Origin: Bacteroidia bacterium
GTDB lineage: Bacteria; Bacteroidota; Bacteroidia; J057
Reading direction: 5' to 3'
Assembly: GCA_030430575.1 (NCBI GenBank)
Contig: JAUIKF010000054.1
Location: 1-55,929, forward strand
DNA: 55,929 bases
Shown: one piece after another, positions 1 to 55,929 of the stretch
Position numbering within the stretch: the first letter of the stretch is position 1
Layout: each line of letters starts with the position of its first letter
Made by a program: the position numbers and the translations under genes
Notes under the pieces: generated by a model
Databases searched by the model: none
The model's input: only the letters and a program-made list of their open reading frames with translations
What the model was told of the DNA's origin: nothing

Positions 1-28
1 GGAAAAAAGAGATAGTAGAAAAACTCTA

Positions 29-58
29 CTTTTTAAGAGCTGCTTTGCTCTCAAAAAG
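29..58. terminator. Imperfect hairpin with A/T flanks
   Basis: Six-base arms CTTTTT and AAAAAG enclose a second stem AGAGC/GCTCT with a six-base loop. It lies about 160 bases past the stop of the first minus-strand gene and could end the toxin-immunity transcript, but the T run is not a clean one. Nothing else is recognisable in the first 220 bases. Confidence 0.3.
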
Positions 59-220
59 ATGGGACAATGTCATCCAAAGGCTCGCAAATTCTATTTAATT
101 TAGGGGGACAAACCGCAACTGCGCCCATATAGATTTGAAATAAATTCATTAAAACTATTAGCAATCAAGTAGAGATTGTTCCTAGGTTCAAAATTGACAT
201 TTGAGTAGTCTTGCTCTTTC

Positions 221-505
221 TCATGATCCCCAAAATATTAATACTTGTTTTTCTTGATGGATATTCTTTATGAATTCTTTGAATCTTTTTAACGCTGCGG
301 TTTCTCTTGACCTATTTTGAATAAGATAGTTGTGTATAACTTCTATGTGGTTTGGATACAATACTGTTTTTCCATATGTATCAATATACAATGATGTTTC
401 TTTTTCAAGGTGTTTTATAATTTCATAAAACATTCTTTCGAAGTCTTCTGTAATCTCAAACAAAGGGTTTTGTTTTTTAAAATCACTAGTGCTATAAAAT
501 TCCAT
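221..505 (-). CDS. Small protein, candidate immunity protein for the upstream RHS toxin
   Basis: The 94-residue product has no signal peptide or membrane segment and is rich in Glu, Lys, Phe and His, with a probably helical character. I do not recognise the family. The ATG lies only 8 bases after the stop of the 1992-residue RHS protein on the same strand. In polymorphic toxin systems the immunity gene typically follows the toxin tail directly and is small and cytoplasmic, so position and size argue for immunity to the toxin tail. The function is inferred from context only. An alternative is an unrelated hypothetical gene. Confidence 0.6.
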   Translation of the reverse strand: MEFYSTSDFKKQNPLFEITEDFERMFYEIIKHLEKETSLYIDTYGKTVLYPNHIEVIHNYLIQNRSRETAALKRFKEFIKNIHQEKQVLIFWGS

Positions 506-513
506 GTTTTAAT

Positions 514-3500
514 TTATCTAAAGGTTTTAGCAGGAAAGTTTGTAATTGTCTTGGATTTTGCAGGCTCTACTACCACTCGATTTATTCTTTCTCCCTTTGT
601 GCCAATTACTCTTCCAAATTCTTTCTCATACAGAACCCTCTTACCTTGTATTGTTACTCTATCAGGGTTTTTGACTGTTCTATCATTTAACTTTTGCATT
701 TGGTTAGGTTTTTTATATTTGGATTTGTTAGGATACTTTTTTCTATCAACATGACCGTTATCAGTATGTTTCGTAGGTTTTGGAGCCCCCCCACAATTAT
801 GCGCCACCACCCCATCTTCCCCAATAAAATACGTATGGTCGACAGCCACCTCAAAGTTATACACCACCAAGAAGGTATCCAATAGGGCCACTGAATCCAC
901 CAAGGCAAAGCCTGATAACGTAGTCAAAGTATCTCCTGCCGCGATAATGCACGCATCCGTCCACGCCCCATTGCAGAAGAAAGGATGCTCGGGGGTGACG
1001 AGAATAGGGTCACTCTCTTGAACAAAAAGCTGGACAGCTTGATGCGTCTCACGGACGACTGTCCTGACGACAGGTTGGAGCAGATGCTCGCCCGTCTCTT
1101 CTCGATATGCCCAGACCATATCTCCTTCTTTGATCTCTTCGATGGGGACCAGGCTATCGGCCGTTTGGATCAGGGTTCCTGCGGGGAAACAGGTGAGGTC
1201 GCAAGGCCCATCATTATACTTTTTTCTGAATTTCCGATAGGCAGTGATCAGCTTATCCATTCGCGACCCTAGCCTTGCTGCGGTCTTGGCTAGTTTAATC
1301 TGGCTAAGTCCAGGTACAATAACCCCGCCCCATGACAAACCAGCTCCTACTTTATCCCCTCTGGACCATGAAATACCGCCATCTATCCCGTCTGCCAGTT
1401 GGCTTACAATCGGAATCTCAGATGAGCCTATGGTCGCAAAGAACTCTTGCACGACATCTAAACCAATATCCCTGACTAGGTCTTTGTTTTCTTCTACAAA
1501 TTGAGAGACTAACCGAGCTGTCCTTGCCATTTGTCTAGCCAGATTAGGGATGGTAACCTTTCTGGAAAATAAGTTTGGTCCAGGCACATTACCATCATAT
1601 TTATTGAAATCTGGATCAGGAGGAACGTCTACATCCTCCCATACTGTAATATCCTTCCCAAATAAATCATCAACCACATGTGCTACAGCAGAAATAGCCG
1701 TTCCCAAATCAAAGCTAAAGTCTAACCCTCCATCTGGATCAATCATCGACACGGGATTATTTCCCATCGCCAGATAAGGCGAGTAGTGCTGCCCATAAGG
1801 GTCAGGATTGAACCACCTACCCATCCTAGGGTCATAGTTTCTGAGCGCAAAGGCATTCCAACCCGTTTCCGGGTCGTGTTCTATACCTTGGTAGCCAAAG
1901 CGGTACCGATTGGCACCTTGGCTATACCTACCTGGCATGGACCAACCAAAGGGATAATAGTCGGTATAGGTATCTAGAACGACATTTCCGCTGGCATCTT
2001 TTTCTCCATTAATGACCGCTCGAATATTCCCAAGGTGATCAGACAATTCATACCTAAATGGGTTACTGACCATCATTCTATAATACACGCCTATGCGTGT
2101 AGCCCCATAGATAGGCACCTCCGTTTGGTCAAAATAGGAGATGATGTGTTCCCCCTCTTGAGTCACTCCTTCATCATAGATACTTATAATATTCCCTTGG
2201 ACATCTCGAATATACCAGGTCGTTTTATCCGTGATGTGATCTTTTTTGGACAAGCGATGCCCGCCGTCATCATAGGTGAAGCTTAATTTGAGGGTATTGG
2301 TGCTGCGCTCAAAGACTTCCTTAATATCACCATAAGCATTGTAGGTGAGTTTAATATTGTCTGCTAAATGTTCTGTCATTCTGCCTACCTCATCATACAC
2401 CATTTGCACCGTAGAAATGTCTTCGAAGCCTGCGTCTCCAGAAGCATCTAAAAGAGATATAAGTCGGTTGGGTTTCGTGCTTGAATAGGTATAGGTCAGC
2501 CTATCCATATTCCTATTGGAACCATAAGCATCGCGGTTGAGGGAAGTAATGTTCCCATTCCGATCATAATTGATATTCCATACCCGATAGTCCTGAGAGC
2601 TGGTATAACTTTCTACCTGGGAACTATTTTGACCAGGCAATATCTGTCCATAATTGGCTTCTGCTAACTGGAACCTGTCATTATATAGGTATTGGTATAT
2701 GTGCTGATTGCTTCCTGCTGCCTCATATCCTCTGGTGTTCCACCTTTGGGCGGCGATGAGTCCTCCAAATTGTTCATTGGCAGAAGTTGATCCATTAAAA
2801 TTGAAACGCTCTTCTAAGAAGGTATTATTCCTCGAATAATCCCCCTCATAGTAATCCAGCGACATGCCAAATACATCCTTCCCAAACCTTTTGTTGGCTC
2901 CCGAGAAGCCATCTTTTCCAGGGTCATAGGCCGTAAGGCTTGGGTGATTAATTGCTTTTAATTTGCCGTCAATGGTATATGCCAAGTCAATCCCCTGAAG
3001 GTCCTCCGCAATCTCTTCGCGCTTGAGCGGGCCATGCAGGTAATATTCATATTCCACCTGTTCTTCCCACAATACTCCATTTGTGCTGAATTCTGTCCTT
3101 AGCAGGCGGTTATCCTTATCATACGTATAGCGATGGAATACAGCGTCTCTTGGAAAGTCTTCATTGTACTTCGTTTGAAGGAGGTTTCCTTGAAAATTAT
3201 ATTCATAATTGATGATATATAGCCCTACACCATTTACCTTTTGGATGGTCCAGTCCAGCCTGCCATGCATGTCATAGCTATACCATGTCTTGGTGTTCTC
3301 ATTCATGGTATAGGAAGCTGTTCCCAATATGAATTTCTGTTCATATTTAGTAGGGCTTATGCCAGCACTTATTAATTCTGCCTGGAGACCAGGGTCTGGC
3401 AAATCGTAATAAGAATAAACTTGGTCATGGCACTTGGCAGGGTCCAAGCCGTTTACTTGGTCCACGATGGTATGAACACTATTGGCAGAAGGGGTTGCCA

Positions 3501-6492
3501 AGTGATTTTCGAAAGCAATATCTCCCTGAGAGCCTGTAGGCGTGTATTCTCCGATTTCAATTACCCTTCCTGAGGATTCATCATAGCTGACATAAGAGAA
3601 ACTCCCCGTTGTCCTTTGATGCGCATCTTGAGAGAACCGGATTTCTCCATCGTGTTTGTACACAAATTCAGTGATCCCTTCATCGACAGATGAACTACTC
3701 ATGGTAAACCATCCATGATAAGAAAAGGAAGTAATATACGCTGGGGCAATAGACGAACTGCCATATACAATTCCCTCAGGCTGTACTTCTGCTAGCAGTT
3801 CTCCTTTTTTGTCATAGTAGTTATAAGCAAAGTTGTAGTAATTCAACTCATAACTTATGCCTACTTGATCATTTAAGTCAACCACTGCAATTCGGTAGAA
3901 TCCTGGTGCTAGCCCTCCAGAAAAAGCGGCGGCAGCAGTACCTGTGACAGGATCTCCAAAAACTGGGGTAGGGTTATCTCGCGTATCAGCTAGGTCCCAA
4001 ATTTTAATAAATGCAGAGGTATTTGTGGTAAATACAAGGGTACTTTCTTTTCCAGGTGGCAGGTGAATATCAATATACCCTAGCTCAGAATGGGTTTCTC
4101 CAGTTACAGCCTGTGTTATCCCTCCGGTATTCCCCACCTTGCAAGAGGCAAGTTGATTACCTGAAAGATCAATAAATGAAACATGCTGATCTCCGTCAGG
4201 GTCAATAGATACAGATTTGAATGCTTGGTACTTGAGGGTCGTCGCCGTGTTATCTGTTATTTTTCCGACATTGGGATTGCTGCGAAATGAAATATAATGG
4301 TCTAGCTCGTCGAGGACAGGGAAAATCCTTGATTTATGCTCATGCCCCATACCCATCCGCAATTTATCTCCTGGCCGACTGCTTACAGTTACTTGACCTA
4401 TTGTGGTTTTTATCCTAGAATAAGGGAAGCCAGAAGTGGCTACATACCCCTCATAGTAATTACTATTACTATAATACAATCCTAAGGGACTCTGAAAATG
4501 TACAGGGTTAGGGTTGTCAATTTTATTCCCTTGGGGGGTCCCATCATTTACATCAAAATCTACATAGGAATACCGCTGTCCAGATGAATTTGTAATAAAA
4601 TTGGGATGATGAAAGAAAGTACATTGGTTCCCTAAAGGAGCGGGGAGCGTCTGTAAAACAGCTCTTCCAAACTCATCAAAGAGCGTAGCCTCTGCGAGGA
4701 TACGTCCTTCAGTGTTATTTTTAGTTTGAGACTGGATATCTCTTCCCAGACCATCAAAATAAGTAATGCTTTCTTTATAGGCCTTATTGTCTCCAACCTT
4801 ATTCAAATCTCCATAAGCTATGGTGTATGACCAGTTACCATTAGGAGGTCCTGCAAACCCTGGAGCGTCTAAACAGGGAGATCCAATCACCGCACCTCCC
4901 CATCCTCGAATAGAAGGAATCTGTTGCAATACCAAGCCTCGCGTATGGGCAAACCGAAAGTGCCTGGGATCAACGGGTATATTGACAACCTGGCCCGTCG
5001 AAGCGTCAGTTTCTTTGGTAAAAAGGGCACCAACTCTAGCAGAATGATCTATCTCAAAAAAAAGGTCTACGTAATCTGAGGTTCCTAATGGAGCCATCTG
5101 AAGTTGAATCTCTGAAGTACTCCCAACTTCTGGTGTTATGGGCTTTAATTCAATTACAGGAACTCCTGAATGGCTTTCATCCAAACCTGCCCCGATAATG
5201 GCAACCTCCAATGAATCTGCTTCTAATAGGTCAATAAAAAAAGTCCCACAACCAAATGAACTATAAGGTAATTTAGTAGCCCCACCAGAAGGGATATCCA
5301 TCTTTATGACCAATTCATCTCCACCAAATGTAGAGGTCTCATGCAACAACTCGCCATTTTTAAGAAATTGAATATAGTAGTGAGAACCTATCTTAACCCT
5401 AGCAATCTTTAGTTCATCGTTATCACTTACTGCACCAAAAATCCCTACCAATCCCCCATCTACATATATTGCCAGATTATCGTTATGGAAGACAACAAAG
5501 GCATATTTAATTGCCCCAAAGCTTAATGAAGACTTACTCTTTGTTAATCCCCATCCCATTCCGTCTATATCACCGCCTAAATATTGAGCTTCTACCTTGT
5601 GCGCTAACCAACCCTCGGAATTCGGGAGCAATCGATTATCTGATATAGCGGTGCCATTAGACAGGGCATTTATTTCTCCTTGATTTACTGTAAGCCCTGC
5701 TACTTCATTCCAAACAGCTTCACTGGCTACTGTAAATTTCTGAACGGCTGATTGAGCCATTGAGTCAATAATGGTTGCGGTGTATTCTCCCTCTTCTAAA
5801 TTCGAAATCTGGGTTCCAAATTGACCATTATCCCATATAACCTGATAAGGAGGATGTCCACCTGAAATGGATAATTGAATATTTCCAGTCTCTCTTGACT
5901 GGCAAGATACATGGTCTATTGAAGCAGTGGCTGAGATCGGTGTTTCGAATGAAGCAAACATTCCTGAAAAGGCTAGATTCGAAGAGCCAAAACTCACTTC
6001 CCCGCGAAGCGATACCCCTCCATTTATGGGAGATTCATATAAATGCTCCCCATTTTTATAAAAATTGACAATGTCACCATTCTTTTCAATTGACAAAGAA
6101 TCACTTTCTTCACATCCATCAAATGAACCAATAAAAGCTCCGCTCTCATATATGTATAGGTTTTCACCTTCAATGACAAAGCAGTAATTAATATTTGAAA
6201 GAGAGCCTGCAATGGCATTTGAGGTGGAGAACCCAAACCCAACAGAACCTCCATTTAATCCATTTAATACATAAGAGAGATGGCCGTCAGTTGAACCTTG
6301 GAGATGATTTAACGTAGCTGCTCCTTTTTCCCAATCTTCATAACCTTGGGATAGAGGCGAAACACTATTTCCATTAATTGACACTTCGCTATTCTCGCTC
6401 CAAAAAACAAAGCTTTGAGCAGGCAAAAGTGTAGAAAAAAGTAAGCAAACTATTGTTAAATAATAGTTAAGGTTATATTTATTCGAATTCAT
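514..6492 (-). CDS. RHS/YD-repeat polymorphic toxin with HINT domain and C-terminal toxin tail
   Basis: A secreted 1992-residue protein. Residues 1-25 form a signal peptide ending LLPAQS. The N-terminal third has repeated ligand-binding-like beta domains and an SprB-like segment near residues 190-255. A DUF6443-like stretch follows around residues 580-640 (SITYFDGLGRD). YD/RHS repeats fill the middle, and the RHS core sits near residues 1530-1640 (DHLGNIRAV, YYPFGW, NPDPYG, NNPVSMIDPDG). A HINT protease domain covers about residues 1768-1899, from CFPAGT through LVTPEHPFF to the closing HNC. The last 92 residues after HNC are a basic tail with H-x4-H and a terminal ITNFP motif, which resembles EndoU/Barnase-type (BECR) RNase toxins; that fold call is tentative. 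RHS proteins encapsulate their toxin, and HINT domains release it. There is no T9SS sorting domain, so the export route is unclear. The immunity candidate follows 8 bases downstream. Confidence 0.9.
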   Translation of the reverse strand: MNSNKYNLNYYLTIVCLLFSTLLPAQSFVFWSENSEVSINGNSVSPLSQGYEDWEKGAATLNHLQGSTDGHLSYVLNGLNGGSVGFGFSTSNAIAGSLSNINYCFVIEGENLYIYESGAFIGSFDGCEESDSLSIEKNGDIVNFYKNGEHLYESPINGGVSLRGEVSFGSSNLAFSGMFASFETPISATASIDHVSCQSRETGNIQLSISGGHPPYQVIWDNGQFGTQISNLEEGEYTATIIDSMAQSAVQKFTVASEAVWNEVAGLTVNQGEINALSNGTAISDNRLLPNSEGWLAHKVEAQYLGGDIDGMGWGLTKSKSSLSFGAIKYAFVVFHNDNLAIYVDGGLVGIFGAVSDNDELKIARVKIGSHYYIQFLKNGELLHETSTFGGDELVIKMDIPSGGATKLPYSSFGCGTFFIDLLEADSLEVAIIGAGLDESHSGVPVIELKPITPEVGSTSEIQLQMAPLGTSDYVDLFFEIDHSARVGALFTKETDASTGQVVNIPVDPRHFRFAHTRGLVLQQIPSIRGWGGAVIGSPCLDAPGFAGPPNGNWSYTIAYGDLNKVGDNKAYKESITYFDGLGRDIQSQTKNNTEGRILAEATLFDEFGRAVLQTLPAPLGNQCTFFHHPNFITNSSGQRYSYVDFDVNDGTPQGNKIDNPNPVHFQSPLGLYYSNSNYYEGYVATSGFPYSRIKTTIGQVTVSSRPGDKLRMGMGHEHKSRIFPVLDELDHYISFRSNPNVGKITDNTATTLKYQAFKSVSIDPDGDQHVSFIDLSGNQLASCKVGNTGGITQAVTGETHSELGYIDIHLPPGKESTLVFTTNTSAFIKIWDLADTRDNPTPVFGDPVTGTAAAAFSGGLAPGFYRIAVVDLNDQVGISYELNYYNFAYNYYDKKGELLAEVQPEGIVYGSSSIAPAYITSFSYHGWFTMSSSSVDEGITEFVYKHDGEIRFSQDAHQRTTGSFSYVSYDESSGRVIEIGEYTPTGSQGDIAFENHLATPSANSVHTIVDQVNGLDPAKCHDQVYSYYDLPDPGLQAELISAGISPTKYEQKFILGTASYTMNENTKTWYSYDMHGRLDWTIQKVNGVGLYIINYEYNFQGNLLQTKYNEDFPRDAVFHRYTYDKDNRLLRTEFSTNGVLWEEQVEYEYYLHGPLKREEIAEDLQGIDLAYTIDGKLKAINHPSLTAYDPGKDGFSGANKRFGKDVFGMSLDYYEGDYSRNNTFLEERFNFNGSTSANEQFGGLIAAQRWNTRGYEAAGSNQHIYQYLYNDRFQLAEANYGQILPGQNSSQVESYTSSQDYRVWNINYDRNGNITSLNRDAYGSNRNMDRLTYTYSSTKPNRLISLLDASGDAGFEDISTVQMVYDEVGRMTEHLADNIKLTYNAYGDIKEVFERSTNTLKLSFTYDDGGHRLSKKDHITDKTTWYIRDVQGNIISIYDEGVTQEGEHIISYFDQTEVPIYGATRIGVYYRMMVSNPFRYELSDHLGNIRAVINGEKDASGNVVLDTYTDYYPFGWSMPGRYSQGANRYRFGYQGIEHDPETGWNAFALRNYDPRMGRWFNPDPYGQHYSPYLAMGNNPVSMIDPDGGLDFSFDLGTAISAVAHVVDDLFGKDITVWEDVDVPPDPDFNKYDGNVPGPNLFSRKVTIPNLARQMARTARLVSQFVEENKDLVRDIGLDVVQEFFATIGSSEIPIVSQLADGIDGGISWSRGDKVGAGLSWGGVIVPGLSQIKLAKTAARLGSRMDKLITAYRKFRKKYNDGPCDLTCFPAGTLIQTADSLVPIEEIKEGDMVWAYREETGEHLLQPVVRTVVRETHQAVQLFVQESDPILVTPEHPFFCNGAWTDACIIAAGDTLTTLSGFALVDSVALLDTFLVVYNFEVAVDHTYFIGEDGVVAHNCGGAPKPTKHTDNGHVDRKKYPNKSKYKKPNQMQKLNDRTVKNPDRVTIQGKRVLYEKEFGRVIGTKGERINRVVVEPAKSKTITNFPAKTFR

Positions 6493-6684
6493 TTTAAAAA
6501 AGATTGGAATTAGTTTTTTAAGAATTGCTACAACTCATTACAGGCAGATAATCCTATCCATGAATATCTCCTAAAATTTACATTACTAGAAACAATGGAA
6601 TCCTAAGAACTATAAAAATAGTTCGATCAAATCACCTGACCCGTTTTACTGATCAGCTAATCGTAGTTCTTCCACCTGTAAAAA

Positions 6685-7146
6685 CTAAGGGCTCTCTGCT
6701 TGGGTCACACCGCTTAAAGTACCATTCCCATTTTGGGTTCTTACCTCTGCATAGTAAGTAGCATTTCCTTGAAACGTCCCTAAATTAAGGATCACTATAG
6801 TCCCATTCCGAAAATAACTGACCCCATTGGCTAAACTACCAGCTCCATGAGCGGGAAAACTCCCAGCAAAAAGTTGATTCCCTCCCTGAGAGGTTCCCAA
6901 ATTGACCACAATGCTGTCTACACTCATCGTGTCAGCTAGTGAGACGCGTAAAATGCATTCTAGAGGAAGGGCCTGTATGACACTTGAAATTGAATCTGGG
7001 GGGACTTCTCTTAACAGTTGGGAAGTATTTGGAGGAACCTTTAAATAAATTCTCAGGTTGCTTGCGGGTAGGGGGCTTTGACCAAATGATTGGGTTGAAA
7101 AAACCAACAGGAGGAGCAATGATGATAATAGGGCTTGTATTTTCAT
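6685..7146 (-). CDS. Small secreted protein upstream of the RHS gene
   Basis: The product has 153 residues if translation starts at the Met that begins a clean signal peptide (MKIQALLSSLLLLLVFSTQS, cleaved near SFGQ). An in-frame start 33 bases further upstream would add an unlikely polar leader. The mature part is Ser/Asn/Gly rich and beta-like, with no recognised domain and no cysteine pairs. It is on the same strand as the RHS gene, separated by 192 bases of AT-rich DNA holding no gene. It may be part of the same secreted system, but its role is unknown. Confidence 0.7.
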   Translation of the reverse strand: MKIQALLSSLLLLLVFSTQSFGQSPLPASNLRIYLKVPPNTSQLLREVPPDSISSVIQALPLECILRVSLADTMSVDSIVVNLGTSQGGNQLFAGSFPAHGAGSLANGVSYFRNGTIVILNLGTFQGNATYYAEVRTQNGNGTLSGVTQAESP

Positions 7147-7193
7147 GATAATTAGGGGGTTTTGTTTTTCACAATACAATGATATGATCCTTC

Positions 7194-7212
7194 GAGCCGA
7201 TTTTATCGGCTC
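7194..7212. terminator. Short perfect hairpin after the HTH gene
   Basis: Eight-base arms GAGCCGAT and ATCGGCTC close a TTT loop directly at the stop codon of the HTH gene, in the 66-base gap before the small secreted protein. No strong T run follows on the minus strand, so it may be a weak terminator or a processing hairpin. Confidence 0.4.
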
Positions 7213-7461
7213 TTATGAAAAATCTTCAAATTTGTATTGAAATTTTACAACAAGTTCGCAGGGACTTGAATAAATATAACTTTCTCTTTGACGGGAATAT
7301 ACAATCGGGGCTCCCATCTCTTTGAGACTATTAATATAATCTTTCGTCCTACTTACAGACAAGCCTAGCCTATTTGCAAGTTTTTGTAAAGAGCCTGTAT
7401 TTTTAGTCCTAATTAAAAAATCTAATAACTCAAAACGATTTAAATTTTCTTCGAATTTCAT
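7213..7461 (-). CDS. Small helix-turn-helix transcriptional regulator
   Basis: The 82-residue product has a winged-helix fold signature: FELLDFLIRTKNTGSLQKLA is followed by a recognition helix RLGLSVSRTKDYINSLKEMG and a short wing (IVYSRQRESYIYS). This matches the HTH_11/DeoR-like DNA-binding module standing alone without a sensor domain. It lies upstream of and on the same strand as the small secreted protein and the RHS toxin, so it may regulate that group. The family call is fairly safe; the target is a guess. Confidence 0.75.
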   Translation of the reverse strand: MKFEENLNRFELLDFLIRTKNTGSLQKLANRLGLSVSRTKDYINSLKEMGAPIVYSRQRESYIYSSPCELVVKFQYKFEDFS

Positions 7462-7618
7462 AATGGCTTAGGGCAAGTGGTAAATAACGGATTTAACCAA
7501 ACGGCAAAATTCATAAGGCTTATTTGTTGAACACTCTTTTTTCATTACAAAAAGATTCTATGTTCAAAACTATAAGACGTGAACAGGCATTCGTGCTAAA
7601 CAATTATTTTAATTTTTG

Positions 7619-10009
7619 CTACCCTTTTTCACTAAACCGCCCCACCACCCGCGTGCTCCCCATCGCCCACAGAACTATCGTCACAGACGAGAGCGGCATC
7701 AAGATCGCCGCCACGAGGGGAGACAGCAGCCCTTGGACCGCAAATGCCAAGCCTACCACATTGTAGAGGAATGCAATCGCAAAGCCTACTTTGACAAGCG
7801 CCATGCTTTTCCGTGCAAAGGCGAGCATCTCGCCTAAGCGCCCCAGATGATCGGCATCCAAGATGCCGTCGCAGGCTGGTGAGAAGCTATGGACATCTTC
7901 TGCGACGGCCAGACCGACGTCACTCTGCTGAAGGGCACCAGCATCGTTGAGGCCATCACCGAGCATGAGGGCGCTGTGCCCATTTGCTTGAAGGTTCTCT
8001 ATATAATGGAGTTTGTCGTAGGGAGATTGGCCAAAGTGTAAAGGGGTATTTTGAGGAAATAAAGCAGTCAATTGCTCATTGCCTGCTTGTCGGTCGCCCG
8101 ACAAAAGGGCTAAACGAAAGCGGCTGCTCAGGCGCTTCAGGAGGTCTCCTAGCCCTGCGCGCGCAGGCGCGTGCATCCTAAAAAAGCCAATAGGCTGTCC
8201 TGCTATCGCACACCAGGTGCCATTTTCCGCGACGTCCCCTTCCATTCCCAAAAATCCCGCCGATCCTATTTTTACCCATTGCCCATTTACCCTGCCTTCA
8301 ATCCCACTACCCGGCATCTCTGCGACATCCTCCACGGGCAGGGGCACCTGAGGGGGATAATGTGCCACGATGGCTCGGCTGATCGGGTGAGTAGATTGGA
8401 CAGCCAAGGATACCAGAAGCTGAATATCGCTTGCCGATAATGACGAAGGTGCTTCTGTGACACTTAGGGCTTTGGTCGCTGTCAGGGTCCCTGTCTTATC
8501 AAAGACCAATTGGTCCACTTTTGCCATGCGGCCTATGACCGATGTATTGCGAAGAAAGAGCCCTTTTTCCCCCATGATCCGCATGGTATTCCCCATCGTG
8601 AAAGGCAAGGTCAGGGCCAAGGCGCACGGACAGGCGATAATCAGCACCGCACTGAACACATTGACCCCCATCCCCGCTCCTGCTGTCAACCACCAGTATC
8701 CCCCTGAGAGCGTTGCAATAGCCAGAATGATCACCGTAAAGGCAGATGCCACTCGATCCACCCAGCGACTCAGTTGATCAGGTTTTTCCACCCCAAAGGT
8801 AGCGTGGTCCCAGAGACGGGTTAGGTAGCTTTGGGAAACAGATTTGGTTAAGGTCAACTCGATGGAAGGGCCTAGCTGACGGCCCCCAGCGTAGATGGCG
8901 TCTCCTGCCTTGCGCTGGACGGGCTCGGACTCTCCTGTCACAAAGCTATAATCGATCTGAGCATTGGGGCTCATGAGGACGGCATCAGCAGGGATGAGTT
9001 CTTGGTTTCTGACCAGAATCTGGTCACCGACTTTGAGATCGTGGAGGGCCACACTCGTGTGCCTTTCGTCAACGATTTGGGTGCAAGCCAAAGGAAAGTA
9101 TGCGGCATAGTCGCGGTCAAAGGAGATGGCATCGTAGGTCTTTTGCTGAAACCATTTGCCAATGAGCAAAAAGAAGACGAGCCCTGCCAGGGAGTCGAGG
9201 TAACCTGCGCCACTATGTGTCAAAATCTCAAAGGCTGACCGCCCAAATAGGGCTAGCATGCCCAGGGAGATGGGCACATCAATATTGGGATGCTTTTGTA
9301 CCAAACTCAGCCACCCTGAACGAAAATACGATGAGGCACTGTAGAGCAAGACTGGGAGGATCAGCAGCAGATTGAGGTAACTGAAAAACCGCGCATAGAT
9401 AGGCTCCAGTTCATGTCCAAAGGTCAAATATTCAGGAAAGCTCAGCAGCATGATGTTTCCAAAAAAGAAGCCTGCTACCCCCAACTGGTAATACAGCCGC
9501 CGTTTGGGGCGGTGTGTCTTGGAGTTGTTGAGGTCCTTCAAACGGATATCTGGCTCATAACCAATGGCTGTGAGCAGTTCTGCCACTTCTTGCAAATCTA
9601 TTTGCTGGGGGTCAAAGGTCAGGTAGAGTTCCTTTCGGAGAAAATTGACATTCGCCTGGGAGATGCCCTTGTGTAGGCGATAGAGGTGTTCCAATAACCA
9701 AATGCAGGAACTACAGTGAATCTGGGGCAAGCTGAAGGTGATGCGCACCTGCTCCTCGTCCTGGTAGTCAATCAACTGTGCGATGATCGCCGGCTGACTC
9801 AAGTAGTCAAATCTCGATGTGCCGTCCTCCGCTTTGCGCGTACCAGGATGCTGTTCCAGCTCATAATAGGTAGTCATTTGACTATCCTGTAACAATTGGA
9901 AGACAGTCTTACAACTGTGACAGCAGAAGTTTTTTTCTGCGTGTACGATGGGACGCGGGCCACAATCGTCCCCGCAGTGGAAACAATTATTGGTGATTGA
10001 TTGATTCAT
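7619..10009 (-). CDS. ccoI: Copper-transporting P1B-type ATPase for cbb3 oxidase assembly
   Basis: A 796-residue heavy-metal P-type ATPase that supplies copper to the membrane for cbb3 oxidase maturation. A Cys-rich N-terminus (residues 9-33) precedes an HMA-like domain with CSSC at 99-102. Membrane segments run through about 175-290. The actuator loop has TGES at 358-361. CPC is at 460-462 in the ion-path helix, DKTGT has the phosphorylated Asp at 504, and THPIS and GDGLNDA motifs follow. The pre-HMA Cys cluster and overall length fit the FixI/CcoI branch rather than CopA exporters. In most Bacteroidota ccoI sits next to ccoS and ccoN; here it is 32 kb away, divergent from stress and sensor genes. 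The motif shared with the cco operon lies about 155 bases upstream of the start. Confidence 0.93.
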   Translation of the reverse strand: MNQSITNNCFHCGDDCGPRPIVHAEKNFCCHSCKTVFQLLQDSQMTTYYELEQHPGTRKAEDGTSRFDYLSQPAIIAQLIDYQDEEQVRITFSLPQIHCSSCIWLLEHLYRLHKGISQANVNFLRKELYLTFDPQQIDLQEVAELLTAIGYEPDIRLKDLNNSKTHRPKRRLYYQLGVAGFFFGNIMLLSFPEYLTFGHELEPIYARFFSYLNLLLILPVLLYSASSYFRSGWLSLVQKHPNIDVPISLGMLALFGRSAFEILTHSGAGYLDSLAGLVFFLLIGKWFQQKTYDAISFDRDYAAYFPLACTQIVDERHTSVALHDLKVGDQILVRNQELIPADAVLMSPNAQIDYSFVTGESEPVQRKAGDAIYAGGRQLGPSIELTLTKSVSQSYLTRLWDHATFGVEKPDQLSRWVDRVASAFTVIILAIATLSGGYWWLTAGAGMGVNVFSAVLIIACPCALALTLPFTMGNTMRIMGEKGLFLRNTSVIGRMAKVDQLVFDKTGTLTATKALSVTEAPSSLSASDIQLLVSLAVQSTHPISRAIVAHYPPQVPLPVEDVAEMPGSGIEGRVNGQWVKIGSAGFLGMEGDVAENGTWCAIAGQPIGFFRMHAPARAGLGDLLKRLSSRFRLALLSGDRQAGNEQLTALFPQNTPLHFGQSPYDKLHYIENLQANGHSALMLGDGLNDAGALQQSDVGLAVAEDVHSFSPACDGILDADHLGRLGEMLAFARKSMALVKVGFAIAFLYNVVGLAFAVQGLLSPLVAAILMPLSSVTIVLWAMGSTRVVGRFSEKG

Positions 10010-10108
10010 TATTAAGTGAGAGGAGTTAATAACTTACTGATAATCAGCATGTAAAATTAGTAATCTATCAATCAATCAATGAATAAATTTTGAGAGGAAT
10101 TCATCTTG

Positions 10109-10116
10109 CGAAGGTA
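10109..10116 (-). promoter_or_regulatory. -7-like element for ccoI
   Basis: On the minus strand this reads TACCTTCG, one mismatch from the Bacteroidota -7 consensus TAnnTTTG. It lies about 100 bases upstream of the ccoI ATG, and the palindromic motif centre is 52.5 bases further upstream. No convincing -33 element was seen, as expected for an activated promoter. Confidence 0.35.
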
Positions 10117-10159
10117 AAGGCGCCATTATGCATTCACTCTTTACGAAAGGCACTGTGCA

Positions 10160-10177
10160 GAATGACTTTTGTCATTC
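10160..10177. promoter_or_regulatory. Palindromic operator GAATGAC-TTTT-GTCATTC, shared with the cco operon
   Basis: A perfect 7+4+7 inverted repeat lies in the gap between ccoI and the usp genes. Its inner 14 bases (TGACTTTTGTCATT) recur exactly upstream of ccoS. The half-site/N4/half-site layout is that of FNR-family sites (TTGAT-N4-ATCAA), with a TGAC core instead. A CRP/FNR-type regulator encoded 3 kb away is a candidate binder; this link is inferred. Confidence 0.6.
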
Positions 10178-10183
10178 CGTCCA

Positions 10184-10197
10184 TTGATTCGGATCAT
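10184..10197. promoter_or_regulatory. FNR-like box TTGAT-N4-ATCAT
   Basis: The sequence matches the FNR consensus TTGAT-N4-ATCAA at nine of ten defined positions. A weak -7-like element (CGTATTTG, 10219-10226) on the plus strand would place the box centre near -41 relative to a start about five bases further on, the classical class II activator position for the usp genes. Sequence match seen; function inferred. Confidence 0.5.
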
Positions 10198-10258
10198 ATG
10201 GGCTGGCTGATACAGAAGCGTATTTGCATATACATCCAAGCAATCAACTAATTAATTC

Positions 10259-11152
10259 ATGACTAATTTCTCATCTCCCTTTTCCAAATCTACTGCCATG
10301 AAAAATCGACTGGAAGACATTCGGACTATCTTGTTTCCCACAGACTTCTCTGAAGCGGCGCACAATGCCTTCACTTATGCCCTGCATCTGGCTGAGGCGC
10401 TTGAGGCCCGCATTATTTTGCTTCATGTGTATAATATGACGCCAGTAGATAAGCGCTTTGTACCAGAAGCCTTTGTTCAGGCACTGGAAGCGGAGAAGGT
10501 AGAGAAGGCCCTTACTTATGTTCGAAAATATCATACAGAAGCCCAGGTAGAGGTAGGTACAGGGGTAAAAGTACAGGACATGATTTTGTCTGGCTACGCC
10601 GACCGGGAGATCATTCGATTGAGTCATGAAGATGAATACGATATGATCGTGATGGGCACCATGGGCGCTGCTAGTCAGGCAGAGAAGGCATTTGGAAGCG
10701 TAGCGGCCAAAGTACTCACCCATGCCGCCTGTCCCGTATTGTTGATCCCAGAGGAGGTGCGCTATGCGCCCATCCAACAGGTTGCCTATGCCATGGCAGG
10801 GGACGTAAACGATCCTGCCATGATCCAGCAATTGATTGACTTTTGCGAAACCCTTGATGCCAAGCTCTCTTGTGTACACATTCGCGACCTGGAAGGTACC
10901 TGGGACCAGTTAGATGAAAGTCAATTTGAAAAATTAGAGTCCTTAGAAGAATTGGGCAAACTCAGCATCTATATTGCCAAAGACAAGAGCCCTATGCAAG
11001 GCTTGGACCACTATATCACCCAGCGACATGTAGACTTATTGGCGATGCTGACACACAAGCGCCTTGTCATCGAAGCCATTAATAATAAGAGCCTTACGAG
11101 AGAGATGGCAATGTTTGCGGATACGCCATTGCTTGTCCTTCACGACCAATAA
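10259..11152 (+). CDS. Tandem universal stress protein (UspA family), first copy
   Basis: A 297-residue cytoplasmic protein with two UspA domains. The first starts at ILFPTDFSEAAHN and ends with the ATP-binding pattern G-x2-G-x9-G-S (GTMGAASQAEKAFGS) and CPVLLIPEE. The second domain is degenerate and ends MFADTPLLVLHDQ. The start could instead be the Met 13 codons later (10298), which would match the usual short N-terminus. The next usp gene begins 18 bases downstream, so they are probably co-transcribed, followed by the sensor kinase and regulator. An FNR-like box lies about 70 bases upstream. Such proteins often accompany low-oxygen regulons in other bacteria; here that is inferred from context. 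Confidence 0.9.
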   Translation: MTNFSSPFSKSTAMKNRLEDIRTILFPTDFSEAAHNAFTYALHLAEALEARIILLHVYNMTPVDKRFVPEAFVQALEAEKVEKALTYVRKYHTEAQVEVGTGVKVQDMILSGYADREIIRLSHEDEYDMIVMGTMGAASQAEKAFGSVAAKVLTHAACPVLLIPEEVRYAPIQQVAYAMAGDVNDPAMIQQLIDFCETLDAKLSCVHIRDLEGTWDQLDESQFEKLESLEELGKLSIYIAKDKSPMQGLDHYITQRHVDLLAMLTHKRLVIEAINNKSLTREMAMFADTPLLVLHDQ

Positions 11153-11170
11153 ATAAGAAATTATTGATTC

Positions 11171-12007
11171 ATGAATACGCTACTGGTACCCATAGATTTT
11201 TCGGATGCATCCAAGAATGCTTTTCACTATGCTGCGCATATCGCGAGTATGTTTCATGCGCGGCTTACGCTCTTTCATGCCAATGCTGTCCCAGTGGCAG
11301 AATCACCTTGGGGACCCGGTGTGTATGAGGACTTAATTGCACAAGAAGAACAACGCGCCAAAGCACATTTTGAAGCCTTGGAGCAGGAGTTAGCGCCAAA
11401 TCTACTCGAAACCATAGAGCTAGAGTTCAAGGTGACATTAGGCAATGTTTCAGATGAGATTCTCGCGATTGCAGAAGAGATCCAGCCTAGCTTGATCGTC
11501 ATGGGCATGAAGGCCAGCCGTGACCTGGGGACCGCTATCCTTGGCAGCAATTGTGAACATATGATCCGTCGGGCAGATCACCCATTGCTGATCATCCCAG
11601 AACACGCACGGTATCACGGCATTCGCAATATCGCCTATGCGACCAATTTCGACGAAGAAGATCGACGTGCGATCGACCAACTCTTGGACTTTGCCTTCCT
11701 TTATGACGCAGTTATCCACTGCCTGCATGTCCGTCAGGGCGACGAGACGATGGAGCAACTGGCACGCCGCCAAGCGCTGAAAGCGCATTATAAGGAAGAC
11801 ATTCTTTTACACCACCTTGATTTCGATGAAGTAGAAGACGGACATATCATTGAAGGGCTGAATCACTATGTGAGGGATCATAATATCGACATGCTCACAA
11901 TGCTTACCCACAAACGGGGGTTTTGGGCCAACCTATTCACCCAAAGCGTCAGCAAAAAGATGTCTTTGAGTACGCGTGCGCCCTTATTGGTTTTTCATTT
12001 TGATTAA
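11171..12007 (+). CDS. Tandem universal stress protein (UspA family), second copy
   Basis: A 278-residue two-domain UspA protein beginning MNTLLVPIDFSDASKNAF. The first domain ends with GMKASRDLGTAILGSN, where the second Gly of the ATP pattern is replaced by Ala/Ser, so nucleotide binding may be weaker than in the first copy. The C-terminal domain ends STRAPLLVFHFD. It is a diverged paralogue of the preceding gene and lies in the same probable operon (18-base gap before, 87 bases to the kinase). Confidence 0.9.
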   Translation: MNTLLVPIDFSDASKNAFHYAAHIASMFHARLTLFHANAVPVAESPWGPGVYEDLIAQEEQRAKAHFEALEQELAPNLLETIELEFKVTLGNVSDEILAIAEEIQPSLIVMGMKASRDLGTAILGSNCEHMIRRADHPLLIIPEHARYHGIRNIAYATNFDEEDRRAIDQLLDFAFLYDAVIHCLHVRQGDETMEQLARRQALKAHYKEDILLHHLDFDEVEDGHIIEGLNHYVRDHNIDMLTMLTHKRGFWANLFTQSVSKKMSLSTRAPLLVFHFD

Positions 12008-12094
12008 GGGAAAAGCTTGATGGACTGCCGTTACATTTGTTTCTTGCCTTTTGCTCCGCAGTATTGACCCTTTTTACCCCAATCACGAATTCTT

Positions 12095-13375
12095 TTGAAA
12101 AAGCCAGCTATCGCACATAGTCACCAAGATATCCGCTCTCGCCTACAAGCTGTCATCGATACTGCCATCGATGGCATTTTTACGATAGACCATCGCGGGA
12201 TCATTGAGACGGTCAATCCCGCTGGTTCCGAGATTTTTGGGTATGCACCGGAGGAGCTAATCGGGCAAAATATCTCCATGCTCATGCCTCAACCCCACCG
12301 AGCCAAACATGACGGGTATCTTGCCTCATACCTCAAAACGGGACAAGCCAAGATCATTGGCATTGGGCGAGAGGTCAAAGGGCAAAAAAAATCAGGCGAG
12401 CTATTCCCTTGTCGCCTAGCGGTGAGTGAAGTGAAACTAGAGGACGGAAACAGGGTTTTTACAGGCATTATTCATGACTTAAGCAAGCAAAAAGAAGCAG
12501 AAGAACAATTGAGAATTTATTCAGAAAAATTGGCACAACTGGTACAAGAACGGACCTCAGAGCTCACGCACACAGTGGAACAGCTTGAACAGCAGGTGGA
12601 CGAAAACCACCGCGTAGCAGAAGCTTTGCGCAAAAGTCAGCAAGAGGTCCAAGAAGCCCTGGACAAAGAAAAGCAGCTCAACGAGCTGAAGTCTCGCTTT
12701 GTATCCATGGCATCACATGAGTTCCGCACCCCCTTGTCGACCATCATGTCTTCTGTGACGCTGATCGGGCGCTATGAGGACGCGATTTATACCGAAAAAC
12801 GCAAAAAGCATATCGACCGGATCAAAGCATCTGTTCGTAACCTAACGGCTATTTTGAATGACTTCCTTTCCCTTGGAAAGTTAGAAGAAGGCCGTATTCA
12901 CAATGAACCCCAGGCATTTCGGATCAAAGATTTTGTGGAAGAAGTAGCGGAGGAAATGCAGTCTGTAGCACGCAAGGGGCAGAAGATTGTCTATTTGCAC
13001 AAGATTTTTCGAGAAGAAGTGTATTTAGACAAAAAATTGCTCAAAACCATTCTCCAAAATCTGCTCTCTAATGCCATCAAATATTCCCCTGAACAATCAC
13101 ATATCACAATCAGTACCCTATGTGATCCTGAATCCTGCATCCTGGAAGTCACAGACGAAGGGATGGGCATCCCTGAAGAAGAGCAAAAACACCTCTTCGA
13201 GCGCTTCTTCCGCGCCTATAACGCGACCAATATCCAAGGCACGGGCCTTGGATTGAATATTGTCAGAGAATATGTAGAATTGATGAATGGCGAAATTACC
13301 TTTACTAGCCGACTCAATGAAGGGACGACTTTTAGGGTAAAAATTCCCGTCAGTGAATCAAAAATTATTAATTAA
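12095..13375 (+). CDS. FixL-like PAS histidine kinase, candidate heme oxygen sensor
   Basis: A 426-residue soluble kinase with no membrane segment. The PAS domain (about residues 15-130) closely follows FixL: GQNISMLMPQPHRAKHDGY holds His72 at the FixL heme-ligand position, and IIGIGREV holds Arg92 exactly 20 residues later, the spacing of His200 and Arg220 in Bradyrhizobium FixL. FixL Arg206 is replaced by Ser78. A coiled coil (133-198) leads to the dimerisation box SMASHEFRTPL (His208), the N box LLSNAIKYSPE (323-333), DEGMGIP (354-360) and GTGLGLNIV (382-390). The start is TTG: the next in-frame Met would remove most of the PAS domain. The receiver-CRP gene follows 71 bases downstream. Family call firm; heme binding is probable but unproven, since some PAS domains with this His lack heme. 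Confidence 0.9.
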   Translation: MKKPAIAHSHQDIRSRLQAVIDTAIDGIFTIDHRGIIETVNPAGSEIFGYAPEELIGQNISMLMPQPHRAKHDGYLASYLKTGQAKIIGIGREVKGQKKSGELFPCRLAVSEVKLEDGNRVFTGIIHDLSKQKEAEEQLRIYSEKLAQLVQERTSELTHTVEQLEQQVDENHRVAEALRKSQQEVQEALDKEKQLNELKSRFVSMASHEFRTPLSTIMSSVTLIGRYEDAIYTEKRKKHIDRIKASVRNLTAILNDFLSLGKLEEGRIHNEPQAFRIKDFVEEVAEEMQSVARKGQKIVYLHKIFREEVYLDKKLLKTILQNLLSNAIKYSPEQSHITISTLCDPESCILEVTDEGMGIPEEEQKHLFERFFRAYNATNIQGTGLGLNIVREYVELMNGEITFTSRLNEGTTFRVKIPVSESKIIN

Positions 13376-13446
13376 TGATTACTAATTGATTGATTGTCAA
13401 TACCTCAGTCAATAATCTATAATTAATCAATCAATAATTTTCCCCC

Positions 13447-14505
13447 ATGAAAACCATACTCCTCATAGAAGACAACCTTGAAATGCGGGAAAACACCGCA
13501 GAGATTCTCGAACTTTCAGACTACAATGTACTCACGGCCGAGAATGGTAAGGTAGGTGTCCGCCTCGCCAAGTCTGAGCAGGTGGACTTGGTTATTTGTG
13601 ACATCATGATGCCTGAGTTGGATGGTTATGGCGTCCTACGGGTCCTCAGCCAGCAGCCGGATACGGCGGCCATTCCCTTTATCTTCCTCACCGCCAAGGC
13701 GGAGATGTCAGACCTGCGCAGGGGCATGCGCCTGGGGGCAGATGATTACCTCACCAAACCCTTTGACGATGTAGAGCTCATCGATGCGGTAGAGCTACGA
13801 CTCAAAAAGAGCGCTATCATCCAACAGGATTTTCCTCGTAACCTCGAAGGCCTCAATTCCTTTATCAATGAAGCGCGTAGCCACGAGGCCCTTTCCAACC
13901 TCTCCAAAGACAGAGAGACGCGCATCTATCAACCCAAAGATGTCATTTACAGTGAGGATGCTTATCCTCATCACCTCTTCTTTGTCCTAAGTGGGAAAGT
14001 CAAGACCTATAAGACGCATGAGGACGCTAAGGACTATATCACCGAACTGTACAAAGGCGGCGACTTTCTCGGCCACTCGGCCTTGCTGGCGGGCACTGCC
14101 TACCAAGAGTCGGCTATGGCCTTGGAAAAGACAGAAATCTGCATCATCCCCAAAGATGATTTCTTCACCCTCGTCTACGACAATCGCGACGTCGCCAATA
14201 AATTCATCCAACTCCTCGCCAATAGCTTGCGCGAGAAGGAGGAGCGCCTCCTCCACCTCGCCTATGACTCCGTGCGCAAGCGCGTCGCCGACGCCCTCAT
14301 CACCCTCGCCAATACGTACCCCGCCGAGAATGGCACCAATTTCTCCATGGACATCTCTCGCGAGAACCTCGCCAATATGGTCGGCACCTCCAAGGAGTGC
14401 GTGATCCGCGTCCTCTCTGACTTCAAGGACGAAGGCCTTGTGGTGACCAAACAGAGTAATATTACCCTGATGAACCAGGAAGGCCTGGGAAGGATACGGT
14501 GGTAG
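13447..14505 (+). CDS. Response regulator fused to CRP/FNR-type DNA-binding module
   Basis: A 352-residue fusion. The receiver domain (1-120) has acidic pocket Glu8/Asp9, phosphoacceptor Asp52 in DLVICDIMMP, Thr82 and Lys104 in LTKPF. A cyclic-nucleotide-binding-like barrel covers about 155-270 and a CRP-type winged helix about 285-345, with recognition segment TSKECVIRVLSDF. Its E-x3-R pair lines up with the FNR residues that read the TGA core of TTGAT. No N-terminal FNR cysteine cluster is present, so this protein should not sense oxygen by itself; input probably comes by phosphotransfer from the upstream kinase. It combines what rhizobia split into FixJ and FixK. The 3' half is visibly richer in G/C-ending codons than its start. 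Targets are inferred to include ccoI and the cco operon. Confidence 0.92.
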   Translation: MKTILLIEDNLEMRENTAEILELSDYNVLTAENGKVGVRLAKSEQVDLVICDIMMPELDGYGVLRVLSQQPDTAAIPFIFLTAKAEMSDLRRGMRLGADDYLTKPFDDVELIDAVELRLKKSAIIQQDFPRNLEGLNSFINEARSHEALSNLSKDRETRIYQPKDVIYSEDAYPHHLFFVLSGKVKTYKTHEDAKDYITELYKGGDFLGHSALLAGTAYQESAMALEKTEICIIPKDDFFTLVYDNRDVANKFIQLLANSLREKEERLLHLAYDSVRKRVADALITLANTYPAENGTNFSMDISRENLANMVGTSKECVIRVLSDFKDEGLVVTKQSNITLMNQEGLGRIRW

Positions 14506-14520
14506 GGAAGAGAGTTTTAG

Positions 14521-14589
14521 GTTCTATGTTCTGGGTTTTATGTTCTAGGCAAAAAAACAACTTAGCGCATAAAACTTAGAACATAGAAC
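14521..14589. repeat. Inverted repeat of the TTCTATGTTCT family
   Basis: Arms of 22 bases (14521-14542 and 14568-14589) match except for GG facing TT. This family of TAGGTTCTATGTTCT-like repeats recurs near 24267-24336 and 37150-37232. It follows the regulator gene and may act as a transcript end. The rest of the gap to 14783 holds a TTTTGAATGATTGAATG-type repeat (14631-14665) and no gene. Confidence 0.6.
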
Positions 14590-14783
14590 ACTCTTCATAT
14601 CCGCCGAATTCGCGTTCCTCTTGGGAAATAATTTTGAATGATTGAATGGTGAATTTTGAATAAAAAAACATTCATACCTGCGCAAATCCGCGTTCCTATT
14701 AACATGTAGGTATATGATTGAGCGGCAAATATGCTTATGTTTATTGGGAGAAAATCTTATAACAGGTTGATAACCCAATATTC

Positions 14784-15206
14784 ATGAAGTCCCCGACCCT
14801 AATTTTCTTCCTCACGCTCATTTTTTCCCCCCTCCTAGGCCTTAGCCAGGCCGACTCCACCTCCCAATCCATCCAGTTTCGCGACACGATGCACCACATC
14901 GCGACGGACTCACTTTTGCACAGATTTGGCGACATCCCGCCTACACGCTACAAAACCGTAAAGCCATTCTGCTATGTTGGGACGGATTCGGTGTTTATCA
15001 AAAAAGGATGGACGGGCGATCCGCATTACGTATGTCGGTACCCACAGGGCCATTTAATCCCCGGAAAGGTGTATTATTTGACTTTTTGCTTCACGCATAG
15101 AGGCAAACGAGGAAGGTTTGACAAACCCATGGGCATCGTGTTGTCAGATGGCAGCAGGGTGCTTTTTAGGTTTCGGGGAAATGTGATTTCGGAAGAGGAA
15201 GAGTGA
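14784..15206 (+). CDS. Hypothetical secreted protein
   Basis: A 140-residue product with a signal peptide (MKSPTLIFFLTLIFSPLLGL, cleaved near SQA) and a compact basic-aromatic mature part ending in an acidic ISEEEE tail. A GKVYYLTFCFTHRGKRG segment suggests a beta-rich fold. No domain is recognised. It stands alone between the regulator and a lipoprotein gene. Confidence 0.7.
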   Translation: MKSPTLIFFLTLIFSPLLGLSQADSTSQSIQFRDTMHHIATDSLLHRFGDIPPTRYKTVKPFCYVGTDSVFIKKGWTGDPHYVCRYPQGHLIPGKVYYLTFCFTHRGKRGRFDKPMGIVLSDGSRVLFRFRGNVISEEEE

Positions 15207-15303
15207 CTTTGGCAAATCGTCGGATTTGTCCATTATTTAGAATTTACCTTTTGTTATTATTACTTTTACGGTCATATAATTACTCATGCCTACCCCAAAT
15301 CTC

Positions 15304-16674
15304 ATGAAGAAAACCCAAGCCCTCAGCCTATTTGCCCTTCTTTTCCTTTTGTATAATTGCCAGCCCGCTTCTGATATTCAACATCCCACCAAAGTCGGTC
15401 AGCGATTTGTAACTGACTTTGGGGAAAAGGATACCCTTACAGTCAATGCATTCCTAGGGGCTAATGGGATGGAATACGCCACTTATGAGGAGGCACTTCT
15501 GACTAAAAAGGGGAATGAAAGTCAGCTAATACTCATCCAGAATAAGGAGCATAAGAGTGCCTCTAGATGGGAGGATGCGGTCCTCGTTTCAAGCGCTGAA
15601 AGCCCTTCGGAGGCAACTTCCCCTATTCATGATAATTATGAAGTCAATCAACTGGCGGCATTGAGAGTTTGGTACCTTTTGTCAAATCAACGGTACGATA
15701 GCCTTACCACTTACCTATCACCGCTGGTAAGTATCAATGACCTCATGCTAGCAGATGTCAAACCGTTGATAGAAGTGGAAGGACGGCTTTCCTGGAAACT
15801 GGTCCAAAAAAAGATGAGTGACCATAAGGTGCGATATAACCTGTTTGCTAAACAACCCCAGTATTACGGAGATCCAGAAAGATTTCCCTTTCTAGAAATA
15901 GAAATGATGGTAGACAACCAAGCATCGCCGAATCAGATAGCAGCCCTTTCAACCCACCTCAATGACGCGATCCAAGAAGATGTATTTCATGAGGAAGGCG
16001 TTACGCCAGAACTCCTTCCCCAATCCATTCTGTCTTCTTTTAACCCTAAAAGCCTGTCAAATACCCTCAAACGGCTGATCTCAGAAGCGAAAACGCAAGA
16101 TGACAAAGCCCTTGCAGAAAAGACGAGAAAAATTCATCTAGCCCTCATGGATGGTCATCCCATTCCTGAAGTCGATATGACCTCTTATCTGGAAAGTTAT
16201 GGCACCGATAGTGGATGGGTCTATGAAACCCTATTGTTGACGTATGCCTATAACCATGTGCATCAGGCCCCACGGACCGATGAGGACTTACCTTATTACC
16301 TCTCTTATGGACTGGTGGATATGATAGAAGCCTATCAAAAAGCCCATTCATCATCTACTTTCCAGCCTACTTTTTCAAACCTTCCCTTAGCCAGTGGGTC
16401 AGGTAGTCAATCACTTGCTGAAATGGAGCGAGAAAAAGCGACAGATCTTATTAGTCATGCCAAGACAGCAGAAGCTATTGATTTCCTATTGGGCACTAAA
16501 TTGCGCGAACACCAGGCACCTATGTTGCTTTTTTTACGGGATGCACACACATGGACAGAAAGCTTGATGGTCAAGGTAAAAAGTGGAGAAATCCAATATT
16601 CTTTGGTGAGTAAACTACATGACGGCATTACAACCACGCTCCTAAATATGATCTATCCTACCCCTAAAAATTAG
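15304..16674 (+). CDS. Hypothetical lipoprotein
   Basis: The product has 456 residues from the Met of MKKTQALSLFALLFLLYNC; the Cys of LLYNC is a lipobox cysteine, so the protein is probably lipid-anchored in the envelope. An in-frame ATG 18 bases upstream is less likely since it would precede the signal peptide with a polar leader. The mature part is mostly helical with no recognised domain. The stop codon lies inside a strong terminator hairpin. Confidence 0.75.
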   Translation: MKKTQALSLFALLFLLYNCQPASDIQHPTKVGQRFVTDFGEKDTLTVNAFLGANGMEYATYEEALLTKKGNESQLILIQNKEHKSASRWEDAVLVSSAESPSEATSPIHDNYEVNQLAALRVWYLLSNQRYDSLTTYLSPLVSINDLMLADVKPLIEVEGRLSWKLVQKKMSDHKVRYNLFAKQPQYYGDPERFPFLEIEMMVDNQASPNQIAALSTHLNDAIQEDVFHEEGVTPELLPQSILSSFNPKSLSNTLKRLISEAKTQDDKALAEKTRKIHLALMDGHPIPEVDMTSYLESYGTDSGWVYETLLLTYAYNHVHQAPRTDEDLPYYLSYGLVDMIEAYQKAHSSSTFQPTFSNLPLASGSGSQSLAEMEREKATDLISHAKTAEAIDFLLGTKLREHQAPMLLFLRDAHTWTESLMVKVKSGEIQYSLVSKLHDGITTTLLNMIYPTPKN

Positions 16675-16684
16675 GGGTATTTTT
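16659..16684 (+). terminator. Rho-independent terminator overlapping the lipoprotein stop
   Basis: A perfect nine-base stem TACCCCTAA/TTAGGGGTA with an AAA loop is followed by TTTTT. The stop codon of the lipoprotein (16672-16674) is inside the right arm. Confidence 0.85.
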
Positions 16685-16789
16685 CCGATAATAAGTAGCT
16701 CTCTTAAATGAAACAAGTTCAAGTTCAAGAAGATACTTTGAGTTTGAATTTTTGGCTCATCAAGGGTTTTAGTGGAGGAAAGAAGAAAA

Positions 16790-16856
16790 ACCACAGATTA
16801 CCCAGATTTCCACAGATTGTCTTCTTTAATCCGTGTAAATCTGTGAAATCCGTGGT
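16790..16856. repeat. ACCACAGATT / AATCTGTGAAATCCGTGG dispersed repeat
   Basis: Imperfect palindromic tract with several CACAGATT/AATCTGTG units. A related copy lies at 31409-31438. It makes a chance 60-codon reading frame that I do not accept as a gene. Confidence 0.6.
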
Positions 16857-16909
16857 GAATGATATGCGTAAAGTGAATTCCACTAAATGACTCGATTCAT
16901 CGAGTTTCC

Positions 16910-18241
16910 CTACTCCTCAAACACCACACGAATCACGTGGTTGTCATATTCTTTAAAGGAAGCGATCAACTTCAGGACATAGTCCTCCGCCAGCTTGCGA
17001 GTTTCTGTGAGGAGGCCCTGATCCAGGGCTTTTTCACGCACTTCCTGCTTTACGAGGACCAGCTCGTCACGGAGGTGTTTGAATACATCAAAATAGTTGT
17101 GGTTTTTGCTGATTTCAAACCGGGAAGAGAGGTCTATTTTCTTAGTCGTGTCGAGGTCTACGATCACTTGTCCTGCACTTGGATGAGGCAGGTAGATTTC
17201 AAGGGTATCTTGCGGCTTGATCTGCTCTAGGCTATCAATCAACCTGACCAAGTGAGCTTTAATAACGGTATCAGTTGGAATGGGGTGATTGATGAACGCC
17301 TCAATGGGGCGAGCCACTTGCAGCTTGCTGCTGTCTTGGGCCTCTTGAGAGGCATTTTCAGATATTGACCGCATAGTGATAATGGTACTATCCTGAACAC
17401 TTGGCGGCGGTGGAGTAGCTGCCACTGCAATAGAGTCAGCAGCTTTCTTGAGCGAATCAGGGATGGGCTGCCCTTGAATCTCCGACAGGCTATCTTTCAA
17501 CAGCGTCAGGTAGTCATCCAGTCCCGAAATATCAAAAGGATATTCTTTGAAACTGATTTCCCCCATATTGATAAATCCATTGATGCTCGTAGGCGCCACA
17601 ATCACCAATTCTGCATTGTTCAACAGGGTTTGATCTTTCTCGTCTCTACGATCCTTCGCCAATTTATAGTCACGGAGGACACGCTTTAGCGACCGTTGGC
17701 TATTCTTCAACTTCCTTTCCAAAGGCTTGGTAGCGCGACTATTCTTTTTCTCAAATGCCTTTAGGTTGTCCACCTTTTGCTTAGCAGCTATCCAGGCCAG
17801 ATTCTCGGGAGAGGTACGCCAATTTTTTTTCTTTATCCCAAATAGACGAATCCATTTATCCTGAAACGCCTTCCGCGCTGAGTCACGCGTGACCTGCGCT
17901 TGCGCCAAGGCATTTTCCACCCATGTCAAGGCCTGCTGATTTGCCACCAAGCGATTTGAATCTGCGATGACAGAATCTCGCAGCGCTATGGAGAGGGTCC
18001 CCAAGGTATCTACCTCTCCGTTGATCTTTTTGATCTTATTGGGCACCCCGATGACAATCATCTCTTCATAGTTGTATGTCACCAAATGAAGCTCGTGCAT
18101 GTATTTGATCTTTTCCAGTCCTGCAAAAGGCTTCAGTGGCGCCCGTTTGGGGGTTTGGATACCGATCACGATCCCTGCAATGATACCACCTATCAGCAGG
18201 ATGAATGCGATCAGCCGAAATATATAACTATCTTTCGCCAT
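16910..18241 (-). CDS. DUF4230-like membrane-anchored protein with charged insert
   Basis: The 443-residue protein has one N-terminal membrane helix (about 9-29) and a large domain facing away from the cytoplasm. The first part (ELHLVTYNYEEMIVIG) and the later INGFINMGEISFKEY segment match the two halves of DUF4230-type proteins. Between them is a long charged, probably coiled-coil insert (about 90-210), and a second low-complexity insert with Pro/Ser lies around 265-310. The C-terminal half ends with an amphipathic helical region. Its ATG overlaps the stop of the preceding paralogue by one base (TAATG), so the two are translated together and probably form a complex. Function unknown. Confidence 0.75.
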   Translation of the reverse strand: MAKDSYIFRLIAFILLIGGIIAGIVIGIQTPKRAPLKPFAGLEKIKYMHELHLVTYNYEEMIVIGVPNKIKKINGEVDTLGTLSIALRDSVIADSNRLVANQQALTWVENALAQAQVTRDSARKAFQDKWIRLFGIKKKNWRTSPENLAWIAAKQKVDNLKAFEKKNSRATKPLERKLKNSQRSLKRVLRDYKLAKDRRDEKDQTLLNNAELVIVAPTSINGFINMGEISFKEYPFDISGLDDYLTLLKDSLSEIQGQPIPDSLKKAADSIAVAATPPPPSVQDSTIITMRSISENASQEAQDSSKLQVARPIEAFINHPIPTDTVIKAHLVRLIDSLEQIKPQDTLEIYLPHPSAGQVIVDLDTTKKIDLSSRFEISKNHNYFDVFKHLRDELVLVKQEVREKALDQGLLTETRKLAEDYVLKLIASFKEYDNHVIRVVFEE

Positions 18242-19149
18242 TATTTGAGGAGGAGTTTAAGTAAATCAGCCTTTTTGAGTTTGGGAAGCGGGTTGTCGCT
18301 GTTGATCCCCTTGAGTTCCTTGAGCAAGTCAAGCTTCTTGTCAAGCGGCATACGATCTAGCGTATCCGTTTTCAAGAGGCTATTCAGCACCTTGGTGCGC
18401 AGGTTATCTTCAGCATTTGGCAGGGTAAATTCTGCTTTATAGCCAAGGCTTTCCAGCAAATTTCGCATATAGATCTCACCCATTTTTTCGGTGCGCGTCA
18501 GGAGGCCGCTAGCCACTGCTTTTTGACTTACCGTAGCTTTAGTCTGGATAATACTATGCTGCATAGAAGTAAAGGCTTTATAGAAAAGCCCCCCGGCACG
18601 GGTACGTATTTGTAGGGCAAAGCCTTTATTTTTGATCGCATAATCCTTGATCGAATCCAGCCTGACAACAGGCTCCGTCAATTCTGGCGAAGGCATCGTC
18701 ACGAGGATGGTGCTATCGCCAATATCCTCATATTGGACCTTGCTGAGGTCTATAAACCCGCCCACTTCCACGGGCGCCACCAATATAAACTGGAGGTCCC
18801 CACGCTTAGGGTCAACTTCCTTGCCTTTTGCCTGGGCCTTGTCCATCTTATTGGTCCATTTGTAGACCGGTATGATGGCTTCGTAGTAAAACTTGGCGAG
18901 TCGTAGTTCAGTGATATAGTTCACCGCTGAAAGGGTGCTATAGATGGACTCGGTTCGTTCTTTGTGAAAAACGCGTTCTAGCTTAAATGCCCCATAGGCA
19001 AAAAGCAACCCGACGATGAGGATAAACACATAATTTCCTGGACGAGCCTTGATGTCCTGACCTGCCTGGCTAGTGACTTCTTGCGCCCTAGAAGAGAGTT
19101 GAAGGGTCTTATCCTTGATGGTTTGGACAGTGTTCTTGATCTTGGCCAT
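18241..19149 (-). CDS. DUF4230-like membrane-anchored protein
   Basis: A 302-residue protein with a cytoplasmic N-terminus, one membrane helix at about 38-57 (YVFILIVGLLFAYGAF) and a domain with the DUF4230 pattern: ITELRLAKFYYEAIIPV, then VAPVEVGGFIDLSKVQYEDI and a long helical part with GLLTRTEKMGEIYMRNLL. A Lys/Leu-rich C-terminal tail follows (KLKKADLLKLLLK). It sits between gmk and its longer paralogue. Co-translation with the next gene is suggested by the one-base overlap. Role unknown. Confidence 0.78.
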   Translation of the reverse strand: MAKIKNTVQTIKDKTLQLSSRAQEVTSQAGQDIKARPGNYVFILIVGLLFAYGAFKLERVFHKERTESIYSTLSAVNYITELRLAKFYYEAIIPVYKWTNKMDKAQAKGKEVDPKRGDLQFILVAPVEVGGFIDLSKVQYEDIGDSTILVTMPSPELTEPVVRLDSIKDYAIKNKGFALQIRTRAGGLFYKAFTSMQHSIIQTKATVSQKAVASGLLTRTEKMGEIYMRNLLESLGYKAEFTLPNAEDNLRTKVLNSLLKTDTLDRMPLDKKLDLLKELKGINSDNPLPKLKKADLLKLLLK

Positions 19150-19187
19150 GCTGATAGCTTTGCCAAAAGTTACTACTTTTTTTCAGA

Positions 19188-19775
19188 CTATTCAGCTTGT
19201 TGAGGGAAAATTTCCATTTTTTCGAGGATTTTCTCTATCAGCCTTACAGCCGTTTCGAGGTCATCATTGAGGATAATGTGGTCAAATAATGGGGCATACT
19301 GAAGTTCATAAGCTGCTTTTTCACATCTCCTATTTATATCAAATAGCTCATCAGTCCCTCGCAGGATCAGGCGTCTTCTCAATTCTCTGATGCTGGGCGG
19401 TTGGATAAAAAAGGAAATAGCCTCGTCCCCATAATGCTGTTTGATATTCACCCCTCCTTGAACGTCCACATCAAATAAGACATGCTGATGTTTTCGCACA
19501 CGATTTACTTCTGATTTTAAAGTTCCATAAAATCGCCCCTCATATACCTCTTCCCACTCCAAAAACTCTCCGTTTTTGATTTTTTCCTTAAATACCTCAG
19601 GGGTGATAAAGTGATAATGGACACCATCTATTTCTTGGCCACGAGAGGGGCGTGTGGTCGCTGACACCGAAAAGCCAAATCCATCAAACCGCTCCATGAT
19701 CATCCGCACGATCGTAGACTTCCCTGCGCCACTGGGGGCCGAAAAAATGATTATTTTTCCATTGAACTGCTCCAT
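19188..19775 (-). CDS. gmk: Guanylate kinase
   Basis: The enzyme phosphorylates GMP to GDP with ATP in the cytoplasm. The 195-residue product has the P-loop SAPSGAGKST near the start, the GMP-binding ATTRPSRGQEIDGVHYHF and GEFLEWEEVYEGRFYGT segments, and the lid RRRLILRGTD, all in the expected order and length. I chose the ATG at 19775 over a TTG two codons upstream because a perfect -7 element ends only three bases before this ATG. The DUF4230 pair follows downstream on the same strand. Confidence 0.95.
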   Translation of the reverse strand: MEQFNGKIIIFSAPSGAGKSTIVRMIMERFDGFGFSVSATTRPSRGQEIDGVHYHFITPEVFKEKIKNGEFLEWEEVYEGRFYGTLKSEVNRVRKHQHVLFDVDVQGGVNIKQHYGDEAISFFIQPPSIRELRRRLILRGTDELFDINRRCEKAAYELQYAPLFDHIILNDDLETAVRLIEKILEKMEIFPQQAE

Positions 19776-19778
19776 GGA

Positions 19779-19786
19779 CAAAATTA
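19779..19786 (-). promoter_or_regulatory. Perfect -7 element abutting the gmk start
   Basis: The minus strand reads TAATTTTG, a full match to TAnnTTTG, three bases before the ATG. Transcription would begin at or within a few bases of the start codon, giving a leaderless or near-leaderless mRNA. No clear -33 TTTG was found. Confidence 0.45.
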
Positions 19787-20030
19787 GTAAAGTTTGTCGG
19801 GATGGAAGTAATTATCTTTTCTTTCATGTGCATCTTACACCATATATCCCGTTTTCTCGGTATTGACAAGTGCAGAATAAGGATGTATTTTTGAAAAAAT
19901 CCACTTACTTACCCTGCTTGCCTAAATTTCGGAATTAGATTTGTGACCTTCTTTTATATTAAAGAAGCCTAATTACGCTTGTGTCTAACAATTAATTATT
20001 AGGTTTTCAATCCCCTTGATTCTTCAATTT

Positions 20031-21896
20031 ATGCGCACAATACGTTTACTCCTTTTCTGTTTTGCCAGTCTACTATCTCTGAATTCCTTCTCACAAAACT
20101 GTGGGTGGTTTGGAGGCGCCCTTTCAAACCACTTGCAGGTTGAAGGCCAAAGTGTGGTGATTAACAATAAAATGTATGTTTTTTACGGCTTTGTGAACTC
20201 TACCCAGATCACCAGTGTCGTCGAAGAATTTGATCCTTTTTTTGGAGCTACAGGCAAATGGACACAAAAAGCATCGATGCTAGTAGGGGTGACACATGTG
20301 GACGTATTGGTGGTAGATGATGAAGCTTGGCTCTTTGGGGGATTTGTGGGCAATCACGGCGGTCCATCTACCGATGTAGTTCAGATTTACAATCCTTCGA
20401 CCAATAGCTGGCGCTATGGCCCGACACTTCCTAAAAAACACGCTTCAGGCGGCACAGGGCTTATCGGCCGTAAGATTCACGTCTATGCAGGACTCAAGCC
20501 AGACCGAGCTACCAATAAGCCTGATCACTGGGTCTATGACCTTGATAACCCTGGCGCGGGCTGGGATACCACTTATGCAAAGCATCCTTTTCCTAGAGAT
20601 CATATGGGATCTCTCTCTATGCGTGGAAAACTCTACTCTGTAGGGGGTCAAACAGGCCATGACGGTCCTAATCCCACTCAGGACTATGACACAGTTGAGG
20701 TCTATGATCCCTACACGGATTCATGGAGCACTTTGGCTGATATGCCACAAACTAGGTCTCATATCGAGCCTGGCTCATTCACCCTTAATGGCAAAATCTA
20801 TGTGACAGGGGGAAACACTTCCCCTTGTTGCCCTGCCCTTCGGAAGGAAATCATAGCCTATGACCCTGATGTAAATTCATGGTCCACTGTTTGTGATATG
20901 CCCACCTTCCTGACAGCTCCTGCCGCCAAAGTCATCAACAATCGCTATATCCTAGCACATGGAGGCGAATATGGGTTTACCAATCCCCAAAACAAGACCT
21001 ACATGTTCAATATTGTTTCCGCTGCACAAAATGACCTAAAATTTAATCCCCCTCAGCTCAATATTTCTCTCTCTTCTTCCATGAGCAAAAGCCAAGAAGT
21101 CATTCTGTATACTATCTCTGGCGAAACGTCAGTAACCTTCAACCATTGGGCTGCCCCTAGCTGGCTCACTGTGAATACGGGCTGGCGTAATGCTGAAGTG
21201 ACAGGGAAGGAGATACAAATAACCGTGGATGCCTCCGGCCTCTCGCCTGGGCAATATACCTTTACGCTTACCGCTTCAGCTTCAGGCTTTACGGGTACGA
21301 GCCTGCCGATTACCCTTACTGTCACCCCTCCGCCACCTCTGCCCGTAGAACTCGTGATGTTTGATGCCCACTTACAAACGCCGAATAAGGTCGATCTGAC
21401 TTGGATAACTGCGTCTGAGACAAATGTTGACAGGTTTGAAGTAGAACGGCGTCACGAGCAGATAGAAGGCTTTCAAACGGTTGCTTCTGTAAAAAGTGCA
21501 GGGATTGCGACAGGGAGCAATTATGACGTGATGGACGACGTTTCTAATCTCCCTAAAGGCCAGGTGTATTACCGGCTGAAAATGATAGATACCAATGGAG
21601 ACTTCTCCTATTCCCCTATGCGAGAAGTCTATCTAAATGACCAAGTTCTCCACCTAGACGTCTACCCCAACCCAGCCTCAGATCACTTATTTGTGGAAAT
21701 GATCAACCAGCGTCCCGCCAATTCCATCAGGCTCATAGACCTCAAAGGGCGCGTAGTGGTTCATCAACAGGAAGTGAAAGAGGTAGGTCAACTCTGGCAG
21801 CATCGTCTGAATGTCGAAGCCCTAGTTCGTGGCTGCTATCTGTTGGAAATTGTGGTCGGCGATGAGGTATTGGTGAAAAAAGTGGTAATTGAATAA
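20031..21896 (+). CDS. Kelch-repeat secreted protein with T9SS sorting domain
   Basis: The product has 621 residues from MRTIRLLLF; a TTG five codons upstream is less likely. Signal peptide ends near SLNSFSQ. About five kelch units (residues about 35-330; for example MRGKLYSVGGQ, LNGKIYVTGGN, YDPYTDSWSTL) form a beta-propeller. A BACON-like Ig domain follows (about 335-430), then an FN3-like region starting LPVELVMFDA, and a C-terminal sorting domain (LDVYPNPASDHLFVEM to LVKKVVIE) that directs export by the type IX system. Probably cell-surface or released; ligand unknown. A candidate -7 element TAGATTTG lies at 19936-19943. Confidence 0.88.
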   Translation: MRTIRLLLFCFASLLSLNSFSQNCGWFGGALSNHLQVEGQSVVINNKMYVFYGFVNSTQITSVVEEFDPFFGATGKWTQKASMLVGVTHVDVLVVDDEAWLFGGFVGNHGGPSTDVVQIYNPSTNSWRYGPTLPKKHASGGTGLIGRKIHVYAGLKPDRATNKPDHWVYDLDNPGAGWDTTYAKHPFPRDHMGSLSMRGKLYSVGGQTGHDGPNPTQDYDTVEVYDPYTDSWSTLADMPQTRSHIEPGSFTLNGKIYVTGGNTSPCCPALRKEIIAYDPDVNSWSTVCDMPTFLTAPAAKVINNRYILAHGGEYGFTNPQNKTYMFNIVSAAQNDLKFNPPQLNISLSSSMSKSQEVILYTISGETSVTFNHWAAPSWLTVNTGWRNAEVTGKEIQITVDASGLSPGQYTFTLTASASGFTGTSLPITLTVTPPPPLPVELVMFDAHLQTPNKVDLTWITASETNVDRFEVERRHEQIEGFQTVASVKSAGIATGSNYDVMDDVSNLPKGQVYYRLKMIDTNGDFSYSPMREVYLNDQVLHLDVYPNPASDHLFVEMINQRPANSIRLIDLKGRVVVHQQEVKEVGQLWQHRLNVEALVRGCYLLEIVVGDEVLVKKVVIE

Positions 21897-21962
21897 TTCT
21901 TTGTCGGGATGGTGATGGTGCGGTAAGCTTTTTTCCTATTTTTAGGCAAAATTAAGCGCACT

Positions 21963-23339
21963 ATGACTCCCAAAGGAATGCTGTCGCTCCAGCAACTCAA
22001 AGAGCACGTACAATCCGAAACCATCGATACCATCGTTGTCGCCTTCACCGACCATTATGGTCGCTTGATGGGGAAGCGCTTCGACGCGGAATTCTTCCTG
22101 GAAAGTGCCGTCGAAGACGGTACACATGGCTGTGATTACCTCCTCACGACCGATATGGAAATGGAGCCTGTGCCAGGCTATGATTTCGCCAACTGGGAGT
22201 TGGGTTATGGAGATTTCCACCTCGTGCCTGACCTCAGCACCCTGCGCCAAGCCAGTTGGCTCGATCGTACGGCCATGGTCATGTGTGATGTCGCCAGTGA
22301 CAAGACTCATCAACTCATCTCTCAGGCCCCCCGTTCCATTCTCCAGGCCCAACTGGCCAAGGCACAGGAAAAGTCCTTTACCTGCATGGCCGCCTCGGAG
22401 TTAGAATACTTCACCTTCGAGACCCCCTATCGCGAGGCTTTTGACAAAAATTATCACAACCTCAAGACTGCTGGCTGGTACCTCGAAGATTATCATATCC
22501 TGCAAGGCACACGCACAGAGGGATTCAACGGCACCGCGCGTCGCCACCTCAGCCGCTCTGGCGTCCCAGTAGAGAACTCCAAGGGCGAATGGGGTCTCGG
22601 CCAGCACGAGCTTAACGTCCGCTACGCGGAGGGCCTCGAAATGGCCGATCGGCACATGGTCTATAAGCAATGTCTCAAGGAGATCGCGGACCAGATGGGC
22701 ATTTCAGTCACCTTTATGGCAAAATTCTCCGAAGACCAAGCAGGTTCAAGCTGCCATATTCACATGAGTTTGTGGAAAGACGGGCAGAATGCCTTTGCAG
22801 GTGATGAACAGATTGGGCCTGTGGCGGGATCGGACGTCTTTCGATGGTTTCTAGGGGGGTGGATCAAACATGCCCCTGAGGTCATGCCCTTTTATGCCCC
22901 TACCATCAACTCCTACAAACGATTCGCCGATGGCTCCTGGGCGCCTACGCGCCTTGCGTGGAGCTATGACAACCGGACGGCAGGCTTCCGTGTGGTAGGC
23001 CGCGGCAAGAGCCTGCGTATAGAATGCCGCATCCCTGGGGCGGACTGCAATCCGTATTTGGCCTTTGCAGCTTTGCTAGCCTCAGGCTTAGACGGCATCG
23101 AAAACCAGATTGAGCCACCCGAAATCTTCGAAGGCGACATCTATGCAGCCAAACATTTACCACGGGTACCTTATAGCCTTGCAGAGGCTGTCGATATATT
23201 TGAAAATAGTGAATTTGCGAAAAGTGCCTTTGGCCCTGAAGTGGTGAAGCATTATGCACATCACTTCCGAATGGAAGTTGATTCCTTCCAGAAGGCGGTC
23301 ACAGACTGGGAGCGCAAGCGCTATTTCGAACGGATATAG
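21963..23339 (+). CDS. Glutamine-synthetase-family gamma-glutamyl ligase (PuuA/GlnA3/GlnA4 type)
   Basis: A 458-residue ATP-dependent ligase of the glutamine synthetase fold. It has the N-terminal beta-grasp (AFTDHYGRLMGKRF), the metal and glutamate site ASELEYF and GLGQHELN, the nucleotide site GSSCHIHMSLW, and the RIECRIPGADCNPYLAFAA segment. Length and motifs put it with the non-assimilatory group that glutamylates amines (putrescine, ethanolamine, isopropylamine or similar) rather than GlnA type I or III. It heads a plus-strand run with an SDR, an aldehyde dehydrogenase and, after an intervening gene, a class I amidotransferase. That context argues for breakdown of a gamma-glutamylated amine or amino alcohol. 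The substrate cannot be read from sequence. Confidence 0.88.
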   Translation: MTPKGMLSLQQLKEHVQSETIDTIVVAFTDHYGRLMGKRFDAEFFLESAVEDGTHGCDYLLTTDMEMEPVPGYDFANWELGYGDFHLVPDLSTLRQASWLDRTAMVMCDVASDKTHQLISQAPRSILQAQLAKAQEKSFTCMAASELEYFTFETPYREAFDKNYHNLKTAGWYLEDYHILQGTRTEGFNGTARRHLSRSGVPVENSKGEWGLGQHELNVRYAEGLEMADRHMVYKQCLKEIADQMGISVTFMAKFSEDQAGSSCHIHMSLWKDGQNAFAGDEQIGPVAGSDVFRWFLGGWIKHAPEVMPFYAPTINSYKRFADGSWAPTRLAWSYDNRTAGFRVVGRGKSLRIECRIPGADCNPYLAFAALLASGLDGIENQIEPPEIFEGDIYAAKHLPRVPYSLAEAVDIFENSEFAKSAFGPEVVKHYAHHFRMEVDSFQKAVTDWERKRYFERI

Positions 23340-23341
23340 CG

Positions 23342-23455
23342 GAGACCGCTTCGCTGCGAGACCGTTTTCTGTAGGGACACGATATATCGTGCCCCTACAG
23401 AAAACGGTCTGACAGCGAGTCCGAAGGACGAGCGATCTGACAGCGAAGCGGTCTC
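23342..23455. repeat. Nested palindromic repeat after the gamma-glutamyl ligase gene
   Basis: Outer 15-base arms GAGACCGCTTCGCTG/CAGCGAAGCGGTCTC (23342-23356, 23441-23455) flank an almost perfect inner hairpin at 23359-23410 whose 18-base arms begin AGACCGTTTTCTGTAGGG and whose tip is ACGATATATCGTG-like. A related element with the same outer AGACCGCT and TCTGACAGCGA words is at 28070-28231. Confidence 0.8.
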
Positions 23456-23492
23456 TCTTCATTCTTAATTAATCATTCAAAATTCTCTTCCC

Positions 23493-24266
23493 ATGAGACT
23501 AGCTCAGAAAGTAGCCCTGATCACAGGCGGCAGTAGCGGCATCGGCCGCGAAAGCGCCCTCCTCTTTGCCAAAGAAGGCGCAAAAGTTATCATCACGGAC
23601 GTGAATGACGCAGGTGGCCAAGAGACCTTGGCCATGATTCAAGCCGCTGGCGGTGAGGCGGCATATGTTCATGCAGATGTATCTAAGGCAGAAGATTGCG
23701 AACAGATGGTCGCTTTTGCTGAAAATACCTATGGTAAGCTCGACATCCTCTTCAACAATGCAGGCATCATGCACAGCGACGATGGCAATGCCATGGATAC
23801 CGAGGAGCACGTATTTGATCTGACGATGAATATCAATGTCAAAGGCGTCTTCTTTGGCTGCAAATACGGCATTCCTGCCATGCAACGCGCCGGCGGCGGC
23901 TCCATTATCAATACAGCTTCTTTTGTAGCACACCTCGGTGCGGCTACCCCTCAACTCGCCTATACGGCCAGCAAAGGCGCCGTCCTCTCTATGACCCGCG
24001 AACTCGCGGTGATTCACGCACGCGAAGGCATTCGAGTAAATGCCCTCTGCCCAGGCCCGTTGCGAACAGAACTGCTCATGAAGTTCCTAAACACCGAGGC
24101 CAAAAAGCAGCGACGACTCGTGCACATCCCCATGGGTCGCTTTGGCGAAGCCAAAGAAATGGCGCAAGCCGCCCTATTCCTCGCCTCTGATGAGTCCTCA
24201 TACACCACAGGGTCAGAGTTCCTCGTCGATGGCGGAATCACAGCGGCTTATGTGACGCCAGAATAA
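23493..24266 (+). CDS. Short-chain dehydrogenase/reductase
   Basis: A 257-residue classical SDR with TGGSSGIG (11-18), NNAG (88-91) and the catalytic Ser143, Tyr157 and Lys161 (YTASK). Asp36 after the second strand favours NAD over NADP. It lies between a gamma-glutamyl ligase and an aldehyde dehydrogenase on the same strand, so a role oxidising a gamma-glutamylated amino alcohol to its aldehyde is plausible. The family is broad and annotation as an acyl-carrier reductase would be no better supported. Confidence 0.9.
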   Translation: MRLAQKVALITGGSSGIGRESALLFAKEGAKVIITDVNDAGGQETLAMIQAAGGEAAYVHADVSKAEDCEQMVAFAENTYGKLDILFNNAGIMHSDDGNAMDTEEHVFDLTMNINVKGVFFGCKYGIPAMQRAGGGSIINTASFVAHLGAATPQLAYTASKGAVLSMTRELAVIHAREGIRVNALCPGPLRTELLMKFLNTEAKKQRRLVHIPMGRFGEAKEMAQAALFLASDESSYTTGSEFLVDGGITAAYVTPE

Positions 24267-24387
24267 GAGGGGTTCTAGGTTTTAAGTTTTAGGTTCTATG
24301 TCATCGGGTATCCTTGGGCCTACCTACTAAAACCTAGGCCCAGTTTCATTTTTCATTCTTAATTTTCCATTATTCATTCTTTTTCTC
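24267..24387. repeat. TAGGTTTTAAGTTTTAGGTTCTATG-type repeat tract
   Basis: The gap between the SDR and aldehyde dehydrogenase genes holds GGTTCTAGGTTTTAAG-like words facing ACTAAAACCTAGG, then TTTTCATTCTTAATTTTCCATT. Both belong to the dispersed intergenic repeat families of this window. Confidence 0.5.
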
Positions 24388-25776
24388 ATGTCTTCTTTTC
24401 AAACCATTAGTCCGATAGACGGCTCTGTTTATATAGAGCGAAATCTTGCGACAGGTCAAGCTATTGAACAGGTCTTGGCTAACGCACATGCAGCTCAACG
24501 CAATTGGCGACAAACGCCCTTGGCAGACCGAAAGGCGCTGTGTGAGAAAGCGGTGGACTATATGGTGCAGCATGCTGCGCCTATCGCTGAAGAACTTACC
24601 TGGCAGATGGGGCGGCCAATCCGCTATACCCCATTTGAGATCAAAGGTGGGTTTCAGGAAAGGGCCCGTCACATGATCAATATTGCAGAAGAAGCCCTTC
24701 ACGATGTGGCGGTAGGGGAAAAAAGCGGATTTCGAAGATTTATCCGAAAAGATCCTTTGGGAACTGTTTTTGTTTTGGCACCCTGGAACTATCCCTACCT
24801 CACGTCCGTCAACGTTATCATCCCTGCCTTGCTCGCAGGCAATACCGTCATCCTCAAACATGCTCAGCAAACGCCCCTTTGTGCGGAGCGCTATGCAGAA
24901 GCCTTTCGCCACGCTGGTCTTCCTGATGGGGTGTTCCAATACTTGCACTTGTCTCATCGCCAAGTAGCTGAGATAATCACCGATAAAAGAATCGACTATG
25001 TCGCATTCACGGGTTCCGTCTCAGGTGGAAAAGCCATCCAACAGGCGGCCAGTCAGCGCTTTATCGCGACAGGACTTGAGTTAGGCGGGAAAGACCCTGC
25101 CTACGTCCGAGCAGATGCAAACGTGAGCCATGCTATCGAAAACTTGGTAGATGGAGCTTATTTTAATTCTGGGCAATCCTGCTGTGGGATTGAGCGAATA
25201 TATGTCCATGAAAGCCTATTCAGAGGGTTTGTAGAAGGATTTGTAGAATTGACCAAGCAATATCAATTGGGCAATCCGTTGGACAAGGAGACTACGCTAG
25301 GGCCTATGGTGAAGGCCTCTGCCGCAGCCTTTGCCCAGCAGCAAATTGCGGAAGCCATCAGCCAAGGCGCTCAAGCATTGATCGATCCGAAGGACTTTCC
25401 AGCTCATGCTGAAGGCACGCCTTATATGGCACCGCAGGTGCTCATAGATGTCCATCACGGCATGGCCGTGATGCGGGAGGAGAGCTTTGCGCCAGTCGTG
25501 GGCATCATGGCTGTCAAAGATGACCAAGAAGCTATTCAGCTCATGAATGACAGCCCGTACGGTCTAACCGCCTCCATCTGGTCACCAGATGTCGAAGCTG
25601 CCATCAACCTAGGCGATCAGCTCGAGACAGGCACCTGCTTCCTCAATCGCTGCGACTACCTCGATCCTGAACTTGCATGGACCGGCGTCAAAAATTCGGG
25701 CCGTGGATGCACCCTGTCATCCCTTGGATACGAAGCGTTGACAAGGCCAAAATCGTTTCATTTGCGGGTGGGGTAA
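24388..25776 (+). CDS. NAD(P)-dependent aldehyde dehydrogenase
   Basis: A 462-residue ALDH-superfamily enzyme oxidising an aldehyde to its acid. Seen motifs: PWNYPY with Asn134, NTVILKHAQQTP, AFTGSVSGG (cofactor loop), Glu231 in LELGGKD, and catalytic Cys265 in NSGQSCCG. It is slightly short, as in succinate-semialdehyde-like members. In a gamma-glutamyl pathway it would perform the step of PuuC. It follows the SDR by a repeat-filled 121-base gap. Confidence 0.92.
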   Translation: MSSFQTISPIDGSVYIERNLATGQAIEQVLANAHAAQRNWRQTPLADRKALCEKAVDYMVQHAAPIAEELTWQMGRPIRYTPFEIKGGFQERARHMINIAEEALHDVAVGEKSGFRRFIRKDPLGTVFVLAPWNYPYLTSVNVIIPALLAGNTVILKHAQQTPLCAERYAEAFRHAGLPDGVFQYLHLSHRQVAEIITDKRIDYVAFTGSVSGGKAIQQAASQRFIATGLELGGKDPAYVRADANVSHAIENLVDGAYFNSGQSCCGIERIYVHESLFRGFVEGFVELTKQYQLGNPLDKETTLGPMVKASAAAFAQQQIAEAISQGAQALIDPKDFPAHAEGTPYMAPQVLIDVHHGMAVMREESFAPVVGIMAVKDDQEAIQLMNDSPYGLTASIWSPDVEAAINLGDQLETGTCFLNRCDYLDPELAWTGVKNSGRGCTLSSLGYEALTRPKSFHLRVG

Positions 25777-25834
25777 ACAGGCATAGACCGCTACATATCA
25801 CTATTTTTCAATCAAATTTCCTTACCTTAGCTTC

Positions 25835-27373
25835 ATGAAAAACCTGCCCATTGGTCTACAAGATTTCAAAACTTTGCGTGAGGGGAATTACCTCTATGTA
25901 GATAAGACGGCGTTGATTCATCGGCTGATTGAAAATGGGAAATACTATTTCCTTTCACGCCCAAGAAGATTTGGCAAATCTCTACTGATTAGCACACTTC
26001 AGGAATTATTTTTGGGAAATAAGGAAGTTTTTAAAGACCTATGGATTGAAAATCAATGGGATTGGGCAAAAACATTTCCTGTCGTTCATATTTCCTTTAA
26101 TACACTTCCTTATAAGGAGATTGGCTTAATTAAGGCTTTAGAACAGTTGTTAAATGAATTGGCAACAGAATATGGACTTACATTAGAAAAAGAAGGTATT
26201 GGGAAACGATTTCAAGAACTTCTTATTCAACTAAGTCAGCGAAACAGAGTCGTTCTCTTAATTGACGAATACGATAAGCCCATCATCGACTTTATTGACG
26301 ATACTTCTCAGGTTAAAGAAAACAGGGAAATCCTTCGCAGTTTTTACTCCACAATCAAAAATACAGACAATTATCTTCATTTTGTCTTCATCACGGGTGT
26401 CTCAAAATTCAGTAAAGTCTCTATCTTTTCCGACCTCAACAACATTTTCGATATTACCATAGATCCCAATTTTAGTTCCCTGACAGGTTATTCTCAAACA
26501 GAACTAGAACACTACTTTGCTGATCGAATAGATAAGCTCGTAATTCAACACAATACGGACCGATCCACCTTATTAGCGGATATTCGATCTTGGTACAATG
26601 GCTATTCTTGGACGGGGCCTGAACGGATGTATAACCCCTTTTCCATTCTCAGCTTCTTTGGTAAAGGCGTCTTCCAAAACTTTTGGTTTTCTACAGGAAC
26701 GCCCACTTTCCTGATGACGACCCTCAAAAAAGGCTGGAATTATCAATTGGATGAATTGGATGTGGGAAGCACACAATTAGACTTTTTTGATATAGAAGAT
26801 CCTGATTATCGATCCTTATTATTCCAAACAGGTTATCTGACCATCAAGGATCAGCCTACACACAATATCTATACGCTAGGTTACCCCAATTTAGAGGTGA
26901 AAGACTCCATGCTTCAGTACATGATAGGGACCTTCACCTTCCGGCAGCGGGGAGATGCAGCTCCTGCTGTTATGAAGCTAAAAAAAGCGCTAGACAAGGG
27001 GGATACGGCTCTTTTTGTCTCTATTCTAAATAGCCTTTTTACTGCTATTCCCGAACGTATATTTCGAGAACGTAGTGAAGCCGCTTACCATGCGGTTGTA
27101 TATACCTCCCTGAGCTTAATGGGCTATTTCATAGAAGCAGAAGTCGCTGCTGGGGATGGCTATGTAGATGCTGTGATCAAAACTGCTACACGGATTTATG
27201 TCATGGAGTTTAAGGTAAATAAAGCTGCTTCCGTTGCAATTGCTCAAATTCGCCAAAAATCTTATGCAGAACCCTATCGCCATGATGGGCGTGAAGTCCG
27301 ATTGGTAGGGATAAGTTTTGGAGGTGGCGTAAAAGGGGTAATGGATTGGGAAGAAGAAGCATTGGGGGAATAA
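25835..27373 (+). CDS. AAA-ATPase-like protein with PD-(D/E)XK nuclease tail
   Basis: A 512-residue member of the AAA-ATPase-like (PF09820) plus PDDEXK_9 (PF08011) type, common in many copies in Bacteroidota. It opens with LPIGLQDFKTLREGNYLYVD, has a Walker A RPRRFGKSLL (42-51) and Walker B-like VVLLIDEYDKP (near 138). The C-terminal nuclease core shows YVDAVIKT then IYVMEFKVNK, the D...E-x-K pattern. Function is unproven; links to mobile DNA or defence are often proposed. It is more AT-rich than the metabolic genes around it and splits the amidotransferase from the rest of the cluster, leaving only 14 bases before the next ATG, as expected of a later insertion. Confidence 0.88.
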   Translation: MKNLPIGLQDFKTLREGNYLYVDKTALIHRLIENGKYYFLSRPRRFGKSLLISTLQELFLGNKEVFKDLWIENQWDWAKTFPVVHISFNTLPYKEIGLIKALEQLLNELATEYGLTLEKEGIGKRFQELLIQLSQRNRVVLLIDEYDKPIIDFIDDTSQVKENREILRSFYSTIKNTDNYLHFVFITGVSKFSKVSIFSDLNNIFDITIDPNFSSLTGYSQTELEHYFADRIDKLVIQHNTDRSTLLADIRSWYNGYSWTGPERMYNPFSILSFFGKGVFQNFWFSTGTPTFLMTTLKKGWNYQLDELDVGSTQLDFFDIEDPDYRSLLFQTGYLTIKDQPTHNIYTLGYPNLEVKDSMLQYMIGTFTFRQRGDAAPAVMKLKKALDKGDTALFVSILNSLFTAIPERIFRERSEAAYHAVVYTSLSLMGYFIEAEVAAGDGYVDAVIKTATRIYVMEFKVNKAASVAIAQIRQKSYAEPYRHDGREVRLVGISFGGGVKGVMDWEEEALGE

Positions 27374-27387
27374 TCATAAGTCCAATC

Positions 27388-28128
27388 ATGAAAATAGGTC
27401 TCCTCACATGTGACCGTGTCCACCCCAAATTCCTACACATCGCGGGTGATTATCCCGAGATGTTTCAAGCAGCATTCCCCGAACTGGATTTTGTCCCCTA
27501 TTATGTCTGTGAAGGAGAGTTCCCTTCCAACGTTCATGCCTGCGATGCCTATATGTCCACGGGTTCTTCCTATTCAGTGTATGAAGAACTTGACTGGATT
27601 GGTAGGTTAAAGGGGTTTATCCAAGAATTGTATCAGCACAAGATCCCCTTTGTGGGGGTTTGTTTTGGGCATCAATTGATAGGAGAAGCATTGGGAGGGA
27701 AAGTACAAAAAGCGGCTACTGGCTGGTCTATTGGGGTAAAGCCATTTGAAATAAAAGAACCCCAATCCTGGATGCGCCCGACGCAGCCTTCCCTTAACCT
27801 CCTGATGATGTGTCAGGATCAGATAGTCACCCTGCCGCCCAACAGTCATGTGCTGGCCACAGCTCCCAACTGCCCGATAGGCATGTTTACGGTAGGCGAT
27901 TACATGCTTGGCATCCAAGCCCACCCAGAATTCAGCAAGGCCTATGACCGTGCCTTGATCGATTTAAGAGTCGATCGTATAGACGAAACGACCATCAATG
28001 CTGCTATTGAAAGCTTCAAGCTTCCTGTGGATAAGGAGCTTATCAGGCAATGGATTGTCAATTGGCTACGAGACCGCTCGGCCCGAAGACGGGCCTCGCT
28101 GTCAGAGGTCAGACCGTTCGCGCCTTAG
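27388..28128 (+). CDS. Class I glutamine amidotransferase-like hydrolase
   Basis: The product has 246 residues from MKIGLLTCD. The fold is GMP-synthase-type GATase with nucleophile Cys in GVCFGHQLIGEALGG and the His-Pro-Glu of QAHPEFS. Stand-alone members of this class hydrolyse gamma-glutamyl amides (as PuuD does, though PuuD is of a different subgroup). Near a gamma-glutamyl ligase, it is a candidate for the final release of glutamate. The last 18 or so residues (about from the second Arg after NWL) are encoded by a palindromic repeat, so the natural C-terminus may have been replaced. Confidence 0.82.
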   Translation: MKIGLLTCDRVHPKFLHIAGDYPEMFQAAFPELDFVPYYVCEGEFPSNVHACDAYMSTGSSYSVYEELDWIGRLKGFIQELYQHKIPFVGVCFGHQLIGEALGGKVQKAATGWSIGVKPFEIKEPQSWMRPTQPSLNLLMMCQDQIVTLPPNSHVLATAPNCPIGMFTVGDYMLGIQAHPEFSKAYDRALIDLRVDRIDETTINAAIESFKLPVDKELIRQWIVNWLRDRSARRRASLSEVRPFAP

Positions 28129-28231
28129 GCTCTCACTGTCAGACCGCTCGAAGACTCGCTATCAGACAAGAAGAGGGGATTTGCCTTTAGTCTGACAGCG
28201 AGGGCTGAGTCTGCGAAGCCCGAGCGGTCTC
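28070..28231. repeat. Palindromic repeat spanning the amidotransferase 3' end to the hutU stop
   Basis: Twelve-base outer arms GAGACCGCTCGG/CCGAGCGGTCTC enclose several copies of TCAGACCG and TCTGACAGCGAG. Related to 23342-23455. The left side is inside the coding region and the right arm touches the hutU stop codon; it may serve as a two-way transcript end for these convergent genes. Confidence 0.7.
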
Positions 28232-29895
28232 TACTCTTCGAGTCTCCCCCCCAAATCCAATCGATGCTTGCGCGCCGTGTCCTTGGCGATGTCATATCCT
28301 GCGTCCGCATGGCGGATGACGCCCATGGCGGGATCGTTGTGGAGGACACGCTTGAGGCGAGTCTCGGCCGCGTCTGTGCCGTCTGCGACGATGACCTGTC
28401 CTGAATGGATAGAATAGCCGATGCCTACCCCGCCTCCATGGTGCAAAGACACCCAAGAAGCACCTCCAGCGGTATTGATGAGGGCATTGAGGATGGGCCA
28501 GTCGGCGATGGCGTCTGAGCCGTCGAGCATGGCTTCGGTCTCACGGTTAGGGGAAGCGACGGAGCCTGTGTCCAGGTGGTCACGGCCGATGACGATCGGC
28601 GCTTTGACACGTCCGGAACGGACGAGTTCATTGAAGGCGAGGCCTGCCTTCTCGCGCTCGCCTTGGCCGAGCCAGCAGATACGGGCTGGAAGCCCTTGGA
28701 AGGCGATGCGCTCTTGCGCCATTGTAATCCAGCGCCGCAGCGCATGATCTTCTGGGAATAGTTCCAAGATCACTTTATCGGTCTCTGCGATGTCCTGAGG
28801 GTCGCCTGAAAGAGCGGCCCAGCGGAAGGGGCCTTTGCCCTCACAAAACAGTGGACGGATATAAGCTGGCACAAATCCTGGAAAGTCAAAAGCATCTTTG
28901 ACGCCTCGCTTATCATAAGCCTGGCCACGCAAGTTGTTGCCATAATCAAAGGTGATGACGCCACGCTTCTGCAGGTCGAGCATCAGGCGCACGTGCTTCG
29001 CCATTGTATCTAGGGACTTTTTGCGATAAGTATCGGGGTCATTTTCCCTCAATACATTTGCCTCTGCTACACTCATCCCTTCGGGGAAATATCCTACTAA
29101 TTCGTCGTGCGCCGAGGTCTGATCAGTCAGGGTATCTACTGCGATGTCACGCTCGATGAGGCGGGCAAGGAGGTCTACTGCGTTGCAGCAGACGCCAATC
29201 GAAAGGGCTTCGCCTCTTTCTTTGGCGGCGACAGCCATGTCTATGGCTTCGTCGATGTCATGGCTCATGCGGTCGAGGTAACGCGTTTCCAAGCGCCTTT
29301 GGATACGCCACTCTTCCACTTCAGCCGCCAGGCAGACGCCTTCGTTCATGGTAATGGCCAATGGCTGTGCGCCTCCCATCCCTCCAAGACCAGCAGTTAC
29401 ATTCAATTTCCCTTTCAATGAACCGTCATAGTGCTTTTTCGCAAGCGCCGCATAAGTTTCATACGTACCTTGCACGATCCCTTGGGTACCGATGTAGATC
29501 CACGACCCAGCGGTCATTTGCCCATACATGATCAGCCCTTTACGCTCCAATTCACGGAAATGATCCCAATTGGCCCAGTTGGGGACGAGCTGGGAGTTGG
29601 AGATGAGGACACGGGGTGCATCGGCGTGTGTCGGCAAGATGCCCACGGGTTTGCCAGACTGGATGAGCAGCGTTTCATCTTCTTCCAAGTCGCGGAGCGC
29701 CTTGAGGATGAGCTGTAATGCCTCATGGTTACGAGCGGCCTTGCCTGTCCCTCCATAGACTACGAGGTCCTCAGGACGCTCAGCCACATCAGGGTGGAGG
29801 TTGTTGAGCAGCATGCGATAGGCTGCTTCCTGGACCCAACCTTTACAGGTAAGATCGGTTCCTATAGGTAGTTGGGGAATGGTCTTTGTATGCAT
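28231..29895 (-). CDS. hutU: Urocanate hydratase
   Basis: Converts urocanate to imidazolone propionate in histidine breakdown, using tightly bound NAD. The 554-residue product from MHTKTIPQ matches the usual length; an in-frame ATG ten codons upstream gives an odd leader. Family features: [12 protein letters not shown] near the start, [28 protein letters not shown] (NAD binding), [10 protein letters not shown]-like [11 protein letters not shown], the [11 protein letters not shown] segment with the active-site Cys, and [11 protein letters not shown]. The other hut genes are not in the window. It converges on the gamma-glutamyl cluster. Confidence 0.96.
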
Positions 29896-30058
29896 CGAAG
29901 GAATTGTTTTTAAAATTAGATTCAAAATAGGCCTATTTTTTCTCCAAATTCAACCTTTACCTTAGGCTTTTCTCTGGCATTATCTTGGGATGTAGCCATG
30001 AAAAGTGTAATATCGCAGTATACTGTATCATCCCCTTCACTCTAGTCATGATTTCCCC

Positions 30059-30700
30059 ATGAAGTCACATAAAACACTCTACGAATTTCTCCAGGAGATG
30101 CGAATTCGTCCCCGCCGCTATGACCTTCAAGTTTTAGGCGAAAATATCAGAAGGCGCTGGGAGGAACTTTATCCTGATGAAAAGCCGCCAAAAGTCGAAC
30201 AAAAAGAATTCTCTGGTGTCTACCGCGTACGCACTTATCCCCAGCCATTCTGGGAAGTGGTAGCGGAAGAAATTCAGAATTATTTCCCCCCAGATCACAA
30301 AGCTCGTCAACAACACCGCCCAAGACATGGCGGTAGGGGTGGCGGGGGCTACAATCGTCGCCCCAATAACTACGGCAACCAACGCCGGCCCTATCAGGGT
30401 AACCAAGGTGGTGGTGGCTACCAAAATCGTCCTCGCTATGGCGATGGAGGAGGTGGTGGTGGCTATCAAAACCGTCCTCGCTACGGCGATGGAGGGGGGG
30501 GAGGAGGTTATCAGAACCGTCCTCGCCATGGCGAAGGAGGGGGTGGATACCAAAATCGTCCTCGCTATAATGATGGCGACCAATCTAAACCTCCTTATCC
30601 TCCCAGACGAGATCATACAGACGAGCCGCCAAAGAAAAAGCGCAAACGCATTATCAGGAAACAAGATTCTGATACGCCTCCTTCTTCAAAAGAAGATTAA
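30059..30700 (+). CDS. RGG/Gly-Tyr-Gln-Asn-rich repeat protein
   Basis: A 213-residue protein with two parts. Residues 1-85 form a compact, likely helical domain (FLQEMRIRPRRYDLQVLG, FWEVVAEEIQNYFPP) that I do not recognise. From about 90 to 170 it is low complexity: four units of the form GGGGYQNRPRYGDG plus diverged ones, then a Lys/Arg-rich tail (PPKKKRKRIIRKQ). Such RGG/YQN-rich regions often bind RNA and phase-separate in eukaryotic proteins; here an RNA-binding role is a guess. The DNA repeats are nearly identical, which suggests copy number changes. No signal peptide. Confidence 0.75.
   Translation: MKSHKTLYEFLQEMRIRPRRYDLQVLGENIRRRWEELYPDEKPPKVEQKEFSGVYRVRTYPQPFWEVVAEEIQNYFPPDHKARQQHRPRHGGRGGGGYNRRPNNYGNQRRPYQGNQGGGGYQNRPRYGDGGGGGGYQNRPRYGDGGGGGGYQNRPRHGEGGGGYQNRPRYNDGDQSKPPYPPRRDHTDEPPKKKRKRIIRKQDSDTPPSSKED
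30400..30570. repeat. Tandem coding repeats in the RGG protein
   Basis: Four units of about 39-48 bases containing GGTGGCTACCAAAATCGTCC or variants, coding for GGGGYQNRPRYGDG. Unit length differs by Gly codons. Confidence 0.7.
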
Positions 30701-30807
30701 GAATTATTGATTGATAGATTATAAATTGATTTGGAACAATTCATTGGTAGTCAATGAGTAATATTATAGAATCAATAATCAGTCAATTCAATTATCAATA
30801 ATCTTCT
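30701..30807. repeat. AT-rich ATTGATTGATAGATTATAAATTGATT tract
   Basis: Facing copies of ATTGATTGATAG and TCAATAATC-like words; the same family fills gaps near 10040-10085, 13376-13440, 53284-53402 and 55146-55172. No gene. Confidence 0.5.
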
Positions 30808-31299
30808 ATGCTGCCTGAACGTACCTTTCCTTGCCCCCATTGCTACCAGGAAAATCCTCTGGGAATGCAGCAGTGTGGACATTGTGGCCTTACGATGATC
30901 AGTGATAAGGCGCATAAGCTCCAAACAGACAAAGTCCTGCCACTGGTCACACAGTTGGATGAACAGTTGCTGTTTATGCGGGCTGGCAATGAAGCTGTTC
31001 CCGCTTCGGCTTATGCCCATCAGCTGGTGGCGCAGCTCAAGGATTTTGCATCGGTTGAAGGGCTAGCCTTCTTGCCTCCTCTCATCGAAGAAGCGGAGAC
31101 GCAGCTAGCGGATTTTCCCCTCCCTACCTCTCCGCCTGACAAGCGGCTTTTGCTCAATATTGCAATTCTAATCTTGCTGGCCTTATTTCCACTGGGCATG
31201 GCCCTCATAGGTGGGACATGGGATGTAATTGCGATTCTCTGCCTTCCTGTGGTGGTTTGGGGTTATATGGGGATTTATGTGTTTATGAAGGGTCGTTGA
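30808..31299 (+). CDS. Zinc-ribbon membrane protein
   Basis: The 163-residue product has an N-terminal zinc ribbon (CPHC at 9-12, CGHC at 23-26), a helical middle and two C-terminal membrane helices (about 112-132 and 137-158). The ribbon faces the cytoplasm by charge distribution. I do not recognise a specific family; such proteins often bind nucleic acid or other proteins near the membrane. It follows the RGG protein with an AT-rich gap of 107 bases. Confidence 0.72.
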   Translation: MLPERTFPCPHCYQENPLGMQQCGHCGLTMISDKAHKLQTDKVLPLVTQLDEQLLFMRAGNEAVPASAYAHQLVAQLKDFASVEGLAFLPPLIEEAETQLADFPLPTSPPDKRLLLNIAILILLALFPLGMALIGGTWDVIAILCLPVVVWGYMGIYVFMKGR

Positions 31300-31462
31300 A
31301 GAAATTTACCAAGGATTCTATGAATCTCCACGCAAATTCCAATAATTTCATACGTCTTCTCTGGATATCTCAATTTGGTCATAATAACTAGGGCTTCAAG
31401 TCTTCCATTAATCTGTGAAAATCCGTGAAATCCGTGGCTAATTCTTCACTTTCTTTAAACCG

Positions 31463-33418
31463 TTAAGACTTATTCGACAGGACAATCTGAATCTTATCCG
31501 CCTTCACGATTTCTTTCAGAAATTGCCTCAATTCTTCATACGTCTCGGCCGGAAACTCAACTTTATTCATCTGAAGGCGACGCGTATAGGTGATTTGCCC
31601 ATCTGGCCTGACCGTCACATTGGCTTCATATTCCCCAAACTTAGAGGTGATCTGAATCGGCATGTCAGCCATGTTCTCAATGGAATAACCCTTCGGAAGC
31701 AGGTAAGTAAGCGTATCTGCATCGACATAGGGGTAGCGAAACTTCACGGGCTGGGTACGCTTTTCAAGCTTTTCAGGGACATTTCCCCATTTGCCTAACA
31801 AATTAGGCGCTAAGAAAATACGGGTTCCTGACAAGGCAGCACAGTTGCGCGCCTTCAGGTCATAGGTCAAATAGCAGGAAGGGAGTTTCGCTCCTTCTAC
31901 CCTCCCCAATTCATAGGATATCAGGTCATAGCTTCCCAATTCTATGTCATCTCTCAACCAGTCCTCCTTTTCGCGGTCTGAATAGCTTCCGATAATGTCT
32001 TCCAGATAGTCTTGCTGATAGCCCGAATAGATAGTTTTCACTTTGATCAAGGCAGCTCCGTCTTCCTGGAGGGTGATCTCAGCCTTGCGGTTTTGGCGGT
32101 TTTTCGTTGGGCCGAAGCTCGGCGTCCGCGCTAGTTTCCCCCCTTCTGGCGTCGCCAGAACGGCATACCGATCGCTTGTGGAGCGATCCATATAGCCCGT
32201 CAGGCTGTGGCTATTGGTACATTCCAGCCAAATGGTATCCGATGCCAAGGGCACACACAGGATTGCATGATTAAATTGCTGAGTAGGGAATGTAGGCGAG
32301 ACCTTAGGGTTGGCGTGGCCGCGATAGATAATGCCCATATGGGAGGGAATCTCAATTACGTTGAGCATGGCTTTCATATAATTACTGAGTGCTTTACAGT
32401 CCCCATAGCCATTTTCATATACATACTCCGCATCAAAGGTCTGATACCCGCCTATCCCAAGCTGGACGGAGACATATCGGGTATTAGCCTGGAGGAAACG
32501 ATACAGGGTATCGATCTTTTCATGGGGCGTCTCTAACCCTGCAACCATCGCACGGACCTTCGCTGCCATCTCCTCAGGCAATTCGTCTCGCCCCTCATTT
32601 AGCTCGTAGATAAATTTTCCGAATTCGCCCCAAGTATTCATTTTCCCCTCGTATCCACTTATCTTAAACTCAATGGGAGCTAGCAATACAGTAGGCCTCA
32701 GCTCACGAAAAGGAGGGGAAAACGGCTCGGGATCTATGGCTGGCAGGTTTTCAACCTTCCATAGATATCCAACATGTTTATTGGTGGGAATACTTTCAGG
32801 TTCCCCATCAAAATTGTGCGTCGTGTAGCGAATATCCATTCCCTTAGGCACCAAAACATGCATTTCGGCATACTGAACGGAAATATTGGGGGCTGTTTGT
32901 GGCGCAAAATCAGGGTAATAAAACAGCCCATCAAATTCTTGTTCATAGCTATATTCCACGGTATAGGGATAGCGGTCGTCTTGCATGCTTGCGTGTTTGA
33001 TCCGCGTATCTTGAAAGAGGGATCCGCCTGTATAACTTTGGTCGGTGATGTCTTTTTTCTTGAGTGTCCTGACCAATTTCCCATTTGCATCATAGAGATT
33101 TCCATAAAGGATTTCTGCCTCTATCAGGTCCCCGTCATATGACACCATGACCATCTCCAGGTCTTCTTCTTCGGCTTTTTTGTTGAGGATCGTGACTGCC
33201 CGAGTAATCCTGAGGGCAGCTTTGCCTGGATTTTGGATTAGAAACTCTTCTCTTTGCCAGCGGACCACAGCATTTGCGTCTTTTTTGAGGGCATCAGGAA
33301 TATGAGCTGCGGGATACCCATCTTTAGGCTGGCCGTCAGGCCGGGCTTCGGACATGTGAGGGATCAGACACAATCCCAATATAAGTGCCACGATATAGGT
33401 CTGGATGTATTTTTTCAT
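31463..33418 (-). CDS. DUF3857 and transglutaminase-like secreted protein
   Basis: A 651-residue exported protein with a signal peptide (ending SEARPDG). A DUF3857 beta-domain covers about 50-230. A transglutaminase-like core around 300-400 has the nucleophile Cys in GYGDCKALSNYMKAML, His in QQFNHAILC, and an acidic partner in WLECTNS. The C-terminal part is DUF2569/beta-like and unassigned. This family is frequent in Bacteroidota and probably acts on peptides in the periplasm; no substrate is known. It follows a diverged paralogue on the same strand with a 40-base gap, suggesting an operon. Confidence 0.85.
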   Translation of the reverse strand: MKKYIQTYIVALILGLCLIPHMSEARPDGQPKDGYPAAHIPDALKKDANAVVRWQREEFLIQNPGKAALRITRAVTILNKKAEEEDLEMVMVSYDGDLIEAEILYGNLYDANGKLVRTLKKKDITDQSYTGGSLFQDTRIKHASMQDDRYPYTVEYSYEQEFDGLFYYPDFAPQTAPNISVQYAEMHVLVPKGMDIRYTTHNFDGEPESIPTNKHVGYLWKVENLPAIDPEPFSPPFRELRPTVLLAPIEFKISGYEGKMNTWGEFGKFIYELNEGRDELPEEMAAKVRAMVAGLETPHEKIDTLYRFLQANTRYVSVQLGIGGYQTFDAEYVYENGYGDCKALSNYMKAMLNVIEIPSHMGIIYRGHANPKVSPTFPTQQFNHAILCVPLASDTIWLECTNSHSLTGYMDRSTSDRYAVLATPEGGKLARTPSFGPTKNRQNRKAEITLQEDGAALIKVKTIYSGYQQDYLEDIIGSYSDREKEDWLRDDIELGSYDLISYELGRVEGAKLPSCYLTYDLKARNCAALSGTRIFLAPNLLGKWGNVPEKLEKRTQPVKFRYPYVDADTLTYLLPKGYSIENMADMPIQITSKFGEYEANVTVRPDGQITYTRRLQMNKVEFPAETYEELRQFLKEIVKADKIQIVLSNKS

Positions 33419-33458
33419 AACTAATCTTTCATTATTTATTTTTCATTTTCCATCCTCC

Positions 33459-35516
33459 TCAACTCTTCTTTTTCAGTACAATTTGCTCCGTCTGCTTTTT
33501 GGTAATCAGGTCAAAGAATTGCTTGATATAAGCATACTCATCAGGCATAAAAAGCACTTGATTGATGTTGATTTTGCTGATCAACTGGATAGAAGGGCCG
33601 ACCACTTTGGCCTGATATTGGAATTTGGCCGCGCCATCTGGCAGGGTCACAACGGCAGGTTCGGGGACACTTTCTACTTCATAGCCTTCAGGAATCGTGA
33701 AAATCAAGGTATAATCTTCCTTCACCGGACAAGCAAAGTCTACGGGATAGGACCGTTCCTCTAATTGTAGTGGATTTTCTTCCGTCGTTTCACAGAGGAT
33801 AGGCTTGAAGTAAATAAAATCACCTATCATATTGACATAGTCTGTCGAGACCAGTTCACACTGGGTGCCCAGGGGTTTGTCAGTGGTTTCTACATTGGTG
33901 AGCTTATGGGAAGTCAGCTCGACATCTGCAAAATCATCGACGATTTCTTCCTTAAAGAATCCAGACACATCGTCAGGGTATTTTGTCAGACGGCCACGCA
34001 TGAGCGTAGACTCGTATCCTTTGTGCGTATTTTTGAGACTCCCTACTAGCTGTCCTTCTTCATTAATGGTAAATTTAGCAAAAATCTTCTTTTCTGCTTT
34101 TGTATGAGGCTCAACGGAGATCCACTGAGGGTCTTTCTCAGACAGGCGAAATCCGTAGTGGTTCAAATCAGAAATGGGAAGCACCCCAAACTGGGTCATA
34201 TCGGTAATGCCGTCAAGCAGCAAAAAGCCTTCTTCCAACACCACCTGACAGATCAGGTGATTGAATTGCGACCGAATCGGATAAGCCCTGTTGACAGCTC
34301 CGTTGCTTCGGGTACTGATGAGCACTGGATGTGCCTCAAAGCCTGCCTCTTGCAGCATAGCAATGATCATCATATTGATCTCCGAGCTACTTCCTTCCTT
34401 TTCTTTCCAGGCATTATGTAAGCCCCCTTCGCTATCAGCATAGAGGCGGTATCGCTTATCCCAGCGCATATTTCCGCGCACATATTCAAATATCGCCTGA
34501 ATATTGGCCATAGGCTCCCCCGCAGCGTCATAACCTGGAACTCCTCCCTGATTATTCACTACTTTTCGTAGGAAGGTGCTTTCAATTTGTTTACCCCCAT
34601 TTTCTGAGGATAAATACGACTCGCTGAGCTTAGCCCAGGTAGTCATGAATTTCATCTCTTCAAAGTTGGGGTTCTCTGGCCGAATAGACCTTATCTGATG
34701 ATTGATTTTAAATAAATAGTCATCAATATTGGTCATATAGGGTTCTGCGATAAGCGCTGGCGCATCTTTGAGGATATACACATTCTCTTTGCCCCTGAAA
34801 TTCACCGTCCCAGTACTTCGCAGGTTGGGGTCCACAAATAGCCTTGCAGCTGGCCCCGTGATATATAATTGCTCCGAAAAGGAATGCTCTTCCTGTGAAG
34901 TTAAGCGAAGTTCTCCATCAAAGAACCGGACAAAATCAAAGATGTCTGACAAATAGGTCTTATACTCACTGTAGACGACAGGAATCGTACGCTGGAAATA
35001 AAATGGGCGCAGAGACGCTGCGGCATCCGATATGATTTTATACTTATACTCTATGACAGATCCGACCTTCACCTGGGGCAAGGTAAAATTCTTGCGATGA
35101 TATTTGCCGCTCACCTTTTCATCAAAAATGTCTCTTTTCTCCATTTTGACCTGTTCTACTTTTCCCTCAGGTCCTACATTATAGGTGATCGCTTGTATAT
35201 TGGCGACCCGCGCATCACTCTTGTGATAGGGGATGCTGATCTCCGCCCAGTCAAATCCAGACTCGGATAGAATTTTGATGCGCTTGTGAAAAACATAAGC
35301 GATTTCAATGCGGTCGGTACCCAACTCCATCACCGCTTCGCCATAATTATACAACATGACCGCCTCCGCATCGGGATCGGCTTCGAAGGTCTCCATTTGG
35401 ACCATTTTTTTATCAACTTTGCCAAATTTGGTATTGGGAGGCTGTGCAAAAGCGAAGGAAAAACTGCTGACAAGAATAATTGTCAACACGAGGGAACTGA
35501 ACCGTAATCGTTTCAT
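33459..35516 (-). CDS. DUF3857 protein with Cys-less transglutaminase-like core
   Basis: The product has 685 residues from MKRLRFSSLVLTIILVSSF, a clean signal peptide ending FAFAQ; an upstream in-frame start would add 28 residues before it. DUF3857 occupies about 50-230. In the transglutaminase-like core the usual G-x-C motif reads GSSSEINMMIIAML, so the nucleophile Cys is Ser, while His (SQFNHLICQV) and Asp (LLLDGITDM) positions remain. It is thus probably non-catalytic and could be a binding partner for the downstream paralogue that keeps the Cys. Confidence 0.83.
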   Translation of the reverse strand: MKRLRFSSLVLTIILVSSFSFAFAQPPNTKFGKVDKKMVQMETFEADPDAEAVMLYNYGEAVMELGTDRIEIAYVFHKRIKILSESGFDWAEISIPYHKSDARVANIQAITYNVGPEGKVEQVKMEKRDIFDEKVSGKYHRKNFTLPQVKVGSVIEYKYKIISDAAASLRPFYFQRTIPVVYSEYKTYLSDIFDFVRFFDGELRLTSQEEHSFSEQLYITGPAARLFVDPNLRSTGTVNFRGKENVYILKDAPALIAEPYMTNIDDYLFKINHQIRSIRPENPNFEEMKFMTTWAKLSESYLSSENGGKQIESTFLRKVVNNQGGVPGYDAAGEPMANIQAIFEYVRGNMRWDKRYRLYADSEGGLHNAWKEKEGSSSEINMMIIAMLQEAGFEAHPVLISTRSNGAVNRAYPIRSQFNHLICQVVLEEGFLLLDGITDMTQFGVLPISDLNHYGFRLSEKDPQWISVEPHTKAEKKIFAKFTINEEGQLVGSLKNTHKGYESTLMRGRLTKYPDDVSGFFKEEIVDDFADVELTSHKLTNVETTDKPLGTQCELVSTDYVNMIGDFIYFKPILCETTEENPLQLEERSYPVDFACPVKEDYTLIFTIPEGYEVESVPEPAVVTLPDGAAKFQYQAKVVGPSIQLISKININQVLFMPDEYAYIKQFFDLITKKQTEQIVLKKKS

Positions 35517-35994
35517 AGTTAGTAAGGGTTGGATTAACATGTAAAAATGATAGCTGAGTGCCGTTGGAATGAGGAGATGATTGATTAATAATTCCTCCAC
35601 GAGTATTAGACGAAATCATTTCCATCACATGAACAAGAAATTGAAATTTTCTAAAGGATATTTTTCATATCCCTTAGTTCACATAATCTGCCTCAGCAAG
35701 CAAGCCTAAATGTATAGTTACCAGAGATGGGTTTATAAATGGTAGGAAAAGGAAGGGGAATGATTGATAAATGATGATTGATGAATGATGAACAAGGATT
35801 TTTGAAGGGGAAAACTTCATTCGCCTTTGTTAAATGTAGTTGACAGTTTGTTGCCAATTTTACATTGTCATGCTGAGTCCACGAAGCATCTTACGACTAT
35901 CTAGTTAAAAGGCCATAAAATAGTAAGATGCTTCACTCCGTTCAGCATGACAGCTTTGCTGTAAGGTCAATCATCAATCCCTTCCGCGTTGCCT
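35517..35994. other. Gene-free gap with palindromic repeat
   Basis: This 478-base stretch holds no supported gene. It contains AT-rich ATTGATGAATGATG-type sequence near 35760-35795 and an imperfect hairpin at 35866-35952. The start-proximal part should hold the promoter of the DUF3857 pair, which I could not recognise. Confidence 0.6.
35866..35952. repeat. TGTCATGCTGAG...CTCAGCATGACA-type hairpin repeat
   Basis: Left arm TGTCATGCTGAGTCC... GAAGCATCTTAC (35866-35894) faces GTAAGATGCTTC...TCAGCATGACA (35923-35952) with a few mismatches. This type of element is widespread between genes of Bacteroidota. It lies just past the end of the cco operon and may end it. Confidence 0.7.
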
Positions 35995-36708
35995 TTAATT
36001 ACACCCTGCGACGCTGTCGCCAATAGGCCCCAATTCTGGGCTGAGAAAGGGAATTCCTAGTCCCATGCCGCGAAGCAGCAAAAAACACCCAAATACGATG
36101 ATAAACCCGTTAAGAATCGGTCGGTAGCGTTTTTTTAGTAACGCCTGCCCTTTCCCACTCAGCAATGAAATGCCAAACATCATCGGCAGTGTACCCAGCC
36201 CAAAGGTCATCATATAGACCGCACTGTCCAGGCTATTGCCTGCCAAAAGGGCGCCTGACAGGGCCAGATAAACAAATCCGCAGGGCAATAACCCATTCAG
36301 CAATCCCAGGCCAAAATGGGCTGGCTGTCCCTGGCGGGCCAGCAGGCGACTCATGCTGCGCCTAAGTTTCAATAAGGCCCTGTCAAGGGCTTTGACCTGG
36401 AGGAGCTTTTGCTCCACAGAGATAGAGAGAAAAGCGCCTATTAGGATCGCCAATCCTAACGTTATCGAAAGGACTTGTTGCAAGCCCCCGAACTGAATGC
36501 CAATCCCCAATAAGCCAATAATGGCCCCTAGCAGGGCATAGGTCGTGATCCGCCCAAAATTATATAGCAGCCTGCTGCTCACAAAGCGAAAGCGGTCTCC
36601 GCTTGGCGAGGGGATCGCCAGGGCTATCGGCCCACACATGCCCAGGCAGTGTAGACTCGAAAAGAGACCGGTGAGGAAGGCGACAGAAATCATTCTATAA
36701 TTCTTCAA
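35995..36708 (-). CDS. SafE/DsbD-like membrane protein of the cbb3 operon
   Basis: A 237-residue protein with about six membrane helices, of the DsbD_2/TauE-SafE-like type. The first helix has SSLHCLGMCGP, and a later one LLNGLLPCGFVYLALSGA; the paired HC/MCGP and PCG motifs are the family signature and suggest metal or thiol handling. The ATG overlaps the ccoH stop (ATGA), so it belongs to the cco operon. Homologues at this site are thought to aid copper delivery or oxidase assembly. A sulfite exporter name would mislead. Confidence 0.83.
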   Translation of the reverse strand: MKNYRMISVAFLTGLFSSLHCLGMCGPIALAIPSPSGDRFRFVSSRLLYNFGRITTYALLGAIIGLLGIGIQFGGLQQVLSITLGLAILIGAFLSISVEQKLLQVKALDRALLKLRRSMSRLLARQGQPAHFGLGLLNGLLPCGFVYLALSGALLAGNSLDSAVYMMTFGLGTLPMMFGISLLSGKGQALLKKRYRPILNGFIIVFGCFLLLRGMGLGIPFLSPELGPIGDSVAGCN

Positions 36709-37145
36709 TATTTCATGATTCCTTTCTCGTCATAAAATAGCTGATCGCCACTTTCCCATGAAAGGTGCACGCGCCAAAGGCCCGTTTTCATGCCTTCAAG
36801 CGAGATCGCTTGACAGGCAGATTCATCCAAGTCAGCCACAGGCCATTCCTGGTCTTCATTGGCGTCAGAGGGTCGGTAGAGAGTGATCTTGCCTTTGATG
36901 GCTTCCATTTCAGATGGGAAGCAAATGCGAAGCATGGCTTCGGCAGATTCATACTGGATCGTCACAGGCTGCTCCAGTGCCTTGCTATTGTGCATACGCT
37001 TGATGAGCCCTTCCTGCTCCAGCTCTGCCTGATAATAGTCCTCGCGGACCATATGCCATTCCTGCTTAGTCGCCATAAAGGCTAGCGAGAAAATCAGTAC
37101 CACAAAGGAAAGGTATAGGATGGTTATTCTTAGTCCCCAATTCAT
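36705..37145 (-). CDS. ccoH: FixH family cbb3 oxidase assembly protein
   Basis: A 146-residue protein with one N-terminal membrane helix (about 5-24, ITILYLSFVVLIFSLAF) and an extracytoplasmic domain with YYQAELEQEGLI and TGLWRVHLSWESGDQLFYDEK, matching FixH/CcoH. It is needed for oxidase assembly in known systems. It overlaps the next gene by four bases and follows ccoG after a 100-base gap that holds a repeat. Confidence 0.9.
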   Translation of the reverse strand: MNWGLRITILYLSFVVLIFSLAFMATKQEWHMVREDYYQAELEQEGLIKRMHNSKALEQPVTIQYESAEAMLRICFPSEMEAIKGKITLYRPSDANEDQEWPVADLDESACQAISLEGMKTGLWRVHLSWESGDQLFYDEKGIMKY

Positions 37146-37149
37146 AACA

Positions 37150-37232
37150 GAAGGTTTTAAGTTTTAGGTTCTAGGTTCTAAGTTTGGGGTCCTTTGTCAG
37201 GCTCAACGTAGAACCTAGAACATAAAACCTAG
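37150..37232. repeat. TTTTAGGTTCTAGGTTCTA inverted repeat
   Basis: TTTTAGGTTCTAGGTTCTA faces TAGAACCTAGAACATAAAACC between ccoG and ccoH. It is a copy of the family seen at 14521-14589 and could weaken read-through into ccoH. Confidence 0.6.
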
Positions 37233-37245
37233 AACCAGATTTCAT

Positions 37246-38661
37246 CTAGTCATACTTTATCTTCAACGGCCCTCGGAAGGTTGTCTCAACCTTGTCGAGT
37301 AGTGTGTCTCCCGCGAAGACCCCCAAAACGATGGGGATTTTGGTCTCTTCCAGCGTTTTTTTGTCAAATTCTATAAAAATAGCGCCTTTCGTAATGCCTT
37401 GAGACTGCATGGACAGTTTATTGCCGACAATGCGGGTGCGGCCGCCCTCAGGTGACAATACCTTGAAAGACAGGTCGTAGCCATTTCGGGTCTTATTGAC
37501 GATCTGTAGGTTAAATAAATTGGCGATATAGCCGTCATCGACCTCCTGATAGGGTACGCCTTTGGTGCGCAATAAGGTCATCTCTACATCAGAGCGGGTA
37601 CTCAGCGAGAAGCCCAATATGCTTATAAGCCCAAGTAACACCACTGAATAGGCAATGATTCTAGGTGTAAAGCGGAATTTGAGGCCCTTGTCAATATTAT
37701 TTCTGGAAGCATAACGGATAAGCCCTCGATCGAACCCCACCTTGTCCATGATATTGTCACAGGCGTCAATGCAGGCTGTACAGTTCACACACTCCAGTTG
37801 GGTGCCGTCACGAATATCGATTCCTGTAGGGCATACCTGCACACAGAGTTTGCAATCGACACAATCACCTGCTTCGCGGGTTTCTTTTTTGCGGAGGTGG
37901 GCCCGTGGCTCTCCTCGCACATTGTCGTAGGCTACCACAATGGAATCTTTGTCCAGCAATACCCCTTGCAAGCGCCCATAAGGGCAGATGGCAATACAGG
38001 CTTGCTCTCTGAGATAGGAGAAAACAAAGAAGAAAATCCCCGAAAACAAGAGGACAAAAGTGAATTTACCCATATTCTCTCCAGGGCCTTCAGTCACGAT
38101 TTTTTGCAATTCATCTATCCCGATCATATAGGCCATGACGAGGTTGCCAATCAGGAAAGCAATGGCAGCAAATATCGAATATTTGAGGATCCGCTTCAGG
38201 GTTTTGTCCACATCCCAAGGAGCCTTTGCTAGTTTGCGCTGCTTATTCGCATCGCCTTCAATCAAGTATTCTATCTTGCGGAATACCATCTCCATGAACA
38301 CCGTCTGTGGACAGACCCAGCCACAAAACACCCGCCCAAATACCACGGTAAACAACACGATGAACACCATAAAGGTGACCATAGCCAGGGCAAACAGGTG
38401 AAAGTCTTGGGGCCAAAAGGTCACCCCAAAAATGATGAACTTACGCTCAAGAATATTGAACAAAAACAACGGTAAGTCATCGTATTTCAAAAAAGGGCCT
38501 ACAAATAGCGCAGTCAGGAAGGCCATCGACACCCACACACGTTTATTGTGAAAGCGGCCAGATGGTTTTTTAGGATAAACCCACCTTCTCTTTCCCGTAT
38601 CATCGACGGTCCCGATATGATCGCGGTACGCATCGTAATCTATGAGCGGCTTTTCAGGCAT
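37246..38661 (-). CDS. ccoG: Cytochrome oxidase accessory iron-sulfur protein (RdxA/FixG)
   Basis: A 471-residue membrane protein that handles electrons or copper reduction during cbb3 assembly. Several membrane helices (about 38-60, 80-105, 160-180, 195-215, 335-355) surround Cys motifs CGWVCPQ and CIAICPYG. Two ferredoxin-type clusters follow: CVDCKLCVQVCP and CVNCTACIDACD. The C-terminal domain is Ig-like. Length and motif order match CcoG. Confidence 0.94.
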   Translation of the reverse strand: MPEKPLIDYDAYRDHIGTVDDTGKRRWVYPKKPSGRFHNKRVWVSMAFLTALFVGPFLKYDDLPLFLFNILERKFIIFGVTFWPQDFHLFALAMVTFMVFIVLFTVVFGRVFCGWVCPQTVFMEMVFRKIEYLIEGDANKQRKLAKAPWDVDKTLKRILKYSIFAAIAFLIGNLVMAYMIGIDELQKIVTEGPGENMGKFTFVLLFSGIFFFVFSYLREQACIAICPYGRLQGVLLDKDSIVVAYDNVRGEPRAHLRKKETREAGDCVDCKLCVQVCPTGIDIRDGTQLECVNCTACIDACDNIMDKVGFDRGLIRYASRNNIDKGLKFRFTPRIIAYSVVLLGLISILGFSLSTRSDVEMTLLRTKGVPYQEVDDGYIANLFNLQIVNKTRNGYDLSFKVLSPEGGRTRIVGNKLSMQSQGITKGAIFIEFDKKTLEETKIPIVLGVFAGDTLLDKVETTFRGPLKIKYD

Positions 38662-38762
38662 TTAGAGGAGGAAATTTTGAATTTTGAATGATGAATTTTG
38701 AATGCTGAATAACGGTTGAAAGTAATCATTCTTCACTCTCACTCTCAACCTCACGCTGTCTT

Positions 38763-39653
38763 CTACCTCATGGCTACGCCATCAGTCGTATCAGCAGGTG
38801 CTGCTTCTGACTCATATAACTCACCTTGAGGTTCTTTCGGATTGGGCGGATTGGTCCCTTGAAGAGACAGAATGTAGCTAGCTACTTCATGCATCTCACG
38901 GGGCGTGAGCTGCTCCTCCCAGGAGATCATGCCCTTTTCGGTGACACCATATTTAATCGTTGAAAACACATCTTTGATGCTCCCCCCATGTATCCAATAG
39001 GCGTCTGTCATATTGGGACCTGTACCTCCCTGGCCTTCTGCTCCATGGCACACTGCACAAAGCGTCTGGTAAGTCTTCTTACCGCCTATCAAGGCTGCTC
39101 CATCAGTCAACAGTTCGACACTGTTTTCATCTACCAGATCAGCAGCTTGGGCAAGATAAGCGGCCTTTTCTTCAGCTGCGATAGCCATTTCTGTATTGTA
39201 TTCCTTTTCGGAAGACCAACCAGCACTAGATGCATGGTAGTAAATCATATAACCAAATGCCCATACGATAGAAATATAGAAGCCCCATTTCCACCAGGGT
39301 GGGAGGTTGTTGTCAAGTTCACGGATGCCATCATAGTCATGGCCCATATCGATATCTTTTTCCTTTTCTACAGGTTTTAGGTCATTGATTGCGAGCCAAA
39401 ACCGCTGCCAGCTGGATGGTTTTGAAGCTTGATCTTCTACGCCTTCTTTCGCTTCGGCAGTACGCCATTGGCGAACCATGACGAACACAGTGAAGGCGAG
39501 GACCAGCGCAACCAGCGACAAAGTGATCATCGCAAAGATCATCACGGAGAGGATTTCTTCAGATTGAGAAGGCTCAGCCGTCTGGGCCATGCCTACCCCT
39601 CCTGTCAAGAGAAGGGTACTGAGAAGTAGGGTTATTTTATTGCGAAATGACAT
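38763..39653 (-). CDS. ccoP: cbb3 oxidase subunit CcoP, single-heme form
   Basis: A 296-residue membrane-bound cytochrome c. A signal-like N-terminus precedes a helix at about 35-60 and a second at about 122-140, just after the typical NNLPPWWKWGF motif. One heme site CAVCH (199-203) is present with likely Met ligand in KGMISW (about 242). Proteobacterial CcoP has two CXXCH sites; here there is only one, so electrons reach CcoO through a shorter chain. It ends with an acidic Pro-rich tail. Confidence 0.93.
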   Translation of the reverse strand: MSFRNKITLLLSTLLLTGGVGMAQTAEPSQSEEILSVMIFAMITLSLVALVLAFTVFVMVRQWRTAEAKEGVEDQASKPSSWQRFWLAINDLKPVEKEKDIDMGHDYDGIRELDNNLPPWWKWGFYISIVWAFGYMIYYHASSAGWSSEKEYNTEMAIAAEEKAAYLAQAADLVDENSVELLTDGAALIGGKKTYQTLCAVCHGAEGQGGTGPNMTDAYWIHGGSIKDVFSTIKYGVTEKGMISWEEQLTPREMHEVASYILSLQGTNPPNPKEPQGELYESEAAPADTTDGVAMR

Positions 39654-39729
39654 AATCGTTTATAATGATTGAATGAGTGAATGATAGAATGGAATGAGTA
39701 GATGAATAGATGATAAAATGAGTAAATGG

Positions 39730-39830
39730 TAAAGCCACTTCTTTCATTTTCCATTTTTAATTATTCATTGTCCATTGTTCATTCCCAATTCTCCATTGTT
39801 AATTCTTAATTCTCCCTCTCCTTCCATCGG
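39730..39830. repeat. CATTTTCCATTTTTAATT / ATTGTTAATTCTTAATTCTCC tract
   Basis: Several copies of (A/T)ATTC(T)CCATTGTT-like words, complement of the TTTTGAATGATGAAT family found at 14631-14665, 38672-38711, 44664-44701 and 52128-52168. Its right side codes for the last residues of ccoQ. Confidence 0.55.
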
Positions 39831-39974
39831 CATGGCCGAGAGGGTCTTTATCTTTTGCTTGTCCATCCTTGCTACCCATATCAACAAGGCCATGAAGAAG
39901 CCAAAGAAGATGATAATGGAGATGACAGGAAAGATGCTGACATCATCGAGGGATCTGAGAATGATTTTATACAT
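39765..39974 (-). CDS. ccoQ: cbb3 oxidase subunit CcoQ-like
   Basis: A 69-residue protein with one membrane helix (about 15-36, FPVISIIIFFGFFMALLIWV) followed by a basic stretch and a Met/Pro segment (KIKTLSAMPME), as in Bacteroidota CcoQ. The last 15 or so residues (ELRINNGELGMNNGQ) come from the intergenic repeat family and are probably a neutral extension. It lies between ccoNO and ccoP. Confidence 0.85.
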   Translation of the reverse strand: MYKIILRSLDDVSIFPVISIIIFFGFFMALLIWVARMDKQKIKTLSAMPMEGEGELRINNGELGMNNGQ

Positions 39975-40126
39975 GGGGAAGAAAGTTTTGGGTTTTGGGT
40001 TTTGGGTTTTGTGTTTTAGGTTCTGGTTAGCAGCGAATTAATTGTGAATGGAGAATTATTGACATTAAGGGGATATTGGAGGAATCGCTTGTTTTTAATT
40101 AACCATTCACAATTATCCATTTACAA

Positions 40127-42292
40127 TTATTTCTTTCCCTCACCTACTCCATCGACGCCGAGGCGCTGGAGGTAAGCGATGATCGCGATGACCTCAGTAT
40201 TGGGTCTGATGGTACCTGATTCGAGGTTCAGCTCCTTCTCGATATTCTGGGCGATGCCCCTGGCTTGCTCCATCAGGTCAGCGATAGCGATCTGATCATA
40301 GCCGTCATCATAGGGGACGCCTAAGGCTTGCATAGCGCGAATCCTAGCTGGGATGCTCGCTGTATCCATCGGCGATTTTACTACCCATGGATATGCTGGC
40401 ATGATAGAAGCCGGCACATCTATCCGTGGGTCCAGCAAGTGCTGGTAATGCCAAGAGTCTGACTTGCGGAGCTTGGCAGTACCTTCGCGAGAAAGGTCTG
40501 GCCCTGTACGCTTAGATCCCCAAAGGAACGGATGGTCATAGACAAATTCTCCGGACTTGGAGTATGGGCCATAACGCTGGGTCTCTGACCGGAAAGGACG
40601 GATCATCTGGCTATGACAGGTGTTACATCCTTCACGGACATATAAGTCACGTCCTTCCAATTCCAGCGGTGTATAAGGTTGTACCTGTTCGAGTTTGGGG
40701 ATATTGCTATCTATCAAGAAGGTAGGTACCATTTCCACGATCCCGCCGATCAAGATCAAGATAGTTGCAAAACCCAACATCTGGAAAGGCTTGCGCTCAA
40801 TGATGCGGTGCCAGTATTCGTTTTTGGGTTTCGAATAGGTCTTGACCAATGCTGGGGCTTCGGCCTTCTCATTGGGCAAGAAGCTGCCGCCCCGTACAGT
40901 CTTCACCAGGTTATAGATCATCATGAAAGCACCGATGACATATAAGGTACCGCCGATGGCGCGCATCCAGTACATAGGCAATATCTGCACGACCGTTTCA
41001 AGGAAGTTTTTGTACTGCAAATTTCCTGCTTCGGTGAATTCTTTCCACATCAAGCTCTGGTCGATCCCTGCAATATAGAGAGGTACTGCATAGACAATGA
41101 TCCCCAGCGTACCGATCCAGAAGTGACTATTGGCGAGTTTTTCAGAGTATAATTTGGTGCTAAATATGCGAGGGATGAGCCAGTAGAGGACACCAAAGGT
41201 GAGGAATCCATTCCATCCCAGCGTACCTACGTGCACGTGCGCAATGGTCCAGTCTGTAAAGTGACTTACTGCATTTACGCCTTTGATTGAGAGCAACGGT
41301 CCTTCAAGGGTCGACATCCCATAAGCTGTCACTGCTACCACCATGAACTTCAAGGTTGGGTCATTGGCGACACGGTCCCAGGCACCTCGTAAGGTCAGCA
41401 GGCCATTTAACATTCCCCCCCAAGAAGGTGCAATCAACATAATCGAGAACACTGTTCCCAAAGATTGCGCCCAGTCTGGCAAAGAGGTATACAATAAGTG
41501 GTGCGGACCCGCCCATATGTAAATAAAGATCAGGGCCCAAAAGTGAATGATCGACAGGCGGTACGAGTAAACCGGTCTATTCGCAGCTTTTGGGATAAAG
41601 TAATACATCAGGCCGAGATAAGGCGTGGTGAGGAAAAATGCCACCGCATTGTGTCCATACCACCACTGCACCAGCGCATCTTGAACCCCTGCATAGACAG
41701 GATAGCTTTTCATGAATTCCACAGGCAGTTCGATACTGTTGACAATGTGTAGGACAGCCACCGTCACCCAAGTTGCGATGTAGAACCAAATGGCTACATA
41801 CAAGTGACGCTCACGACGGTTAAAAATCGTCATGAACATGTTTAATCCAAAAATCACCCATACCAGGGTAATAGCGATGTCAATAGGCCATTCAAGCTCT
41901 GCATACTCTTTGCCTGTGGAGAACCCCATCGGCAGAGAGATCAAGGCCGAGACAATGATGGCTTGCCATCCCCAGAAGTGTAGTTTGGAGAGGGCGTCGC
42001 TGTACATTCGAGCCTTCACGAGGCGTTGTAGGGAGTAGTATACCCCCATGAAAATACCATTACCGACAAAGGCAAAGATGGCAGCATTGGTGTGTAGGGG
42101 CCGTATGCGGCCAAATGATAGAAAATCAATTCCGCCAAATAGCTCTGGCAGGACCATTTGGAACGCAATGGTCAGCCCTACCAGAAACCCCGCTAACCCC
42201 CAAAAGGATGTCGCATAGGCAAACATCCGTACAATGGAGTTATCGTAATAAAAGGTTTCTAATTGGGATCTTGAAGCAGAAGTAGTCGTCAT
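40127..42292 (-). CDS. ccoNO: cbb3 oxidase fused subunits I and II (CcoN-CcoO)
   Basis: The 721-residue product joins the catalytic subunit and the CcoO cytochrome, as in other Bacteroidota. The CcoN part (1 to about 480) has heme ligands His67, His352 and His354, the CuB ligands His214, His264 and His265, the candidate cross-link Tyr258 and Glu330 in STLEGP. After a linker and a helix (about 505-525), the CcoO part has one heme site CNTCH (556-560) and SQMIRPFRSE. It reduces oxygen to water with high affinity at the inner membrane. ccoS overlaps it upstream by four bases. Confidence 0.97.
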   Translation of the reverse strand: MTTTSASRSQLETFYYDNSIVRMFAYATSFWGLAGFLVGLTIAFQMVLPELFGGIDFLSFGRIRPLHTNAAIFAFVGNGIFMGVYYSLQRLVKARMYSDALSKLHFWGWQAIIVSALISLPMGFSTGKEYAELEWPIDIAITLVWVIFGLNMFMTIFNRRERHLYVAIWFYIATWVTVAVLHIVNSIELPVEFMKSYPVYAGVQDALVQWWYGHNAVAFFLTTPYLGLMYYFIPKAANRPVYSYRLSIIHFWALIFIYIWAGPHHLLYTSLPDWAQSLGTVFSIMLIAPSWGGMLNGLLTLRGAWDRVANDPTLKFMVVAVTAYGMSTLEGPLLSIKGVNAVSHFTDWTIAHVHVGTLGWNGFLTFGVLYWLIPRIFSTKLYSEKLANSHFWIGTLGIIVYAVPLYIAGIDQSLMWKEFTEAGNLQYKNFLETVVQILPMYWMRAIGGTLYVIGAFMMIYNLVKTVRGGSFLPNEKAEAPALVKTYSKPKNEYWHRIIERKPFQMLGFATILILIGGIVEMVPTFLIDSNIPKLEQVQPYTPLELEGRDLYVREGCNTCHSQMIRPFRSETQRYGPYSKSGEFVYDHPFLWGSKRTGPDLSREGTAKLRKSDSWHYQHLLDPRIDVPASIMPAYPWVVKSPMDTASIPARIRAMQALGVPYDDGYDQIAIADLMEQARGIAQNIEKELNLESGTIRPNTEVIAIIAYLQRLGVDGVGEGKK

Positions 42293-42489
42293 GCTTTATT
42301 CGCAGTTAGTGGTGAATCTGTAGAATTGGGTTGAGGGGTTTCTGGCTCAGATGTATCATCAAACAGCATTCGCACAGAGGGTGTATAGTCATCCTCATAC
42401 TGTCCACTGCTGATGGCCCATACAAAAATAGCTAGGAAGCCAAGGGCCACCGTCAAGCTGATGCAGATAAGGAGAAATATTGCGCTCAT
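42289..42489 (-). CDS. ccoS: cbb3 oxidase maturation protein CcoS
   Basis: A 66-residue protein with one membrane helix (about 4-26) followed by SGQYEDDYTPSVRMLFDD, close to the family tail pattern (G-Q-[FY]-D-D-x-x-P). CcoS is needed for cofactor insertion into the oxidase. It is the first gene of the operon and its stop overlaps the ccoNO start. Confidence 0.93.
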   Translation of the reverse strand: MSAIFLLICISLTVALGFLAIFVWAISSGQYEDDYTPSVRMLFDDTSEPETPQPNSTDSPLTANKA

Positions 42490-42515
42490 TGTGAGAGTGA
42501 TTGAGTAATACCCTC

Positions 42516-42523
42516 CAAAAGTA
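42516..42523 (-). promoter_or_regulatory. -7 element for the cco operon
   Basis: The minus strand reads TACTTTTG, a full match to TAnnTTTG, 27 bases upstream of the ccoS ATG. There is no good -33 TTTG, which fits an activator-dependent promoter. The palindrome centre lies 51.5 bases upstream of its 5' end. Confidence 0.45.
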
Positions 42524-42568
42524 GGGAGGGGATCAGCCTGGCAGGATGAAAGGAGTCACAGCGCGGAG

Positions 42569-42582
42569 TGACTTTTGTCATT
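42569..42582. promoter_or_regulatory. Shared motif TGACTTTTGTCATT upstream of ccoS
   Basis: Exact copy of the inner 14 bases of the palindrome at 10160-10177 upstream of ccoI, in the same orientation to its gene. TGAC-N4-GTCA has FNR-family geometry. If it binds an activator, the site centre would be near -65 from the expected start. Confidence 0.6.
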
Positions 42583-42845
42583 TTGAAAACCAGGTTCTCA
42601 CTTTGGGAGAAAAATGAGCAGTTTTGAGAAATTGAGGGAGGCATCAATGGAGGCAAGAAATAGTGCCCAGATTCATTTTTTCATCCCCAAAAACATGCTA
42701 TAAGCAGTCTTATGCCCCTTTTTCAAAAAAAACTAACTGACTTATGCATCAAAAATAGCTCGTTGTGGTATAACCTTTGAATATGTGATGACCACCGACC
42801 GGATTACTAAAAAACTAAACATCGAAAACGCTAAAACGCAAAATC

Positions 42846-43772
42846 ATGAATAAGCAAATCACCATTCTACTAATTGCCCTAGCAACCCTGAGTCTTACAG
42901 CCTGTAACAAAGGGAAAGTAGAGGAGTTGACGCAGAAAACCCAAGAATTGACCCGTATCAATCAACTCCAAGACTCCCTCCTCAATGACTTTATGATGTA
43001 CTTCAATGACTTTGAGGATAACCTAGCGCTGATCAAGGAGCGCGAGCAGATCATCAGCATGAGCACGGATGATCCAGAATTTGAAGGAGATCGCAAACAA
43101 AAGGTATTGGATGACATCCAGATGATCAATAGCCTGCTAGACGAAAACAAAGCCATCATCGACAGCCTGTCTGACCGTCTTGCGCTCTCTGATGGCAGAG
43201 CCAGCGAACTCAAGCGTAGCGTCAATCGACTCACCAAACGTCTTGCCAGCAAGACTGAAGAGATTGCCAACTTGAAAACAGAATTGGAGGAAATGAACTT
43301 CACTGTGGCTTCGCTCAACGTGCGTATCGATACCTTGACCTTTGTCAGCAAGAACCTGCGCCAACAAACAGAACAACAAGCACAGAAGATCGAAAGTCAT
43401 GAAAATACGATCATTGAGCAGACAGAGCACATTGCTGTCCAGACAGAGAAGATCAATACGGCTTTTGTGATCACAGGTACAACCAAAGAATTGCGTGAGC
43501 AGAACATCCTTACCAAGGAAGGTGGCTTAGCAGGCATCGGCGCGACCAAGACGCTCAACCAAGACTTTGACCCTAGCAGCTTTGAGCGCATTGACATCAC
43601 CCAAACCAATACCATCCCGATTTCTAGCAAAAAAGCAAAAGTCTTGACAGCTCACCCCAGTGACTCTTATGTCCTGAACAGCGAAAGCAAGAAATCCATT
43701 GACAACCTACAGATCACAGATCCTGACAAGTTTTGGAGTACTTCCAAGTACTTGGTTGTAGTAGTCAACTAG
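42846..43772 (+). CDS. Coiled-coil lipoprotein
   Basis: A 308-residue lipoprotein with lipobox LSLTAC (Cys20). Residues 25-205 are long heptad-type helices rich in Glu, Gln, Leu and Lys, predicted as coiled coil. The C-terminal 100 residues are a small beta domain (TKELREQNILTKEGGLAGIG, IPISSKKAKVLTAHP, LVVVVN). A spacer or scaffold role in the envelope is possible; the family is not named. It is divergent from ccoS and ends at a good terminator. Confidence 0.78.
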   Translation: MNKQITILLIALATLSLTACNKGKVEELTQKTQELTRINQLQDSLLNDFMMYFNDFEDNLALIKEREQIISMSTDDPEFEGDRKQKVLDDIQMINSLLDENKAIIDSLSDRLALSDGRASELKRSVNRLTKRLASKTEEIANLKTELEEMNFTVASLNVRIDTLTFVSKNLRQQTEQQAQKIESHENTIIEQTEHIAVQTEKINTAFVITGTTKELREQNILTKEGGLAGIGATKTLNQDFDPSSFERIDITQTNTIPISSKKAKVLTAHPSDSYVLNSESKKSIDNLQITDPDKFWSTSKYLVVVVN

Positions 43773-43850
43773 CATATAGGAATTGTTGATTATTGATTGA
43801 ATGATTAATAATTGAGGATTCTATGTAGAGAAAGGACTTGGTCCTTTTTG

Positions 43851-43880
43851 AAAAGCTCGCCCTGAAGGGGCGGGCTTTTT
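43851..43880 (+). terminator. Rho-independent terminator
   Basis: AAAAGCTCGCCC and GGGCGGGCTTTTT form a 12-base stem with one T-G pair, loop TGAAG, and a T5 run. It ends the coiled-coil lipoprotein gene. Confidence 0.85.
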
Positions 43881-43907
43881 GGGGTTTAAGGGGAAAATTT
43901 TACCTTT

Positions 43908-43936
43908 TTTGACTTTTAGCCCTTTCACTATCTTTA
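43908..43936 (+). promoter_or_regulatory. Candidate promoter for the frameshifted lipoprotein
   Basis: TTTG (43908-43911) and TATCTTTA (43929-43936, one mismatch from TAnnTTTG) with a 17-base spacer, 31 bases before the ATG. Slightly short spacer, so weak support. Confidence 0.3.
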
Positions 43937-43967
43937 ATTCTCAAAAACCCACTAAATCATTTCCTCT

Positions 43968-44469
43968 ATGTATGAAAGATTTTTGCTAATTCTAATGATA
44001 TGCTTTCTCTTTTCTTGTAGAGATGACATGCTAGACCCAGACAGAGCTTGTGAACAGACTCATGTTCCAATTGAGTGTAGAGAGGTGACATTATCGCGAT
44101 TTATGTACAGTGGAGCTTCATTTAATCCAAATAATAATTTACCATGATACCATACCCAATCAAGACATACATATATCGTATGGAAATGCATGGTTTCCCG
44201 ATGAGCGGCGGGTCGTTTGGTGCACTCATTTTGATATTTTCATCATTGATATAATCAGCCATGAGGTCACAAGGATTCTTGAGGGATGTCGTTTTGGGAA
44301 TAGAATTTATAAATATCCAGATGTATCTCCTGATGGCAAAAAAATCCTAATGACACGCGAAGATTGGAAAAGGCTAGGCGGAAAAAACTCCCATCGAATG
44401 TACACTACGGTCAATATTGTAAGGATGAATGCCGATGGGTCCAATGAAGAATTGATAGAATTCCCCTAA
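43968..44469 (+). pseudogene. Frameshifted PD40/TolB-like lipoprotein gene
   Basis: An ATG at 43968 opens a lipoprotein signal (MYERFLLILMICFLFSC) that reads 59 codons to a TGA at 44145-44147. A second frame then carries on to 44469 with WFPDERRVVWCTHFD and YPDVSPDGKKILMTRED, typical of PD40 propeller units. The only starts in that frame are weak (GTG at 44110) and it lacks a signal, so the two parts look like one gene broken by a one-base shift inside the AATAATAATTTACC stretch (44130-44143). Either a real decay or a sequencing error. Two separate small genes are less likely. Confidence 0.65.
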
Positions 44470-44481
44470 GTTAAATTCTTG

Positions 44482-44504
44482 ATCTGCTCAAAGCATGAGC
44501 AGAT
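44482..44504. repeat. Small hairpin ATCTGCTC/GAGCAGAT
   Basis: Eight-base arms with a seven-base loop just after the frameshifted gene; possible transcript end. Confidence 0.45.
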
Positions 44505-44509
44505 AAAAA

Positions 44510-44553
44510 GTGTTGTTTAGTATCAAACACTTTTGTTTGATACTAAACAACAC
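44510..44553. terminator. Long perfect hairpin, 20-base arms
   Basis: GTGTTGTTTAGTATCAAACA and its exact complement TGTTTGATACTAAACAACAC with a CTTT loop. It may end transcription from both sides, though it lacks a T run. See also the next inverted repeat. Confidence 0.55.
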
Positions 44554-44581
44554 CTTTCATTCAATTACGCTAAAAAAGCAA

Positions 44582-44629
44582 AGACCTCGGAAGTTTAACC
44601 AACTATCCTGGCTAAAACTTCCGAGGTCT
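44582..44629. repeat. AGACCTCGGAAGTTT inverted repeat
   Basis: Perfect 15-base arms with an 18-base loop. A TTTTGAATGATTGAATG repeat follows at 44664-44701. Together they fill the gap before the M43 protease gene; the word AGACCTCGGA recurs at 55803. Confidence 0.65.
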
Positions 44630-44746
44630 CTCTTGACAAAAAACCAACACTCAAACCCTGAACGATGAATTTTGAATGATTGAATGTTGAATTTTGAATG
44701 GAAGTTTTTTTTAAGCTGAACTCTAAACCCTGAACTCCGAACCCTC

Positions 44747-46888
44747 TTAAGGCCTTACCACCACCTTCTTCACTCCTATTCCATTCGAGGTTTTAAGTTC
44801 TATGATATAGGTTGAGCTGCCTAGGCCACGTAGGTCGATATCCTTGAGATAGGGGCCAAGAGCAGCCGTATAGGTCGTTTGGTAGACCCGACGACCCAGG
44901 AGGTCCACGATGCGGAGAGAGACTTCGCTGTCCGTATCGAGTTCTGTTTCCAGGGTAAATAGGCCATCATTGGGGTTGGGAAAAAGGCGGAAGTCTACGA
45001 CACCGGGTTCTGATTCTTTTTGGCAGGCACCTTCGATCATGACTTCATCGATGAAGAGATTATTTCCATCCCCATTATAGGTTTCAAACATGATGCGGAC
45101 ATTGGTAAAGTCGTCAAAATCACTCAAATCAATGTCTAGGCACTCCAGGCCTACATTGCCTGCATAACACCAATCGTCGTTTCGGGTAGGGACAAATTCA
45201 GTTGCCAATTCTGCATTTGTCGCTAAGGTGCCGAGCCCATTTTCAGCAGCAGCAAATAGGCGGTGTGGATAGGTCTGCCCGCCATCCGTTGACAGGGATA
45301 CGATCAGGGAATCCCTGCGGTCATTTGAAAACTGGCGATAGGCATGTTGAAAGCGAAGTCGTACCTGATACTTTCCTCTAAAATTCAGGATCGGCGAAAT
45401 CAGGCGGTCCCTTTCCCCTACGGCCCCATAGCCATACATCGGCATATACATAGCACGTAGGCCATTTCTAGAACCTGCAATCTGATTATTGATCTCCCAT
45501 CCAGCCTGGCCATCGGGATTCTCGACCGTCCAGTCGCCTACTCCGTCTTCAAAGTCTTCTGCAAAGAAAGTACTGGGTACAATACTCTTCCGCACTGTCA
45601 CCACGCCTTCTTTGAGCAAGGTATCAGAACCATAGGGATTGTGGGTAATAAGCGTCGCATCGTACTGACCGATGACAGGATAGGTGACCACAGGATGACG
45701 CGCATTGGAGGTCGCCGGTGTACCACCGGGAAAGTGCCATTCCCAGGTCTCTGGGCGATTTTCTGAATCATCTTGATAATGGACTACCAGGCCGGGACAC
45801 CCTTCAATCACGTCTACTTCAAAAAGGGAGGTCGGCGGGTCAGTGACAGGGGTACAAGCATCGGACTGCAGGAGTTCCTTGCGCCGCTTGGAATTGTCCA
45901 TGATGACGCGCATGCGCGTCTTTTGATCTTTCGTGAAGATATTCATGCAGCGATCATCGGTGTAGTCCATATAGTTTTGGAACATGCTGAGTTCGCCACA
46001 AGACTCTGGCGCATTCGGGCAGCCGTAGTGCGCGGCGTCTGCCGCAGGCGTATCATCACAATAGTCATCTGAGCCACAAGGGCCATCTCCCCAGATATGG
46101 CGGAGCCCCAACCAATGCCCTACTTCATGGGTCGTAGAACGCCCTTCATTATAGGGGGGTGACAGCTCCGTCGTCCGCCCGAAGGAGCGGTTATTGATTA
46201 CGACGCCGTCATTGGTGTCGTCGACACCAAAGTTATTGAAACCCGGTAGCCCGGAAGGGTCTGGATAGGTCGCAAAGCCGAGCACATTGGTCTGAAGCTC
46301 ACAGACCCAGATATTCATGTATTTGTACGGGTCCCAGATGGTGGGGGCCTTGATCACCTGTTCGACATAGCCTTGGGTAAAGGGAGGATCGTCAAAGCTC
46401 ATACTGGAGCGGTCTATGCGGTCAATACCTGCTTCCATCATGCCGACGCCATTGGGGTCTTTATCCGCTAAGCAGAACTCAATCTCTATATCAGCGCCAT
46501 CTTCATGGGCATTAAATCCAGGCGTGCCCTGCATACGGCGGAAGTCCTCGTTGAGGACTTCGATCTGGGAAGCGACCCGCTCGGCAGAGAGATTGCTCTC
46601 TGTTCCAATGGCTTCGCCATTGTGGATGATGTGCACCACTACAGGAATCGTGATCACAGAGCGCGTAGCGTTAGCGGGATTACGCTCATATTCGACGATG
46701 CGCGTCTGAAGCCAAGCTTCGTATTCCTCCATGCTAAGCATGCCAGGGTCGGCGGTCATCAGGCGGTCCTGACGGATCTGCGTCATGCAGCGGATGAGGT
46801 CACCGCCAAAGGGTTCTGTATCTTGAGCATATGCTTTAGACAAGAAAATACAAGGAAGGATGAGGAGAAGGGCAATAAATTTATTCAT
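44747..46888 (-). CDS. M43-family zinc metalloprotease with PKD and T9SS sorting domain
   Basis: A 713-residue secreted protease of the pappalysin type. Signal peptide ends near SKAYA. The zinc motif HEVGHWLGLRH has His254, Glu255, His258 and His264, followed by a Cys-rich loop, and the Met-turn NYMDYTDDRCM has Met307. A PKD-like domain (about 345-430, WEWHFPGG) precedes a jelly-roll-like region with carbohydrate or protein-binding look, and a C-terminal sorting domain (FRLFPNPNDGLFTLE to GVKKVVVRP) targets the type IX system. It is likely a surface or released protease for protein degradation. Confidence 0.93.
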   Translation of the reverse strand: MNKFIALLLILPCIFLSKAYAQDTEPFGGDLIRCMTQIRQDRLMTADPGMLSMEEYEAWLQTRIVEYERNPANATRSVITIPVVVHIIHNGEAIGTESNLSAERVASQIEVLNEDFRRMQGTPGFNAHEDGADIEIEFCLADKDPNGVGMMEAGIDRIDRSSMSFDDPPFTQGYVEQVIKAPTIWDPYKYMNIWVCELQTNVLGFATYPDPSGLPGFNNFGVDDTNDGVVINNRSFGRTTELSPPYNEGRSTTHEVGHWLGLRHIWGDGPCGSDDYCDDTPAADAAHYGCPNAPESCGELSMFQNYMDYTDDRCMNIFTKDQKTRMRVIMDNSKRRKELLQSDACTPVTDPPTSLFEVDVIEGCPGLVVHYQDDSENRPETWEWHFPGGTPATSNARHPVVTYPVIGQYDATLITHNPYGSDTLLKEGVVTVRKSIVPSTFFAEDFEDGVGDWTVENPDGQAGWEINNQIAGSRNGLRAMYMPMYGYGAVGERDRLISPILNFRGKYQVRLRFQHAYRQFSNDRRDSLIVSLSTDGGQTYPHRLFAAAENGLGTLATNAELATEFVPTRNDDWCYAGNVGLECLDIDLSDFDDFTNVRIMFETYNGDGNNLFIDEVMIEGACQKESEPGVVDFRLFPNPNDGLFTLETELDTDSEVSLRIVDLLGRRVYQTTYTAALGPYLKDIDLRGLGSSTYIIELKTSNGIGVKKVVVRP

Positions 46889-47000
46889 GAAATGGCTTTT
46901 GAATACAATGGATTAGCTGCTAATTTACACCAAGACAACCGAAAATACCGTCTCCCTTGCTACAAATATGATGAAGTAAAAATAATAAACAAGGAACAAG

Positions 47001-47102
47001 GCGTGTCCTGAGCTTGACGAAGGGAATAAAAAAGGAGGGATAGCATCTATCCACTTTTCACTTTGTACTTCCTTGTTCCCTTCGACTAGGCTCAGGGCAT
47101 GC
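47001..47102. repeat. CCTGAGCTTGACGAAGGGAA / TTCCCTTCGACTAGGCTCAGG inverted repeat
   Basis: Arms of about 26 bases (47001-47026, 47076-47102) with few mismatches between divergent genes. It is of the widespread CCCTGAGC..GAAGGG type seen in Bacteroidota. Confidence 0.65.
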
Positions 47103-47164
47103 ATTATTTTTACTTTACCCAAACAGGAAGAGATTTTTTCGACAAAAAGCATTGAGCCAATATT

Positions 47165-49507
47165 TTGAATAAAAAGCTAGTCCTTTCTGCCAATTTTTTG
47201 TCCAATAGCCATGCTAGGCGCCTCCGTAGACTTGGGCGATTGGTCGTTGGGGCCATGGTCCTATTTTTATTTATCGACTTTATTTCTCCCCTTCCTCCCG
47301 CCAAAACGTATTCTCAAACCATCTACGCCGCTGACAGCACCTTGCTTTGCGCTTACCTCACAGAAGATGACAAATGGAGACTTCATGCCTCCCTCGAACA
47401 CCTAAGTCCGGAACTGGTCAAAGCCATTATCCAGAAAGAAGACCGCTATTTCTACTATCACCCAGGCGTCAATCCTTTGGCAGTCGCCCGGGCGATCGTT
47501 TCCAATCTCACCGCAGGCAAGCGGGTCTCGGGTGCTTCAACCATAACGATGCAGCTAGCCCGTATGGCTGCCCCTGCGAGTAGAACCTATCTACACAAGG
47601 TCAGGGAGATGTTTCGCGCCTTTCAGTATGAGTGGCATTATACAAAAGATGAAATCCTCGAAATGTACCTCAGCTATCTGCCATATGGAGGCAATGTGGA
47701 AGGCGTGCATTCTGCAGCCTATATCTACTTCAATCGACCACCTGAGCAACTCAGCCTCTCCCAGGCTATCCTCCTGGCGGTCATCCCCAACCGCCCCAAC
47801 TCCCTCCGGCTAGACCGTAAGGTCCTAGCAGCTAGGGCAGCGCGCGATAAGTGGATTCGTCGGTTTACGGAGCAAGCGGTTTTTGAAAAACAACTGCTAG
47901 CTGCGGCCCTGCACGAGCCCATCCCTTCGGAACGATTAAGCCTTTGGCCCAAGACGCCCCACCTCTGCCAATACCTGCAACAGCAGCAGCCTCAGCAAGA
48001 AATTATTCACTCTACGATCCAACCCGCTGTCCAGCAAAAGGCCCAAAACCTCCTCGCCCAGCATATCAAGCGGTTTCGCCACCTTGACATCAGTAACGGA
48101 GCCGTCCTCGTCATCGACAACCAAAATCACAGTGTGGCAGGCTATTGTGGATCGGCAGATTTCTATGATTCGGGGGCACAAGGGCAGGTGGATGGCGTGC
48201 GCGCCGTGCGATCTCCAGGTTCTACCTTGAAGCCTGGCGTCTATGCGATGGGCTTTGATCAGGGTTTGATCACGCCGAGCATGAAGCTCCTTGACGTCCC
48301 CACCAACTACCAAGGCTTCACCCCTGAAAACTATGACCGCTTGTTTCGCGGGGAAGTCACTGTAACGACAGCTTTGTCGTATTCCCTCAACTTGCCAGTC
48401 GTGCGGCTATTGGCAGAGATCGGGCTGGATCCGTACCTGGATCTGGCCACGACGGCGGGGTTTCGGACCATTGCGCGACAGCGCGAGGGGTTGGGCCTAT
48501 CTGTGATTCTGGGTGGCTGTGGGGTCACGCTGAAGGAGTTGACGCACTTTTACACCGTATTTAGTCACGGGGGGCAGCAATATCCCCTTCGCTGGACCCG
48601 CGAAGCACCACTTCAGGAAGAAGGGGTTTCCCTTTTTTCCGAAGAAGCCACCTTCTTGATTGCCAATATCCTCTCTGGACTTGAGCGGCCTGACATCCCA
48701 CAACGCTATCTGGCAGATTCAAAACTGCCGAAGGTGGCTTGGAAGACAGGCACGTCTTATGGGCGGCGAGACGCCTGGTCTATCGGTTTTTCGCCGCGCT
48801 ATACGATTGGGGTATGGGTGGGTAATTTTTCGGGCAAAGGCGTGCCTGAGCTGACAGGAAGTGACATGGCGGTTCCGTTGTTGCTGGATATATTCACGGC
48901 ATTGGAATATGGAAATGGGAGCAAATGGTTTGGCAAGCCGCCAGGCTTGCAGAGCAGAGAAGTATGTCCTGAAAGCGGCCTGCTGCCAGGGCCACACTGC
49001 ACTCATCTGCGAAAAGATGTCTACCTCACAGGGGTCTCCCCCCTCAATTCCTGCAACCGCCACCAAGAACTCTTGGTGGATTCATCAGAAAGTATTCAAT
49101 ATTGCCCCCATTGCTTACCCCAAATTGGCTTTAAAAAGGCCATTTACCCCAACCCCCCTCCAGAACTGATGCTTTGGATGGCCAATCAGGACAATACATC
49201 TCCTTCCGCACCGCCACACAATCCCGCTTGTGAAGCCCATTTTTCAAGCGTGGGGCCCAAAATCACTTCTCCCTCTGAAGATTTTGAATACCTTATCGAG
49301 CGGGGAAATGAACAGGAGGTTTTGCTCCAGGCGGCGACGCCCTCAGACGTGAGCAAGCTATACTGGTATGTGAATGGGAGCTTCTTGAAAGCTGTTGCGC
49401 CCAAGGAAAAAGTCTTTTTCCTTCCGCCGAAAGGCAACCTTGAGGTCGTCTGTATGGACGATAAGGGGCGAAAAAGTCAGGTGGTGGTGAAGGTGAGTTA
49501 TTTTTGA
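47165..49507 (+). CDS. pbpC: Penicillin-binding protein 1C
   Basis: A 780-residue bifunctional murein synthase. A short basic N-terminus and a membrane helix (about 27-42) precede the GT51 transglycosylase domain with catalytic Glu92 in QKEDRYFYYHPG and SGASTITMQLAR. The transpeptidase domain has Ser353-x-x-Lys356 (GSTLKPG), SYSLN and KTGTS. The C-terminal BiPBP_C-like domain (about 690-780) is present. The start is TTG; the next in-frame Met (residue 31) would cut the membrane helix short. The usual alpha-2-macroglobulin neighbour of pbpC is not in the window. Confidence 0.94.
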   Translation: MNKKLVLSANFLSNSHARRLRRLGRLVVGAMVLFLFIDFISPLPPAKTYSQTIYAADSTLLCAYLTEDDKWRLHASLEHLSPELVKAIIQKEDRYFYYHPGVNPLAVARAIVSNLTAGKRVSGASTITMQLARMAAPASRTYLHKVREMFRAFQYEWHYTKDEILEMYLSYLPYGGNVEGVHSAAYIYFNRPPEQLSLSQAILLAVIPNRPNSLRLDRKVLAARAARDKWIRRFTEQAVFEKQLLAAALHEPIPSERLSLWPKTPHLCQYLQQQQPQQEIIHSTIQPAVQQKAQNLLAQHIKRFRHLDISNGAVLVIDNQNHSVAGYCGSADFYDSGAQGQVDGVRAVRSPGSTLKPGVYAMGFDQGLITPSMKLLDVPTNYQGFTPENYDRLFRGEVTVTTALSYSLNLPVVRLLAEIGLDPYLDLATTAGFRTIARQREGLGLSVILGGCGVTLKELTHFYTVFSHGGQQYPLRWTREAPLQEEGVSLFSEEATFLIANILSGLERPDIPQRYLADSKLPKVAWKTGTSYGRRDAWSIGFSPRYTIGVWVGNFSGKGVPELTGSDMAVPLLLDIFTALEYGNGSKWFGKPPGLQSREVCPESGLLPGPHCTHLRKDVYLTGVSPLNSCNRHQELLVDSSESIQYCPHCLPQIGFKKAIYPNPPPELMLWMANQDNTSPSAPPHNPACEAHFSSVGPKITSPSEDFEYLIERGNEQEVLLQAATPSDVSKLYWYVNGSFLKAVAPKEKVFFLPPKGNLEVVCMDDKGRKSQVVVKVSYF

Positions 49508-49558
49508 CAGGAATTAACTATTCACCTAAAGAAATCTTATCTTGTAGTAAAAAAGAAA

Positions 49559-50134
49559 ATGGAAGCGAAAAAGTTGAGCAGGTTAACCGTTGAAGAGTAT
49601 CTCAGCATTGAAGAAGCTGATCAGAAAAAATATGAATACCATGATGGGCATATCTATGCAATGGCAGGGGGAACACTTAACCATGGCTTGATCTGTGGAA
49701 ATATCCATGGTGAATTAAGAAATGGGTTAAGAGGGATGAAAGATAACTGTAGGGCAATGACTAGTGAGATAAAGGTCCATGTGCAATCAGAAAATAGTTT
49801 TGTCTATCCTGATGCGATGGTTATTTGTGGAGATATTCTCACATCAGAACAAAATAAAAATGCAGTAATTAATCCCCTAATTGTAGTTGAGGTTTTGTCA
49901 AAATCTACTTCCAGCTATGATAGAGGAGACAAATTTTATTTATACAGGCAAATAGAGAGTTTACAAGAATATATCTTGATTGAGCAGGAAAAGGCATTAG
50001 TTGAAATCTACCGGAGAGAATCAGGGCTTTGGAAAATAACAAGGATAAAAGGGCTTGAAAATAGCATTACCCTACCTTCAATAGACCTTCAAATATCCAT
50101 GGGTGCTATTTATCAAGACGTAAACTTCCCCTAA
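49559..50134 (+). CDS. Uma2-family (DUF820) putative endonuclease
   Basis: A 191-residue protein with the family pattern: LTVEEYLSIEE, YEYHDGHIYAMAGG near the start, then YPDAMVIC and PLIVVEVLSKST, which hold the D and E-x-L(K-like) residues of a PD-(D/E)XK fold. Such genes are numerous in cyanobacteria and Bacteroidota and of unknown role, perhaps mobile or defensive. It is AT-rich compared with pbpC. It overlaps the stop of the convergent gene by four bases. Confidence 0.88.
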   Translation: MEAKKLSRLTVEEYLSIEEADQKKYEYHDGHIYAMAGGTLNHGLICGNIHGELRNGLRGMKDNCRAMTSEIKVHVQSENSFVYPDAMVICGDILTSEQNKNAVINPLIVVEVLSKSTSSYDRGDKFYLYRQIESLQEYILIEQEKALVEIYRRESGLWKITRIKGLENSITLPSIDLQISMGAIYQDVNFP

Positions 50135-51258
50135 TCTGACGGCAAAAACGCCCATAATTCAGGCCTCCCGATATGATAATGGCTAGCGCGTGAAAACAGC
50201 CCTAGCCCTGCCCAAGAAAGGTAAAGGACCGTATGCGCGGCATTCCATGCGCCGATGCGCCTGCGATTGAGGAAAAGGGATTGCAAGCGATTTTCAACAG
50301 AGGGGATAGGGTAAAATAAAAATTCTAGCAGCTTGGGGCGGCAAGGCTCATCTGTCAATAATTTGTCAGTTGCTGATATGGCGCGCTGCATTTTGAATTC
50401 ACATAGGCCCTGTGCATTGGCCCAGGTATCCACCTCCGAAGTGCCTCGGCGTGATACTTCTTGCAGCAGGCCAGTCATGCCCAAGAAATTGAACATGCTG
50501 AAGATCAGAAAGGTCTCGACGAGTCCTCCCAGGGTCGCAGGCCCTGATGGGCTGAGGTAAATCGCCAGCCCAAAACTCATCATATTCCACCCAAAGGCAA
50601 ATAGCAACCCACGCTGGCGACAGCCTGAAGTAATGCTGGCGAGCCTTCGTGCCTTGAGGATAGTCATCAAGTCGGGAGACAGTTCTTCATGCCAATGTTG
50701 TGGGATGATGATCTTTTCCTTTCCCCCAAATCCGCTGATCCCTCCAGTAAAGGCTCTATCGTCACTTTTCAGGTAGAGGAAGTTGATGTCGCGATGGTCA
50801 TCGGTGGGCAGTTTGGACCTGCGGGCGATGGGTAGTGGAGCGAGTATCTGCGCTAGAAAAAGCTGCATGCCGATCATCAGGAGCATGGTGAGGGCAAAAA
50901 ATGAAGCCCCTGCCCAAGTACCCCCTATTTGAAATGCCATCAATAACAGGTACCCACTGATCAGGAAAAAAGCAGCATGCATCAGCATCCCTCGGCACCA
51001 TTTGCTGAGCCAAAACATGAAGCTAGGCGTAGCTTTCTTATAGACTGTAGGCAGGATATATCCGCCCATCAAGTCAAAGGGAAAACTCACCGCCACATAT
51101 CCAAGGATAAAGGTCCCCAGTCCCCACATCGGGTGACAATGCGCAAAACGTACTTGTAGATGATCCCCCAAGCCCAGGAAAATGCTGCCTAGGATCACAA
51201 TTGCCAATGTACCTACATTGGCAATGCCTAAGATCAATCGCGCACGGGAATAGCTCAT
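50131..51258 (-). CDS. Degenerate M48-like membrane protein without zinc site
   Basis: A 375-residue protein with membrane helices at about 10-30, 45-70, 92-112, 115-138 and two later. Its central part follows the M48 protease plan: GFGGKEKIIIPQHWHEELSPDLMTIL matches the strand and helix before the active site, but the HExxH position reads ARRLA (203-207), and the later SRR-x-E-x-x-AD motif reads SRRGTSEVDTWA (269-280) without the zinc Glu. So it is probably a pseudo-enzyme. Role unknown; it could bind or regulate M48 substrates. Confidence 0.7.
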   Translation of the reverse strand: MSYSRARLILGIANVGTLAIVILGSIFLGLGDHLQVRFAHCHPMWGLGTFILGYVAVSFPFDLMGGYILPTVYKKATPSFMFWLSKWCRGMLMHAAFFLISGYLLLMAFQIGGTWAGASFFALTMLLMIGMQLFLAQILAPLPIARRSKLPTDDHRDINFLYLKSDDRAFTGGISGFGGKEKIIIPQHWHEELSPDLMTILKARRLASITSGCRQRGLLFAFGWNMMSFGLAIYLSPSGPATLGGLVETFLIFSMFNFLGMTGLLQEVSRRGTSEVDTWANAQGLCEFKMQRAISATDKLLTDEPCRPKLLEFLFYPIPSVENRLQSLFLNRRRIGAWNAAHTVLYLSWAGLGLFSRASHYHIGRPELWAFLPSD

Positions 51259-51380
51259 CTCTTGGAAGAATAATTTTACTCTAATAAATCATATTCAGGC
51301 TAAATTGTTTCGTTAGTCATTTGGAAGGGGGCTTATCTTTTATCCTTTTCATTCACCAAAAAGAACTGTTATTTAGCCAA

Positions 51381-52118
51381 ATGAGCAAAAAGTACGGAAT
51401 CATTTTGTTTGTGGCCTTGATGGCAGGCATATCGCTTCAGGCCCAGCGCAGCACGCATATAGGCTTGAGCGTAGGTGCTGCAACCTTGTCAGGAGCCAAT
51501 GGATTCATCTTTGATGTACCCACTGATATCCCGCACCGGGAGTATGATTTATCTGGGGGGCTTTCGCTGTATGTGCCCTTGGACAATGACCTGCATGTGA
51601 TTTTGGGGGCACATGGGCATTACGAAAAGTCACACTTTCATGCAGATGTGTTACCGGGTTCCTTAAGCTTGCCTACCGGGTATTTTGAATTTACGTATAT
51701 GCAGTTTCCCATTACGTTGAATCACATGGGGCTCCCTTTGGGTGGGAGTGATTGGGTGCTCAAAGAGTTTTTTGGATTTGCATTCAATTATGCCATTTCC
51801 AGGGGACCCAAAGTCTCCACCTTGGCTGGTGTTCCTTTTTCCTATGAGACGGAAGTCGCTCAAAAATGGGAACTCGCGCCAGAGTTCATGATGGGCATAG
51901 GCGTAGCGAGTCGCCCCAGAGGCTTTGGGTCTATTCACCTACACCTCAGTTTGCATATTGACGTCAATAAGTCCCGGTTTTACCATGCACGGATCATCCC
52001 AGAAGATGGTGCACCCGCTATTATTGCCACGTCAGAAGTACAAGGCATCAAGGGAATGATCAATCTGGTATACTTTCCCAGGATACACATCAAGAAGAAG
52101 CAGTGTTATCGGAATTAA
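51381..52118 (+). CDS. Outer-membrane beta-barrel-like protein
   Basis: The product has 245 residues from MSKKYGIILFVALMAGISLQ, a signal peptide ending LQAQ; an earlier in-frame start adds a 20-residue polar leader. Alternating hydrophobic strands with turn residues (for example THIGLSVGAATLSG, FEFTYMQFPITLNH, GSIHLHLSLHIDV) fit a porin-type small barrel. No aromatic Phe end signature; the tail is basic. Ligand unknown. Confidence 0.7.
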   Translation: MSKKYGIILFVALMAGISLQAQRSTHIGLSVGAATLSGANGFIFDVPTDIPHREYDLSGGLSLYVPLDNDLHVILGAHGHYEKSHFHADVLPGSLSLPTGYFEFTYMQFPITLNHMGLPLGGSDWVLKEFFGFAFNYAISRGPKVSTLAGVPFSYETEVAQKWELAPEFMMGIGVASRPRGFGSIHLHLSLHIDVNKSRFYHARIIPEDGAPAIIATSEVQGIKGMINLVYFPRIHIKKKQCYRN

Positions 52119-52203
52119 GAGGAAGGAATTTTGAATTTTGAATGATGAATTTTGAATAAAGAATTATGAAACTTGTTCATACTTCTGACTTCATCATTTT
52201 TCC

Positions 52204-53271
52204 CTAATTCCTCCCTACGGCATTCAAATCTTCAAAAGCCTGTACCAGGCGTTTTACAAAGGATTTTTCGCCTTCACGCAGCCACTTGCGGGGGTCGTAG
52301 TATTTTTTGTTAGGGACGTCATCACCGTCTGGATTGCCAATCTGGCTTTGCAGGTAACCGTGGTTTTGGGCAGCGTATTGGCGGACGCCATCCCAGAAGG
52401 CCCACTGCATATCGGTATCGATATTCATCTTGACGGCACCGTACTCGATCGCTTCGCGAATCTGGTGCTGAGGTGAACCTGAGCCGCCGTGGAAGACGAA
52501 ATTGATGGGATTGGGACCTGTACCAAATTTTTCTTGAATATGAACCTGCGAGTTCTTGAGGATTTCCGGCCGCAATTCTACATTACCAGGGCGATATACA
52601 CCGTGTACATTGCCAAAGGCCGCTGCTACGGTGAATCGAGGACTCACTTCCTTCAATGCTACATAAGCGGCAGCCACTTCTTCCGGCTGGGTATACAGCC
52701 TGGAGCTATCGACATCTGTATTGTCAACCCCATCTTCTTCTCCGCCTGTCACCCCTAGTTCAATCTCTATGGTCATGCCGATCGCCTTCATTCGCTCCAG
52801 GTAGCGCGCAGAAATCTCGATATTTTCTTCAATCGGCTCTTCAGAAAGATCGAGCATGTGTGAACTATACAGAGATTTTCCGTGTTGTTCAAAATAACGC
52901 TCGCCTGCGTCCATCATGCCATCTACCCAAGGGAGTAGTTTTTTGGCGGCATGATCGGTATGCAAAATGACAGGAACGCCATAGGCTTCCGCCATCAAAT
53001 GCACATGCTGTGCACCAGAAACGGCCCCTGCGATGGCAGCTTGTTGGCCGTCATTGCTGAGCCCTTTGCCAGCAAAGAAAGCGGCACCGCCATTCGAGAA
53101 TTGAATGATGACGGGCGAGTTCAAATCGCGCGCTGTCTCAAGGACTGCATTGACGGAATCCGTTCCGATTACGTTAACAGCGGGAAGGGCAAAGTCGTTT
53201 TCGTTGGCGTAGTCCAAGAGGTGTGTGACTTCGTCACCTGTCAGGACGCCTGGTTTGAATTTTTTACTCAT
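52204..53271 (-). CDS. fbaA: Class II fructose-bisphosphate aldolase
   Basis: Splits fructose 1,6-bisphosphate in glycolysis with a zinc ion. The 355-residue product from MSKKFKPGVL matches class IIA enzymes. Seen: SNGGAAFFAGK, ILHTDHAAKK with the Asp-His catalytic and zinc pair, EIELGVTGGEEDGVDN, AFGNVHGVY and FHGGSGS, and NIDTDMQWA. An in-frame start 27 codons upstream is not supported; that leader is AT-rich repeat sequence. Confidence 0.96.
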   Translation of the reverse strand: MSKKFKPGVLTGDEVTHLLDYANENDFALPAVNVIGTDSVNAVLETARDLNSPVIIQFSNGGAAFFAGKGLSNDGQQAAIAGAVSGAQHVHLMAEAYGVPVILHTDHAAKKLLPWVDGMMDAGERYFEQHGKSLYSSHMLDLSEEPIEENIEISARYLERMKAIGMTIEIELGVTGGEEDGVDNTDVDSSRLYTQPEEVAAAYVALKEVSPRFTVAAAFGNVHGVYRPGNVELRPEILKNSQVHIQEKFGTGPNPINFVFHGGSGSPQHQIREAIEYGAVKMNIDTDMQWAFWDGVRQYAAQNHGYLQSQIGNPDGDDVPNKKYYDPRKWLREGEKSFVKRLVQAFEDLNAVGRN

Positions 53272-53283
53272 GAGAATGGATGA

Positions 53284-53402
53284 AGGAATTATTGATTGAT
53301 AAATTGACAGATTATTGATTAAGAAATGGAGATAGTCTAGCAATAATGGCAAAATTAGTATTAAAACATCAATTAATAATCAATCTACTAATCAATTTAT
53401 AA
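53284..53402. repeat. ATTATTGATTGATAAATTGAC / AATTAATAATCAATC tract
   Basis: Facing copies of ATTGATT and AATCAAT upstream of fbaA; same family as 30701-30807. It contains the fbaA -7 element. Confidence 0.5.
53350..53357 (-). promoter_or_regulatory. Perfect -7 element for fbaA
   Basis: The minus strand reads TAATTTTG, 79 bases upstream of the chosen ATG, giving a leader of about 70 bases. Its position inside the longer reading frame supports the shorter start. Confidence 0.45.
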
Positions 53403-53440
53403 TCTCTGATTTGTCTATCGCGGCACAAAAGTGCAAAAAA

Positions 53441-53458
53441 ATGTGGTCTTCGTCACAT
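53441..53458. promoter_or_regulatory. CRP-like site ATGTGG-N6-TCACAT
   Basis: One base off a perfect CRP palindrome (TGTGA-N6-TCACA). It lies between divergent fbaA and a small protein gene. A CRP-family protein is likely to read it; which one is unknown. Confidence 0.5.
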
Positions 53459-53487
53459 GGCTAACAAACTTCTTCTTCCTTCTCCGC

Positions 53488-53495
53488 TAAGTTTG
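53488..53495 (+). promoter_or_regulatory. Perfect -7 element TAAGTTTG before the small gene
   Basis: It ends four bases before the ATG at 53500, so the mRNA would be leaderless or start at the ATG at 53506. Confidence 0.45.
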
Positions 53496-53499
53496 AGAT

Positions 53500-53745
53500 A
53501 TGATTATGATCAATCCGCTACGACATCTTCTCACAGATGAGGAATTTCAAGAGTTGAGCCGCTTAAACCTACTCAACAAGCGTGTCTTGCGCGACATCCA
53601 GATCAAGCGCGCTTTCCGAGAATTACGCAAGAAGGGCCTTAGCCGTGACCATGCCTTCGAACAACTGGCTGAAAGCTTTCCGGATCTTCAGTTTCATACG
53701 CTGCGGAAGATCGTGTATAGCGTGACGCTGCCGGAGGAGCTGTGA
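53500..53745 (+). CDS. Small helical cytoplasmic protein
   Basis: An 81-residue protein, all helical by composition (LTDEEFQELSRLNLLNKRVLRDIQIKRAFRELRKKG), with a charged Arg/Lys middle and a helix-turn-helix-like end (HTLRKIVYSV). I do not recognise it. A CRP-like site and perfect -7 element upstream suggest a real, regulated gene. It may bind nucleic acid. An ATG two codons in is an alternative start. Confidence 0.7.
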   Translation: MIMINPLRHLLTDEEFQELSRLNLLNKRVLRDIQIKRAFRELRKKGLSRDHAFEQLAESFPDLQFHTLRKIVYSVTLPEEL

Positions 53746-53847
53746 AGACAAAAAGATTTGCGAATATCGAACAAGGATTGATGATTGAAGAAAGGAAAAG
53801 GGTATCTTTACTTCAAAAATCCTTGCTCATCAATCGATATTCTGCAA

Positions 53848-54303
53848 TCAATTCTTCCCTCTTCTTTTCTCCCGAAAAAACCGCTGCATCAGCTCCCTAC
53901 ATTCCTGCCCCATGATTCCTGTCGTGATCAGGGTCTTTCGATGCAGTAGTCCCCTGGACAATTGTGTGAATCCTGTTTTTGGCTCATGTGCACCGAAAAT
54001 GACGCGATCGAGCTGTGCCCATTTCAGCGCACCTGCACACATACCGCACGGCTCTATGGTGACGTAAAGGGAACATCCCTGCAGGTACTTACTACCAAGG
54101 TAGGTACAGGCAGCCGTGATAGCGAGCATCTCCGCATGAGCCGTAGGGTCTTGCAGGCGCTCGACCTGATTATAGCCTTTGCCAATCACCTGATAGTCAC
54201 TTACGACTACGGCACCTATGGGCACTTCTCCTTCTTCGAAAGCGCGTTCCGCCTGCATGAGTGCCTGGCGCATGAAATGGTCATCTGTTTGGATGGAAAG
54301 CAT
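53848..54303 (-). CDS. tadA: tRNA-specific adenosine deaminase (nucleoside deaminase family)
   Basis: Converts wobble adenosine 34 of tRNA-Arg to inosine. The 151-residue product from MLSIQTDDHFM has the zinc/catalytic HAE motif (PTAHAEMLAI) and PCGMCAGALKWAQ, ending RGLLHRKTLITTGIMGQECRELMQRFFREKR, typical of TadA. A TTG four codons upstream is an unneeded alternative start. Guanine deaminase relatives are less likely. Confidence 0.92.
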   Translation of the reverse strand: MLSIQTDDHFMRQALMQAERAFEEGEVPIGAVVVSDYQVIGKGYNQVERLQDPTAHAEMLAITAACTYLGSKYLQGCSLYVTIEPCGMCAGALKWAQLDRVIFGAHEPKTGFTQLSRGLLHRKTLITTGIMGQECRELMQRFFREKRRGKN

Positions 54304-54370
54304 GGGGAAAGGCAAGTTTTAAAGGTTCAAGTGTTGGATATATTCGTCAAAAATCCTAGTTCATGCTTCA

Positions 54371-54847
54371 TCATTCATACTTCCTCGTTTCTCTATCCTT
54401 GTCGCTTCCCTCAAACATCACCACCGCCAGCTTCGCAAAGGCGGGCAATCCTCGGCTGATAGTCGCTTCGACTACTTTGCCACTCTTGAAGCGGCCCCAT
54501 CTGGCGACATCGTCATAGGTCCAGTTCTTGGCGGCCATCATCTTGCGGAAGCGAGCTGCCCAGTCCTTGCGGATCTTGTCCGCCATGACGGATTGGAAAT
54601 ACTTCCATTGCTTCTCAGGAATAGCCCCTGATTCGAAGTGGATCAGCCGCACATATTCCAATGTCACTTCTAGTTCGCTGAATTCTGGGTGATTTCTTTT
54701 TATCCAATCTCGTGTCTGATGGAGGGCAAAATCTGCAAATTGAATGGTGATTTCAGCTCGCTTTTCGGGAGGAAGGTTTTTATAAATCGCTACATGCCGT
54801 CTGGCAGCCTCCTCTGTGACATTCACTTTTTTACCCCAAAAGTCCAT
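54371..54847 (-). CDS. Hypothetical partner of a nucleotidyltransferase, HTH-like C-terminus
   Basis: The 158-residue protein opens with VNVTEEAARRHVAIYKNLPPEKRAEI, the look of small proteins that pair with nucleotidyltransferase-like genes. The C-terminal part (KMMAAKNWTYDDVARWGRFKSGKVVEATISRGLPAFAKL) reads like an XRE-type helix-turn-helix. Its ATG overlaps the end of the upstream remnant gene by 17 bases, which supports an old gene pair. Function unknown. Confidence 0.65.
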   Translation of the reverse strand: MDFWGKKVNVTEEAARRHVAIYKNLPPEKRAEITIQFADFALHQTRDWIKRNHPEFSELEVTLEYVRLIHFESGAIPEKQWKYFQSVMADKIRKDWAARFRKMMAAKNWTYDDVARWGRFKSGKVVEATISRGLPAFAKLAVVMFEGSDKDRETRKYE

Positions 54848-55145
54848 GTGTATTTAGGTTCAGTTTTGGTATCCAATAATTGAGATATGCTTCATCAATA
54901 CTCTTATCTAATATTAGGAATTTTAAGTCTTCCATTTGTTTCTCGCTAGGGCTAATGTTATACCATTTTAGCTTTAATATAAACAGGTCTGCAATGGTGG
55001 ATATGGAACATGCTACTCCTAGAAAAGTAACCTTCTTTCGCCGATTAAAGGCCATTTGGTTATATTCAGAGTGATCAATAGCCATAAAATCATATCTTAT
55101 TCCTGTGTCATAATCCACAATATTAAACACAATCCCCATCTTCAC
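54831..55145 (-). pseudogene. C-terminal remnant of a nucleotidyltransferase-like gene
   Basis: The 104-residue frame has FNIVDYDTGIRYDFMAI, AFNRRKKVTFLGVACSIS and DLFILKLKWYNISPSEKQ, which match the C-terminal half of AbiEii-like/DUF6036-type nucleotidyltransferase proteins. The expected N-terminal part with the GG-x-A and D-x-D active site is absent: only 27 bases separate the start from the next gene. So it is probably a 5'-truncated, inactive copy. Alternative: a short domain protein that never had the core. Confidence 0.6.
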
Positions 55146-55172
55146 ATCAATAATCAGTCAATCAATAATTCT

Positions 55173-55781
55173 CTACTCCTTCAATACAATATCCCTTTTC
55201 CCCTGCCAAACCCCATCTGCATCCTTCACCAGCACCAATTCGGGGACATCACCGCCAGACCGGTGCAACACGCGATCCTTATCCCGCATCAGGGGATCCC
55301 CTTCAAAGACATAGGAGTCCATCCAGTCTTCTGCCCGATCTGGGCCTGCGATCGTGAGATGAATGTGGGCAGGCTCATTGTGGGAGGGATAAGGGGCGGG
55401 CTTGATGGTGCGAAAAGCGTAATGGCCGTTGGCATCTGTCCGCATCCAGCCGCGCAGATAACCGTGGCGACGGCCGTTTCCCGTCTCGTTGCCGCGTTTG
55501 GGGTAGATGCCTTCTTGGTTGGTGTGGTAGACGTAGAGGAGGATGCCTTGGGCTGGCGTGATACCATCGGGGAGGAAAACTCTTCCTTCAATATGGAGGG
55601 GTTCTCCTGGCTCATCCGCAGGTGGGATGGTGATGCAGCACGTCAGTTCTGCAGGCGCATCTTGTGCGCCACACCATTCGCAGGACGACTGTGGAGTTGA
55701 CTGGGGCGGTGGTGCGCAGCTCAGTAGGATTAATAGGAAAAAGCCAATTAGGCTGTGATTCAGTTCAAATAATAGATTCAT
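55173..55781 (-). CDS. Intradiol ring-cleavage dioxygenase-like lipoprotein
   Basis: The product has 202 residues from MNLLFELNHSLIGFFLLILLSC; Cys22 is a lipobox cysteine. An upstream in-frame start is not needed. The body follows the intradiol dioxygenase beta-sandwich: LYVYHTNQEGIYPKRG, GWMRTDANGHYAFRTIKPAPYP and PAHIHLTI. Expected iron ligands are present (Tyr93, Tyr131, His139, His141). Such short extracytoplasmic members exist in Bacteroidota and may act on aromatic compounds or be carrier proteins; activity not shown. A Cys-rich stretch (CEWCGAQDAPAELTCC) follows the lipobox. Confidence 0.85.
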   Translation of the reverse strand: MNLLFELNHSLIGFFLLILLSCAPPPQSTPQSSCEWCGAQDAPAELTCCITIPPADEPGEPLHIEGRVFLPDGITPAQGILLYVYHTNQEGIYPKRGNETGNGRRHGYLRGWMRTDANGHYAFRTIKPAPYPSHNEPAHIHLTIAGPDRAEDWMDSYVFEGDPLMRDKDRVLHRSGGDVPELVLVKDADGVWQGKRDIVLKE

Positions 55782-55929
55782 AAGAAAGCATTTTATGCGT
55801 GGAGACCTCGGAGGTAGGGAGTTCAAAAGTTTAAAAAGTTGGTTCAATTTTTAAGGAACTGCATTCGTTTAGTTGCCTGATTATCAGTTGATTGTTTTCT
55901 GGCCCATTGCACTAAATCGGTCATTTTTA

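Follow-up and report, generated by a model that had tools for sequence, protein, structure and literature searches.

A FixL-like kinase paired with a receiver-CRP/FNR fusion: a likely low-oxygen switch in Bacteroidia

Background

The closest described systems come from the Alphaproteobacteria, where FixK and FixKf, proteins of the CRP/FNR fold without Fe-S cysteines, stand under a FixL-like kinase and have cco genes as targets (PMC4999443). The anaerobox of these bacteria is TTGAT-N4-ATCAA (PMC7888657). In the Rhizobium hFixL-FxkR-FixK pathway, a heme kinase and a separate FNR-type sensor are connected with one operator at the cbb3 genes (PMC7888657). FixJ has a LuxR-type HTH as its output, and the recognition helix of FNR carries the residues E and R. 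Control of the high-affinity oxidases of Bacteroidota is little described in the literature searched; in Flavobacterium psychrophilum, cbb3 is induced at low O2, in a text that does not mention Crp, Fnr or FixL (PMC9723704).

The window (the whole stretch of Bacteroidia DNA analysed, 55,929 nucleotides) contains a sensor kinase gene followed by a gene for a receiver-CRP/FNR fusion, together with genes for universal stress proteins (usp) and for cbb3 oxidase:

7619-10009, minus strand: ccoI-type P-type ATPase (named from its context and Pfam domains), transcribed away from usp with the operator region in common, about 2.1 kb upstream of the kinase
10259-11152, plus strand: universal stress protein 1, at the head of a likely usp-usp-kinase-regulator operon
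11171-12007, plus strand: universal stress protein 2, a member of the same run
35995-36708, minus strand: TauE/SafE-like membrane protein, last in the cco run
36705-37145, minus strand: ccoH-like ORF, by position, with no NCBIfam match
37246-38661, minus strand: ccoG (TIGR02745, above cut-off)
38763-39653, minus strand: ccoP-like subunit (TIGR00782, 120 bits, under the cut-off of 180)
40127-42292, minus strand: fused ccoN-ccoO of cbb3 oxidase (NF011053, 1235 bits, cut-off 1080)
42289-42489, minus strand: ccoS-like ORF of 66 aa, named by position

The preliminary description had placed ccoI 2 kb upstream of the pair and the cco operon in the same window; both statements hold, but the cco run (35995-42489, minus strand) lies 21.5 kb beyond the kinase and fusion. 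That the genes from usp to the regulator form one transcript is inferred.

The kinase and its FixL-like PAS domain

The kinase is a soluble protein with PAS, HisKA and HATPase_c domains, all above the Pfam cut-offs:

12095-13375, plus strand: sensor kinase ORF, 426 aa, TTG start
12137-12514, plus strand: FixL-like PAS domain, residues 15-140, with sequence and fold matches to FixL
12308-12310, plus strand: codon of H72, read directly, aligned with the heme-ligand His of FixL
12368-12370, plus strand: codon of R92, read directly, aligned with the distal Arg of FixL
12716-12718, plus strand: codon of H208, the phospho-acceptor His of HisKA (SHEFRTP)

Sinorhizobium meliloti FixL (PDB 1d06) matches PAS residues 15-129 with an E value of 1.1e-28. 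The stretch from H72 to R92 aligns with it without a gap and both residues are identical, so the earlier claim of a His and an Arg at the FixL spacing has held. Structure prediction gives a confident model (mean pLDDT 93.3), for which ranks 1-20 of a PDB fold search are all FixL heme domains and the next eight are mostly DosP heme domains. The kinase thus meets one definition of FixL, a heme-PAS fold with positions for a proximal His and a distal Arg, the heme and the room for it in the pocket being inferred. It resembles FixL as well in its PAS-HisKA-HATPase order and its cbb3 linkage. It differs in its length (426 aa against 505 aa in S. medicae FixL), in lacking the N-terminal part, in having a partner that is not FixJ, and in its score of 162.3 bits against NCBIfam NF041777 (sensor protein FixL; 485 positions, named for rhizobial FixL), far under the cut-off of 850.

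Within the same genome, seven places match PF00989 and one further frame is PAS-like. This control set is small: four other domains could be aligned with the kinase PAS, and the remainder gave no useful alignment. By eye, and in weak alignments, the H72 column holds an H in three of these four (C58, C64 and C90), and the R92 column holds an R in none of the four. Because other PAS domains of the genome also have the H, its conservation makes only a weak case for heme on its own. The combination of H and R with FixL-level similarity is seen, within this genome, only in the window kinase. Heme binding itself is inferred from the sequence and the model, without spectra.

The receiver-CRP/FNR fusion

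As the preliminary description had stated, the adjacent gene joins a receiver to a CRP/FNR module (Response_reg, cNMP_binding and HTH_Crp_2, all above the Pfam cut-offs):

13447-14505, plus strand: fusion ORF, 352 aa, with REC at residues 4-116, cNMP-fold at 159-243 and HTH_Crp_2 at 278-349
13600-13602, plus strand: codon of D52, the predicted phospho-acceptor, at least 95% conserved in 141 regulators
14395-14409, plus strand: recognition-helix residues E317-R321 (ECVIR), with E and R each conserved at 1.00 (after rounding) across 141 rows

The receiver column T82 is T in 130 of 141 regulators and S in the other 11, and K104 is kept in 141/141. The fusion therefore satisfies the definition of a response regulator (a REC domain with an acceptor Asp, a Thr or Ser, and a Lys), and, like FixJ, it lies beside its kinase. 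Unlike FixJ, which would require REC with a LuxR-type HTH, its output is cNMP_binding plus HTH_Crp_2, and no separate fixK layer is needed. Like FixK and FixKf, it has a CRP/FNR fold without Fe-S cysteines, a FixL-like kinase and putative cco targets. However, FixK is a standalone CRP/FNR protein without a receiver, controlled via transcription, whereas the receiver fused here implies that control should be by phosphorylation. With FNR and FnrN the fusion shares a putative palindromic site with a 4-bp gap, the recognition-helix E and R, and putative cco targets, but not the four-cysteine set: its only Cys residues are 51, 232 and 318, which does not meet the [4Fe-4S] definition of FNR, and four cysteines in the CRP half were found in 0/22 fusion rows. 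Scores against the models for FixK (NF050806, 73 bits, cut-off 300), Fnr (NF008365, 67 bits, cut-off 228) and the cAMP receptor CRP (NF008732, 77 bits, cut-off 266) do not reach the cut-offs, and the cAMP cassette GE...RSA was not found in the fusion by eye.

The idea that FixJ and FixK roles are merged here is thereby refined: the kinase is far from the FixL model, and the DNA-binding half is FNR-like and not shown to be FixK. The pair would work like FixL-FixJ-FixK, a function that is inferred, yet membership tests failed for each of the three.

Conservation of the pair

The fusion is present in 56 of 395 Bacteroidota genomes. Of 60 copies fetched in an even draw, 53 have a kinase immediately upstream and seven have no adjacent kinase; over 140 loci, the kinase lies -120 to 260 bp from the fusion in 132, so the pairing in related genomes, proposed earlier as a check, has held. 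The 60 regions of the even draw include ccoNO, ccoP or ccoG in 20 cases and usp in 25. All 56 fusion genomes belong to the class of the window, and ccoNO occurs in 51 of them against 266/395 overall (counted by hand). This genome-level co-occurrence was rejected as evidence because it is confounded by class, and the case rests on physical linkage instead. Full-length fusions with 44-47% identity also occur on plasmids, next to a P-type ATPase, ccoS, ccoN and two truncated hemoglobins and, elsewhere, cytochrome bd genes. (The annotated plasmid copies are named only 'response regulator' or 'transcriptional regulator'.)

In the partner kinases of the even draw, H208 is kept in 54/54, H72 in 51/54 and R92 in 39/54. 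When both sets of partner PAS domains are pooled, H occupies the H72 column in 115/125 and R the R92 column in 57/125; the other 68 have another residue or a gap, most commonly M (26) or L (12). R92 is thus much less conserved than H72, and the distal Arg is not a feature of the family. Where the locus has a phosphorelay layout (12 cases), the H is kept in 21/21 PAS rows of the upstream kinase and the R in 19/21; one plasmid-borne partner kinase is without the H. (An earlier count of 75/80 for the H was inflated, since in some rows the kinase has a receiver instead of a PAS; 115/125 is the better count.) Two further comparisons were set aside. The invariant H of a 49-row PAS alignment was rejected because 48 rows had been hand-picked from 88 thinned rows, and rows lacking the H, L160 and L085 among them, were left out. 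The remaining PAS domains of the fetched loci could not serve as a neutral control, since most belong to the system itself as upstream partners.

A candidate operator

The preliminary description had left the targets to inference; there is now a candidate operator, TGAY-N4-RTCA, often present in duplicate with a spacing of exactly 22 bp. It differs from the anaerobox of FixK. In the window, it is found at (no strand assigned):

10163-10174: copy 1, TGACTTTTGTCA, between ccoI and usp
10185-10196: copy 2, TGATTCGGATCA, 22 bp from copy 1
42547-42558: one-mismatch partner of the next site, the two forming a second 22-bp doublet
42569-42580: TGACTTTTGTCA, 80 bp upstream of ccoS, ahead of ccoS-ccoNO

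The doublet at 10163-10196 is the only perfect one in the genome of about 8.16 Mb. When one mismatch is allowed, there are seven doublets against none in the reversed control, one being that at ccoS-ccoNO; four of the seven (L349, L351, L352 and L354) lie inside reading frames and are treated as chance. Single strong sites were rejected as a regulon list because they are too many (40 against 18 in the reversed control), and the reading of targets in this genome is based on doublets only.

Across genomes, the operator precedes ccoNO in 38/40 with the fusion (expected 2.4) against 2/20 of other classes (expected 1.2). It precedes ccoI in 17/28 and usp in 36/88 cases, against 163/1043 for other genes, and 49 pairs are spaced at exactly 22 bp, with five pairs at most for every other spacing up to 120. 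Neither CRP boxes nor classical FNR boxes (TTGAT-N4-ATCAA) are enriched before ccoNO or ccoI. (Dyad counts and a palindrome EM on related sequences were not used as evidence; they merely suggested the motif, and the EM optima varied by gene set.) The operator also precedes ccoNO in 18/20 genomes of the same class without the fusion, so its presence is not tied to the fusion. That the fusion binds it is inferred, without binding or expression data.

A proposed mechanism

The domain anatomy, conserved residues, gene pairing, cco/usp linkage, and operator with its spacing are shown. From these, the kinase and fusion are likely to be a two-protein low-oxygen switch, of which the heme, O2 response, phosphotransfer, operator binding and direction of activation are inferred. 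Heme in the kinase PAS, held by H72, would bind O2 with the help of R92, and with O2 bound the kinase would be off. As O2 falls, the kinase would autophosphorylate at H208 and pass the phosphate to D52 of the fusion, which would then dimerise, bind TGAY-N4-RTCA (often as the 22-bp tandem doublet), and activate ccoI, ccoS-ccoNO with the following cco genes, and the two usp genes. The doublet stands at the head of the usp-usp-kinase-regulator run, so the pair's own genes would be activated as well. The compact oxygen-response circuit for Bacteroidota suggested earlier is thus supported, its heme and O2 response still being inferred.

Standalone four-cysteine relatives

The DNA-binding half of the fusion groups with Bacteroidia FNR-like proteins. 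In same-class genomes that lack the fusion, the CRP nearest to it stands alone, carries four FNR-like cysteines and has a recognition helix that is nearly identical. (The four-cysteine spacing of the Bacteroidia proteins differs from that of E. coli FNR.) The two types are mostly mutually exclusive in Bacteroidia: the four-cysteine pattern occurs in 20/20 genomes without the fusion against 5/20 with it, or 9/20 when any cysteine-cluster CRP is counted, four more fusion genomes (G091, G379, G033 and G088) having another cluster. Some other fusion genomes have CRPs with an E..IR helix or another N-terminal cysteine cluster. The operator stands before ccoNO in all 15 of these 20 fusion genomes that are without the four-cysteine pattern, including 11 in which the matches read contain no cysteine-cluster CRP. 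It is likely, by inference, that the standalone protein serves the same operator in same-class genomes that lack the fusion.

The hFixL-FxkR-FixK pathway likewise combines a heme kinase type, an FNR-type sensor and a common operator at cbb3 genes; it differs in having three proteins in series with receiver and CRP/FNR separate, whereas the Bacteroidia sensors mostly exclude one another. A bolder reading, about as likely as not, is that two oxygen-sensing heads can replace each other on one Bacteroidia CRP/FNR lineage and one operator: a head of the four-cysteine Fe-S type, and a receiver under the control of a heme kinase. The receiver would have been joined once, with the cysteines absent from the fusion branch and the cbb3 operator retained. 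In a quick CRP tree of 124 rows the fusion needs two changes; in one of 70 rows (five long-branch fusion rows left out, others thinned) all 35 fusions fall on one side of a branch with SH-aLRT support of 95. Whether the cysteines were lost or gained is not settled.

Alternative explanations

An unlikely alternative is that the heme PAS senses NO, CO or redox state and that the pair governs the response to nitrosative or general stress, cco being a secondary target. The truncated hemoglobins that adjoin one plasmid copy, the usp genes in 25/60 neighbourhoods, and the replacement or loss of R92 in 68/125 partners, which could alter ligand choice, speak for it. Against it, the window PAS has both H and R within a gapless FixL match, and the linked genes are those of high-affinity oxidases (cbb3 and, on one plasmid, cytochrome bd).

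It is also improbable that the operator belongs to another CRP/FNR regulator and that the fusion has other targets. In favour are the operators in 18/20 same-class genomes without the fusion, the cysteine-bearing CRPs of nine fusion genomes (five with four cysteines, four with another cluster), and, in the window's own genome, C31 (21 bits), whose helix (GSAREVISR) retains E and R but has S in place of I and which could possibly, judged from sequence alone, bind a TGA-type site. However, among the four CRP-like matches listed in this genome the GTxxExxIR helix is confined to the fusion, and no other has an E..IR helix or a cysteine cluster, yet operators are present; the 15 examined fusion genomes without a four-cysteine CRP all have the operator before ccoNO, and the recognition helices of the two types are near-identical.

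Also unlikely is a PAS without heme, whose H72 would be merely common or structural, in a kinase that responds to another signal. The H found elsewhere among the genome's PAS domains, the variable distal Arg and the absence of a spectrum allow it, but the nearest structures are heme-PAS domains and the H is kept in 115/125 partners, with H in 21/21 and R in 19/21 rows of the phosphorelay layout.

Significance

A kinase-fusion pair with a probable common DNA target recurs in many related bacteria, and low oxygen is likely to be what it signals. The analysis offers a candidate sensor, regulator and operator for Bacteroidota oxidases, all open to experiment. The family also presents a natural experiment: the sensing head varies, and the regulator lineage and DNA site stay constant. 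In the rhizobial model, the heme path is active near 12 uM O2 and FnrN near 0.12 uM (PMC7888657); by analogy, an exchange of heads, if true, would retune the oxygen threshold of one regulon.

Architecture of the locus

The kinase and the receiver-CRP/FNR fusion follow two usp genes, with gaps of 18, 87, and 71 bases between successive genes, and ccoI diverges from them:

7619-10009, divergent from usp: ccoI
10259-11152, plus strand: usp gene 1
11171-12007, plus strand: usp gene 2
12095-13375, plus strand: kinase
13447-14505, plus strand: fusion regulator

The four plus-strand genes resemble a single operon, an arrangement that is inferred. The domains that the preliminary description assigned to the kinase and the regulator held, as Pfam gives the same ones. 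The kinase PAS domain aligns with S. meliloti FixL (1d06) at an E value of 1.1e-28, without gaps between H72 and R92, which correspond to the FixL heme-ligand His and distal Arg. Its AlphaFold2 model (49-row alignment) has a mean pLDDT of 93.3, and when this model is compared with the PDB by Foldseek, FixL heme domains occupy all of ranks 1-20 and ranks 21-28 are mostly DosP heme domains. The model of the fusion is less confident (mean pLDDT 80.8, with two short stretches below 50). The receiver closest to that of the fusion within the same genome is found at locus L004 (G000:C58:23703-26133), where a multi-PAS kinase precedes a receiver fused to a kinase-type core.

A His at the H72 column is less telling than it appears. 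By eye, three of the four other alignable PAS domains of this genome (those on contigs C58, C64, and C90) have it, while none of the four has R at column 92; no useful alignment was obtained for the PAS domains of C36 and C56. The His alone does not carry the case for heme, whose binding is inferred; that case depends on FixL-level similarity together with both residues.

Conservation of the pair

A scan of named genomes yielded at least 581 loci, of which the best 80 were taken. All bear Bacteroidota names except L027 and two filed under Alphaproteobacteria, and in 79 of the 80 the gene immediately upstream of the fusion encodes a kinase; at L024 the kinase ends about 1 kb ahead of the fusion. 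(The two Alphaproteobacteria loci, L020 in an Alphaproteobacteria bin and L083 in a Thalassovita bin, hold a Bacteroidota pair. Over the stretch compared, the L020 PAS matches its counterpart in Runella sp. CRIBMP (L023) exactly, and these bins are therefore probably contaminated.)

Since the named set is biased toward close relatives, an even draw of Bacteroidota genomes was used. Fusion matches at E ≤ 1e-60 occur in 56 of 395 genomes (61 matches), all within the window's class. For the 60 matches that remain when the window's own is left out, the surrounding region (at most 19.5 kb) was examined. The kinase is directly upstream in 53 (gap -80 to 232) and absent from that position in 7. The regions contain ccoNO, ccoP, or ccoG in 20/60, any cco-like match in 24/60, usp in 25/60, and cco or usp in 41/60; by arithmetic from 4-5 Mb genomes, a cco cluster would be expected by chance in less than 1 % of regions of such size. 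At L129, L139, and L155 the fusion gene adjoins a divergent ccoI without an adjacent kinase, and a kinase-like ORF is found some 9 kb away.

The alignment of 54 kinases (these 53 plus that of the window) shows H72 in 51, R92 in 39, and the phospho-His in all. When both sets are taken together, adjacent kinases contribute 125 PAS domains, of which 115 have H and 57 have R; thus the proximal His, unlike the distal Arg, is a family feature. The window PAS carries both. In the receiver, D52, T82 (or S), and K104 are kept over 141 rows.

Kinase-fusion pairs with full-length fusions (44-47% identity) are also borne on plasmids: on Hymenobacter swuensis pHsw1 (L191), together with two truncated hemoglobins, a heavy-metal P-type ATPase, ccoS, and ccoN; on an H. 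psoromatis plasmid (L356), beside cytochrome bd genes; and on plasmids of H. canadensis and Runella rosea. The best-aligned PAS of these kinases has H in three of four by eye, the exception being H. psoromatis.

A phosphorelay variant

At 13 named-set loci (Pontibacter, Flexithrix, Flammeovirga, and others) the neighbour of the fusion is, by eye, a receiver-histidine kinase without PAS. In 12 of these a second kinase, with one or two PAS domains, lies upstream at a start-to-start distance of 3.2 to 5.3 kb. These upstream kinases have H in 21/21 PAS rows and R in 19/21; thus the probable heme input has been retained despite the changed wiring. The remaining three "other" PAS rows are from L024 (H, M) and L140 (two rows with neither residue). 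The Pontibacter loci L026, L028-L030, L037, L039, L048, and L072 share one order: a kinase carrying two PAS domains of the H/R type, the receiver-histidine kinase, and the receiver-CRP fusion.

The probable operator

The genome contains one perfect 22-bp doublet of TGAY-N4-RTCA, at 10163-10196 in the ccoI/usp gap. With up to one mismatch there are 7 doublets, versus 0 for the pattern read backwards; four of the 7 fall within reading frames. A one-mismatch doublet at 42547-42580 adjoins the ccoS and ccoNO run, its strong copy lying 80 bp before ccoS. Both strong window sites have the same 12 letters, TGACTTTTGTCA. Another one-mismatch doublet, L350 (G000:C28:2631-2664), lies in the gap before an ORF that we take to be bestrophin-like and near another taken to be IscA-like; it could mark a further target.

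Across genomes, 360-base upstream segments were compared first. The operator is present before ccoNO in 29/46, ccoI in 17/28, usp in 36/88 (15/33 and 21/55), and other genes in 163/1043. Kinship inflates these counts, so the DNA preceding ccoNO, 761 bases at most, was taken from a hand-chosen sample of even-draw genomes.

Operator before ccoNO in the even draw
Genomes; with operator; expected by shuffling
With fusion (40 of at least 44 taken); 38/40; 2.4
Same class, without fusion; 18/20; 1.3
Other classes (first 20 found); 2/20; 1.2

Among 635 sites at 140 loci, 49 pairs are spaced at exactly 22 bp and 5 at 23 bp; no other distance up to 120 bp has more than 4. Among the genes that start no more than 300 bp from a doublet are ccoNO (8), usp (6), ccoI (5), the kinase (5), and the fusion (1). 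In the other ORFs flanking doublets (34 of 36 examined), Hsp20, BON, CBS, DoxX, and radical-SAM domains are each found twice.

Candidate binders of the operator

The operator is common to another regulator family, and its presence alone does not prove binding by the fusion. The 20 same-class genomes that lack the fusion (L274-L293) have as their best CRP relative a standalone protein, which by coordinates lies about 7 kb or less from ccoNO in 16 of them. Each of the 20 proteins contains a CxxC, followed after about 46 residues by a third Cys and after about 53 more by a fourth, plausibly a [4Fe-4S] set. The cysteine spacing of E. coli FNR is different. This family is likely to be an oxygen regulator of the Fe-S type in Bacteroidia, and its cysteines are unusually spaced. 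Its typical recognition helix is GTATESxIRLLSEFK, that of the fusions GTATESxIRTLSDFK, and that of the window's fusion GTSKECVIRVLSDFK. In a quick tree all 35 fusions lie on one side of a branch (support 95); a larger quick tree is less clear, needing 2 changes for the fusion.

The four-cysteine CRP is found in 5 of 20 examined fusion genomes versus 20/20 without the fusion (Fisher p 8e-7), and the pattern is absent from 30 weaker CRP-like matches in those fusion genomes. Four fusion genomes (G091, G379, G033, and G088) encode a CRP whose N-terminal cysteine cluster is of a different kind; counting these as well gives 9/20 (p 1.5e-4). At L295, L332, L365, and L366 a CRP has a C8, C13, C16 cluster (with C19 in three of four), a Cys near 107, and a YETVFR-like helix, and may be a second Fe-S regulator. 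The operator is present in 15/15 fusion genomes without the four-cysteine pattern, and hence also in the 11 in which no cysteine-cluster CRP was seen.

The three other CRPs found in the window's genome (C35, C73, and C31) lack such cysteines and the E..IR helix. With its E..SR helix, the C31 protein is a possible alternative binder. As the operators are present here with no other E..IR or cysteine-cluster CRP among those found, the fusion ranks as the best candidate but not the sole one.

Relation to known systems

No receiver-CRP fusion controlling Bacteroidota oxidases was found in the open-licence literature (titles and abstract starts; subscription journals lay outside the search), and the consulted passages of PMC1183210, PMC12471899, and PMC9239204 do not mention such fusions. 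Response-regulator censuses in subscription journals may list the architecture. FixL-FixJ was predicted in a Chitinophaga genome note (PMC5646412), and in a study of CRP/FNR proteins from a wastewater community the homologs of Saprospiraceae and Flavobacteriales were assigned to MalR and linked to carbon sensing (PMC8510549). There are parallels in Alphaproteobacteria: FixK is a cysteine-less FNR relative under FixLJ control (PMC4999443), and in R. leguminosarum a heme path and an FnrN path reach one operator (PMC7888657).

For the window's pair, heme, phosphotransfer, DNA binding, and effects on expression are inferred, and the direction of regulation is assigned by analogy with FixL. Because the His alone is not unusual and there are additional candidate operator binders, our confidence in a low-oxygen switch is reduced; it remains the likely explanation. 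Without DNA-binding data, the operator positions predict that the switch would control ccoI, ccoS-ccoNO, and the usp-usp-kinase-regulator run, and hence would regulate itself.
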